From contig CAIIXF020000003.1 in assembly GCA_903813345.2 (NCBI GenBank), forward strand, positions 34,211,000-34,274,999: 64,000 nucleotides of DNA. The letters run 5' to 3'. Made by a program: the position numbers and the translations under genes. Below are positions 1 to 64,000 of the stretch, piece after piece. The DNA is from Owenia fusiformis. Lineage: Eukaryota > Annelida > Polychaeta > Sabellida > Oweniidae. The notes beneath the pieces were generated by a model. That model did no database searches, had not been told where the DNA came from, and saw only the letters and a list, made by a program, of their open reading frames with translations. Position 1 is the first letter of the stretch; every line of letters begins with the position of its first letter.

Positions 1-3000
1 TCCATTATATTTATTAAACAAAAGACTCCAAGATGTTAAGATGTAACAATTTGCAAGGGACAAAGACAATAAGTGCTCATCTTTTACTTCCAAAACAGGT
101 GAAGTTCTGTGAGTTTTGCCTGATTGAATCCTCAGAGCAATATATCCTTGCAACATTATGTTCAATTTTTCTCATTTCAGAAACATATGAATATAAATGT
201 CCCTCATTAACTTGTGACATCTTTGTAGTGTATGTCAAATATGGCTTTAAAATAAATTCAGAGAAGAAAAAAATGGGATCTTTTTTAATTGTACCCTGAG
301 GGGGAGGCTTTGGTAAAAAGTTCAGGTTCATAAAAAAGTATCGAGGATTCCAAGTTAGCAGATATAGCAATTATAGTAGAGAACAATTGGTCGAATACAA
401 CTGAATAATTTCTCCTATCCTCAGGCTGTTATCCTGTGCAGAAACATCAACTGCATTTAGAAGAAATTTCATTAAAACGTGAGAAATCAACGATAGATTT
501 GTTAAACTCGCATCTCATTCACACTTTTCATCTTTTTAGATTATGTTACATAGAAAACAGATCATTTTAAGTGAGAGACAAAAATGTGAAATTAGAAAGA
601 CGTCATGGATAACTGAGTTGATTAAGAAATGGTGAAATAAACAAAAAATGTTAATTTTAAGAGGCAGCTGAAATCAGTGAGGATGATATCTTTACATATT
701 TGAAATAATTATATGTTTGTTCGAAGCGTGTGACTCTAATATTCACTTCCTTTAATTATAATCTCTCACAGGTCCTGAATTAGTTTTGAACTTTAGCTTA
801 GATGTCATAAAAAACAAATGGCGTAAACTTGACAATACTTAAATCTGCAAGCGAAACAGAGAAACGGAATCTTGATTTACATAGTTATCATTCCCACATA
901 TGTCCTATCATAAGTTGAGAATTTTTTTTTGGAATAAAATTTGCTCCATTTTGAAGGTATTACATGAATATTAGCTGTATTAGAATCAAAAGAATCAAAA
1001 GAATAATGTAATTTTATAGTTTTTTAATCTGGATTATCAAAATAACTATTTGGAGTGAATATAAGCGAAACACATTTATTATTTTTAATTCATTTTTTGA
1101 TAAAATCTGAGAAGGGGGTAATTACCATTCGATTTAAAGCCATGAAAAGCTAAAATGAAAAGATCAGATCAAAGTTGTAAAATAAGTGTGATAAATGATA
1201 CGAGTCACGCTATTCAGGTATTTTAAAAGTCATTGAATCTCATGATTGCACTTCCATGTATTTATGAATTATGGGTGTTTTCGTTTCACTTTCCAAGCTC
1301 GCTCATTAGCAACGCATGTTCATTACTGTTCTATCTCAGTTAGAGTCATACAATTCTCAATTTGGTTGATTTTAAAAATTTTGTCTCACAGTAAATTTTT
1401 CAGAGAAATGGGGTTTTAACTTTTGAGAAAGGAAATAAAACAACAAAAAAGATGATTTATCTTATGTCCTTGGAAAAAAGATGAATATTAAATATATTAA
1501 CTTAGAAGTGAATAAACAATCGCTGGTATAGAGGCCTGGTTATCAAAATAAAAAATAAATAAGAATTATAAAAAATGCATTATCAACCGAAATCTTAAAG
1601 GAATTTTGAATGTTGGAAACTATCTTTTCAAAAAGGAGTTTTTAGTTTTATATGAGAAAAAAAAACTCAAAAGTTATTCCCTGTGTTTAACAAAGTCAAC
1701 ATATTTTTTATCAAATGTCAGAAAATTAGGGCTCAATGAGATTTAAATGAAGGTTATCATTGTGACAAGTTGACGATAGGGCAACGTTGGGCCCTGCGGG
1801 GCACCTACCCGAAGGTCAGCACACCAATGAAACACATGGCATAGCACAATCAATTTAAAATTGTTATTAATCCTTATTGTTCATACATATTTTTAATTAG
1901 ATTAATTCCAGCCTGGCCAGGAACATGTATTTGAATGATAACAAATGTGTAAAGATAGCAGTATATCTTTGGAGTTGTTTAGAGAACTCTTGTAAAATTA
2001 TTAACATCAATTTTCCATTTTTGACATCACACCTGACAAAATGACCTTTTTTATAATGCCAAGAATTGCAAAACGTTACAATGTTATGGAAATATAACAT
2101 AAGCTATAATCCTTCAAAAATCACAATGAAATCATGAACTTATGAAAATTTGAAAATTCGGAATTATTTGCAAGGCAGAACAGGTTAAACAATACCATAC
2201 ACCTGTCTCATGCAAAAGGTTAACAATATTTTTATATATCGTAAGAAACGTGTCATATTTATTCATAAGTTTTTCCAAGATGAAATCTTCCGCTACATTT
2301 CCTTACACTTCTGCTCTACCTAGTCAAAACAATTCACCTATTTCATATCAAATTCCATGATATTTCTTTCAAAACATCTTCAATCTGCCTACTTTTTTGC
2401 ATAAGTTTTTGTTGCAGCGGAATCAACAAGTCTATTTTCTTAAGTTTTTGAAATCATATCTGATTCTCTTCAAAATCTGTGATTAACTCTGTAGTTTTAT
2501 ATGCTGAACATCTCGTCACCTGAGTTTACTTGTTTTCTATGTCATAAGATGTTGCCATGGTGACATAATGTCAGACTTATAAAATGAGCATGAAATCATA
2601 TTGCAGTTCTGTTTTCTGATATACATGCATGGTGCTTCAATTTTTAATTTTGAAAATAAAAATTATTTTGATTTACTTCACCTTGGTAACCATTAATTAA
2701 AATAAACAAACGGAGCTCATATTTCATTGAATTTAATAAAGATGATAATGAATTATTTTGATCTTTCAGCAAAGAAGACATATGGCCCAGTCAAGTCCCA
2801 GTACTCAAAGTGGTAGTAGCGGTGAATGACCCTAGGAACCATTAGGAAATCCATATCACCATAACGACCAACTCGTGCAATAGCAACCAGCTGTCACCAT
2901 AGCAACCAGCTACTAAAATGGCAACATTTCTGGATTTGACCTTAATAAAATCATTTGATATCCGCTTGAATGACACTTGATATCTGCTAGACATTTTTGA

Positions 3001-3435
3001 TACCCAGACAGACATTTCCGATATCAATTAAACATCCAGGGTGATAGACATTCTACATATGATAACAATTGGTTGCTATAGCAACAAAATGTCTCAAATA
3101 ACCTATTTATTTTATTACAATACAAGTTAGTTAGATTATGTACATAGTAGGGTAGTTTCATAGCTGAATGTGCTGTCGTAAGTTTTGATGTAAAACATCT
3201 GATATTTTAAAAACATTCAATTTCAATATCTATATTCAAAGAATATTCAACGGCCATTGTCTTTGTGTTTCTACGTTTTAGTAAAACCTAAGTTTTGAAA
3301 ATGGTATGTAATCTTTTGGCAGCCCAAAAGATATGTTGTTCATAATTATATTGTTTGTAAAATAACACATGCTAGTTTTTGGTGCTTGGCTTTATAGTAC
3401 ATTTTCTGCTGTCACTATCATACTTTCCTTTGTCA
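1..3435. other. Gene-free AT-rich intergenic DNA
   Basis: I find no recognisable exon on either strand; open frames are under 100 codons and look random. The only structure noticed is a cluster of imperfect AGCAACCAG / GGTAACC-like words between about 2850 and 2925. It resembles the degenerate repeat at 7.0-7.3 kb, so a dispersed repeat is likely. Confidence 0.6.
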
Positions 3436-3860
3436 TTTACACACAATTATTACACACATGTTCATGTATTACACACAATTATTACACATGATTATTACAA
3501 ACATTTTCATGTATTACACACAATTATTACACATGTGTTCATTTATTACACACAAGTCATTGAATTACACACATGTTCATGTATTACACACAATTAAATG
3601 TATTACACACATGTTCATGTATTACTCACAAGTAAATGCATTACACACATGTTCATGTATTACACACAAGTAAATGTATTACACTCATGTTCATGTATTA
3701 CACACAAGTAATTGTATTACACACATGTTTATGCATTACACACAAGTAAATGTATTACACACAAGTCATTGTATTACACACATGTTCATGTATTACACAA
3801 AAGTAAATGTATTACACACAAGTAATTGTATTACACATGCATAGGTGCGCATTACACACT
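3436..3860. repeat. Minisatellite, about 19-bp unit (ATTACACACAAGTAAATGT type)
   Basis: About 20 imperfect copies of a 17-20 bp unit built on ATTACACACA, alternating between an ...ATGTTCATGT and an ...AGTAAATGT variant. The array makes small repetitive open frames that I do not regard as coding. It decays at its right end (around 3840) into unique sequence. Confidence 0.9.
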
Positions 3861-4039
3861 CAATGTGGAATTCCATGTATCACCTATCCACAGACACACA
3901 TTTTGCACTTAAAATTCATGTAGTTTCTCTGCATGTTATGTAGTATAAATATATATTGCGAGTCAAAAAGAACAAAGTTGAAAGTTGGAAATTATCAAGA
4001 ATCTCATAATTTGTGCATGAAATCATGTAAGTCGTGGTT

Positions 4040-4137
4040 GTTATTGGCCTATAGACCGTATATAGGCCTTATTAGCCTAAATATGTTGCCTTATTGGCCT
4101 ATATATGTTGCCTTATTGGCCTTTAAATGTTGCCTTA
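4040..4137. repeat. Short tandem repeat, about 24-bp unit with TTATTGGCCT
   Basis: Around four imperfect copies of a unit containing TTATTGGCCT followed by ATATGTTGCC. No coding significance is seen. Confidence 0.7.
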
Positions 4138-4276
4138 GGGGACTTTTGCGAAAAAGCTTGTGAAATTTAAAGGAAAGTTTAGAACATTTTATATTTATTT
4201 TTATTTTATTGAGATAAACTTCAAATAAAATCCACAATACATGTATATTCATCACTTTAAATAGAAGTAATACACT

Positions 4277-4918
4277 TAGTAGCCTGGCCAGAACAAGTCA
4301 TGCCTCTCTATTTTCTAAATAACTTTCTCAATTTTGAATATTTTTTCATGAAATTTTTCACAGAATAAACTTTAAAGAACTCCTAACATACAAATTTTTT
4401 TATATGGTAAATGCCTCATTATTTTCATTGTTACAACCCTTTAAAAAATAATGTCATATTCTGTTGATGGGTCAATTTTGTCGCCATTTGAAAGCATTTT
4501 TATCTCCATCAAGTATGACAATAGGCGAGTAGTAATGCCTTTTATGGGACGAGCAGTATAGAGGCTTGAGATCATGAGGTCTTGAAATAGTATGGTGGAT
4601 TTAGAACACTAAAAAAGATAAATGATCCCCTATCAAAGACTGCAATCAAATTTGTAGACCATATTAGGACAAAACGTAATTTAGATTTTTTGTATCTTTT
4701 TAGAAAAAATGGCGACAAAAATGACCCATCAACAGAACATGACATTATTTTTTAAAAGCTTGTAACAATGAAAATAATGAGGCATTTACCATATAAAAAT
4801 ATTTGTATGTTAGGAATTCTTTAAAGTTTATTCTGTGAAAATTTCATGAAAAAATATTCAAAATTGAGAAAGTTATTGAGAAAATAGAGAGGCGTGACTT
4901 GTTCTGGCCAGGCTACTA
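4277..4918. mobile_element. 642-bp foldback (long inverted repeat) element
   Basis: The left arm (4277-4488) is an imperfect reverse complement of the right arm (4707-4918), about 212 bp each with a loop of about 218 bp. The ends read TAGTAGCCTGGCCAGAAC... and ...GTTCTGGCCAGGCTACTA. No transposase is encoded, so this is a non-autonomous foldback or MITE-like element. I could not define a target-site duplication with confidence. The arms differ by scattered substitutions, so it is not a recent insertion. Confidence 0.85.
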
Positions 4919-7009
4919 TCTACTTAAAATGAAAATAAATGAGTGAGGATAATAAATAAGAATGTCTATGGATGACAAAATTGTTGGGTAATTTCACAAA
5001 CAATTTCCTTGATTTTCACCTACATTTTAATTACCATTACTATAATTACTATCACAGCATAGATAGAGATGTAGGAGTAGATATGAATTGCTTCATATAT
5101 AGCATAGTAAAGCCAGTGTGTTGATTGGATGTGTTTTTGTGGTCAGTTAGTTGTATTTCCAGTTTGGATTTCTGACATTTATATACAATTTGAAAGCTTA
5201 CTGGTTAATAGTATCAGAGTATAGTACAGTGTAGATGAAGGTTTAGGCAAAAGAAATATAATTCAATGTTTAACATTATTTCATTTTTAGACCTGTCCTG
5301 AGAGGAATAATTATATATGGTTAAACACAGATTTCTATAAAATTTGATTGAAACTATGAATGTTTATTTATTTTAATGCAGCCTGATATTTTGTGTACTT
5401 CATGAAGTTTTAAATATATCCAAGAGATTGTATGTTAAACAACTGAATTAATTAGCTTAGCCTTAACTTGTCTTTTTATCTAATACGACCATTCATTTTT
5501 ACAATTGATATGGATTGCTTGCTTGGTAAAGAATGCACAGGGAGTTTTCCAATAGATCTCGCTTAGAATTAGTGAAAAGTTTGCCATAGTCTTAAATATA
5601 TCACAGACATTTATGATTTACTAATTAGTTCATTAATTAGCTTAGCCTTATTGCATCCATCCAGTTTAAATAAAAATGTCAAACAAATACATTTACTAAA
5701 CTAATATATATAACAAATACATTTAACAAATACATTTACTAAATAAACAAACATAACAAATACATTTACTAAGTAAACATACATTACAAATACATTTACT
5801 AAATAAACATACCTAACAAATTCATTTACTAACATTGTTTATTTAGATTAATAGTAATGTAATTTTGCAAACAGCTAATATAGGCCTTGCCTAATGTTAA
5901 TAACTATATTTAATGGAATTGTACGACAATGATCACAGGAAACGATAACTTCTATACATTAGTGATATACGAGTACTTATGGTATACACTTTATTAGTAA
6001 ATTTTGATAACACAAATACTAACCCAAAAATATGTTATTTAGTTACTAACAATATCTAATACAACACTGAATCTAGTAAAGGTGCTATTTTATATAAATT
6101 AATCCATTGTATTAATCAATTAATTAATCAATTAATACTACATTAATTATTAATATTTTATATTCTCTAACAATAAGCACACAAATTGGCTTATGCCATC
6201 ACTGTTGATGGGTATTATGAATTTGGTAAATAAGTTTTAATAAAAAATAATTCAATTTTCATAGAACAACTAGGGTGTTCTTGAATTTTGGATTACAAGC
6301 GGTCTATACAGGGTGCTTGACTCTGCTTTCTCGCTTTTTGCTTCAATGAATCTTTGATATGTACAATAATGTATTCTTAAGGGTCCATCTCAAAGGCTTT
6401 GCGCTAAATTCTACAGGTAACCTATTTCATTATAGCAATGAAATGACATGTCTTAAATTAAGTGCTTGACAGCTTATGTGCTGGTCCCTTATGTAGTTGA
6501 GCTTGGTAGTGATTGGCGGAAAATGTCTTTGAAGTAGCATGTTCATAAAATATAGCAGCTTGTTTATGTTTAGCCATTCTGTTTGAGTAACATGTTCCAT
6601 TTAACATGTTTGTATGTACAGTTATGTACAGTTATGTACATTTGAGATACTGTGTCATATCAAATACATTTTATTCAATGCATGTTCAATTAATGCACAT
6701 ATTCATTCAATATACTAAGTGAATGTCTATGAAGTAATACAGAAGCTTTTGCCCAGATCTATATTTTGTAGTTTAAATTGCCAAATGTGCATGCTAAGAA
6801 ATATTGTGATGAAACCCTTTTACATTACATACATCTATATGTACATCTATATATACATACTGTATATATGTACATGTACATCTATATGTACTGTGAAAAT
6901 TGCTACCTGAAAATCACATGTTGTTATTAGAAACACTGTTCTCCATTTATAACACTCCTACGAATTGTTCTATATGACGTAGTGTAATGTGGTTAACTGA
7001 ATTACTTCA
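4919..7009. other. Gene-free AT-rich stretch with small repeats
   Basis: No exon recognised. It contains the 5.7-kb tandem repeat listed separately, an ATTAATCA-type simple repeat near 6110-6150, and a self-complementary ACATCTATATGTACAT tract near 6820-6890. Confidence 0.55.
5680..5832. repeat. Tandem repeat with AACAAATACATTTACTAA core
   Basis: Five to six imperfect copies of a unit of about 30 bp (AACAAATACATTTACTAA plus an ATAAACATAC spacer), with some copies losing part of the spacer. It is not coding. Confidence 0.8.
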
Positions 7010-7260
7010 GGTAAAATGGTAACCCCTCGTAACTAAGTTGTGTAACATGTATGTAATATGTAACATGGCTGCTTCTAGTAACTCAGGGGTCAACATGGTT
7101 GCCCCTAGTGACAAATTGCTCCTAGTTACCAAGGTTTTATATACATAACATGGTTGTTCCTAGCAACTAGGATTGTGACATTGTTGCCATTAGTAACTAA
7201 ATTGCTAAATGTAAGATAGTTGCTCTTAGTAACCAAGTACAGTGTATTTGTCTATATTTT
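7010..7260. repeat. Degenerate repeat built on GTTGCCCCTAGTAAC-like words
   Basis: Irregularly spaced words of the form (A)CATGGTTGCxxCTAGTAAC recur about seven times. The half-sites GTTGC / GTAAC resemble X-box-like inverted motifs, but the degeneracy and clustering suggest a decayed minisatellite rather than a regulatory cluster. Confidence 0.5.
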
Positions 7261-7555
7261 CACTATATTGCCCTTAGTCTAGTAAATCAATTCAAAGCAT
7301 GCCATTAGCTGCTTAGTTGCTTAGGTGTATGAATGTAACATTTATTTTATAATTGTATGTACCATATTATGTATTATGTACCATAATGTACCAATGGTAT
7401 GTACCATGAACTGAACTAGTCCTTGATTCATCAGTAATAAGAATATTATAGAATAACACATCTATTTAGAATGATCTTCATGCAAAGATAGCATTCAAGG
7501 AATGAACAATTACAATTAATAACAACGACAAATATATACAGTTTTAGCTTTCAAA

Positions 7556-7790
7556 ACACATGGGCGTAGCCAGGGGGGGGGGTGCGATGGGTGCGATCGC
7601 ACCCCCCCCCATAACCTTTGAAAATATGACCATTGGATAGAGGTAGAAAAGAGCTTTAAAATGCTTTTTATTTGAAGCTTCTAGCTCAATTTTGAAGGAA
7701 GTTGCATCAATTTTTGTAAAATTCAAAAGAAATCTTAATTTTTTGTGTTGCTTAAGGCAAAATCGCACCCCCCCCCCCTGACCGAAAACC
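7556..7790. repeat. Remnant of a GGCGTAGCCAGGGGGG-type dispersed element
   Basis: It begins GGGCGTAGCCAGGGGGG, has TGCGATCGCACCCCCC next to it, and about 150 bp later a second AAATCGCACCCCCC run. GGCGTAGC(C/T)AGGGGG ends with facing G and C runs are common on repeats of marine invertebrate genomes (recalled, not searched). The small minus-strand open frame inside is probably incidental. Confidence 0.5.
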
Positions 7791-10700
7791 TAACTGACAA
7801 TGTCTCATTTGGAAATGTATTACTTTTTTGTGGCTTGCTCGTTTGATGTTTTGGTTGTATATGGATTAAAATATGATAAATGAATTTGAATGGAATAATT
7901 TTCTATTCAAATCTTGCAAGGCTTGACTGTTACATAATTTTTAAAATATACTTTTGATATCATTCCCACAATCTCCATAATTTGAATCTTAACAGTTTGG
8001 TAAATGCTTGTTTTTCTAGTGTTGTCTCAATTGTTCTCTGATTTACAAAAGTTGCTAATTTTGCATGGAGACCATAATATGATGTTGATTTTATTAGAAC
8101 TCTGGGCAAGCCATTCCAATGCAATTATAATGATGTAGATAAATGATTAAATGAATAAATCAAATCTAGCTGAATTAAAAACATTGTTTTTGAGTTCTTT
8201 ATATAATTTATTCACTTCTTACAGACTTTGGTTCCAGTTTTTGGAACTCTAACTCTCTTCTAATGTATCTAAACTGCGTAAAAGTCAAAGGGGCAGGTAC
8301 GGTATTGCAAGCTTTTTAGACAGCTCTTACAGCTCAGAGATGTTGTCTATATCCCCCATACTCCTTTCTAACATGTCTAAAGGATACTTTTCGAGAAAAA
8401 AACATTTTGTTTAACACTAAAGAGGAATAGTGTGGAAAAGGTATAGCAAAAGTGTATGAGACACCGTTTTGGACCACTGTGCCCATTACAATAAATAACA
8501 TCTTGGAAAAATGTCACAATAAAAAATGACACTCGGTACAGTCAGTATGGTGACAATACATTGATACTTATTCAAATCAGATGAGGATAATAATATCTGA
8601 TATCATATCTCTCCTCATATCTCATCTTCAGTCGGAGACAGGAACTAGTGATTTGTAAGAATATACACGAGAAAATTGAACTTTGTTCATTTTAAAAATG
8701 CCACTTCAGTCATGCTGATTTCAAGCTATTTCTCTCTTAGATTTCAAACAAAGTGAATTTTCAGACATATCTGCATTCTTAGTGTTCAGTCTTCTTTTTA
8801 ATTCCTTGGTTTTTCTTCTCTTTTCCCATTTACTTTAAAACTGTTACTATTATGGCATATTTCTCGGGGAAATATATATGTGACACTGCCAATAATAAAA
8901 CTGATACAATAATGATCCTGAAAAAGTAATTCCTACAGTTTTGGTCTTGTATCTAATTTTTCCATAATATTATATAGCCCTATCACATTTCAGTTATATT
9001 TTATGATGCAACATTGGTTATATACTGCAAGATTGGAATCTTGGTAATTTGTAGTTCAGGACATTTCGAGAAAGTGTTGAAACGTAGAATGACAAGGTAA
9101 TATTTAATCCAGTCATAAAATGCTATTAATTAACTAGATGCAAGTAGAAATAATGTTCATGAGGCATAAAAAATTTGCAAAAAAGTACTGTTGAAAAAAT
9201 TGAAAGGGGGGGGGGGGGCGTATTGACCCCCCCCCCCTCCCTGCAGACATCAGAGTTAAGGAGTTTTGATTAGAATAAGCTTGTCTAAAATAAGTGATTA
9301 TTGCAAATCACATTTATTAATGTAATGTATATTTCCGTCCAATGTACATGTAAGTCCTCCATCTGTGATTAGTGTGCTTAAGTGTACGTCTTGTTTGAAA
9401 ATGTCAACTTAAAAATGTAGTTCCGTTTTTAAAGATATAATGTATGCAAATAGTTTAGTTTTTTAATATCATATTACAGTATTATTAATATAATATTATC
9501 ATTTAAAGGCCATTTGGTTGCCATAGCATATTATACTTAATTATTGTATTATTTAAAGGACATCTCAACAACCAGTTAAAATATACATAGTTTATGTATA
9601 GTACTGTACTATGTTGAAAATATCCATTCTATCTTTCTTACTATCTTACTGAATTGAAAATAAAGATATTATTATAAAGTATAAGATAAAATAAAAGTAG
9701 AAATAATTTTGATTTACATCATAGTTAAAATCTAGAAATGTGGTTTCAAAAATTGTTTATCAACTTTGAAATATCTTTTTTTGTATTGGACAGATGATAT
9801 TTTCTTTTACCGGACATATTTAATTTACATAACTATTAGATACATAAGGGTAATATGAAAATTGATCCTTTAAAAAGGAAGAACATTTGATTTAAGGAAA
9901 ATGTCTGCAATACCTGCCATGCTATCTGACCTGAATTAGCTACCTGTTTGTGAAACTGGTAACTACCTACTCACATCTGGGTAAATAAATCATTCCAGTT
10001 CTAGATCCGTTTTGTTTGAATACACCACACATAATATATCATTTAGAGAGACCAAAAAGATATTAATTTACTCAATTTAAAGATAAATTCCAATTCTAAC
10101 GACTATGTGGTTTGTTAAGTGCATTTTCAAAAGAATGTCCCTGGTGATATGTGTAATAATTAGCCTATGCATGCAGTCCCTATGCAAACGTTCATTAGAT
10201 CATAGTTAAAATGTACAGAACTGATCCAGGTATGATTAGAGAAATTACAAAGGAAGTACAGTATGGTTCAATTTACATTTAGTATAGGTGTTCAATAAAA
10301 TCTGTACACCTGATCATCTCTAAGGTCTCAACATTGTTTTTTTTTATTTTGGCCTGAAAAGGTGCATTTTAATTTCACAAAAAAATCTCATTTAAAAAAA
10401 AGATTTCGTTTTTGAAAAATTGCGTCAAATTTCAAGGGATTTTCATCCCACTTGTTAATTCTGGATCTAGCCCTGAACACTAAATTTATAAATATGTTTT
10501 TGCAAGTTATTGCCCTCATTATACTGTTACGTAATTCATATTTTTGCCTTTAATGCACTTGATGTAAATGATATATGAGTCTGGAATCATCTGATGTCAT
10601 ACTACTTTATCTTTCCAATGGCTGAATGAACTCTCAATGGACTTTCTGGATTTTCTGGCATTTCTACACAATTAAAAGTCTCAAATGCATACTTAGTTCC

Positions 10701-11343
10701 TTAATTCCATGCCAATTCCTCTCTTTTCACTTTATTTTTAAAATAAGATTCAAACCTCATAGAGATTGGATTGGTTTGGATTGGATTGAGATTGGTTAGA
10801 AGGTTTTAAATGATGAACTGAACTAATAAAGCAACCATTTATTGTACAAATCACTATACAAAATAGCTCTTAACCAAACACACACCAGACAGAGGATCAA
10901 CAATGTACATGTACATGTATGTATATAAATGCTATTGCTATAAAATACATATACATGTATCTATAAGAGGTTGGTTTCCTAAAGCCAATGGACAAATTGG
11001 TTTGAGCAATCACTTAACTCAAAAGAGGAACAACAATCTACCTGTATGTTTAAAAATGTATTTGCTATGAAACTATCAATTTAAGTCTTGATCCTGTTTT
11101 ACAGCTAAATAAATAGAGCAGTAATTGCAGAAAACATGTATAAACATTTTATTGCATTTCAAATTATTTGTATTCCAGCGATTATTGACTTATGGTTAAT
11201 TTACTATGCATTTTTTACAAAACATGAATAAATAATCATTAATAAAAGAGCAATTAGAATGATACACTTATCATATAGCTGACAGAAATACATTTACATC
11301 AAGGTGATATATTGATAGCCATGCAAAGATATACATTTTAACA
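7791..11343. other. Gene-free AT-rich stretch
   Basis: No exon recognised. At about 9206-9237 a run of about 14 G faces a run of about 13 C across a short spacer, forming a perfect G/C hairpin. The rest is unremarkable AT-rich DNA with short ACATGTAC-type simple repeats near 10.9 kb. Confidence 0.55.
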
Positions 11344-13215
11344 GAAAAGCATCAAGGACAACACACAAAAGCAAACAACCGACAAATCATTAAAAACAAC
11401 CCACAAAATTAATAATGGAACAACAAAAGCATGAAGTAACAATACACAAAAGCATTAAGGAACAACCAACAAAATCATTAAAGAACAACCAACAAAAGCA
11501 TTATAGAACAACCAACAAAAGCATTATAGAACAACCAACAAAAGCATTATAGAACAACCAACAAAAGCATTATAGAACAACCAACAAAAGCATTATAGAA
11601 CAACCTACAAAAGCATTAAAGAACAACCAACAAAAGCATTATAGAACAACCAACAAAATCATTAACGAACAACCAACAAAAGCATTATAGAACAACCAAC
11701 AAAATCATTAAAAAACAACCAACAAAAGCATTATAGAACAACCCACAAAAGCATTAAGGAACAACCAACAAAAGCATTATAGAACAACCAACAAAAGCAT
11801 TTTAGAACAACCAACAAAATCATTAAAGAACAACCAACAAAATAATTATAGAACAACCCACAAAAGCATCAAGGAACAACCAACAAAGTTGTTATAGAAC
11901 AACCCACAAAAGCACTATATAACAACCAACAAAAGCATTATAGAACAACCTTCAAAAGCATTATAGAACAGCCTACAAAAGCACTATAGAACAACCCACA
12001 AAATCATTAAGGAACAACCAACACAAGCATTTAGCAACAACCAACAAAATTATTATAGAACAACCCACAAAAGCATATATGGAACAATCAACAAAATCAT
12101 TAAGGAACAACCAACACAAGCATTTAGGAACAATCCACAAAAGCATTATAGAACAACCATGAAAATCATTAAGGAACGATATACCAAAGCATTTAGAAAT
12201 AACCCATTAAAGCATTATAGAACAACCAACAAAAGCATAAAGAAAAGCACAAAAGAATGAAGGATTGACCACAAAAACAATATTAAGGAACAATGCACAA
12301 AAGGATTAAAGTATAACCCACAGAAGCATTAGGGAACAACCCACAAAAGTGTTAGAGAACAACCAACAAAAACATTAAGGAACAACCAAAAAAAAGCATT
12401 TAGGAACAACCCACAAAAGATAAAGGAACAATCAACAAAATCATTACAGAACAACCCAAAAAGCATTATAGAACAACCAACAAAATCATTAAAAAACAAC
12501 CAACAAAAGCATTATAGAACAACCCACAAAAGCATTAAGTAACAAGCCACATAAGCATTAGGGAACAATCCACAAAAGTGTTAGAGAACAAACAAAAAAA
12601 CATTAGGAACAACCCACAAAAGATTAAGGAACAATCAACAAAATCATTACAGAACAACAAACAAAAGCATAAAGGAACCCAGAAAATCAAGAAGGAACAT
12701 TCCACAAAAGCATTAATGACCAACCCACGAATGCATTTAGGAACAACCAAAAATATCATTAAGACACAACCCACAAAAGCATTATAGAACAACCAACAAA
12801 AGCATTAAGGAACAACCAACAAAAACATAGAAACAACCCACCAAAGCATTCAGAAACAACCAACAAAAGTATAAACGAATAACCCACAAAAGCATAGGGA
12901 ACAGCCAACAAAATTATTAAATAACAACCCACAAAGTTATTACAGAAAAACCCACAAAAGCATTAAGGAACCAACCAACAAAAGGATTTGAAGAACAACC
13001 CACAAATGCAATTAGAAACAAGGAACATAAGCATTGAGGAACAGCGCACAAAAGTATTTAGAAATGACCAACAAAAGCATCAATGAACAACCCACAAAAG
13101 CATTTAGAAACAACCAGAAGCAATAAGGGACAACCCAAAAAGCACGATAGAACAAACCCATTAAAATATGAGGAACAATCTATCACTGCATTCAGGAACA
13201 ACCCACAAAGGTATT
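11344..13215. repeat. Large 23-bp minisatellite (GAACAACCAACAAAAGCATTATA type)
   Basis: Roughly 80 copies of a 23-bp unit centred on AACAACC(A/C)ACAAAAGCATT. Copies from about 11480 to 11980 are near-identical, and those towards the right end are increasingly diverged and variable in length. The plus strand is strongly A- and C-rich. Because 23 is not a multiple of three, open frames are short. Confidence 0.93.
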
Positions 13216-16199
13216 AGAAATATTACACCAAAACATTTTAAAACAATCATCATTTTATCATGAAGAAACTTATTTCAGAGCAACATATATACGTATACAT
13301 GTACCAAAACTGAAAATGTAAATACAAAATGACTGATAAATCCCTTAAAGCAAGCATGTTTCATTCAAAGCTAAAACTGATTCACAACAAAGAGTTCCAG
13401 AAACATAAATCCACAGAACATGTGGAATTGGAAAAACATGTGGTTTTTGGAAAATATTTCATTATAATGGGTCATAATTTTTAAAATGCTTCAAAACTTG
13501 AAGAAAAAATCGCCAGATAACAATGTCTCACCTTAACTGACCTATACTTTGCAATATGGTTGTGACAGACCAATGGCAATACTTTACGCAGCACAATCTG
13601 TTCCCTTTGTAGCTATATGTGCACGCAATAACTCAAACACCTGTATAGAAATACAAGTGTTTCTTGTAAAGGGGAGGGAGCATTGCCATCCCTCTGATTT
13701 AGTCAAACCGCTTACACCAACCAGTTTCATGAAAATTGCCATCATTTTAGATCGGCACTTTAACCGCCCTGTTTTAATAGCAGTGAAACTCAGAATTGGT
13801 AAACTTAAAGATGTGAAACTCAGAATTGGTAAACTTAAAGATGTTAGTTGTTAAAATCTAACAAATTTGATTGTGTTAATGTTAAGAATTGGCCCTACAA
13901 ATCATGAAAAATATAAGCCTCCCTTCCAGAGGAATACCTACTGTTAAAAATCAACAAGTTGTCCTGTTTTAGAGGTTTCTTAATTGAACATTATACACCT
14001 TTGGTAATCTAGAATTATCGTTGCTATAATACGTACATAGCTATTGTATTGCGTTATAATAGTTTTTTAACACTATCTTAATGGCACTTCAGTTTTATTT
14101 GCATTTTACTCATTTTTTATGAAATTGAAAAGAAAGACATCTCGGTGTTATTTATAAGGCGCAATATGCTTCTGGATGTACATCTGTTGAATCTTTGGAC
14201 AATGTAAATTGAACATTGATGAACTGAGGGCAGGAATCAGAGCAATGTAGACTCCGTTTATATGACCACTTGTGAAGATATTACGCAGGGAACAATACAC
14301 ACTATGGGGAAAATATGGTCTCACAGCTTTTGTTGATAAAACAATTGTTTTGACCCTTGAATACAACTCAATCATGGTTATAGGTTTTAATTTGAAATTA
14401 TAGAAAATATACAGTAGTAAGAGGTGGTTTTGATCTGCTACCACAAATATAAGACATTGAATTGCATATAAATCAAATCAAATCAAGAGTTCATTAAGCT
14501 TTCTTTAGAAAATCCATGAAAATAAAATATCAGATGGTGGTATTTTTTGCATGGATTAAAATGCCTAACATCAGGGGGGAATGCTAGGGCTCCATGTGGG
14601 AATACTAACAGAAGAACAAGCAGGAACCATTGAACATGCTGTACATGAGAGAAACAGCCGTCTGCTGAAAAAGTGACCTTGTCATCATATTACATCACAA
14701 TTCTCAATCAAATTTGAATGAAGTTCCTCAAGTTTTTGACTTTCTATACAATTTAGATCATTGCCTTTAAACCCATTCAACTCATTTCTCTTTCATTTTA
14801 TTCTTATCTACTTTAACTTCACTTTCAATATATGACCCATGGGGTAATTTGCTTGGAGGAAAACATCCCCTTAAAATGTTTTTTTCACCACATTAATGTT
14901 TGCCTTCTCCCCATATATTAAATATGGTGCTATAGCTTATTAAAATGTGTACTTAAAAAGCATGTAGGTTAAAATCAAGATTCAGTCATAAAGGCTTTGA
15001 ACTCAAGGCTTTTGTTGCTGAACTGACTGAATAAGGATATAAGGATGTACTGCTCCCAAATAATGAATGTATTTCAATGGACGGCTCTATATAGAAGACT
15101 ATATCACAGACTATATCATATCAAATATATAATAATATTACATTGACATTAAATAGCTTTCTTAGAAATAAAAGTATTAGCTTTGAAGTTTAATGCATTG
15201 AAAAGAAATTATATTAAAAAGTGTGTTGTTGTGTCTGATTGTTCATCAATGGTACAATGTATTCTACAACAGAATGATATAAAACAATATAAATTGAAAA
15301 CCAAGATAAATCTCAAATGTGTTAAAAATAATGCTACTTTCTTCATGTATTCACTCAATGGTGTAAATAACTATTTCAAAATCAATTAACAACAACCAGA
15401 GCAATCCTGGAGGTATAACATTAATTTGAAATTGAATTCCAACTCCAGCTTTTATATGTATAACCCGAATTAATGATCAATCATCATACAGTTAAAAGAA
15501 TCAAAATATATCAAATCAAATGGTTTTTCATTATACTCAATATCTTTTGAAATTGTTTCAATACAGCTCACTTTATTTTAGTATAGCTTCATTCATTTTG
15601 CCAAATGCATTCTTAAATGAGAAAGATTTATGTATTTGAAATGAATGCTACGTAAATGAATAAATAATTGTCAAATCTGATTCAATTTTGATCTGATAAA
15701 AATATCATTGACATTGAAATATCTTTTCTACATGAAGCATTCTGCATACTGACTTTAGTGGAAATTGTAATTGAATCTCATAAGCAATGTAACGCCAGTG
15801 TTTAAAATAACATCCAAACATGCGGATTCCTTGCTATTTTACCCTAAAATAAAAACAAAGTGTCTAATTTTCCTATATTTCTATATAATTAAGAATGTTC
15901 TTATCATGCTGGTTTACTTTATTTCTTGCTAATTCCATTCTATTCCTCTCTATTTTGGACATGAAAACATGATTGTTTTGAAATTTCACTTATAGTGTGC
16001 ACTAATTAGATGCATAGAAACTAGGCAATTCCAATCTTGGTCAATGACGATTTTCTTAACGAACCAAGCATTTAGATGGAACAAAATTTATCAAGTCTTA
16101 ATTCCCAATTGAAAAAAAACATGAATATATTTAGATAATCATATTAGGGTATTAACATGTCAGAGGCTTATGATATATCTCTACTAGCACAACCCTCTA
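13216..16199. other. Gene-free stretch; one 30-bp perfect duplication
   Basis: No recognisable gene. A 101-codon open frame at 13549-13854 ends in two perfect 30-bp copies (13783-13842) beginning GTGAAACTCAGAATTGGT. It has no recognisable domain and no convincing splice context, so it is left uncalled. Confidence 0.5.
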
Positions 16200-17880
16200 G
16201 AATACCACATACTCAGTACTTTCTTACTTCATATTATTACATAAAGATACTGCAGCTAACCACATGTGAAAGACAACCTCAACCTCAAATACCCTTACAC
16301 ATATGTGGGAATACCCCACAGAAGTGCTGATGTGTTGTCCTTGAGCTAGCAGCCACAATTGGGGTGAGGAATGGGCATTGTGTGGCAAGCACAACCCAGT
16401 ACAACACCAAAGCAATTGACATAGCCACAGTATTCCAAGCTTGGTTATGTAAACTAAATCACACCTGGTTCACACAGGTTAACACAATAGGGATGGTGAA
16501 GTGGGTATTGTCTTCATATATTCATAGAGATGCCTATGCACTCAGCACTCCTTCACCAGCATTTGGTTGAGCTGTGCTGTGTTTTGGTTGTGACAGCCTA
16601 TGGGACAATCTAAATGTGGTGGGGTAGGGTTAATAAGTGGTAGAATTACGTGGTTAAGCTCAAGGATCATCATACAGTCAACATTGGAGTCTATTGTGTC
16701 TATACAGAGCATAGAACACCCTAGCTCCCTCTATACACCAACACATCCCAACCTAGCAGAGGAAAGCAACTTTCAAAGTTTGCAAAGTCTTTCCATGAAA
16801 CCCTAGACTCATTTAATCCATTATTTTTGTATATTAGACAGCTGGTTCATCGCTTTTAATGATCTGACTCTAATTATTGTAGATGATCAAGCTTAAAGAT
16901 AGCAGACTTGGCCCATTGTGTTGTAATATATGCTAAAAAATGGCACAACCGCTAAGTTGATGCGGGGTTAGGAAAACCATGATAGACTGGTATAATTAGC
17001 AGAGTAGGTAGAACTGGGGTGCCAGGTGGCCTATTGTCTTACACAGGCCTAGGACTGGCATAGATTAGAGCTACATTTGGTAGAGAGACAATCTCTCTTT
17101 GTCTGTGTGGTTGCGAATTACGCGAGATCTAAGCTAGGGTTGACCCCTGGCCCATGAAACACAATGAGAGTTGTGAGACCTTCATGTCTCCACTCCTTTG
17201 AACACATGTTCCCCCTGTCGTCCCCCAAGCCCTGGCAGCTGCCAGAGTATCTACAGAAACAAAAACAAAGCATCATGCACTCAGTTTTCCATGAGATCTG
17301 AATGGGAAAGTGTGTTGTCTCCCACAGGCCTCCCAGACAATCCCAGCACAATCATTGGATCCTGAGCCTGTATGAGGCACTACACATGACGTGTGTCGAA
17401 TCTTTAGCTTACAGGCTACCAGCTGCAAGCCTGGTATAGATTTATCCACAAGGCACACTCCTGGGACGTTTGTGATCCACCCTAGACCCCTATCTCCCAG
17501 ACAACCTCATCAGCAGCTCCAGGAAATGGAGTATAAGGTTGCACTCTTGGGTTGTGCACATCTCATTCACCCCTGACCCCTACACCCTGCCTAGCTATGT
17601 TCCTAGGCTTTCTCAGCTGTTTCAGACCACCCCCAGGCACACAGCAGGCTTTGTTAGAGCCAATTTAAGACACAAGGCACAAACAAAGGGGGGTTGGTCA
17701 GCCAAGAGCCAAGTTAGATACCATTGTGTTACAGCACAATCATATGACTCAATTTTCTCAAGAAGTCATTCTACAAACAGGCATACAGATCCAGGTCTGA
17801 GAGAGAGATATAGAGCAGACCAGCTGAGGGTAGAATGGTTTAATATGGTAAACAATAAACACAGCTAATTACATATAACC
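16200..17880. other. Less AT-rich island of unknown nature
   Basis: Base composition is clearly richer in G and C than the flanks, with an abrupt edge near 17880. It includes many CCCCTGACCCC / CCTAG-like words. Frames are short on both strands and no protein family is recognised. It could be a decayed mobile element, an old retro-inserted sequence or a non-coding transcript; the sequence alone does not decide. Confidence 0.4.
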
Positions 17881-20257
17881 TCAGAAAATTCCAATCGCCA
17901 CCTATATTTACTTAAAATGACCTTATAAGGAAGGTCTAAATCAGGATTTTCTCCATTTTCTTAATTGTGTTGGCTTGAATTCACCTCTATATAAACATAG
18001 GTTTGACATAAGGTTGCTAAATGGCATAATTATGGAGTGAACTGATGTAAGATGATGGGTCTGATGATGGAGTGAACTTCCATATAGGGGCTCATATATT
18101 TATAAGCCTCCAGCCTCAATCAATTTGATCATTGTTTAGAACAATAGACAATACACATAATTATATTATTCTGTATTGAAACAAACACATTTCAACATGC
18201 AGTCATACAGATGAGAATTTGATGAACTTTCTTAAGATTTTATTGAAATATACTATTTTACTTACCCAAATGAGTTCAATAAATCCATAATCTATATTTA
18301 TTTATCATTTATCATAATTGCTAATCAATAAAAGGACCCAATGACCTTAACACAAAAAGGTCATGTCATTGTATTCAATGTAAACCACATTCTATCAATT
18401 TCCAGTAAATTTTATGAGTTTTACCTGTTGTTGTGTTTCTACGTATGGTTGCTATGGTTAGATTGCATCAGCGATATAAAAACGCTATTTTGTGGATGAT
18501 TTTTTTATTACGAATTAACTTCTGGACCAGTTGACATTTTTACCATAAACTATAATAAAAAGTTCCAATCTGAGTAAGATATATTCATTAGATTTCTGAT
18601 GTAGCTCATGACATTGCATCAACTTTATGCTTCAATTGCAATAAAATTGATTTTAAATTTCTGATTTTTTCATCAACGTGTTTTTATGATATTTACGACG
18701 TGTCAATGATGCATTGATAATTGGTCACTGCACCTATGCGTGGCTACTATTATAAATGCCCAGTGGCGTTATCAGCTGAATTATTCATAACGTCGAATAT
18801 TTTATGAAATTAACTTTAAATAAATTGCAAAAAAGGTTTCCAAGCTTAAGAGTAGCTCGGAGCAAAATATTCTACCGTTTGAATCTAATAGTATTGTCTT
18901 AAAATGCATTAATTTTGTTTTTTTTGTCATTCATAACGGCTTTTGTTAAATTGGTCAGTCAATGAAAAATATGTCATGTGCAAGAGAAGGTAATAAAACG
19001 TATAGAATATGTAGATCTGTTAGTCTGATACAGGTAGTTTTCTATCAAAGTGAAAAGCTTTTTTAGATTAACGTATCTTTTCTATACTATAAGCAAAGGT
19101 AACTGTTAATACAAGTATATTGTAATTAGAGAGTAAATCCCCTCAGATCAAAAGATCAAAGGAAAATACTTATTAGCCAAGTGTTTTTATGATCGATGCA
19201 TTAGCAGTTATATAGGATTTTACAATGAACATTAATAATGTAAAAGTGCACAATCAAATTGTTGCGCTGGTGAAATGTGTTCCAGCACAATCAGTTATTG
19301 TTTCATGAACAATGAGCCTGTTGAATATCAGGTTCAAAACATTGAACCTTTCTTGAACCTTTATAACATAACTCATCACACAATTTTATAGTATAACAGA
19401 AAGTTCAGATACAGAGTCAATCAATGTAAATGATATCTCCTCCAACACCAAAAAAGATCTCACTTCATGCACTCACTGCACTCACTACTGCATTTTACTC
19501 AAGTTTTCTCCCAAAAACATCAACAGAGGAATGTTCTGGTATACCCTGTATTAAGATTAGATTAAACCTGTTTACTTTATGCCTTGCTAATTTAACCCTA
19601 AATACTGTATTTAGAATTCTTAATTTTGCATACAATGATCATTTTATGCCAGGGAAATTGTGATTGCGTTTTGTTGAGAGATTCATTCAAGTGAAACTTA
19701 AACCTGTGTTTAATTTCGATCATTGGGTCGTTCAGGAAATGCCAATTTGTAACTTGTTTTTATCTGTGTCATTTCGTTCACCTTGAGCACGAGCAAATGA
19801 TTATAGTTGTAGTTATTTCTGTACCCTTTATTACAATTAGCCTGTCTGGCCTCTGACTTTTACTTGAACAATAGTTCCTATTATGCAAATGAGATCTTAA
19901 CAGACTCAAATGTTGCTTTGATTGCCTTATATGGAAGTTTGCATGTAAAATGAGTATTAGTTTCTTATAGGCCAATCATTGCCGTGCAGTGTTTTCCTTC
20001 AATAATTCCAAATTGATTGGTTATAAGCAAAATCAAATTAATTCCATTTTCAGAGGGCGGAAAGAGTACACTAAAGGGTATTTCTCATTGAAACAAACTG
20101 TGTCCATTTTCTGTTAAAGGCCCCATTCAAAGTTAAAGAAATTATTTAATAATCCAAAATTCAATTTTTAAATAAAAAAGTTGTTTATGACTCCCTATGT
20201 CAGAAAAAATTAGCAAACAATGAAAATATGTATGGAATCAACAAATAAATGAACTAA
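17881..20257. other. Gene-free AT-rich stretch
   Basis: No recognisable coding or RNA feature on either strand. Confidence 0.5.
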
Positions 20258-21372
20258 TAGCAAGGGTAAACAATGATATGCATGTAGATTATCAAACACA
20301 CAATGATATGCATGTAGATTATCAAACACACAATGATATGCATGTAGATTATCAAACACACAATGATATGAATGTAGATTATCAAACACACAATGATATG
20401 CATGTAGATTATCAAACACACAATGATATGCATGTAGAATATCAAACAAACAATGATATGCATGTAGATTATCAAACACACAATGAAATGCATGTAGATT
20501 ATCAAACAAACAATGATATGCATGTAGATTATCAAACACATAATGATATGCAAGTATATTATCAAACACACAATGATATGTATGTAGAATATCAAACGCA
20601 CAATGATATGCATGTAGATTATCAAAAACATAATGATATGCAAGTATATTATCAAACGCACAATGATATGCAAGTAGATTATCAAACACACAATGATAAG
20701 CATGTAGATTATCAAAGACACAATGATATGAATGTAGATTATCAAACGCACAATGATATGCATGTAGATTATCAAAAACATAATGATATGCAAGTATATT
20801 ATCAAACGCACAATGATATGCAAGTAGATTATCAAACACACAATGATAAGCATGTAGATTATCAAAGACACAATGATATGCAAGTAGATTATCAAACACA
20901 CAATGATATGCATGTAGATTATCAAACACACAATGATATGCAAGTAGATTATCAAACATACAATGATATGCAAGTAGATTATCAAACACACAATGATATA
21001 CAAGTAGATTATCAAACACACAATGATATACATGTAGATTATCAAACACACAATGATATACATGTAGATTATCAAACACACAATGATATGCATGTAGATT
21101 ATCAAACGCACAATGATATGCATGTAGATTATCAAACACACAATGATATGCATGTAGATTATCAAACACACAATGATATGCAAGTAGATTATCAAACACA
21201 CAATGATATGCATGTAGATTATCAAACACACAATGATATGCATGTAGATTATCAAACACACAATGATAAAAATGTAGATTATCAAACACACAATGATAAG
21301 CATGTAGATTATCAAACACACAATGATATGCAAGTAGATTATCAAACACACAATGATATGCAAGTAGATAAT
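20258..21372. repeat. 30-bp minisatellite (AATGATATGCATGTAGATTATCAAACACAC type)
   Basis: About 37 nearly identical head-to-tail copies of a 30-bp unit. Frequent variants are ATGCATGT to ATGCAAGT, CACA to CGCA, and ATGATATG to ATGATAAG. Because 30 is a multiple of three and the unit lacks stops in several frames, both strands stay open for 370-400 codons (plus-strand decapeptide NDMHVDYQTH; minus-strand HCVFDNLHAY-like). I see no promoter, splice or terminal-domain evidence and treat these as incidental. Higher-order structure: the block at 20597-20730 recurs 150 bp later at 20747-20880 with the same variants, showing recent amplification in steps of five units. Confidence 0.95.
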
Positions 21373-24300
21373 CAAACAACAACTAAACTAAACAATGTAA
21401 AATCATCGATTTTCTATATTGCTTTTAATTCAATTACTGAGTTTAACAAGCTGATGATGAATGTTGGGAAATTGATTGTCTGAATTGATCCAACGCTTCG
21501 GTTTTTCTCTGAAATTTTTCTTTATTAAATTTTTTCTATAATCAATTTACAAAATTATTTGAATTAGTAGTAGATAGGCAAGTGGGATAAACAATGCAAA
21601 CCAAAATGAAGTGAATTAATCTTACAGAGACAGATCAGCAGATTATCTCTACTCCAAAGAGAGTACATGAAGCTCTCTTTTAATAGCATGATATCGTGAA
21701 ATACAACAATTAAAATGGTACATTTTAGCAAGGCAAGTGTGCCAGTCACCATAGCATAACACAGTTCACCTGTTGCAACGTTCTAAAAGAGGTGAATGCA
21801 ATGAAATGTGGCATGAATACCTACTTTTAGAGATAACCTTGGCCTATTTTACTTAATCAGAGCACACATTAATAAAAGTACCTTTAAATGAATCAAAGCT
21901 TGAGTAAAAGCTTCAATGGCACTTGATGTTTCATCAATTTTTTTAATCTCAATATTGTTAATGTATTTAACGTGTCACCAAAGCATAGAGTGTGAAATTT
22001 TAGGACTATTGTTATCTATTCAATTAAGATGTCAAAGTGTCCCTTATTAGTCTAGAATCCTACATCTGAAAGGATCTGAGATATCTGATAAAATATGTAA
22101 CTAATTAGAGCTTAGTGAGATGGAGAAATGCACCTGAAATGCACCCATACTCAGTTGAGTATTGAGTATTCAGTTGAGTATGGGTGAGTAGAGTATGGGT
22201 GCTCAGTTTTGCAAATAACCTAAAATCAAAGAATTCTATGATTTATTAATTTTTAGAACATTGTTATAACTTGAATTTTCTTTCTTTTTCTAAATAACAA
22301 TATAATAGGTTGGAGAATGACTTTCATGTATTTTAAAATCCCCTTCAATCAGACTTAAAATGCGATCAAATATATGAGTTTGTGTTGCCAAAGTTTTGGG
22401 GGTGAGTGTACTTCATGCATGTTTCTCGATTCCACTAACATAGTCTTATTTAAAATATTATCATTATGGGATTTTAATAACACGTTTTCAGATCCTTCTT
22501 TTGAAAGCTACTTCCCAATAATTGTATTACACAGAGTTTGTAAAATGAATGCAGTGACATGTATGAGTTTATGATGATTTGTCCCACGCAATTTAGTCAT
22601 CATTCAAAATGAACGCTATCTCACAAATTGCAGTTTCTCCATTATCCGAGTACAATAGAGATTTCAACACTTTCCACATTGACTTTATGTTGATATGTGA
22701 ATAATTATCTGAAAAACATAATTCATACCTCTACCTGAGAGTCAGAGATAAACATTTAGAATTACTTAGTTTTACAGTTAAAATGTTTCTCCGAAAGCAA
22801 ATGGGCCAAAATTAATGTTTTTATTCTTCTTGGTTTGTTTCGATGAACACTTGACAGATATGGCGGCATTAACCTTTATGTCCAATAGTACAAAAAAACG
22901 GAGATTAAAGTTAAACACATATTTATTTAGCAGTGTTTTTGCATTTTTTCAAAATTTGTAAAAAGTGTTCAAATGAAGAAAATATATCGAAATTATTCAA
23001 GATGTATATAAACGATTTGATGTCAAATTTGAGCAGAAACCCACTTATGTCATGACTTAAGTATGAACACAAAATTGTGATTTAAGAGCAATTAGTGCTA
23101 AATCCACGGTTAACACCGATAATTGATCCTGAATCGGCGCAAGTTGTGCACTCATTCAAGCGTTGAAGAGTTATCCAGATTAACTTTTTATAAAGGTATA
23201 TTTTTCAAAATTGACATTCAGTAAAACCAGATTGAAGATTAATAACCAAGCATAGTGTTTTTTATGTCTCTAATTCTGTTAAAAAACTTGTTTAATTACA
23301 AGAGTGACCATGTGGCGTCAATGTTATTCACACTTAAAATTTCACAATAATCCCCTCTATTGTAATTCTATTTCTCCAAGAACTTCTTTATTTCCTCTCA
23401 TTTCTACACAATTTAGAGTGCTTAATACAAACATATATAGATTCCATGGCAATTCCATTGTTTTTTGCTCAAATTTGCATCCTAAAACATTCACAATTTA
23501 TATTCCATCCACGGGAAATCTATGTATGGGATATTTATCACCGTGGGGACAATAGGTCATGACATGTGTATGATCACATAAACAAAATCACACAGTTATC
23601 ACATTTCAAAACGTAAAATAGAGTAAAAGAGAGAGTTATTAACAAGAAATAAAGTAATCAAGCATAAGGGGCATACCTTAAATAATATCAAAACCCCATA
23701 TAAAATGTACTCTAATCCCATGTATAAAGAAACATAACTAAATTAAATGGAAAGAAGCATTGCACAGTGAACTTTTATGCAAGGGCTTGAACAATAGGTA
23801 GCCTAGGTTTTAATAGATTCTATGATAGATGCTCTCATTAAATAAAATGAAAATATTTTTTTTGCAAAAAATTGTCAAAGTGTGTGTTTAGTTAATCTTT
23901 TTATAAAAATAATCAAATATGTTTTTTGTAAGATGTGTTGTTTTAATCACTTGTATTTTGCGAAACCAGGAATCTTCATTTGATCTTTTTTACCTTAATG
24001 AACAAATAAGAAGTGAATTGTTATATTTTGCATGGGATGGAACATTAGAGAGAGAGGGGGGGGGGGTATCATTGGAGATGCACTAAGCAGTCAATACTGA
24101 TGACCAATAAACTAAATATTTTTGATTTAACTGGTAATACAAAATTCTCAGATTCAAACCTTAAGAATAACCTTTACTATAACAACTGATTGATATATAA
24201 TATTTTTATAACTAAAATCCAAAATACTTTTCCAACTTTCTAAGCATATGCACTGCTATAAAAGTGCTACCAAATAAATAAAGAAATTAATTACTAAATG

Positions 24301-27300
24301 CATGCAAAGATAAAAAAAAATATGGTAGTCTGAAACATAGATTTCTTCATTCTATTGTCTATTTACTTTATTCCTTGGTGAATCCACTTTTGCGCATAAG
24401 TTGACATATTGCTGCTCAGAGACTTTCTCAATTGTCCTTTTATTGTTTTTAACATGCAAAGGGACATGAAGTTCAAATGCTAACAAGTAAAGTGTGCAAC
24501 ATTTTAGTAATTAACACTTTGTCTTCATTGCTTTATATCAAAATCCAGACTCAGGACACAAACTTGATAAATATAACATTTACAGTGACAATATTTGAAT
24601 AGAAATGACATCGCACGTACAAATAGAAGGAACATGAAAAAAATCTGGTATGGTGTGCACGGTGTCAATAACTATCAATTCACAATTCAATGTAATCGGC
24701 ACCCCAAGCTTACGACAATTCTGCTTTTATTTGCATTTTGAAATATATTCTAATAACTCCTTTTCTAATTGTATCAATTCATCACAAAAAAACAAAAGAA
24801 GATCAATTTCAGAAAAACAGAACAGGTGAAACCAGTAAGACTATAGACATACGTAAGAATTGCAACCAATATTTTTTATAAAAAGCAAACAAACTGTGTT
24901 CTAACAGAATACACCATGATCATTTACTGGAGAAGTTACCAGTAGACGTTTAAAACCAAAGGAATCAACTTTTGTATTGGTCACACAATCAGAGCATTTG
25001 GGATTTGTTCAAACTGAATGTCTTTCTGCCAAATGTACCTCAAATAAAGGGCAGATCCATAATAGCGTCTGTATATCTTAACACCTCCCTAATCTGAACA
25101 CCTCTAGCTGGCAGGTATGGTTTTTGTTGAACTACCTTAATGGTACATGTCAAAATCACATCTTCATCTTGAAGTTATTTTGAGTATTTTTCAAGGTCTC
25201 AAAATTTACTAATTCAATCACTCAGAATTAAAATTGATTTTTAGTTATGTCAACAAGGGAAAAAAAGTGCATTCTTCCAAGTTTCCTGTTTAATTGTTTT
25301 GTCGAGGCTACTTGCAATCTGTACTCCATACTCAACTTTCACATCATCGATCTACGCAGTTTTTATTGAACTATTCAAATAAAACTATAGGAATATGTCC
25401 TCCTCATATTTTATTCAAATATTTTCTAGCAATTATCACTATATAAAACATGTCTTTGTCTCCTTCTGTTTTATATGATGGGATGAACTAGAATGGTTAA
25501 AAGTGGAAACTTTCCTGTAAGGGGTTATTAAAACAGTTTGCAGAACAAAAATCTGAAACTGAAAAGCTTTTCACACAGAAATTATAGTTTTATATTTTAA
25601 TTGTTTAAAGTGAGAAATTTTGTTATTGTAACAGCAAAAATATAATAACATATGATCTATTATTAATGAAAGAGTCTACGAGAAAATGTGGCAGACATTG
25701 TTGAATCACTTTCAAATGTCTCAGGTTCAAAACATGAAGCTTTCTATACGCTTTCTGATTTTTCCATTATTTTTTCACAAAGGTAAAGAAATAAAAGTCT
25801 CTTAAAGAAATCAGGAATGAAAGTCAAATCGCTGTGCCACTCGTTTGTTCGTATATCGCTTCACACGTCACATGCAATTTGTTGACATATCATTTTCGCT
25901 TGTAATTAAAATGTAAGTTCCTTTTTATTTTTATTCGCTAAATTATTTACAAAGAACGTGGTTTGGGGTTAAAAGGGCATGAGTTTGTAAAAAGCAGATT
26001 GTTTTTGCATTGTAAGCTAGTTAGCTCACATTGCTTCATAAACACAACCTAAAAAACTACTTGAGATCAACTCCTACAGGGTCAATTCACCTGTCGATCT
26101 CATGCCAAGTCAAAAGTTTTACATGAACTTGAGTTTTTCAAATATTTAATTTATTGATTTTGTATGGAACATCAATGGTTACAATGTCACATTCAATGTT
26201 TGATAGAATCAGAGCCAATTAAATAATAATTACAACATGTGCATATTATTTTTGGAAACAGTTACTGATTTGTAATCTTTGACTTTAATTGTGTTTATTC
26301 ATTAAAAAGTGGTGAATGGTCTTACAAAATAACTGGAGAGAAAAATAGTTGAATTACTTAAGAAAAGGGAAAGGACATAATCTAGACTTTAATTATCCAA
26401 AATAAAGAAAAATATAAGGAATTGGATAGAAAAGGCCAAGAATGGCACTTTAGTAGTAAAAAGTAGGCTTTTCGGTGAACATGTTTTTCAGTTTGGAATC
26501 AAGTGATTTGTTTATTGTCAAGAGGTGTCTTAAGCAAGGACAAAAGACTGTGAAAGGAGAATGACTTTTATGATACAAGTTGACAGGTCATCTTCCAATG
26601 AGTACCAGGCACACTTATCACGCCTCTAGATTTGCCCAATGGCTTAAAGAGAATGAGTTGTCCTATCAATTGTTATTCTATATAAGACCCACCTCTGCAA
26701 AATATAAAACCTTTCACAAATCAAAATTTGAACTTAAAATTAAAACTATTTTACACCTAATCATCTAATTATATTTTATATGCTTCAAATATAAACAAAA
26801 CAACAAACATAAAAACACTCTGACCTGTATGTATACTTACTTACAAAAGGTGAAACATCATCAATGGTGTTTTATATGACAGCTAGGATTAGCAAAAGCA
26901 TGGCTTCTAAGATATTTTCATGATTCTATGAATGTCCCCAACAGTGAAATCTAAAGGCAGAAGGCTTTATGTGTTTGAAAACGTGACAGCATCAGCCCAA
27001 TATAAAGAGCCTAAAATGCAAAATTTATCAAACCACTCCTAATTTTGAACATTTCAAGGTGGAAATCTCCAGGCAGTTGTAGTGTGTTCCATTTTGACAT
27101 AAACCACGCTTGTGACATATTACCATGTAGAATATACCTTTGCAATTACTCAAAAAAGTGTCACCAAGCCATCAAATTACACCCTGAAGTCTCTCCCTAC
27201 CACAGTTTGCAAACACTTGGCCTGATAAACCCACAAGTTTTAACAACTTTGGCTTGTGTTTCAAGCGATAGTAAATTAGATAAATTAGTTGAATTACATT

Positions 27301-27767
27301 GGTTAACCAACTTAAACAGTCGGGTTTTATATAACAAGCCTTTGATGGATTAAGTACCAGATCCTTTCTTGATAATGAAAATATGCTCATTTACAAGAAT
27401 GACACTTCAAAATGTACAATCAAATGTTTTGTAATAATACATTTAAAGGTGTTATCAAAAGTTTAAAATATCTTTTTAAATGAATATAGAGACATGTCAG
27501 AAAGTAGAAAAGAAATTATTTTTTCTATAGTGTTTTTTTAATTAACCTAATGGGGTTTGTAGACCTAATCATTACAGCATAGTTTATATTGCTAATGAAA
27601 TACTAAATGGTTGTTTTAGTAAACGTCATCACTTTGATAATGGCATATTCATCAAATGTCATAATGTGGATGCAACTCATTCAAAGTCGATTAGACTTAC
27701 CTCTACTTGTAACATGAGTATGTCTCGTCAGTTTATCAGGTCTAGGAGTACACTCACACTGCACAAA
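21373..27767. other. Gene-free AT-rich stretch
   Basis: No recognisable gene. A small perfect hairpin is at 22142-22186 (arms CACCCATACTCA / TGAGTATGGGTG), followed by a third partial copy of the arm. A short G run lies near 24055. Confidence 0.5.
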
Positions 27768-28870
27768 TGTACAGGGTGTCCAAGAAGGACTAACTGGTGG
27801 TTAACTACAGGGTGTCCAAGAAGGACTAACTGGTGGTTAACTACAGGGTGTCCAAGAAAGACTAATTGGTGGTTAACTACAGGGTGTCCAAGAAGGACTA
27901 ACTGGTGGTTAACTACAGGGTGTCCAAGAAAGACTAACTGGTGGTTAACTACAGGGTGTCCAAGAAAGACTAACTGGTGGTTAACTATAGGGTGTTCAAG
28001 AAGGACTAACTGGTGGTTAACTACAGGGTGTCCAAGAAAGACTAACTGGTGGTTAACTACAGGGTGTTCAAGAAAGACTAATTGGTGGTTAACTACAGGG
28101 TGTCCAAGAATGACAGTAACTGGTGGTGAATTTAAGGGTATCCAAGAAAGACTAACTGGTGGTTAACTACAGGGTGTCCAAGAAAGACTAACTGGTGGTT
28201 AACTACAGGGTGTCCAAGAAGGACTAACTGGTGGTTAACTACAGGGTGTCCAAGAAAGACTAACTGGTGGTTAACTACAGGGTGTCCAAGAAAGACTAAC
28301 TGGTGGTTAAGTACAGGGTGTCCAAGAAAAACTAACTGGTGGTTAACTACAGGGTGTCCAAGAAAGACTAACTGGTGGTTAACTACAGGGTATCCAAGAA
28401 TGACAGTAACTGGTGGTAAATTTAAGGGTGTCTAAGAAAGACTAACTGGTGGGGAATTTAAGGGTGTTCAAGAATGACAGTAACTGGTGGTTAACTACAG
28501 GGTGTTCAAGAATGACAGTAACTGGTGGTTAACTACAGGGTGTCCAAGAATGACAGTAACTAGTGGTTATCTACAGGGTGTCCAAGAATGACAGTAACTG
28601 GTGGTAAATTAAAAGGTAGCTGAAAATTACAGTAACTGGTGGTGAATTACAGGGTGTCTGAGAAAACAGTAACTAGTGCTGAAATACAGGGTGTCCAAGA
28701 ATGACAGTAACTGGTGGTGAATTACAGGGTGTCTGAAAATGAAAGTAACTGATGATGAATTACAGGGTGTCTAAGAATAACAGTAACAGGTGGTAAATTA
28801 CAAGGTTGCTGAAAATTACAGTAACTGATGGTGAAGTACAGGGTGTACAAGAATTATAGTAAGTGTTAGT
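27768..28870. repeat. 36-bp minisatellite (ACAGGGTGTCCAAGAAAGAC + TAACTGGTGGTTAACT)
   Basis: About 30 copies. From 27768 to about 28380 the units are almost identical and exactly 36 bp, so one frame stays open with the dodecapeptide TGCPRKTNWWLT. From about 28390 onward a second unit type appears, with AATGACAGTAACTGGTGG, variable length and more divergence, ending near 28870. The 166-codon open frame at 27666-28166 is explained by the 36-bp period and is not called a gene. Confidence 0.93.
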
Positions 28871-31800
28871 AAACTTAAAGCACTTCATTAAAACTTGAAA
28901 AATTTTTATGTGATATAATTTTGCCTCATCCAAATATATTTGCAATCATTAGAATGCCACAGTGGTAAATATTTTACTTTAACTCATTGCTGGCCAAAGC
29001 TACTTTTGGAGGTTTTCTGCTGGTGGCTGGCAAGTTTGATGGAAAATTAAGCAAAATTGCATGTTTTCACATTAGCATAAAATAGACTGTATCAACACCC
29101 TATTTTCTTTTTATTTATTTATTTGCTAAAACACTTTACTATGTGCTATGTATATGCCATTTGTGAAGCCAATGACAATATATTTCAATTGCACCAGATT
29201 CCCCTAGTGACCACTAGAATATTTGATAGGATAACCGGTACAGATTATGTAACAATTACTGGACAGCACCCCAAGATATCTCGGAGTGGTCACATGCCAT
29301 TATGATTTCATAGACGAAATATCTCAGTGTTGGTCAACAGAGTTAAAAAGCAAAATGGCACTTATTTATATACACTTTTTCAAAGTGCAATAACAATTTA
29401 TGGTTGCTATGGTGAGAGTATGGCTACCTGGAATAATTCAAAATGTGACACAATTCTCCATCAAAATTGACATTTTCATGATCAATACAAACTTTGTGCA
29501 TCTACCTCAACTAGAGAATGATATAGACTTAATGAAATGTGGCTTTACTGGCTCTTTCACCTTACAATTCTATTTTCGATGTAATATAAATAAAGATTGC
29601 CACACGTGAGTGTGGGCATGTGACATTGACGTTTTGTAAATGCAACAAGAATGCTTCAAGCGCTCATCTTATTACTTTCGCAGTAATGCTCCCCTAAAAT
29701 GATTCCAAGAATTCATTCCTATTATTTCTTAATTTAGTACATGCTTGTATACTTAGAATTGTTTTATTGATGGACCCCTGGAACGCTTCCAGTTATTCAA
29801 CACAAGGATATCTCCAGTAACGCACTCCTAAAATTCATTCAGTAATACTCATACAAAATTCATACAAGGTACTGCCATAGTAAATAGTTTCCTTTTATGT
29901 TAGGCAACCTTAATGAAAATTATGATGAATTTCAGATCTATTGCAACTGAGTAACAATGTTAAGATTCAATCATGAACCATGCTATTTCAATGGGGACGT
30001 CTAATTGCCAAACTTATGGTGGGAGGGGGGGTGTATCATGCAACATGATTCCATGGAAAAAAGAAAATACATCTGAAAATGACTACTTTATCACTATAGT
30101 CATTCAGATATTGCCCTTAGCCCGCTTTATTCAACACTCAACTTCTATAAATTAGATACCAGGCTTTTCCCATAATTGCTCCATAAGAACCAGATTGCAA
30201 TTTTTTGAAAACTTTCCCGAGGCATAAAATCTTTCATAAAAAATGCAAAAAAGTTTATTGGTAATCTAGAGAGGGAAATATGACAGAATAATAGTAAGCC
30301 AGATGCTACATGAAGGTCGTGGTTGCGTACCACATAATTAAACCATGTCCTGAACGCTGCATGGACGCTCAAATGTGGTCAAGACTGCTTTAATCACAGA
30401 AAATATCAAGGCATTTATTTCACACCAACAATCAATGTTTTTTTCTGTTTTATTTGTTCTTTGTAACTCTTTCATGACGAAGTGTTATTCTATTATTTTT
30501 TGCTTCATTTATAATGCATGCTGTAACTCAATAGCTATTGTTTTGCCAGAATAAAACTACCAATCATTTTCAAACTTATAATTTTAAGTTACAAATTATG
30601 TTCACTAATCTTAGGTTAGACACAAGTTGGTTATCTTTTTCTTCATTACAGCTTTTAATACGTATTATCTAAAACAACATAAAAACTTTTTACAAATATT
30701 ATTCAATATATTTTTTTTCTTCATAATCGCATTGGGCGTACAAATTTTAACACTTAACCTTTCATCTGGTCTCAATCACTCTTCTACCATTAAAACACTA
30801 TCTTAAAAAGTATACAAAAGCTCCTATCAGTGAAATGTAAGCATTTTTTACTGAGATATGTTCTATTAATATAAACAGTGTTTAATGCTAAATGAAACAT
30901 TCAAAATTGCAAATGTGTTAAATCAATGTCATACACATCAAATTCATGTTTTTGTGAAAATACTTTTTAAAGACTTGATTGATATCTTCAGGGTGAGATC
31001 TTTTCAAGCTTAATTTAACTATCAACTATCGGGTTCATACATGTTGACTCGTTGAGGGATATGAAATCTAAAAAGTATAACTGAAATCAATGCAGAAATT
31101 TGATTTGTCATTTAAGAAGGAAATGTCACACATTTGATTCAAATAATAATACGTATAACTGCTTATAACTTACATTTTATCTATATCTTAAATTATGATT
31201 TTATAGAACTGAAAGGATGATCTGATTGATAAAGTTAACACATGAGATGGTTACCATGGTGAATTTCTACATCAGTGACAATGGTGGTTGTTGTCCACAA
31301 AGCAGTTCAATACAATTGTACAACATATATACAATACAATATATCTACAATTATCTTACATATTATTGGCAGTCTGTGATTCAAATATACAATATACATA
31401 TATTATAAATTATTTAATATGATATTTATCTAACATGCACAAATAAATATTCAAATAACAAACAAAATCTTCAACAATCAAACAAAAGTTATATGCTTCA
31501 TTTCCATATTTTTCTTCAATGAATACAATTTAGGATGATTTTTTTTGTATTCAAAGAAAGAAAACAATTAGGAAAAAGCATTGTATCAATACAATACATC
31601 CATCACACCTGAAGCAGTTCAAATTATTTAGTGATGTAAACTTTTAATGATCTTTTAATAACATATTTACCTTAATCTATTTCAATTCAACATAAAATAT
31701 TGAACTTGTATATTATGGACTATTAGGAGTCTATGAGAGATGACATACAAATGATTACAGTAATTCAAATTAAAGTAATTTCATTTCGGAATAGGGTTTT

Positions 31801-33172
31801 GTTTTGAATTTCCTATTTTAAAATGTTGGCAAAACTTGCAAGAAACAAGATTAGTTCAAATTTTACAAGTGCTTAACATTTTACAAGTGACATTATTTTT
31901 TAAGGTTGATTTCTATTTCCCTACAATTCTTTTTCTATTTTAACAGATTTAAAGTATAAAGTTACTTTGAAGTGTTAAATATTCGTAAAAATAAAATCAA
32001 ACTGAAGAGCGAGAATATATTGATGAAGTGAAGTATAAAATTAAAACCATTTGGGGAAAAAATCTCAATAGATGTGTTTATTAATTAAGAATTTGAATTT
32101 ACAAAATGATTAATTAGAAAATTTCATCTGTTTTAAATTTCACTTTTCAAAATCATTGAGTCTATTAGCGAATGCATTCAAATGCATTAACATTTTTAAT
32201 GCCATACATTAGTCACCCGTTTTATGGCTCTTAAGGACAACTATTGAATTAAAATGAACTTGAGCTTGAAAATTAAATTCAGCTCACGAAGAAATGAAAT
32301 AATTTAGCAATTTAAACTGTTTAGTTCCCCACTGTTTAAAAAGAGGGCACCACAATCCTGAGATCTTTTTTAATATGAAAATGTTGGAAAAGGAAAATCA
32401 AGTTTTCTGGAAAATCAAACATTTCAAAGTATAAAAAAACAGATTATAGAAAATAAAGTGAACAGTACGTACATTTATAACATTGATGCGAAAATGTGCA
32501 GGACTTTTTTTCATGCACTGCAATATGAAAATATCATTTTAAAAATGGACAAAAATGATTTGAAAATTGTCTTATATGTATCACATTCATTCCATGCATA
32601 TATTCATGAATTTAATTCCAGAAATTTGAGCATTGGGACATAAATTCAATTATTGAATTCATCAGGCAGGATTGTTGTTATTACATTAAAGATCAGAGCC
32701 ATTGTTACACTAGAGAAGAAAAATGTCATACGTCAAGTTTAATATAAAATCAAGGTCCATCTGTAGTTTCTATCATAGATCAGGTTAACTGGATTATTGG
32801 CTTCAGTTGTTTCCTTCAGGAATGTTCTTTAAGAACAGCTATATTTTTGTAATCTAAAGTAAGACCTATATTTTGGAGCACCTCCCTTTTTTTTACCAAA
32901 TCCCAATAGAGATTTCAAAACATCTTCATTTGATTTGTATGTTACAAAATTAAACAACATCATATTATAGGCTAAGATATAATAACCCTTGTCCTACCCC
33001 ATAAAAGAAAAGTCGACTGAATTTGACAGACATTGATATAACAGTATACTCCTTGCTAATTTCTACTCTCTTACTTTGGATTTGAATTGACCCCAATGAC
33101 ATCTTTATTCACAAGTTAGTAACTTACCTATCTTAAAATAATAACACATTCAAAACATCTTGTTAAGTCAAC
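28871..33172. other. Gene-free stretch downstream of KATNB1
   Basis: AT-rich DNA with no recognised exon, RNA gene or mobile element. The right end may include part of the KATNB1 3' untranslated region. Confidence 0.5.
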
Positions 33173-33538
33173 TTTATTTAACAAACAAGAGATTTTGGTG
33201 ATGGTTTCCATGGCAACACCAAACTCTCAATATGCTTAACTACAAGACCTACTTGGCATTGCATAGGAGCTCTTCTATAATACACCTTCCAATTACTGAT
33301 GACCAGCACACAGTCCAATTTTTCAGATCCAGCAGTTGCTCCGAATATCACACGCAAACACACGCAAAATGCGACATAATCGCCTGTCCAGACATTCACA
33401 GCCAGTAAAATTTGATATGGTTCAGCTGACTTTTTCAACATGTATATCAGAAAAAACTCGACTGACAACTGGCCCATAATCCAACTTTAAGCAGTCAGTC
33501 TAAAGTCATTATGACGCATCTGACACACTAACAGTCTA

Positions 33539-33544
33539 TTTATT
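33539..33544 (-). terminator. Candidate KATNB1 polyadenylation signal (AATAAA)
   Basis: AATAAA on the minus strand, about 90 bp beyond the KATNB1 stop codon. A second AATAAA lies at 33173-33178, about 455 bp beyond the stop. Transcript data would be needed to say which is used. Confidence 0.45.
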
Positions 33545-33632
33545 ATCAAACGCACGACTCTTATGTATAATCCAAAAGTCATGTATAGAATTGATGATAA
33601 TTTAAATATAATCCTAATGTCAATAGCACATG

Positions 33633-36600
33633 TTAATCCAATGTACCCAAAAGGAGTTGAATTTCTCTAAATGTGCTGCTCATTTTTCCAGAAGTTGACG
33701 CTTTTTTGTCGATAACTGCCCGGATGGCCATGAGATATCCGTAGCAGGTGTTACATTTTTGGTACCTGAAAATAAAATGTAATGTAATGAATGTTCATTT
33801 GATACAGTATAGAACTGTTTCAATTATTTCAGCACACATAAAGAAGATAAAGAAGGAATAGACATTGTAAACTATTAAAAAAAATATCCAGAAAGCGTGC
33901 CAATGTTTTCCTTGAAATCCATCATTAGAGATGTTCACTTCAGCATTTTTGCCAAATACCCTAAACATTAAAAATCGAAGAATTATCCTGAAAAAAAGTC
34001 AGAACTTTTTATTAGAAAATAGGTATGCCGTGGAATTTTGAAGACTCAAAACATGTTCAAGTTGTGAAATTTCAAACTTAATCTCTCCTCTATTTCCTTT
34101 AAGAGTTAAAACAGAGTGTTTAAGGTTATGATGCAGTAGTCATTACTGTAGGGAAATGCAACTTCCTCCTACCTTTCCTCCCGAGATATATCCACACCAC
34201 CACCAGCTGGTGCTGCAGTAACATTTGATTTTATCACAGGTCCAAAGTTCTTCAAGATGGTACGAAGAGACATACAGGTTGTCTGTACATAGCTGAAGTT
34301 ACAGAACAAAACTGATATCACATAAATCTTATTTTATTAATGATTTTTAAATGTGCATAAATTTACATATTTATCATTTACTCCATGTTCGTTTACTTAA
34401 TTTAGAACTCTTTTATTTCATGTTTATGAAAGTCCATTTAAAATAGATAAATTATAAGTTGTATTAATACACATTCTCCAAGTCTGGTCAGTTTTGAAAG
34501 ATCTGCATTGGATGCTATTAAAAATAGTGTCTAAAATCATATCATGGGGATGTTTGGAACACCAAATGTTGTGTCCTAAATAAAGACATAATTTCAACAT
34601 ATTGACGATCCATGATTTCTTGTCACTAAAGAAATGACTTTGAGGCTTAGAGTGACAGGATAATATGTCAAGGAATTTTTCACAAAAATAAAATTATGTT
34701 ATTAATGTGTAGAAAGGATCTATTCACACTAAATTTACACATGATGTATGTACTATGTAGCTTGTGTCCGAGAATGGCAAAATAAATAAAACTTTCACAT
34801 CTTGGTATAAGCCAATTTCTAGTTCACTTACTTTTCATATTTACTTCCTAAGAGATCTTTCAATTGGGGCAGGAGTAGAGCACACATATCCAGGCTCCAA
34901 AGATTGCTGAAATATATATAAGGATTATGATTGCACTGGGAGGTTTTGGATACAGGGTTTATCCTGATGAAAACATGTGTCTCCTAAAATGGCATGTTGG
35001 TTTTTCATATTATGAGATTTCAGTGCTGTTCAATCATAGTATCCAGAATTTTGTCAAATAATATACATGTTGTAAAAAATAACAAGGCATTAACACGCAA
35101 AATGTCACCACCTGCCATTTGATACAGACCAACTGCAGCCACAAAAAAGTTTTCAGCATGGTTGTGACATAACTAGTTAATTCATAATAAAAATGATTCT
35201 TTACCTTTTAGCACATAGAATATTAAGGACATCTACTACAACTGCCTGGTCATTCATGCCTATAGCACTGTCAACTGCAGTCTGAAAAGGGTATCTTTGT
35301 TAAGTCTTTGCATGTAAATGAACAGTTCAAAATTGAAATGATTGTAGAGTGACATATGCCTCTGACATATATCTCTGAATCAAAAAGTTTTATTTGGGTT
35401 AAATGAATTGGGATGTCCATCAGGGTGAGGGGATCATTTAAGGCGAGCTTACCATTGAATTTAGGAATACAATGTAAACACTTATATTATGAATTAACAG
35501 AAGAGACATCAGTCGCATCACATCCCCTCACTTAAAACATTAAATAGAAGATTTATCATGAAGACTCGTGATCCATTTGGTAAACTTTGGATTATCGATA
35601 ACCTAGAATTTTAACAATCATCACTCACCTTTATATTCCCGCCTGTCCAAAGTGCTCGTACAATTTGAAGATTCCGCTGCCGACTTGACATTACAGCCAT
35701 CATGGAGTCATGGCCTCGACCAATCAGATTCAACGCATCAATTTCTGACACATTTGGTTTCTTAGCAACCCCACCAGCTGCATTCTGGGCTTGTTTCTGC
35801 AAATCAAAATCACAATTGTGAAATTTTTTATGTCAAACTAGATAAAAACTCTTAAAGTGCAATCTTTCAAAAATTGGGCATGTTTACCTTCAATACTTTC
35901 AACTCTTTTTTTGTTATTGACAAACAATGAATAATAAAATTAAGCAAGTGAGAATTTATTGGAAAACACTGGAGACTTCACTTACAGGAAGGAAATCGTC
36001 CATGTTAAGCCCAGCTGGCTCATGTCGACTTGCAGGAATGACTTTAGTAGCGCCTGGGTTGGCAGAGGACGGTTTTGTAGCATGAACCCCTAGAACAGAA
36101 TCAAATCATATTTTTAAAATAATTGCAATTAAACTTGAGTTGGTATTTGTATTGACTTGTTGCATTTACTTGTATTTAGATGTAATTTACTGTTTCAGAT
36201 TCTATGTATTGTAAATGCAATACATCCCATTATGATAAATTGATGGAATTCAAACATGACACTTTACTTGGTACCACAACCTGACTGGACAGAAATCATG
36301 ATTTCTCTAAACCTTTAGGATGAAGATGCAATATAGGTTTAACACTTCACTATAACATTGAACATCCCAATGACACCGGAAAATTCACGAACATTACACC
36401 AAAATTAGGTTATTCCAAGAAAAGAGGATTGCACATTTTGGGTCACCTTGTATATAAACATTGGAGTACAAACGTATTAACCAGATTCATTTAATTTACA
36501 ATATGTGTATTAAGCAAAAAGTACCTTCATCAGGTGGAGAGAATGGTTCAACTTTCTTGTTTGAGTCTCGATCTGTAACAAAATGCACAGGAACATGCAG

Positions 36601-39600
36601 CACACTCTATAGTCAAAAACATGTACTGATATCATGGAATAACATTCTCAAGACTAGTGTAGTTTGCCATGCAATAATAACATATTTACTAAAACTAATA
36701 TATTAGTAAATATTCATTGAAATCAAAATTCTTTTGAAATTGTAGAGTTGATTTTTAATTTTTTTAAATGATTTTCATTTTAAATTGATACCTAAGTTGA
36801 GGATTAATAAATCAGCAAACATACCACACCTAGGATTTAGTATCACAAGCCAAAAGACATGTCATCAAACAAAATTCTCCAAGCTGATATTAGTTTTTCA
36901 AATTCAAACTACATATAATTTGATGCATCGCTAATAAAGAAAACTAAAATTTCAATTTAAAGCAAAAATCAAACTCATTCAAATATTGTTAGTAAATAGC
37001 ACTACACACCAATCGCTTTCCTACTTTTAGGTTGAAAGATCTCTCGATAGTCAGCCTCATTTTGAATATCGGCAGTTGATGTATCATCTTCGGCAGGATC
37101 TTCCTCTGGTTGTGCATGTTCTAAGGGTTCCTCCTTTGGCTTTCTGTAACATTTGATTTGAAATATGATATATCCAGAAACTGGATAGAAATGCACTATT
37201 TAATATAATTATTATACTGTATATAAATGCACCATGTAACATATAGAGGTATAGTTAAGAATTCATAACGAAATTTGTCATAGACGTAAACAAGCATTTT
37301 TATTGTTTACACAATAAGATATTTGGTGAATACTTACGCTTGCTTTGTGCTCTGCGTAGGAGGTCTTTCTGCAAAACTTTTACGACCACTGCAAATACAA
37401 AAAACATGTTTATTAGCCCAATGGGTCTTTTCAAGCAAAATAATGATGATAAAGTCAGATTTACAATGTTAAAAATCAATGTTTAAAATATCAAAGTTTC
37501 ATTTTATTTACAGGACTCAACTAGATAACGGCAACTCCGCGGAGTAGCAAATCCCAACGAACAAAATATCAATTACCGAATTCCAATCAATTAAACTCAT
37601 TACTTTGGTTGAAAATGAAAAAATTTGATTTTAGAATTGCGAATTCCTGCAAAGCAGCCATTTTGTATTTTCTGAGGTACAAATCTGAAGAATAATACCA
37701 TAATTGTGATCTACTCCAAAATTCCTTCAATTTAAGTATAATATAGCCATACTTTGAAGGGATCGAAAAATTATTGCGAAATCGTACATTAGACGGCCAT
37801 TTTGAATTTTACGAGGCTCGAATCAGAAAAAAGATACAATATTTGCAATCTACTCTTAATTGCCTTTCATTTGAGTATAATAAAGCTATATTTCAGAAAG
37901 ATCTAAAAATTAGCAAAAATTTCTGTTTTCCTGTCCCCCCATACATGGCCCCTGGGGGTCAGGATGAAAAACACGGAATATATGTGAAATAGATAAAAGT
38001 TGTGAATACACTACCAACATTTCAAACAATAATATTAATTACTTTGGTTTAGAATGAAAAATTTATGATTTTTGCAAAAAAGTCCCGTCATTTTTAAAGC
38101 GGTGGCCATCTTGAAAAGATTTTTTTTTGCGTAAAACTATTCACCAATATACATCTTTCCACTAAATATGAAGAAAATCTGTTAACTAGTATTTGAGTTA
38201 TCTTCCAGACAGACAGACGGACTGACGGACAGACGGACTGACGGACGGACGGAGGGCTTCACTATATCCCTAACGAACTTCGTTCGTTGGGATAAAAATC
38301 TCAACTATAAGGTACCAAAAAACGAGTACTTATAGAGCCGAGATGGCTCACTTCAATAATCTGATACCACAGAACAATTGCCCTCAGCCAGTGAATGATT
38401 GGATCAATTTTCATAAATCGGAATGAACATTTGCCAATTTCTTGACCAGTAAAGATGTACTATGTCAATCCTTGGAGTGTTCAACGTAGAAACCTCCAAG
38501 ACATTCTAGTACATAACCCAAATTTGGTTTACTCCTTTATTTATCTGTACATAGGAACACCATTAAAAAACAATGTTGAGATTCATTAATTAGTGCTTTG
38601 GTTATATAGATCATTTATATAGAAAAGAGTGATTCTGAGACATTAGTAAAAATGGAAATCCTAAAATGAGAACAATTAATAATAACAAAGCCCTAAAAAC
38701 AATATTTTATTGTGTCAAGCAACTTTTCACAAGTTCTGTCAAAATAATATGAAAATAGTTCTGTAGTTAATCTGGGAAATATTTGATTTTTGCAGCCTTT
38801 ACAGTGGCTATTTAAAAGCTGAAAGAGTGCAAAGCAAAGGTATACCATATCCATAGACTTACTAGGGTCAAGGATATGTTGGAACAAATAATTACACACC
38901 CTAAATTAAATATATTAAGCATTTTTAAAAATAATACATAACCAAAAGCACATGCACAAATAAGAGAAGAGAACCAACACCATTCATGCATTAACCAAAG
39001 AAAAAACGATGTTTGCGTGCACAATGTATCCCACCACCTCCTGTTCGAAGAGCTCCACTTACGTTCTGGATTGTTGAATAGGTGGCTTGCCAGTTGGCCC
39101 TAAAGGACTATCGGGAACAATTGGATTACGAGAAATAGGACGACGTACCATAACTGGTGAATGAACAACCCTAGTGCTGCCCCCTATTTGACCTTTATTG
39201 CCAGAATTAGTTCGTTTTAAACGGGAATCGTTTCCATTCCCTGAACCTGAAGCACCTATCTGACCTTTATTAGCTGAATTTGATCGTCTGACTTTTGATT
39301 TGGTGCTTCGTGGAGGAGAGCGGGGATTTGAGGAACACTGCACATTGGTTGCGGATGCTGACTTGTGAATGTTGGCAAATGGCACCTTTTGGGTGTGATG
39401 AGATTGTGATGAAGTATGTACAATTGGGTTACTAGGGGAACGGTGGACAGTGGGGTTGCTAGAGGAGCGTTGCAAAGAGGTAGATGGGAGCTCCAATCGG
39501 CTGTAAGGCGGGCTGCAAGACAATAGATATATGTATGCAAGTAATCGAAAAAGATATAACATTGAGGTGGGTGTGATAAAGAAAAACTCAAGTCAACTCT

Positions 39601-42600
39601 AACAAAAGTGGATAGTGTTAAATAATGGCTTTTGAACAAACAGCTCTGTAGCAATAAGACAATATCTATTCTATGCTTTTCACTCCGGGTTTACCACAAA
39701 AATGTATGTGTCTAAAAATAAAAGGATCTATCAAAACAAAGAAATCCTTGATATTTTCTACAGTTTCTTCAGATACATTGGGTCCCTTTTTCTTCAAAGC
39801 TATTAATCCATATATTATGTATTACGATTTTTTTCTTCACGAAATCAAAATTGCCAAATATTTCTACCAGAACCCAAATTCTTAATGTCAGAAATTCCTT
39901 GCAATTTTGTCAAAGAAACTATTGATCTCTGATTTAATAGATATTCCCTCAGAACCATGATTTTATGTGAAAGATCTCACTTTCCTAGCTATAAAACTGA
40001 AGCATAACTATTGTAAGAAACACACTGGGTTTAGACAACAACACACAAGAGTTCAATACAGGAAGAAAGTTTAGATTCACACTCTAACTACTAGAATATG
40101 TTAACTCCTGCATAATGTTATAAAAGATTTACTCGAATCAAATTAAATAAATGAAAGTGGACTTGAGGTCAAATAGAAAATAGTAAATCCAGTAACAAAA
40201 ACATCACCTGACCATGGTTGGGCCAGACAAGATGGTCTAAATGGTGGATATCATAGTATTATATGTCACCATGGGAGCAGAGTTCTAGGAAGAATTTCAG
40301 GGATCTAGAACCTGATTTAGAAACTTCCTTTATCCTGAGGCTAAATGCCATTTTCTTGTCAAATTCTCTTTTCCAATCTCTCCCATTCAAAGCATGACGA
40401 CTGTGATATTTTTGTAGGGAATAAGTAATTACACTCACCTTGATGAGAGAGGGGTTTGTGATGGCTGATTAGGTGCACTGCCACCTATTGGTTTAGTTTT
40501 CTGAAAAATGAGTAGAATTAATCATATGTATGTACATGTATAATCTTGAATAACGGAACATTTTTCAATTTTTGCTAGTTTTTTTCATATTATCATCTTA
40601 ATATACAGTATTTGTTTACTTTTGTGATACTAGTGAGCCAATTACAAATATTCTATATTTTCATACTGAACATAATATAACATTATTTTGATAGAGAGTA
40701 ATTTTAATGGACCATATAGCCTGTCCAATTCAAACACCACTGGAACCAGATCAAAGTGTTCCTGATTACAGGTGTTCACAGGTGTGTTTTTTTTCAACAT
40801 GGATGTCTATGACAAATTAAAAATGTTACTGAAAACAAGTGTTCACAATGAGAGGTGTTCAGATTAGAGAGGTGTTCAGATTAGACCCTGAGGTGTTTGG
40901 ATATATTGGTTTTACTGTAGTACTTACACTTAGGTCTACCACATATGTAGACACATTGGACTGGTTTGTAGAAGCACCAATCTGAAACAGAAATATCATC
41001 ATGAAGTAAATGAATATCTATGAAATGGTGGATTAGAATGAGGACATGCATATAGATGGCAGATCAATACAGGGTCAATCTTTGTCAAATTGCTTTGTGT
41101 TTAAATATTGCTTCAAAGGTACAAATCATAAATCATATTCATTACCCATTTCCTCTTTGTAATTTTGGTTTCCATGTTAAAAGAATTAATATATAGTCCA
41201 GTGGCATTGATATTATCAATGCAATGGTCTTACCTTCAAAATTTGCCAAGAGTTTATTATCCCGCTGAGTTTTATGCCAATTAAAAGATATTCATCGAAA
41301 AAATGTCACTTATTCCTAAAAAATTTGACAAGCCTTTTATGTATAGACACTTGGATTTATGATGCGGCTTATTAGACCAGGTCAACTTCAAGAGTGCTGT
41401 GATTCAGCAAGGTATATTAGGGACATTGATTCACTAGACACATGGAATAATTTACAAGGGTTTTGTTGGAATGAAGATATAAAAGACATGGTAGGTTGTG
41501 AAATGTAATAACAAATGACTGGTGCAACCATCAAATCCATAGCAGCCTAATGTCTCATTACATGCCAAATCCTTCAGCTGTGTCTTGACAACTACTTTAA
41601 CAGGGATAAAGGTTTCATAGAGCCACAAATTGTCATTGTCATTATGAAATATACAAGAAGACAATACAGGGTGTCCACTAAGTGTCTTTACAGTTTACAC
41701 AGACTTTGTATTGTAATAGTAAACAGACTTTATGGACAGCCTGTAGGTTTGTTCCTTACCAGTTGGTTCTGACCCACTGTTATGGATTCTATGTTACCCC
41801 AGGAAACTGGCACGGAGTCAAATTTCGTACCAGGTTCCCACCCTAATACTGTACAACAGTCTGAGTTGCCAGCATAGAGACACTGACCATCAGGGTGGAA
41901 GCATATACACCTAAAATATAAACAACATATGTAATACAGTACAATAATATTTACATGCGGAAAACATATTATGTAAGTGGTCAAGTAGAATACATTTGGT
42001 TCCATTTGAAGTGTTCCACTTTGGCAGTGTTCTACGTATAGAGGTTTGAATAAAACTTGTCAATGGGTCAGAAGACTGTGGAAAGTACTCTATTTCCAAA
42101 AGTGTTCTACTTCCAAAGGTGTTCTATTTTCAAAGGTGTTCTACTTCTAGAGGTGTTTGACTTGACAGCTTTATTGTAATCAGAATATGTCTCAGATTAT
42201 ATAAGAGTGAATTTATTTATAAGGACAACCAGAACAACGGCAACGCCAAAGCGTAGCGAATTCCATCGAACAGAGATGGCTGGCATTTTTACAAACGAAT
42301 AGCAAATATCATAAAACAACACACCAGAAAGGCCACCATTTTCAAAATGGTTGCTCACTAGCCAAGGTGTCATCAGAAGAAATAATATGCTTTTAAGTAG
42401 CCACCTCTAAAATTTTTGAAAAATCGCACACGTACTTGTAAAATAACACACATAAAAATGGTGGCCATTTTTCAAAATGGCCGAGTACTCCCCAAGTTTT
42501 ATTAGACAATGTGCCATGCTTACAGTATTCACATATCAAATATGAACAAAATCGCTCCACTACTTTTTCGAGTTATAGTAAAATACGTAAAATGGCGGCC

Positions 42601-45600
42601 ATTTTTCAAAATGGCGGCCATTTTTCAAAATGGCCACCTTCTACCAAAAGTGTCATTAGAAATAGACAGTGTGCCATGCTTATAGTATTCACATACCAAA
42701 TATGAACAAAATCGCTCCACTACTACTACTAGTTATAGTAAAATATGTTAAAATGGCGGCCATTTTTCAAAAAAATTTTCAAAATGGCCACCTTCTACCT
42801 AAAGTGTCATAGGACAGTGTGCCATGCTTATAGTATTCACATACCAAATATGAACAAAATCGCTCCACTACTTTTCGAGTTATAGTAAAATACGTTAAAA
42901 TGGCTGCCATTTTTCAAAATGGCCGCTTTCTACCAAAAGTGTCTTTAGACAGTGTGCAATGCTTATAGTATTCACATACCAAATATGAACAAAATTGCTC
43001 CACTATTTTTTGTGTTACAGCAAAAATCGTAAAATGACGAGTAAAGGCCGCCATTTTTCAAGATGGCTGCCATGCGCTTCTTTAATATCTACATTTGTAG
43101 CATTATTAATGTCCTTTATAATTTTTTACATTTAAAACATATTGCTATTACAGTTTTACATATTGCACCAAAATTACTGTAAAATCGGCACATACGGACG
43201 TACGTACGGACTGACGGACGGACGGAGGCGTTCCCTATATCCCTCCGAACTTCATTCGATGGGATAATAATATAAATAATATAATGAATAGCACCATGGG
43301 TACTGGGCTCACAATTAAAGTACTGGACATTTTGAAACTTTGGGACATATTTTGCAGAAACTTGTAGATTATTGAATCTAGAAATTAATGTACCCATATA
43401 ATTTCAAGCAAATTGATAAAATACATGTACATGAAAGAGCTGAAAACCTGATTTTTCTACATTTAAGTGATGGCCACTCTAGGCCAAGATTTCACATAAT
43501 TGGCATGTCAAATATTTATTTTTGGAATAAATCAGTTGCAATAATTAAAAAAAATCGAACCTCTAAAATTTTTGAAAAATCGACACGTACTTGTAAAATA
43601 ACACACATAAAAATGGTGGCCATTTTTCAAAATGGTCGAGTACTCCCCAAAGTTTTATTAGACAATGTGCCATGCTTATAGTATTCACATATCAAATATG
43701 AACAAAATCGCTCCACTACTTTTTCGAGTTATAGTAAAATACGTAAAATGGCGGCCATTTTTCAAAATGGCCACCTTCTACCAAAAGTGTCATTAGAAAT
43801 AGACAGTGTGCCATGCTTATAGTATTCACATACCAAATATGAACAAAATCGCTCCACTTCTTTTCGTTCGATGGGATAATAATATAAATAATATAATGAA
43901 TAGCACCATGTGTACTGGGCTCACAATAAAAGTACTGGCCATTTTGAAACTTTGGGACATATTTTGCAAAAACTTGTAGATTATTGAATCTAGAAATTAA
44001 TGTACCCATATAATTTCAAGCAAATTGATAAAATACATGTACATGAAAGAGCTGAAAATCTGATTTTTCTACATTTAAGTGATGGCCACTCTAGGCCAAG
44101 ATTTCACATAATTGACATGCCAAATATTTATTTTTGGAATAAATCAGTTGCAATAATTAAAAAAAATCTAACCTACCTTATACCACCAGCATCAGCCTCT
44201 ACTGAGTCAACCATATGGAATGCTTCAAGGTCCCAAAATTTGGCAGTCCCATCAAGGCTTCCTGTTGCCATGAGGAACTCATTGGGATGGAATTCTAAAC
44301 ATGTGACAGACGCAGAATGCTGCCTTAAATCTGTCAACAATTTGCCAGCAGTGAGATCCCATATCTGCAAAAGTGAAGGAACACGCATTGCAGGTCAGAC
44401 TTGAATAATTATGCCTGGGTGTTCAATACTTTCGTTGAAGTATTATTGTTCGCTTAAAATGAAAACTGACTTCAATGTAGTCATAACTGAATTCGTCGAT
44501 TCTTTGAACACATTCATCATGATTTAATTTAAAATCCTAAACCTATCAGCAAAATGCTACTTTAAATTGATCAACATTTAAGGATTTAAACTCTGGACTC
44601 TGTGCAATGTGGAATGACCATTCCTTGAAGGTGCTGCTTTCCAAAATTTAAACGAGATGTGCATATTTTAGGAAACAATGCCTGAAAGGAATGGTCATTC
44701 CACAATGCATTGAATCTTTGGCTCAAATTATTTTCACACATTGCAAAATATTCTCTACCATGTCGCTTAAATGTTAAGAAACTACTAAAAGAACATATTT
44801 TCAATGAAACTTTTTGTAAGGTACAAATTGGCAAAGTATCAATTTCAATCTAAAGAGTCAAGTTGCCACCTTGACAACCACATAAGGAGTGACCTTGGAT
44901 GCGTTGATTGGTGATATAATGCACTGCAGTTATATGAAATACAAAAAATAAATTGCATGCTTTTTAAGGAGAAAGGTATTCCAGGGGTTCATTATCAAAC
45001 AACGGAGATTGTACTTCTTTGAGACCCAAAGAAACAGTTACGTCAAAACAAAATTAATTTTATGACAATTGTTGATTTATTCCAACATACCTTGACTGTG
45101 CTGTCTTCAGAAGCTGATGCAATCCACCGTCCATCAGGACTAAACCTTATTGTATTTACTCCGTTTGTATGGCCTTTATATGTGAATATACAGCCCTTTC
45201 TTCGTATGTCCCATAGCTAGAATACAATGAACATAGAGAACATTTAAACCTTATTGTATTTACTCCATTTGTATGGCCTTTATATGTGAATATACAGCCC
45301 TTTCTTCTTATGTCCCATAGCTGTTATACAATAAAAAGAAATGGGGAACAATCAGAATTAATTTCAGAAAATCTGGAAATTCTAACATCAGAGAAGTGAT
45401 TTTGGAACAAAATATGGGAAGTGATTGTTGAGTAAAATACAGAATCAAATGATATTTGGTCCAACATTGTCATGTCATTTTGAACAACTTGGCTTTAATC
45501 CTTGGCATGGGCAGTGAAAAGTTACATGATATCATCGATTTAATTTGGCTAAGATGATTTGTAGAGGCTTGCTTTATTTTTCTAATAATCATAAAATTAT

Positions 45601-48600
45601 TGTAATGAATTAACAAAATACCTTAATATTTGTATCTGTTGAGCCAGATGCTACAAACTCGCCATAGGGATGTAGGTCGAGACTCTTAACGCTTGCCTTG
45701 TGTCCGGTTAGGGTCCTCACAACTGAAATCAAGACATTACCATTCACCAATCTTTCCCCTTTTCAAACAATATTCCTGAATGGTGGCATGTATTTTCAAA
45801 AGCACCTAATTGCTCTAACATTGAGAAACCACTGACAAATAAGATTCCTTACTCAAGTCTCAAATCCATAGAATTTCATCAATCTCCCGGAATAGAACGA
45901 ATATAAATTTCAAAAATCAGTCTTACTTTTGGCTAGTTCAAGGTCCCATAATTTTAGAGCTCCAGAGAGTGATCCAGCAACAACTATTTCCTCTGCATGT
46001 CCGAACCTCACAGATTCAACTGGACTTGTGTGGCCTGAAAGGCTCTGAAAATAATGTACAACTAGATAACAGAAACACCAACGCGTAGCAAATCACATCC
46101 AACAGCCATGGCTGTCATTTTCACAAAATCCCTCAACTACTTTTTCAGTTGTAGCAAAAATCATAAAATAACACATGTAAAAAAGGTCATCATTTTTCAA
46201 AATGGCCACTCACTAGCCAAATTGTAAGTATGGACATTCTCTATATCCCCAAAAGTTTGATGAGATAATCATAATAATTTTCATTAAATTAGTCAGATGT
46301 TTGGTAATTACTGGTAATGTGGTCAATAACTTTGTTTTTAGGTAGAAATATTTTAAGATATTAAAATCAAAAATATGGAGTTCACTATATTTTGCAAAAT
46401 CTGAACTGCGTAAAAATGATTTTCACTGCTGGTTGCAATCTACAATGTCATACTGTGCCTCTGTTAAAGTTCGATATAATATTACATGTCTTCCATGTAC
46501 ATTTCCTTACCATTATACAATTGGGTTTACCAACTGCCCACATGTTAACCTTCTTATCCTCCCCTCCAGTGACCATGACTCTCCCTGAAGCACGACCTAG
46601 AGCTAGGCAGTTCACTTTGCCACCATGAGCCACAAACTCCTCTGAAATCATTAACACCTTCAGTTTACTGATTGGAAATACAATATTAAGTTTGATTAAA
46701 CATGTACATGGTTGTAATTTATCCTTTTTTCCATTTCCACCACTAGAGAAAATTAGTAGTAGGTTCGCTTTTAAGGTTTGATTTACATGTGCCCACATTC
46801 TCCATATCCATATCCATATTTCAATGCAATCTGTGATAGTGTCCATCTTTCATTTAGGTATTAGGATACTGAATCATACAAAGTAACTGTGCTTTACTAA
46901 AATTATCATAGAATGGTATCATAAACCAAAGAGGACACTGGAGAGCTGATACGACCAGAGCATTGGAAAATTCACTTGGCCATCTCATTCAACAAGTTAA
47001 ACCTTAAGTTTTCTTATCTGACATATCCTTTGCTCCCAACTAGGTTGAACTTCTGTGGATATTCCGCAGAAAATGGAATGGCGCAATTTTGGCCAGCATT
47101 TGAGTACATTGTTTTGTGATGTTACTTCTAAATAATGTGATCCAAGCAAGCATGCATATACCTTATGAATAAAAACACATCCCATATCCCCCTGTGTATT
47201 TCATGATGTTTAATTACAAAAATATTGGAGACAGCTTTAAATCTCAAGTGGGTGCAAGCCTGTTTTTTTAATCTTAGGTGGGTGCACCACCCACTTGCTT
47301 TAATATTGGGGATATCACTGCTGTTAAACTTAATTATAAATCTGCTTTAGATGGGCCTCCCTGTTGGCCTTTTGCAGATTATTGATGTAGATGTAGATGT
47401 TCATTTATATCAGGGTGGGCCAAAAAAATTTGCAACCTTTTTAGAAGGCAAAATAAGTATCAAAGCATTATGGTATTGACATGAAATTTTTTTTACAGAA
47501 ACTTAAGGATAGGCATATTTTATCATTCAAATTATTCAGCTAATTCTGACTACAATTTTTTTTGTCAGATGTTTGAATATTAATGGTAAATTGTTTATGT
47601 GTCCGAAATTTACCGATTTTCCTAGAAAATGTGTTTTTCTACAATTATATGTGATCATCGATAGAACATTTATTATGTTCACTAAATCTGCTGCAATCTT
47701 TGTTAAGTGGTGTATTGGGCGGCAATTCATCAGGACTAATGAATCAAGGGGTATTTTGCTCCAGATATTCCATATTGACTTTTGGACTATGGTCAGGAGC
47801 GCTATCCTGCTGGAATATGTAATCAGTTGGGGCTGAAAGAGCCCCCATTCTTGAAAGATATCCCTTTTGAAAAAGATTAGTCCCGAGTCGAATGGCCACC
47901 CAATACACCAGATGCCAACCCCTTGGACTATCACACATGGGGGCACCTGGAGCAATGTATAGTTAATGGTTATACCCTACAAATTATTGATCAACTATAA
48001 GAAGTTCTGCAGGATAAGTGGAGACGACTACAACAAGAACTGCTGGATCTCGCCATTGACCAGTTCAGTTCTCGTCTCCATGTGATTGTGAAGGTGAAAT
48101 GCGGATGCATAGAACATTTGTTTAATAAATAATTAATACATTCTAACAATATTACCATAGTGACTAGATACTGATATAAACCTGTACTAGACATTGGTTA
48201 AACAGTTATCAAAGATTGTAGCAGATTTAGTAAACATAACGAATGTGTTATTGTTGATCACATAAAATCATAAAAAGTCAGATTTTCTAGGAAAAATGGT
48301 GAATCTCGGACAAATGAACAATTTACCATTAATATTCAAACATCTGACAAAAAAATTTGAAGTCAGTATTAGCTTAAGTATTTGAATGGTAAAATATGCC
48401 TATCCTTAAGTTTCTGTAAAAAAAAATTCATGTCAATACCATAATGTTATAATACTTATTTTGCCTTCTAAAAAGGTTGCAAATTTTTTTGGCCCACCCT
48501 GATATAAATGAACATCTACATCTACATCAATAATCTGCAAAAGGCCAACAGGGAGGCCCATCTAAAGCAGATATATAATTAAGTTTAACAGCAGTGATAT

Positions 48601-51375
48601 CCCCAATATTAAAGCAAGTGGGTGGTGCACCCACCTAAGATTAAAAAAACAGGCTTGCACCCACTTGAGATTTAATTTGCACCCACTTGAAAGTAATGAA
48701 AAATCACTTAAAATGGGCATATTTTTACCAATTTTGGACTAAATTGTGAAAATGAGAATTTCGCACCCACTTGAGAAAAAATCCTGGAGAGAACACTGAA
48801 CAGTAATAGAATTTGAATTGAATTTGAACATTTAATGCAAAAATGTTATGTTTAAAAGTTTGATTTTAGGTTTTTCTATGTTATCATCAAGTATCTCAAA
48901 TTCTAGTATTATCAGGAAATTAGTGTCAATCGATCCAAAATTTACTGCACATGAATACATATCATGAAAGTTAAACCTAATTAGACACAAAAAATTAGAT
49001 TTAATGAATTAAGATTAACTCATTGAACTATTGGCCATCAAACACTCAATCAGGCAATCCATCTTTCCAGCAATTTGTGTATTTGTCACAAATTTGCTGA
49101 AGAAATTGAAGTCAAGCCCATTTTTTTATGCGTGACAGAATATGTCACACATATTCACATTTTTCTGATTATTGTCAAGCAAAAATGTTTCAAGAGAAGA
49201 ACATCAAAAAATGAATGCCTAAAAACGAGATGTCCTGAACCAATGTGTTCAGAGTTTGAAGGTAACTTTCAAAGGCCTTTTGAAACCTATTTGTGACCTA
49301 CGAGGCCCGATCAGAAAGTAAGTAACCAACTGCTCTTATTTTTTCATATTTTATTCAATCACATTGAAATTTTCACACATGATGAAGAAAATATTAACCT
49401 ATTAAACAAGATCAATGACGATGGGTTAGCCTCGATTCCATTGTTATGTGTGTTACTATGGTGACGATTGCTTTGGGTAGGCGGGGCACCCTTTTGAAAG
49501 TGGGTTTGGAAGATGATTTGTAGAGTTTTTTTTATATACTGTATACATCCAAATGACCTCACATTTTTATGCAAAACTGCCATATATGTCATAATGATGG
49601 TCGCGGTTCAGTCAAGATGAATGTGGTTGAAAGGGGATTTTACTGGCATGACGACAATGCTCCAACCCCCAGAGCCTACATTACTGAAGATGTAGTAGAC
49701 GAAGCCTTCTCCATGGCCACACAACTTCCCCAGGCTCCCTAGTCCCCAGACCTGGCCCCATGCGACTAATACCTCTATCCAAATGCAAAGATGTCGTTTC
49801 GGGGAATCCGTTTTTGACAGCAATGAAGCTATCATTAAAGCTTTCAATGGCAGTTTGCAGTCATTCAGTGGTGACCTGATGCACGTCTTTAGGACAGAGT
49901 GAAATGTTTCCTTAAATGCATTGACTTTGGCTGCGATTATTTTGAAGGACTAGGAGTTAAAATGTAGTCATACATGTAAATTTGATATGTTTGGGGGTGT
50001 TACAACATGTAGAAAAACTCTACAAATTATCTTCAAACACTACTTACAAAAAGGTGCCCCGCCTACCCAAAACAATTGTCACCATAGCAACAGCCATAAC
50101 AATGGAATTGACGCTAACCCATTGCCTTTGGTCTTGTTTAAGAGGTCAATATTTTCTACATCTGTGAAAATTTCAATGTGATTGAATAAAGTATGAAAAA
50201 ATAAGAGCAGTTGGTTACTTATTTTCTGATTGGACCTCGTATATCCTTATTTTTGTCAATTGAAATGAAAGTTACTCATCCTCTTTATTTTGATACCAAA
50301 TAACGGCATACTACATGTAGGTACTCGAGAAGCCAACTATGGCATTATTTGGATCAAAATCACAGTTTTTTAAATGGACTATATGGGGATCATACCTTTT
50401 GGCGGATGGATAGGAAACCTCACAATTCACCACTTTCCCTATATTATGTGGGTCATCAACTTTTGTGTAGGGCACTGAATGAAAAACTATCAGTAATTTC
50501 TCCAAAAACAAGAGCTCTTCGATGATTTGATGCAATGAGAGTTTGGCAGCACTTTTCAAATTAGGTAAACTTTATTCCTCAAAAGTGCAAAAAAACTTAG
50601 CTTCTTAGACCACAAGGTAATGGCCCCGATAATCACAATACAGCCTAGGGCTTTGCAACAATTTTGGAAATTCGCGGAGCCAACATATCGGGATTTTGCG
50701 GGACACACAAATTAGCCTAATTAGGTCAAATTCGTGGGATAATCCCGCCATTTGCGGGACACTTGACAGCTCTGTGTTACTTAGTTTGCACAAAGTTATC
50801 TCCTACTAAAAGATGTAGACTATATCCTATTTAGTCTGAATTATATTCAGACTATAAGGCACCTATGTTAAAGTTTGATATTACTGAATATTTGTTTACA
50901 TAGGAAGTGCTATTCAAAATGGCCGATTGGGTAAATTAATTTGCACAATTTTACTTCAACTAGCTGTATTTCCACTTGACAATATGCCGTGTTACTTTTT
51001 ATTGCATTTAATTGTACCTTACTATTTAATTGAAATTTTGTTATGTTTATTTTATTGAAGAAATGGTTCCTCCAATTGATAATTTTGTGCAACAAATTTC
51101 ACTGCAATTTCCACAGGAAAGTAGTACATCATAACAGACTGACTTCTAGTCAGTCTGTTGGATACATACTACTAAAAGATGGCTATGTGCAAATATAGTA
51201 AGCTCTGTGCAAGCTCTTGATAAGTTTGAGCAGAATCCAGAGCCCTACGAAAATCATGAGGTCTCATTAGGTTGTTGAGAATGAACAATATTTAGATATA
51301 AAATTCAGATCACAATAGAACGATGAAATCATTTTACTTACGGAGTTTCCACGACCTTTTCCCAGATGCCGCCAT
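33633..51375 (-). CDS. KATNB1: Katanin p80 WD40-containing subunit B1, complete, 19 coding exons
   Basis: Regulatory subunit of the microtubule-severing enzyme katanin; it partners the p60 AAA ATPase and acts at centrosomes, spindle poles and cilia. Coding exons in gene order: 51342-51375, 46511-46641, 45927-46044, 45622-45722, 45091-45216, 44177-44364, 41760-41910, 40928-40981, 40439-40500, 39063-39512, 37338-37388, 37010-37143, 36525-36572, 35986-36089, 35629-35796, 35205-35281, 34832-34906, 34173-34292, 33633-33765. All junctions are GT-AG and phases agree; the total is 2325 bp (774 codons plus stop). Six WD40 repeats fill residues 13 to about 275 (for example [50 protein letters not shown]). 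A low-complexity linker follows (about 300-584), then the con80 p60-binding domain (about 585-774; [39 protein letters not shown]). The protein is about 120 residues longer than human p80 (655), mainly because of exon 10. The start [12 protein letters not shown] aligns with the vertebrate N-terminus. Intron 1 (4.7 kb) is filled with mariner debris. Confidence 0.97.
35070..35170. repeat. Interspersed repeat copy in KATNB1 intron 16
   Basis: A segment including AAGGCATTAACACGCAAAAT, CACCACCTGCCATTTG and further matching bases resembles 58915-59040 in a PEPD intron, where AAGGCATTAACATGCAAGAT is followed by CCACTTGCCATTTG. Two copies in unrelated introns indicate a dispersed repeat of unknown class. 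Confidence 0.65.
37513..38298. mobile_element. Dispersed element with GACGGACGG tract, KATNB1 intron 10
   Basis: It starts near TAGATAACGGCAACTCCGCG with AATCCCAACGAAC and ends with a GACGGACGGACGG microsatellite, CTATATCCCTAACGAAC and GTTCGTTGGGATAA. The start and end motifs are inverted (ATCCCAACGAAC / GTTCGTTGGGAT), suggesting terminal inverted repeats. The interior carries several GGCCATTTTGAAxxTT words. Related copies lie at 42215-43266 and 46058-46270. No transposase is seen; it is probably non-autonomous. Confidence 0.7.
39063..39512 (-). CDS. KATNB1: KATNB1 exon 10: long Ser/Asn/Pro-rich linker exon with internal repeats
   Basis: A 450-bp exon encoding about 150 residues (322-471) between the WD40 propeller and the con80 domain. 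It is rich in Ser, Asn, Pro, Arg and Lys and likely disordered. Two internal repeats are visible: [17 protein letters not shown] (a doubled S-N-P-x-V-H motif), and [12 protein letters not shown] followed about 25 residues later by [12 protein letters not shown]. Many S-P and R-x-x-S sites suggest phosphorylation (inference). Splice sites are canonical and both flanking exons match its phase. Confidence 0.9.
40735..40925. repeat. GTGTTC-rich MITE-like repeat, KATNB1 intron 7
   Basis: Contains AGGTGTTCACAGGTGTG, several AGAGGTGTTCAGATTAGA words and ends in GGTTTTACTGTA. The same vocabulary (AGGTGTTC, TTTACTGTA or its complement TACAGTAAAA) recurs at 42000-42175 and 62008-62205, so this looks like one dispersed family. 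Confidence 0.6.
42000..42175. repeat. GTGTTCTAC-rich MITE-like repeat, KATNB1 intron 6
   Basis: Repeated AGTGTTCTACTTCC, AGGTGTTCTATTTTC and AGAGGTGTTTGAC words together with GTCAATGGGTCAGAAGAC. The GTCAATGGGTCA module is shared with 62008-62205, which places both in one family. Confidence 0.6.
42215..44168. repeat. Complex tandem/segmental repeat block rich in GGCGGCCATTTT, KATNB1 intron 6
   Basis: Three layers are visible. First, four to five tandem units of about 120-150 bp (42400-43080), each with TCGCTCCACTACTTTTTCG, GTGTGCCATGCTTATAGT and AAAATGGCGGCCATTTT(TC)AAAATGG. Second, a block at 43250-43556 repeated 612 bp later at 43862-44168. Third, the start of the tandem block (about 42403-42660) repeated at about 43557-43850, giving the order A, B, A', B'. 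The B' copy ends about 8 bp from the exon 6 donor. The element begins with CGAATTCCATCGAAC and has CATTCGATGGGATAA where the GACGGACGG tract ends (43266). The small frames over it are repeat artefacts. Confidence 0.85.
44603..44709. repeat. Hairpin-forming inverted repeat, KATNB1 intron 5
   Basis: Arms TGCAATGTGGAATGACCATT and its near-perfect complement ending in AATGGTCATTCCACAATGCA are separated by about 60 bp. It resembles a small MITE. It lies in intron 5, between exons 5 and 6. Confidence 0.7.
45245..45320 (-). pseudogene. Partial duplicate of KATNB1 exon 5 in intron 4
   Basis: The 5' half of exon 5 (about 65 bp, encoding [19 protein letters not shown] and VNTIRF) plus its AG acceptor and some upstream intron is repeated 104 bp upstream of the functional exon. 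Only about two base differences are seen. The copy has no donor at its 3' end. If it were spliced in and read through, the frame would run out of phase into the real exon and meet a stop (TAA), so it should be non-functional or a decoy acceptor. Confidence 0.9.
46058..46270. mobile_element. Short copy of the GGCCATTTT / GATGGGATAA element, KATNB1 intron 2
   Basis: It begins ACTAGATAACAGAAACACCA, contains CGTAGCAAATCACATCCAAC and GTCATCATTTTTCAAAATGG, and ends CTATATCCCCAAAAGTTTGATGAGATAA. This matches the ends of the elements at 37.5-38.3 and 42.2-43.3 kb but lacks the GACGGACGG tract. It is a truncated family member. Confidence 0.7.
47237..48675. mobile_element. Palindromic mariner/Tc1-like derivative, KATNB1 intron 1
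   Basis: Arms 47237-47703 and 48208-48675 are inverted repeats of about 467 bp. A mariner-style terminus (TCAGGGTGGGCCAAAAAAAT and its complement) lies within each arm at about 47411 and 48501, flanked by TA-rich sequence. The arms therefore extend about 174 bp past the usual element ends. The interior encodes two transposase fragments on opposite strands. On plus, about 47885-48130, is [18 protein letters not shown] to a C-terminal end with one in-frame stop. On minus, about 47745-47875, is [20 protein letters not shown]. Both are DD(D/E) transposase motifs of the IS630/Tc1/mariner superfamily. The element is dead. Confidence 0.88.
49301..50239 (+). mobile_element. Degenerate mariner-like element with long TIRs, KATNB1 intron 1
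   Basis: Ends CGAGGCCCGATCAGAAAGTA and its near-complement (...TTTTCTGATTGGACCTCG) are flanked by TA on each side, the mariner target duplication. The inverted similarity extends about 200 bp inward through GTAGGCGGGGCACC / GGTGCCCCGCCTAC. On plus, about 49623-49900, a broken transposase remnant reads [20 protein letters not shown], then SPDLAPCD and [17 protein letters not shown]. These match the mariner HHDNAPAH and YSPDLAPCD(F) catalytic blocks, with at least two in-frame stops. It is about 940 bp, internally deleted and inactive. Confidence 0.88.
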
Positions 51376-51810
51376 TTTTGAACGAATTTGATCACCTCGT
51401 TTGAAGTTGAGAAAAGGTGAATAAAGTCAGTTTATGTGCACCAAAGTATCATCCAAATGACAAATAATTAATAACAGGGTGTGAATAAATGTGTTTGATA
51501 CAGCATAATGTCCTTGATTTGGCGTAAAACTACTGAATCTATGAAAATATTTCAAGAAACTTTTTTTGACTGAAACCTTTCTACGCGGACTGAATTAAAT
51601 TCAGACTGTTGATTGGTCCGATAAAAACGTGGACAGCTTTATGAAAATGAGATTAGCGATAATCTAGAAGATAATCTCCTAAAATTCATTTGTCAACCAC
51701 TATACTATATAAAAGGATTATCTAACTTTACAAATACACCTTCATTTTTCATTCACAATCCTCATTTTCTTTTCAGTCCGTAAAGTACGGAAGTTCCGGT
51801 GTCAACAAAA
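51376..51810. promoter_or_regulatory. Putative bidirectional promoter between KATNB1 and the C8orf82 homologue
   Basis: Only 435 bp separate the two divergent start codons. Visible elements are an inverted CCAAT box (ATTGG, 51612-51616), a TATA-like TATATAAAAG at 51706-51715 about 100 bp before the plus-strand ATG, and CGGAAGTTCCG (51788-51798), an ETS-like site just upstream of that ATG. A second small palindrome, CCGTAAAGTACGG, overlaps its left edge. Paired housekeeping genes with shared CCAAT/ETS promoters are common in animals; use here is inferred. Confidence 0.6.
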
Positions 51811-54800
51811 ATGTTACAAAAGTGTAGTTTTCTGATTTCTAGGCGAATAATTAGCTCCCCACTGTTGAGTAGATGTGTCCACTATATACAAGGACAATCA
51901 CCATCTCCTAAGATAAGGGAGTATTTCTATTACATTGACCACCAAGGCCAGGTAAATAGATAAACACATTTTTTCCTTTGACATAACTTTGTTTTTTACT
52001 TATCCACATAGGCCAAGGGAAAAGCAATAATAAGCTGTATATACTGTAGAAGACTTTATACAGCTTACTATTACTTTTCCCTTGGCCTATGCTTATTCAG
52101 TTACCAGATACTGAGAGTAGACCAGAGAGAATTGACATTTAGCCATATTGATGATCAATGCTTCATGTCAGACTGATCTACATTTGGAGTACCATAAATA
52201 GGCTAAATTGCATAGGCCAAGCACAGATGTTGGCCAGATTGTTTTGTAGTAGGATCATAGGCTCAAAGAATAATTCACAAGATACGACACTAAATTGGAA
52301 AATTTCAAAAAAAAATTGACCACCTTTCAAAATGTTCCTAATACAAAACGGTACCTGCTTCCCTGTGACAGATTTTGCACTTATTTTATAGCTGAGATCT
52401 TCATCTTTCTATTTCTACTTGTTTGGTTCGAGTAAATAACCTATGGATGCAGTTATTTGACTTTTAATACGGCGAATATTTTTCACGAGATCCGGACTCT
52501 TGTGTGTCCAAATATCAGTGTACTGATGACGTCACATTTCTGGAACCACGGGAGCAACATTCAGATTTGGACAGACAAGAGTCCGGCGATAAAATATCAC
52601 TATTTTGGCCTCTTATCAACGCAGTATTGCTTGAATAATGGTCATTGGTGATAAAAAAGTTAAAGAATAACAAGACGCTTCGAATGAGGTATGATTTGTC
52701 ACATATTTTTCAGAAATGGCTCCACAATCGTCATTTTAAAATTTGAAATTTTCCGAGGTGTCTCATCTTGAGGAATATTTATTGAGCTACTGATTCTACT
52801 ACAAAATAATCTTGCCGGGATCTATGAGGCCAAGGGAAAAGTAAAGTAAGCTCATGAAGTAAGCAATCAAATCACAGATCCGTAGCCAGATCCAGTCAGC
52901 CCCTATTGGTAGTACGCTCAATGAATAAATAAGAAAATGGACACAAGCCAAAATGGTACATCCAAAATATGACTACCCAAAAATATGACCTTTGTACTGA
53001 CCTTTATCTTTACCATCTCCCAGTCATTGAGTGATCAATATTTACCCTGTAATCTCTTCTTCATGTATTAGTTTTGGTTACATGATATCAATTATTGATG
53101 TTGTAAATCAAGTTTTTCCGGGACAATTATTTCAAATTTTCAGAGCATAGAGATAATGGAGTGTTTCGGTAATTTCCGGCAGTGTCCGATGTCCGTCTCT
53201 CAAATTACGCCACATCGCAAACAAACAGCCAATGAAAGTAAAGGATAGTGTAGCCTAACAAACCATTGTTACATGTAGTGTTTCTACAGGAGTTTAAAAA
53301 ACATCATGAGGTTTTTCAGTAATCTCTGATGTGACGGCATCCGGAGTGGCGTCACATTCTCAGAAAAGATATTGGACTTCAGGAATAAACATGAGAACAA
53401 CGGAAATAGCCGAAACACTCCATTACATATAGGTTCAGTTATTCTATGCTTTTATCAACAGACGCTTTCTTAAATGTGTGGGTTTAGTTATTGGAGATGA
53501 AGCTAACAGCAGTACACATCGTTTGAGGTATGACATGTGATATTCATTGATAACTGACTCCAAAATCAAGGGAATACATATTTTCCGAAGATGTTGCGTC
53601 TTGTCCTTGAGTATATTCATTGAGCCTAGACACCAAGAAGAGGTAACTGGCAGAGGTCCGTGAATCAAATGACTATATTGCAACAGTATATGAAAAAATA
53701 GAAACATGTACAAGGCCTAACTTTTGGATATTTCAGATAGTTATGTGTAATGTGCAGCAAAGCTGTGGCCTTTTGTAATTTAGGGAGTTTCAGCCATGTT
53801 AATTTTAGAAAATAACATGACAAAGCATCAAAGGATAAGAGGCCATACATAATGATAGCCAAACTATAAAACAAACTAAAATATACAAAACTTAAGCTGT
53901 GTATAAATGTTTCTATTTTTACATATACTGTTTCAATATGGTCCTTTGATTGCTTATTTTTCAGATTCAAAGCAGTTCCAAACATTTAAAGTTTTACTGT
54001 AGAGAAACTTGAGTTTCTGCATTTTATTGGCCAATGATGAAAAGTGATGCAAACCAGATAAATAGTACAGTTAGTAGTCTATATCAGAACTATAGGATAT
54101 ATAGAGATTGGTAGAGAATCTGACTTTGGGTACAAGTCAGGAATTCGATTCCCATATTGACCATTACCTTTCATGTAATGTCTATATCTGGCTTGTATCA
54201 TAACATTGGTGTCTGCATTGGCTATACATATCCTTTTGTGTGTGGTAAATTTCTGCCAGGAAAAGCAGGGCTAACCACAAGGATATGGTCCTTTCTTAGT
54301 GTAACGACAAAGTTATGACCCTAGATAGCTAGTTGATAATACATCAGAGCTGTAAATTCAAAGTTCTATTATTATCAATCTTATATTTTGTGATTTTAAA
54401 TTAATGATGATATGCAGCCAAAGTTATCATGAAATTCTTGAAAAGACAGCAAAGCCTTAATGCAACATCACAAACATGACAAATATTTTATTTGTTTGAT
54501 TTCAGCTTTTCCTTGACGATGCAAAGATCAAGAACTTTACTTCATGTTTTAAAGGTAAGCCAAATGTCAATGAAATTATTTATCTTTGTCAAAATGTATA
54601 TTTATTGACACAATTCCCATGATTGCCATATAGATGTGAAGTGAGGCCTTTGTACTCAAACATATCTCTTTGTGAACACCTCAAAACATTAACAATTTCA
54701 CTAACAATTTTGTTTTCGACCATCATCTTAAAAAGAAGTCCCAATGGCATTCACTTTTGATGTGTGTAAATGTAATTCAAAATTGATTGTTCACGTTTAT

Positions 54801-55452
54801 TTGTCTAATTTTCTTGTTTTCGCCACCATTAAGTCATATATCGTTATAGTCTCTACTTTTTATGACTGGCGTTCTGTGTTGGCATTTGCATTTAGCTTAG
54901 CACTATCCAAATTACACTTTTTGTGGTGGTTAGTTAGTCATTAAATTCCTTGTTTTCTTTATACAGCATGCAACTTAAATTTATTTTTCAATTTCAGAGA
55001 AAGATTTTTTGGAATTCTTCTTCAAAAGAGTGAAAACAAATGAAAGTGGGCGCTACGAAGACTTCCCTTATATATCCTTATGTGGACGTGAACGTAATTT
55101 CATTCGCTGTGATGATCAACCAATCGTATACACACATCTAATCCAAACAGAATCTGGACATATGCTGACTTATGGGTATGCTGGTGATAGACTTAAGGTT
55201 GAATTCGAACCATCAGAACTCTGCATGTTACCTTGGACAGGACGTGTGTACCACCCTGCGTCAGATCGCACAGGGGGTGTTGGCTTGATTAAATCTAGTC
55301 TAGCAATTGAACTGAGTCAATATTTTGAATATGGACATGGGGACGAGAGTCAGCCCCCAACACATTTCAACTGGCAAAATCACAATTATACACTTACAAA
55401 CAATTTAGTGAAATTGGTAGAAGAAAAATCACATGTGGAAAATGAGACATAA
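51811..55452 (+). CDS. C8orf82: UPF0598 family protein (C8orf82 homologue), complete, 3 exons
   Basis: Exons 51811-51951, 54506-54554 and 54998-55452 join in frame (645 bp, 214 codons plus stop; human protein about 216). Conserved family blocks are visible: YFYYIDHQGQLFLDD spanning exons 1-2, KNFTSCFK, ESGRYEDFPYISLCGRERNF in exon 3, GRVYHPASDRTGGVGLIKS, and ELSQYFEYG near the C-terminus. Function is unknown. The first 25 or so residues (MLQKCSFLISRRIISSPLLS) are Arg-containing with no acidic residue, like a mitochondrial targeting peptide, which would fit a mitochondrial location (inference). The start is the first ATG after the TATA-like and ETS-like sites, and exon 1 has a consensus donor. 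Intron 1 (2.55 kb) holds several inverted-repeat elements and a SINE-like sequence. The gene is divergent from KATNB1 and convergent with PEPD. Confidence 0.95.
52007..52091. repeat. Near-perfect 85-bp hairpin in C8orf82 intron 1
   Basis: Arms of about 33 bp beginning CATAGGCCAAGGGAAAAGCA, with two mismatches and a loop of about 19 bp. Part of one arm (GAGGCCAAGGGAAAAGTAAA) recurs near 52826, so it is probably a mini-MITE. The size also fits a microRNA-like precursor. Confidence 0.75.
52492..52586. repeat. Inverted repeat with CCGGACTCTTGT arms, C8orf82 intron 1
   Basis: CCGGACTCTTGTGTGTCCAA faces TTGGACAGACAAGAGTCCGG across about 55 bp. The loop contains TGATGACGTCAC, a CRE-like palindrome. 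Probably a small non-autonomous DNA element. Confidence 0.7.
53154..53425. mobile_element. 272-bp MITE with 25-bp TIRs, C8orf82 intron 1
   Basis: Terminal inverted repeats start TAATGGAGTGTTTCGG at the left and end CCGAAACACTCCATTA at the right, extending to 25 bp with two mismatches. The terminal TA is consistent with a TA target duplication. There is no coding capacity. A Tc1/mariner-type MITE is the most likely class. Confidence 0.8.
54085..54330 (+). mobile_element. tRNA-derived SINE-like sequence, C8orf82 intron 1
   Basis: A tRNA-like head includes TATAGAGATTGGTAGAGAAT (A-box-like), an anticodon-stem-like pair CTGACTT...AAGTCAG and GAATTCGATTCCC (B-box-like, GGTTCGANTCC), in the order and spacing of a tRNA. 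About 170 bp of non-tRNA body follows. The 3' limit is uncertain. The head is too diverged to be a functional tRNA gene. Confidence 0.55.
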
Positions 55453-55508
55453 CCACTTGATGAATCATAAGCTCAATCACACAAAGTTGTTTTGTTGTAT
55501 CATTCTTG

Positions 55509-55514
55509 AATAAA
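55509..55514 (+). terminator. Polyadenylation signal (AATAAA) of the C8orf82 homologue
   Basis: AATAAA 57 bp beyond the stop codon at 55452, in a position typical of a short animal 3' UTR. Confidence 0.65.
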
Positions 55515-56721
55515 AAGCTTTGTTAAAGTGGCAATATGATATTGATTTATATAGGCTAGCAAGCTAACATTTGAGTGGAAAATCCTATATTACCACTTTA
55601 AAGATATAATATGTCAATCATCATTTAATTTGGAAATGACATTATACAAAATAAAACAAACTTACATATTTTTGAAATCAAAGCATTTTTTATTATAAAA
55701 TTATTTCTTATTCATGCTGTCCTTTAGTACAGAGAACAGTGACCTCCTCAGGTTTTATATTTTTCTCAAACAGGTACTAAATTCTAGTTTTACTTGTTTT
55801 GTTCAACATATCATCGTTCTGAGGGGTGCAGATTTTCAACAGGTTGACATGTATTTTGATATGAATTTCCAACACCTGGTTGTTATTTTAATGCTGGGAG
55901 ATCACTGGATGAGAAGTGAATAGAAGGAACATTTTGAAGTGAACACCTCTCAAGTGAACATTTCTCTGAATACATATTATTCTAAACTTTAATTTGCAAA
56001 TCGCTCCATATGGCATTTGATTGAAGATCATGAGCAAATATTCTATCAGAGTATTATATTGCACAAAGTATATGTTGAAATAAAACTAAAACAGATCTCG
56101 ATAAAAGACCCTGTGAAACAAAATACCGGATTTTCTTATAAAGAGGCCCGGAAAATAAGGCTTGAAGTTTTGCTAAACATTGCCATACTTGCCTTTTTAA
56201 CATTTTATTTTGCTCTCTCATTTCACAATTTCAATTCACTGATATTTAAGTCTATGTCACATTTATAGTCCGATTGGGTTAATGTATACTACTGTTACAA
56301 ACTCCTTATATGGTGCTATTGTTACTAACTCCTTATATGGTGCTACTGGTTTGGCTACTCTGAATCATCCTCAACACCTGGGAATAATTATAGTTATTTT
56401 ATGTACCTTATATTAATGAAAATGGCCGCCTCATGAATTTTGATCTCTAATGTCAAATAAGATGAATTCAGCTTAAAATCTCATGAAAATTTAATCGAGC
56501 TACATTTCTTATTTGTCCAGTTATGTAGTTGATAATTCCACCATTTTGCATTCCAAAACAAAATCAGCATCAGGATACAAGGCACCTTTGGGACAATAAG
56601 TATATATCGATTAGCTGATTATGTCAACATTGAAATGTACATGACATGCATAGTTCATAAAACTAGTAGCATTCAAAAATGCTTATGGCACACCCTGCTC
56701 AGCATGGTATTCGTGGTTTAT
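55515..56721. other. Intergenic region between convergent genes
   Basis: About 1.2 kb between the C8orf82 poly(A) signal and the PEPD stop. It contains a short duplicated TCCTTATATGGTGCTA word near 56305-56345 and AACACCTCTCAAGTGAACAT near 55940, reminiscent of the GTGTTC repeat family. No gene is seen. It presumably includes the PEPD 3' UTR. Confidence 0.55.
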
Positions 56722-59700
56722 TTATTGTTCCTTTGTTTCATTTCTTCTTCCTTCTGCCATGCAGGCTTCAATCTCCTCGACAGTGCGGGGGACACATGTC
56801 AGTAGTTCCATACCATCTTCTGTTGTTACAATGTCATCTTCAATACGCACCTACAATTATAAAAAATGTGTTCTTAGATGAAGAGTATAGTAGCTTAAGT
56901 TGTAATCAAGTTAAACAACTTTTCAAAATGTTTGTTAAATTGTAGTACTAAACTGAATGTTTAATAAAATACTGCACTTATTAAGTTGTGTGGCTGACAC
57001 CAAAATAAGTGATAATAAATAATAAAACAGTGAATAAAATAATTAACAAGTTATTATGTTATCTTGAGTGTGCAGTAGCCTATATTTCTAAAACAATTGA
57101 TGTGTTATGAGAAATAGTGATCTGCAATAATGATGACCCCAGTGTGATTTAAAAAGACAATTGCAATATCTACTCACCCCACCAAACCCTCGGAATGTGT
57201 CGATAACTTCTCTCACCATGAAGCAGTTCTGCTCTGGATTCTCCAAGGCAGCATCAAGAAGCTGAAATTTAAATGAAGCGTCAGGTCAATATTTGCATGT
57301 TCTAAATTGTGTCAATCAGTTTTTGACACTGTCAGCTTAATCTGTTAATTTGATAAGAACCTGACCATCAAAGAAAATCTAGTGGCGACAAATGTAAACT
57401 TAAATTAGTTGTTATTATCCATTGACTCATCTACCCTCATCTGTCATTGGCCCTACCACTAAGATGTCAAAAAGAAAATATTTTCCCAAACATTTCTCCA
57501 ATATGCCATTGATGAATGTATTGTCTTAGTTTTTCTTGGGAATTTTTGCCATGGCCCTGCCAGGCCAGTTGTACACTTATAACTAATTTTATTTATGAAG
57601 AAATCAGAAAAAATGAAAATAAAAAATTTAGCAAAAATGTGTTTATTATCTCCCAGGTTTTGTTATCTCTAGTCCCCATTGTTGAGATAGAACTTACGCA
57701 GTCTATGAAATATATTCCTGGTTCTATTGTCAAACACATATTTGACTCAATGTCTCTTGCAGTCCTTAAGCTCCTCAATCCAGGCTCCTCTATTCTCTCA
57801 ACTCCCTGCAACATTACAAATCATACTTTAAAATGTAAAATAAATAAAATACACATCGTGTAAGTAGTTGAAGTAATCCTAGGGGCAAACTTAAGACCAA
57901 CAAGAGTTGTGTTATGTAAACAGGGCAGCATCGCTGACCTTTTTAAGTACCCTCAATATACTGGCCCACGAGCCATATGACTACTCTTTCAAAATAATGC
58001 TACTTGACTCTTATACCATGTACTTCTTGTTCCTATTTTTGCTTTAGTGGAATAATTTTGTTGCTAATACAAAGAAAATGAACAAAGATCCTTGCACCAA
58101 CAATGAAAACAAATTGAATTCATATGTTAGTCAATTTTCTAACAAACACCAAATGGGCCTCTTACTGGAAGTACTTATAAAATTAGCCACAAGGCCTTTT
58201 TACATTGGTAAACAAGGAAAGGGCTCATTTCGAGGAAATCTGGTACAAATGTTTAAATCATTTTGACAGTCAGCACCAAGTTTAGAGTGGTATAATCATG
58301 AATTAATTTCAAACTCACCTCAGGGTAACCCCCTACATCATGTGTATCACATCCCATAAAGTGGCCCAAGCCATGAGGCATGAACACAGCACCAAGTTTA
58401 GCTTTCACCATGTCATCTATATCTCCTTTCAACAATCCATGACACTTCAGCTCTTCTAAGTGAACCCTGTCAGCCAGTCGGTGCATGTCTGTCCAATTGA
58501 CACCTACAAAATACAATTGACATCTACAATTAAATTTACCTCTTCAATTTACAACTGACATCTTTAAATTGCAATTGACACCTACAATTGACATCTACAA
58601 TTTACAATTGACATCTATAAAATACAAGTGACACCTTCAATGTACAACTGACATCTACAATTTACAATTGGCACCTAAAATTTACAATTGACATCTACAA
58701 TTTACAATTGACACCTACACTTTACAACTGACATCTACAACAAACAATTGACACCTACAATATATAATTGACACCTACACTATACAGCTGACATCTTCAA
58801 TTTCATCAGATGTCGCAAAATTAAACTCAATCATGGCAAATAAAATAAAATTTAAGGTAGCCTAGGTTATGAATATGCAAAACTTGAGAGCTTGGTCTAA
58901 ACATATAGTTTTACAAGGCATTAACATGCAAGATGTTACCACTTGCCATTTGTTACAGTTGCTGACAACACCATTCCCAGAAATCGGGAGACTATAACAA
59001 TATGTCACCACTAGCGCTACACTGATATAACAAACATGATAAAATAACATACCTAGCATCTAAAATGAAATAATTTTTAGTCAATTTGGAACAAACCTAC
59101 TTAAAATGAACTGAAACTTTTGTACTCCAAATAGATAAGTGAAACAAACCTGGTTTCAAAGCTTTCATGACAGCTCGGCTTGACTTGTATACTGAATTAT
59201 AGATGTCCTTCTGTTTTTCTGTGAACTTGCCATTTGCAGGGAAAGAGCATGTGATATCAGATGTGTAGCAATAGTATTCACCACCCATGTCAAAAAGACT
59301 GAAATAAAACAACAAAATAAACAAATAAGATTGGGATAAAATAAGTAATTATGCAATTTATAATGCAAACTTTAGGATCTTTAGATATATCAATAAGAGA
59401 AAACATTATTAAGTCAAGCTCTGAGAAAATGTGGAGTCCACCTACCACATATCTCCATCGTTGATTTTCTTATCATTTGGAGCCCCTGCGTGCCCATAAT
59501 GTAGGGTGGCCCCATTGTTTCCACTATAAAACAATAAACAAATCTTTAAATACATATGTCTTATTTTTTATATTTTTTTGAGCTAGAAATAAATCCACTT
59601 TGAAGCAGATGGTTCTATTTCTTCTTTATTGTTCATACTGTTTTTCCTCTCATGTCATCATGAAATCTTTGATATGATAGATTACCTCATAATAATATAT

Positions 59701-62700
59701 GAATAGCTTTAAACATTCAAAACTGATCTTTTTATCAAATTATGAGGTATGGTAGTATTTAAAGGCTCACTATGCATATTTTCAAAATTTTTGGGCAAAA
59801 TAAAGACTTACTTTTGAACTTCATAGTATTTCAAATGGATTGATAAGTTTCATTAGACCCAAAAAATGTCAATGAAAGATGGCGAAGTTGTTTGTATCAC
59901 ATGATTCATTCATTTTTATAGAAGTGTCGCCATCTTTTAAATCAAGAGTTATTTAAAAACATGCACTTTTGCGCTTTGTCAAAAATGGGCATGCACTACA
60001 AAGGATCTCTGAACTTCAAATGCTGTTTTTTCGTTTCAATATTAATGCAAATCAAAATTTGTATCATATTTGATTGAGTGTGTAAATAATATGTTTCAAT
60101 GATTATTAACTTTTTTTCTTCTAAAGTAAGCATAGTGGACCTTTAATTTATTTTTTGTGCTATTTACACCTTTAATATTATGAAATATAACATCAAACTT
60201 CAACTGATCCAAATACAATCTCATGTTGTTCTCTACTGTATCCAGTTTAACACTGTTATACCTTCCACATATGCAGGTATATGAGCAATGTCTCATACCG
60301 CCAATCTTGTAGCAATAGTGAGAAAATACTGATTCCATTTGGTACTCCATCAATCCAGGACGAACAGACCTCATTACCTGCAGAAAATATAGATAATAGA
60401 TGAAGGAGTGATTATCATTTAAACATTATACCTTCCACATACGCAGGCCCATGAGCAGTGTCTCATTCCACCAATCTTATAGCAATAGTGAGAAAACAGA
60501 GATTCCATTTGGTATTCCATCAATCCAGGGCGAACAGATCTCATTACCTGCAGAAAATTCAGCACTCTATTTAAAGAAGTAGAACAGATAGAGAGTGTAA
60601 AATATTGGATGCAATCTTTTCAAAAACCACATTACTCAGAAAAAGTAAAAAAGTGACCTTTTTAGCTCTCCCATTTGTGTGTCCCCTCCCGTACAACTAA
60701 AATGATTTCATAAAAAAGGACACAATGCTAATTAAGCTGACTCCTGACTTTTTAGACATAACTCACCTCTTTGTGAGCCTCGCTGCTGATTTTGTTTGTG
60801 TAGCGTAAAATCTCTATTTCTTGTGGACTTTTGAAGACGCGGCTGAAATATTTGAATTGTGTTTATTGAATAATAACATATAGAGCTGATTTTAATATTC
60901 AGTACTATAGAGTGATCTGGTTCTTAGTCTTACATATTTCTCTGTGTTTCTCTCATGTTACATGTACCTCATGTATTGTTCCAACTTTCGTATAATAACT
61001 ATCAAGATGTAGTCAAGCAAAGTTATATAAAGCGGGAATGTATACATATTGTTTTGGATCAATACAATGGTACTGTCATCGCGTTATGAAAGTGAAATAT
61101 GAAAAGTTAAAGTTCTCATAAGATGAACAATTTATTATAGAAATGGACTGATAAAAACAGTTTTATATAATTGACGGTGCATTTCTTTGAATCTACCAAT
61201 AGTTAAATCTAAAAGAAATTTTTTTCTCATTTGATACTCACCATTCCATGATCTGTGGATGAAGAAACTTGTTATCTACTGTGAACCTAAACATAAAAAA
61301 TAAGTTAAAGTCTGATTTGTGAAAAACTACAATACAGTAAAAATATTTCAAGTGGAATACATCTGTAAGTGCCACATCTTACATGTGGAATAGTTTTCAA
61401 AGTTCTTTGTCCGATTGACTACATGTTAGTGAATCTAACAGTTTCTAGTAAATTGACAATAAGATTTTTCACATATTTTATGGAAGGGAAGAAACAGACC
61501 TGGGGTGAAAGGTTTGTTCCTTTTATTCAATGGGAAATATGTCTTGCCAACCCAGGGCCAGTACATATTTTGCCGAACTAGAAATAAATTCTGACTTACT
61601 CACTGATTCCATCAAATGCTGCTTCTCTACAAAAATTTCCACTGTCTGTGTTGAGGCCATGCTAAAATATAAAAGATCATATAATATTTGATGTGTTTAT
61701 ATAATGATCTTTTAATAGTATTGCTTTTCTCTGACTGATTTTTGCCCATGCTTACTGTGAGATCAAACAAAGTAAAAATATATGATTTAAATTAAAACAG
61801 CTTTGGAACATTAGAAAGAGGTATCAAACTGAGACCTTTTACACTTCTACTCTAAGAATCCATCTTGGTAGTGACATGAAAATGTTGATTTACAAGTGGG
61901 AGTCAACAATCATCCCTTAAGAGGGAGTAGTCCAAACTCAACTTACCAATGTCAGCAGTACACTTGGTTTCAGCTCTTTTAGAACATTGGCAAGCTGGAA
62001 TATATTAAAAGTACAGTAAAATGTTGGTAGGAAGACCCTTGAGTGTTTCAATTGGGAGGTGTTCCACTTATAAAGATTCATTAACAAGAAGTCAATGGGT
62101 CATGATACTCTTAAACTACTTCACATAAGTCATTGCTCTTGTGAGATGTTCATTTGTGAGTTGTCTCACATGCAAGGTGTTCCATTGCACAGGTTTTACG
62201 CTGTAAACACAATAAGAGCACTAACACACCTGGAAATATCTCAGAAAAAAAGTTGAGCTTTCTAATATATTTTTTTGCTGAATTGGGAAAATGTGCATTG
62301 GCCTGTATTGAGAAAATAACTCCATATCTTATGTTAAAATTATGTATAGATTTGTATAGATTTTCAAACTGACATGTTGAATCAATAACTCAAGTTACTG
62401 ACAGACAATGTCCCCAGTTCTGCTTATATCAATAACTGCAGTTACCATTATTTTAGCTTACCTCAGGCACCCAATGGACTTCATCTGTGTGGTATTTCTT
62501 CTGGAAGTCTCCTTGGGTAAACAACCTGAAATAAGTGAACCCATAAAGTATAATATATCTCCCATATTACTGTTATTCACTAAATATTTATATTTTTTAG
62601 AAAATATTTATAAATCATATAATGGTTCATCTTGTGCTTGGGACCACAAACTTGTTTAAATGTTATATTCCTTTCAACAAAAATAAAATGCTTAAAAAGT

Positions 62701-63615
62701 CACTCTGAGGTTTACTTTTCACACAATTTAAACTACATGTCATTACAAAATGCAGAAAGTTAACTTTTGTTTTCTTACTTTCCCATCCAAACAGCATATG
62801 AATCTGGCAATTTTGGCATGAATATAATTGACTTTCCCGAATCTACATCTATGGCTCCATATGCATCAGGCTCCAGCACCCCAAATGTCCAGTGGAAATA
62901 TGATTCCTAAATTGACAAATGCATAAAATCATTTAAATACATATAAAACTATCGTGATTCATATTTTATGTAATAGATATATGGGGTAGGTTGGATCTGG
63001 AAACTGAGAAAGATTAGGGCCTAGAATTGATTTTTGTGTGAGAAGAAACATCAAGGCCAAGGTCAGAAATGAGACTTTTTCTTGAAAATGAGGTTCAAAA
63101 GGCCTAGCTATTATCAGTCCTGAAATGAAAAATTTGAGGCCTAAAATCTGGCTGTGTAGGAGGTGGTGTTCACTTGTATATCTGCTTCTTTGATTTCTAT
63201 TTAAGATTCTATTAATGAGGCAAAGAGTGATAAGCAAAACTTACAAGCTGAATGTAACACTTCTGGAACAGTCTTCAAAAATATCAGTATTTAACGATGG
63301 CTGTTTTGTAGGTTTTATAATGGCTCTCACAATGCAAATCTCCAGTAATGCTAATTATACTTTTTTACTCCATTTTGCAACAACCAAGATATTTTACTGC
63401 CATACAAAACTTGAATTCATAAAAGACATACCTGTCTGAACACTGGTTCATGGTCACTGCAGTAGCGAAGTTTAGACTCGCCTCCTTGTAGCAGCACTAG
63501 TGACCCCTTTTGGTAACCAGGAGCATTACGAAGTCTTTCACACAGTCGTTGGCGGTTTTCCTTGTGGAGACTCATGGGAATCTCCAGGGTGGTTGAACCC
63601 TGACAGAATGCTGGC
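56722..63615 (-). CDS. PEPD: Xaa-Pro dipeptidase (prolidase), partial: N-terminal few residues lie beyond the right edge
   Basis: Cytosolic Mn-dependent metallopeptidase of the M24 (pita-bread) family that hydrolyses X-Pro dipeptides, as from collagen turnover. Exons in gene order: 63432-63615, 62779-62906, 62462-62525, 61947-61994, 61600-61661, 61242-61286, 60767-60842, then one of 60432-60547 or 60262-60377, then 59446-59523, 59150-59298, 58319-58503, 57698-57805, 57178-57261, 56722-56850. Phases agree throughout; about 485 codons are present (human protein 493). Motifs include NRQRLCERL near the N-terminus, [36 protein letters not shown] and [11 protein letters not shown]. The metal ligands are all present: Asp in LFDMGGEYY, Asp in TSDITCSFP, His in PHGLGHFMG, Glu in [10 protein letters not shown] and Glu in VRIEDD. 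The stop at 56722-56724 overlaps an AATAAA. The first exon in the window begins in phase 2 of a codon, so the start methionine is to the right. Confidence 0.97.
58503..58805. repeat. 20-bp minisatellite adjoining a PEPD splice acceptor
   Basis: About 15 copies of GACATCTACAATTTACAATT and its GACACCTAC... variant. The array begins right at the acceptor of the 58319-58503 exon; the exon start itself (complement of CAATTGACACCTACAAAATA) fits the repeat word, so the array may have grown from the exon-intron boundary. Confidence 0.88.
58915..59040. repeat. Interspersed repeat copy in a PEPD intron
   Basis: Partner of the copy at 35070-35170 (shared AAGGCATTAACA, GCAA, TGCCATTTG order). Class unknown. 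Confidence 0.6.
60262..60377 (-). CDS. PEPD: PEPD duplicated exon, copy A (downstream)
   Basis: A 116-bp exon beginning GTAATGAGA after CTGCAG and ending GGAAG before GTATAAC. It encodes [17 protein letters not shown], then [20 protein letters not shown], then G and a split codon completed to Ser by the next exon. It matches the canonical animal sequence (MRHSSYTCICGSG in human) best. It lies 54 bp downstream of copy B with the same phases and length. Confidence 0.93.
60432..60547 (-). CDS. PEPD: PEPD duplicated exon, copy B (upstream), alternative
   Basis: Tandem copy of the preceding exon, offset by 170 bp, also 116 bp with CTGCAG acceptor and GTATAAT donor. The protein differs from copy A at four places: ESL for ESV, and SWACVCG for SYTCICG. 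The frame is intact, with no stop. Because both copies keep reading frame and splice sites, it is likely an alternative exon rather than a relic. Confidence 0.88.
62008..62205. repeat. MITE-like GTGTTCC repeat with TACAGTAAAA ends, PEPD intron
   Basis: It begins GTACAGTAAAATGTTGG and ends CAGGTTTTACGCTGTAA, giving short imperfect terminal inverted repeats. It contains GGGAGGTGTTCCACTTAT, GTCAATGGGTCATGATAC and AAGGTGTTCCATTG. It shares modules with 42000-42175 and 40735-40925. Confidence 0.65.
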
Positions 63616-63639
63616 CTAGATAACAAAGTACATTTTGGC

Positions 63640-63860
63640 CTGTCAACTTGGGAACACCTAACATGAGTGACTTAAAAATGTTGAACACCTTTCCTCAAAT
63701 TTTGGACACCCTCGCCCAAATCTGAACACCCTGGCCCACATTTTGAGCACCTTGGTTCAAATTTTATTGCATATAACAAACTTTTGGACACATGTCGAGG
63801 TAACATTCAAAGGTCAAGGTAACACTCAAAAGTCAAGGTAATCAGAAAGGGTCAAGATGT
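63640..63860. repeat. Degenerate tandem repeats at the right edge, PEPD intron 1
   Basis: A unit of about 21 bp (GAACACCCTGGCCCACATTT type) occurs about five times at 63645-63765. A shorter AAAGGTCAAGGTAACACTC unit follows to about 63860. No exon is recognised from here to 64000. Confidence 0.75.
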
Positions 63861-64000
63861 TGACATCTAAAGAGGTCATGCTTAAAAGGTTACTGAAAGT
63901 TGAAATACTCAGAGGAGAATCCTTTATCAAGTTTATTAGAAATTTAAAAGCATGAGTGCATGACATGTGCAAACATTGCACAAGGGTAAAACCAGAGTAT

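What the first reader, a model, noticed from the sequence alone, without database searches (positions are those of the whole stretch)
60262..60547. Tandem exon duplication in prolidase that looks like a mutually exclusive exon pair
Two adjacent 116-bp exons share phase, acceptor (CTGCAG) and donor (GGAAG|GTATAA). Joining B to A reads GGA AGG TAA, an immediate stop. Skipping both shifts the next exon and stops after about 16 codons. The gap between the copies is only 54 bp, possibly too short to be spliced as an intron, which would enforce exclusivity. The copies differ at four residues, three of them just after the conserved MRH motif (SYTCICG versus SWACVCG), close to the active site. Tyr-Thr to Trp-Ala there could alter substrate choice. 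I know of no described case of a prolidase with alternative active-site exons.
Basis: partly seen in the sequence, partly recalled or inferred. Interest (0 to 1): 0.88.

Follow-up and report, generated by a model that had tools for sequence, protein, structure and literature searches.

The report
Swappable active-site exon in prolidase
An animal gene for prolidase, an enzyme that recycles proline from peptides, carries two interchangeable versions of one exon that would give the enzyme two different active-site pockets; both look preserved by selection, but no transcript data were available to show that both are used.

Summary
In a prolidase gene on the minus strand, a 116-bp exon occurs twice (B 60547-60432, A 60377-60262), 54 bp apart. 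Length, phase and splice sites are the same; 14 nt and 4 residues differ. Using both copies, retaining the 54-bp intron, or skipping both gives an early stop. The 54-bp intron is the shortest seen: 13 others in this gene are 147-738 bp, and 60 estimated in other genes are at least 126 bp.

Copy B is not a relic that was neutral throughout. With 9 synonymous differences, a neutral B gives a median of 17-18 replacements in simulation; 4 were seen (P 0.002-0.004). Its derived changes fall only at human Y241, T242 and I244 (to W, A, V). Y241 and I244 align with OPAA Tyr212 and Ile215; Tyr212 is a small-pocket residue described as hydrogen-bonding two Asp that align with human metal ligands. Both positions are unchanged in 80 of 80 bacterial relatives counted.

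Best reading: a mutually exclusive exon pair, enforced by a too-short intron plus frame, giving a second prolidase with an altered pocket. Splicing and activity are inferred; no RNA, related species or assays were available. A new member of a known kind at an unusually functional site.

The parts
56722..63610 (-). Prolidase (Xaa-Pro dipeptidase, peptidase M24B) gene: 15 coding exons seen, stop codon at the low end; the short first coding exon lies beyond 63610 and was not located
   Evidence: Exon structure and frame; match to human prolidase 6.6e-231; Pfam PF00557 and PF05195
60767..60842 (-). Upstream constitutive exon (seventh of those seen)
60432..60547 (-). Exon copy B (5' copy): 116 bp, pocket motif SWACVCG; keeps the human-like Leu at exon position 17
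60378..60431 (-). 54-bp intron between the copies; TnAy branch-point candidates at +6 to +38 from its 5' splice site; reading into it from B meets TAA
60262..60377 (-). Exon copy A (3' copy): 116 bp, human-like pocket motif SYTCICG
60440..60451 (-). Copy B codons 33-36 for Trp, Ala, Cys, Val (human positions 241-244)
60270..60281 (-). Copy A codons 33-36 for Tyr, Thr, Cys, Ile (human positions 241-244)
59446..59523 (-). Downstream constitutive exon, carries the His255 equivalent; read in frame from either copy

Best explanation
The gene makes two prolidases by mutually exclusive splicing. Exon 7 is joined either to B or to A, and either is joined to the next exon at 59523. B cannot be joined to A in a useful transcript: the intron between them is 54 bp, so a branch point in it would lie closer to the 5' splice site of B than the roughly 50 nt that spliceosome assembly is thought to need, and a B-A product has a stop at the junction. 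Form A is the ordinary enzyme. Form B has Trp, Ala and Val where human prolidase has Tyr241, Thr242 and Ile244: one larger side chain and two smaller ones in or next to the small substrate pocket beside the metal site. I think form B is a folded enzyme with a changed pocket and so a changed substrate or metal preference. Shown: the anatomy, the stops, selection on B since duplication, and the identity and constancy of the changed positions. Inferred: that both forms are spliced, the steric block, and the change in catalysis.
For: Same length, phase, splice sites and homology, the criteria of PMC3228551 (passages). Stops after the three other outcomes tested. Intron of 54 bp against 13 others in the gene of 147-738 bp and 60 estimated introns of myosin and chaperonin genes of at least 126 bp; among all 152 matches behind that estimate, none has an inserted length near 54 bp that would betray a swallowed short intron. 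dN/dS 0.11-0.15; a B neutral since duplication gives 4 or fewer replacements in 0.0017-0.0037 of runs. B differs from human where A does not only at exon positions 33, 34 and 36; 3 changes within 4 of 38 codons by chance 0.013. Of the exon's 38 positions only E11, Y33 and I36 are unchanged in 80 of 80 bacterial relatives, and B changes two of them. They align with OPAA Tyr212 and Ile215; PMC7916636 (passages) puts Tyr212 in the small pocket, hydrogen-bonded to Asp244 and Asp255.
Against: No RNA read was seen. Trp occurs at this position in 0 of 80 relatives and Val at the other in 0 of 80, and of two distant M24 stretches fetched from the same genome the one that covers the site has Phe and Ile, so form B might be inactive. 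Weaker constraint on B (dN/dS 0.3) fits the data too (4 or fewer replacements in 0.20-0.21 of runs). Without polarity, the clustering of the four differences is only P 0.047. No RNA pairing that would direct the choice was found. One species only. The simulation assumes equal mutation on both copies and no gene conversion.
Confidence: 0.62

Rival explanations
1. Mutually exclusive splicing is real, but form B is a catalytically dead or weak prolidase, kept as a partner in the homodimer or for a non-enzymatic role.
For: B changes two positions unchanged in 80 of 80 relatives, and the Tyr is described as hydrogen-bonding two catalytic Asp in OPAA. Such constancy suggests that most changes there are harmful.
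Against: In OPAA, Tyr212Phe raises efficiency on one organophosphorus substrate (PMC7916636), and PDB entries 4zwo and 4zwu differ from 3l24 at 212, the latter also at 215, so the positions tolerate change. The B changes partly balance in volume (+34, -27, -27 cubic angstroms; volumes recalled, sum). The metal ligands and His255 lie outside the swapped exon.
Confidence: 0.2
2. B is used as a switch-off exon: its inclusion with A makes a stop and lowers prolidase output by nonsense-mediated decay, and the protein made from B alone does not matter.
For: B plus A, and intron retention, both give early stops.
Against: A poison exon needs no conserved amino acids, yet a B without protein constraint is rejected; a 54-bp intron would hinder the B-A joining that this needs.
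Confidence: 0.07
3. B is a recently dead or unused duplicate that was functional for most of its history, or was kept similar to A by gene conversion.
For: Selection was measured over the whole time since duplication, so recent loss would not show; no transcript was seen.
Against: B is still open, with intact splice sites; differences are spread from codon 3 to codon 36, so no recent conversion tract is evident; B's own derived replacements are confined to the pocket rather than spread.
Confidence: 0.1
4. Assembly artefact: two alleles laid end to end.
For: Read depth could not be checked.
Against: A misjoined allele pair should share introns, but flanks are not detectably alike beyond the splice sites, synonymous divergence is about 0.4-0.5 per site, and no second copy was found in the held genome.
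Confidence: 0.01

Closest known systems
OGDH exons 4a/4b (2-oxoglutarate dehydrogenase E1)
   Different: There the swap sets calcium sensitivity; here it replaces residues of the substrate pocket. Branch points were mapped there, not here.
Animal mutually exclusive exon clusters, such as muscle myosin heavy chain
   Same: Tandem homologous exons; this genome has 12 tandem matches to the myosin exon before the P-loop
   Different: Myosin clusters are well described (PMC3912159, passages). For prolidase, one search gave 0 papers, and the 11 listed show no such case in their titles or abstract starts.
Human PEPD transcript variants 2 and 3
   Same: Alternative splicing in the same gene (PMC8438212, passages)
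   Different: Those lack in-frame exons and so lose protein; here one exon replaces another
OPAA entries 4zwo and 4zwu, probably engineered
   Same: Changes at Tyr212, and in 4zwu also at Ile215, the same two positions; PMC9231299 (passages) tells of engineering of this small pocket
   Different: Phe and Tyr in a bacterial enzyme; here natural Trp and Val offered by an alternative exon in an animal
CYP4F3, PKM and KHK alternative exons (recalled, from no call)
   Same: Mutually exclusive exons that change enzyme kinetics or substrate use
   Different: Other enzyme families

Membership tests
Prolidase (PEPD, peptidase M24B) | Full-length similarity to human prolidase | tested here: met
   Residues 2-472 of 482, E 6.6e-231; PF00557 and PF05195
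Prolidase (PEPD, peptidase M24B) | Metal ligands Asp276, Asp287, His370, Glu412, Glu452 | tested here: met
   Present at spliced-protein residue + 8 in an ungapped alignment, and among the invariant columns; ligand list from PMC8438212 (passages)
Prolidase (PEPD, peptidase M24B) | Tyr241 and Ile244 in the pocket, form A | tested here: met
Prolidase (PEPD, peptidase M24B) | Tyr241 and Ile244 in the pocket, form B | tested here: not met
   Trp and Val instead. That these two residues define the family is my choice, from their constancy in 80 of 80 relatives
Mutually exclusive exon pair | Equal or similar length | tested here: met
   116 and 116 bp
Mutually exclusive exon pair | Compatible splice sites and same reading frame, no in-frame stop | tested here: met
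   criteria in PMC3228551 (passages)
Mutually exclusive exon pair | Sequence homology | tested here: met
   102 of 116 nt, 34 of 38 residues
Mutually exclusive exon pair | Exactly one copy in each mature transcript | not testable with these tools
   No RNA data at hand
Steric-hindrance class of mutually exclusive exons | 5' splice site to branch point below about 50 nt | tested here: inconclusive
   Intron of 54 nt; TnAy matches at +6 to +38, one yTnAy at +31; the branch point is not mapped and this species' limit is unknown
RNA-structure (docker/selector) class of mutually exclusive exons | Strong pairing between introns around the copies | tested here: not met
   Fold z-score 0.38, 62 of 100 shuffles as good; duplexes between the three introns matched or beaten by 70, 92 and 46 of 100 shuffles

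The most novel reading that the evidence does not exclude
A prolidase that changes its catalytic pocket by splicing: form B replaces two residues that did not vary in any of the 80 relatives counted, giving one gene two substrate or metal preferences (for example bulkier or hydroxyproline-containing dipeptides, or non-peptide esters) chosen by tissue or life stage.
Probability: 0.42. Interest if true: 0.75.

Novelty: new member of a known kind. Interest (0 to 1): 0.58.

Why it matters
If true, evolution has changed, by exon swap, two active-site positions that did not vary in 80 of 80 relatives of a widespread housekeeping enzyme, while 34 of the exon's 38 residues are the same in both copies. 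It is a ready-made two-variant experiment on how this pocket sets specificity, at positions that also differ in the OPAA entries 4zwo and 4zwu. It also offers a compact case for testing whether a 54-nt intron alone can enforce exclusive splicing.

Tried and rejected
Chance similarity: rejected. Duplicate neutral since it arose: rejected by simulation; weaker constraint, or recent loss, is not excluded. Gene conversion: no tract seen. Other genomic copies: none found. RNA pairing as the selector: no support. Rfam families near the gene: none at gathering threshold in 55000-64000. Close prokaryotic relatives by single-sequence scan: 0 of 7 candidates confirmed. I did not classify them as prolidases or aminopeptidases P. 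Mitochondrial COX1, wanted to place the organism: no match. Naming the species by assembly size in papers: nothing useful (listing only); a passage on Owenia in PMC11371463 did not help. The first coding exon: sought in 5 kb beyond the window, no convincing candidate. Human Tyr241 in papers: no paper held the terms, and the passages of PMC3596340 and PMC4213023 did not name it.

Intron sizes are estimates from the tables. Of the 92 myosin rows I left out the 12 repeated matches in the C9 array; of the 60 chaperonin rows I left out 5 (long open frames, one row that seems to span an intron, one isolated row). 60 neighbouring pairs passed my filters. In one search, with all 152 rows, 4 rows have 10 or more extra codons (12, 12, 57 and 95) and none lies near the 18 that a swallowed 54-bp intron would give.

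Full report
What is there. The finding lies in a prolidase gene on the minus strand. Fifteen coding exons from 63610 to 56722, with GT-AG introns, give one open frame of 482 residues when either copy of the exon is left out. The protein matches human prolidase over residues 2-472 (E 6.6e-231) and Pfam M24 and AMP_N. The short first coding exon was not found. The eighth and ninth exons are two versions of one exon: B, 60547-60432, and A, 60377-60262. Each is 116 bp, with the same 10 bases before its start, the same donor GGAAG|GTATAA, and a 54-bp gap between them. They differ at 14 nucleotides, 9 synonymous and 5 not, and at 4 residues of 38. A DNA search of the held 498-Mb genome returned only this place; other M24 matches there are distant.

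Only one copy at a time makes a full protein. With A alone or B alone the frame runs on; with both it stops at the junction; with the 54-bp intron retained it stops at the fifth codon after CVCG; with neither it stops after 16 codons. The published criteria for predicting mutually exclusive exons, similar length, compatible splice sites, same frame and homology, are met (PMC3228551, passages). That paper reports that 90 of 16,180 exons not annotated as exclusive, on the fly X chromosome, share them.

The intron. The other 13 introns of the gene are 147-738 bp. From exon-by-exon matches of myosin and chaperonin genes I estimated 60 introns; the shortest is 126 bp. A very short intron whose length is a multiple of three could be swallowed in one match; checking all 152 matches for extra length found none near 54 bp. 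In human genes a donor to branch point distance under 50 nt was counted as potential steric interference, in 57 (9%) of 629 clusters (PMC5740500, passages), and it enforces the OGDH 4a/4b pair (PMC7969005, abstract and passages). TnAy matches in the 54-nt intron lie at +6 to +38. The branch point is not mapped. I found no RNA pairing that would choose between copies.

Copy B has been constrained. dS is 0.41-0.52 and dN/dS 0.11-0.15. In simulations conditioned on about 9 synonymous differences, with B neutral since duplication, the median number of replacements was 17-18, and 4 or fewer arose in 0.0017-0.0037 of 3000 accepted runs per setting; 27-31% of runs kept an open frame. With both copies at 0.1, 4 or fewer arose in 0.54 of runs; at 0.2, in 0.13-0.14; with A at 0.05 and B at 0.3, in 0.20-0.21. 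So strict neutrality is rejected, moderate relaxation is not, and recent loss cannot be excluded.

Where B changed. With the human protein as outgroup, B's derived changes are Y33W, T34A and I36V of the exon; the fourth difference is A's own change, Leu17 to Val. Three changes within four codons of 38 have a chance of 0.013; counting all four differences without polarity it is 0.047. Spliced-protein residue + 8 is the human number, since Asp268, Asp279 and His247 fall on Asp276, Asp287 and His255, so these are Y241, T242 and I244. Through a PepQ sequence (L013) the first and third align with OPAA Tyr212 and Ile215. PMC7916636 (passages) places Tyr212 in the small pocket, bonded to Asp244 and Asp255, which align with human Asp276 and Asp287, and reports that Tyr212Phe raises efficiency on one organophosphorus substrate. 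Entries 4zwo and 4zwu differ from 3l24 at 212, and 4zwu also at 215. Of two distant M24 stretches fetched from the same genome, one covers the site and has Phe and Ile. I did not sort the 80 by enzyme type; since E. coli-type aminopeptidase P was among the seeds, many may be of that kind (inference), which would make this a family-wide rule rather than one for prolidases alone.

How it probably works. Exon 7 is spliced to B or A, the short intron and the frame prevent both, and the two enzymes differ in one wall of the small pocket. A larger Trp with smaller Ala and Val nearly balances in volume (+34, -27, -27 cubic angstroms; volumes recalled, sum), which suggests a packed and working site. 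I put altered preference ahead of a dead enzyme, but only an assay can decide. Use of B in RNA is not shown.

Novelty. A search for prolidase with mutually exclusive exon gave 0 papers; one for at least three of prolidase, PEPD, alternative splicing and duplicated exon found 12 papers and listed 11, none about such a case by title or abstract start. Only open-licence papers are held, and I did not read those 11. The main text of PMC5740500 names neither PEPD nor prolidase. The mechanism class is well known, so I file it as a new member of a known kind, at an unusual site.

Noticed in passing
L097 (G000:C9:37985600-37994800, minus strand): Twelve tandem matches to the myosin-head exon before the P-loop (profile positions about 18-84) in about 8.3 kb; 10 of 12 have no stop inside the match. 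Looks like a very large mutually exclusive exon array in muscle myosin heavy chain.
   Followed up: partly
window 55009-55449 (+): Open frame matching PF14956 (DUF4505), E 5.1e-56, convergent with the prolidase gene.
   Followed up: no
window 58494-58803: AT-rich tandem array, period about 20, 15.9 copies, in the intron before the exon that starts at 58503 and running over that exon's first 10 bases.
   Followed up: no
window 20210-21483: Minisatellite of about 30 bp whose repeats stay open in long frames on both strands (401 aa on +, 390 and 373 aa on -); the + frame has no Pfam match; probably not a gene.
   Followed up: partly
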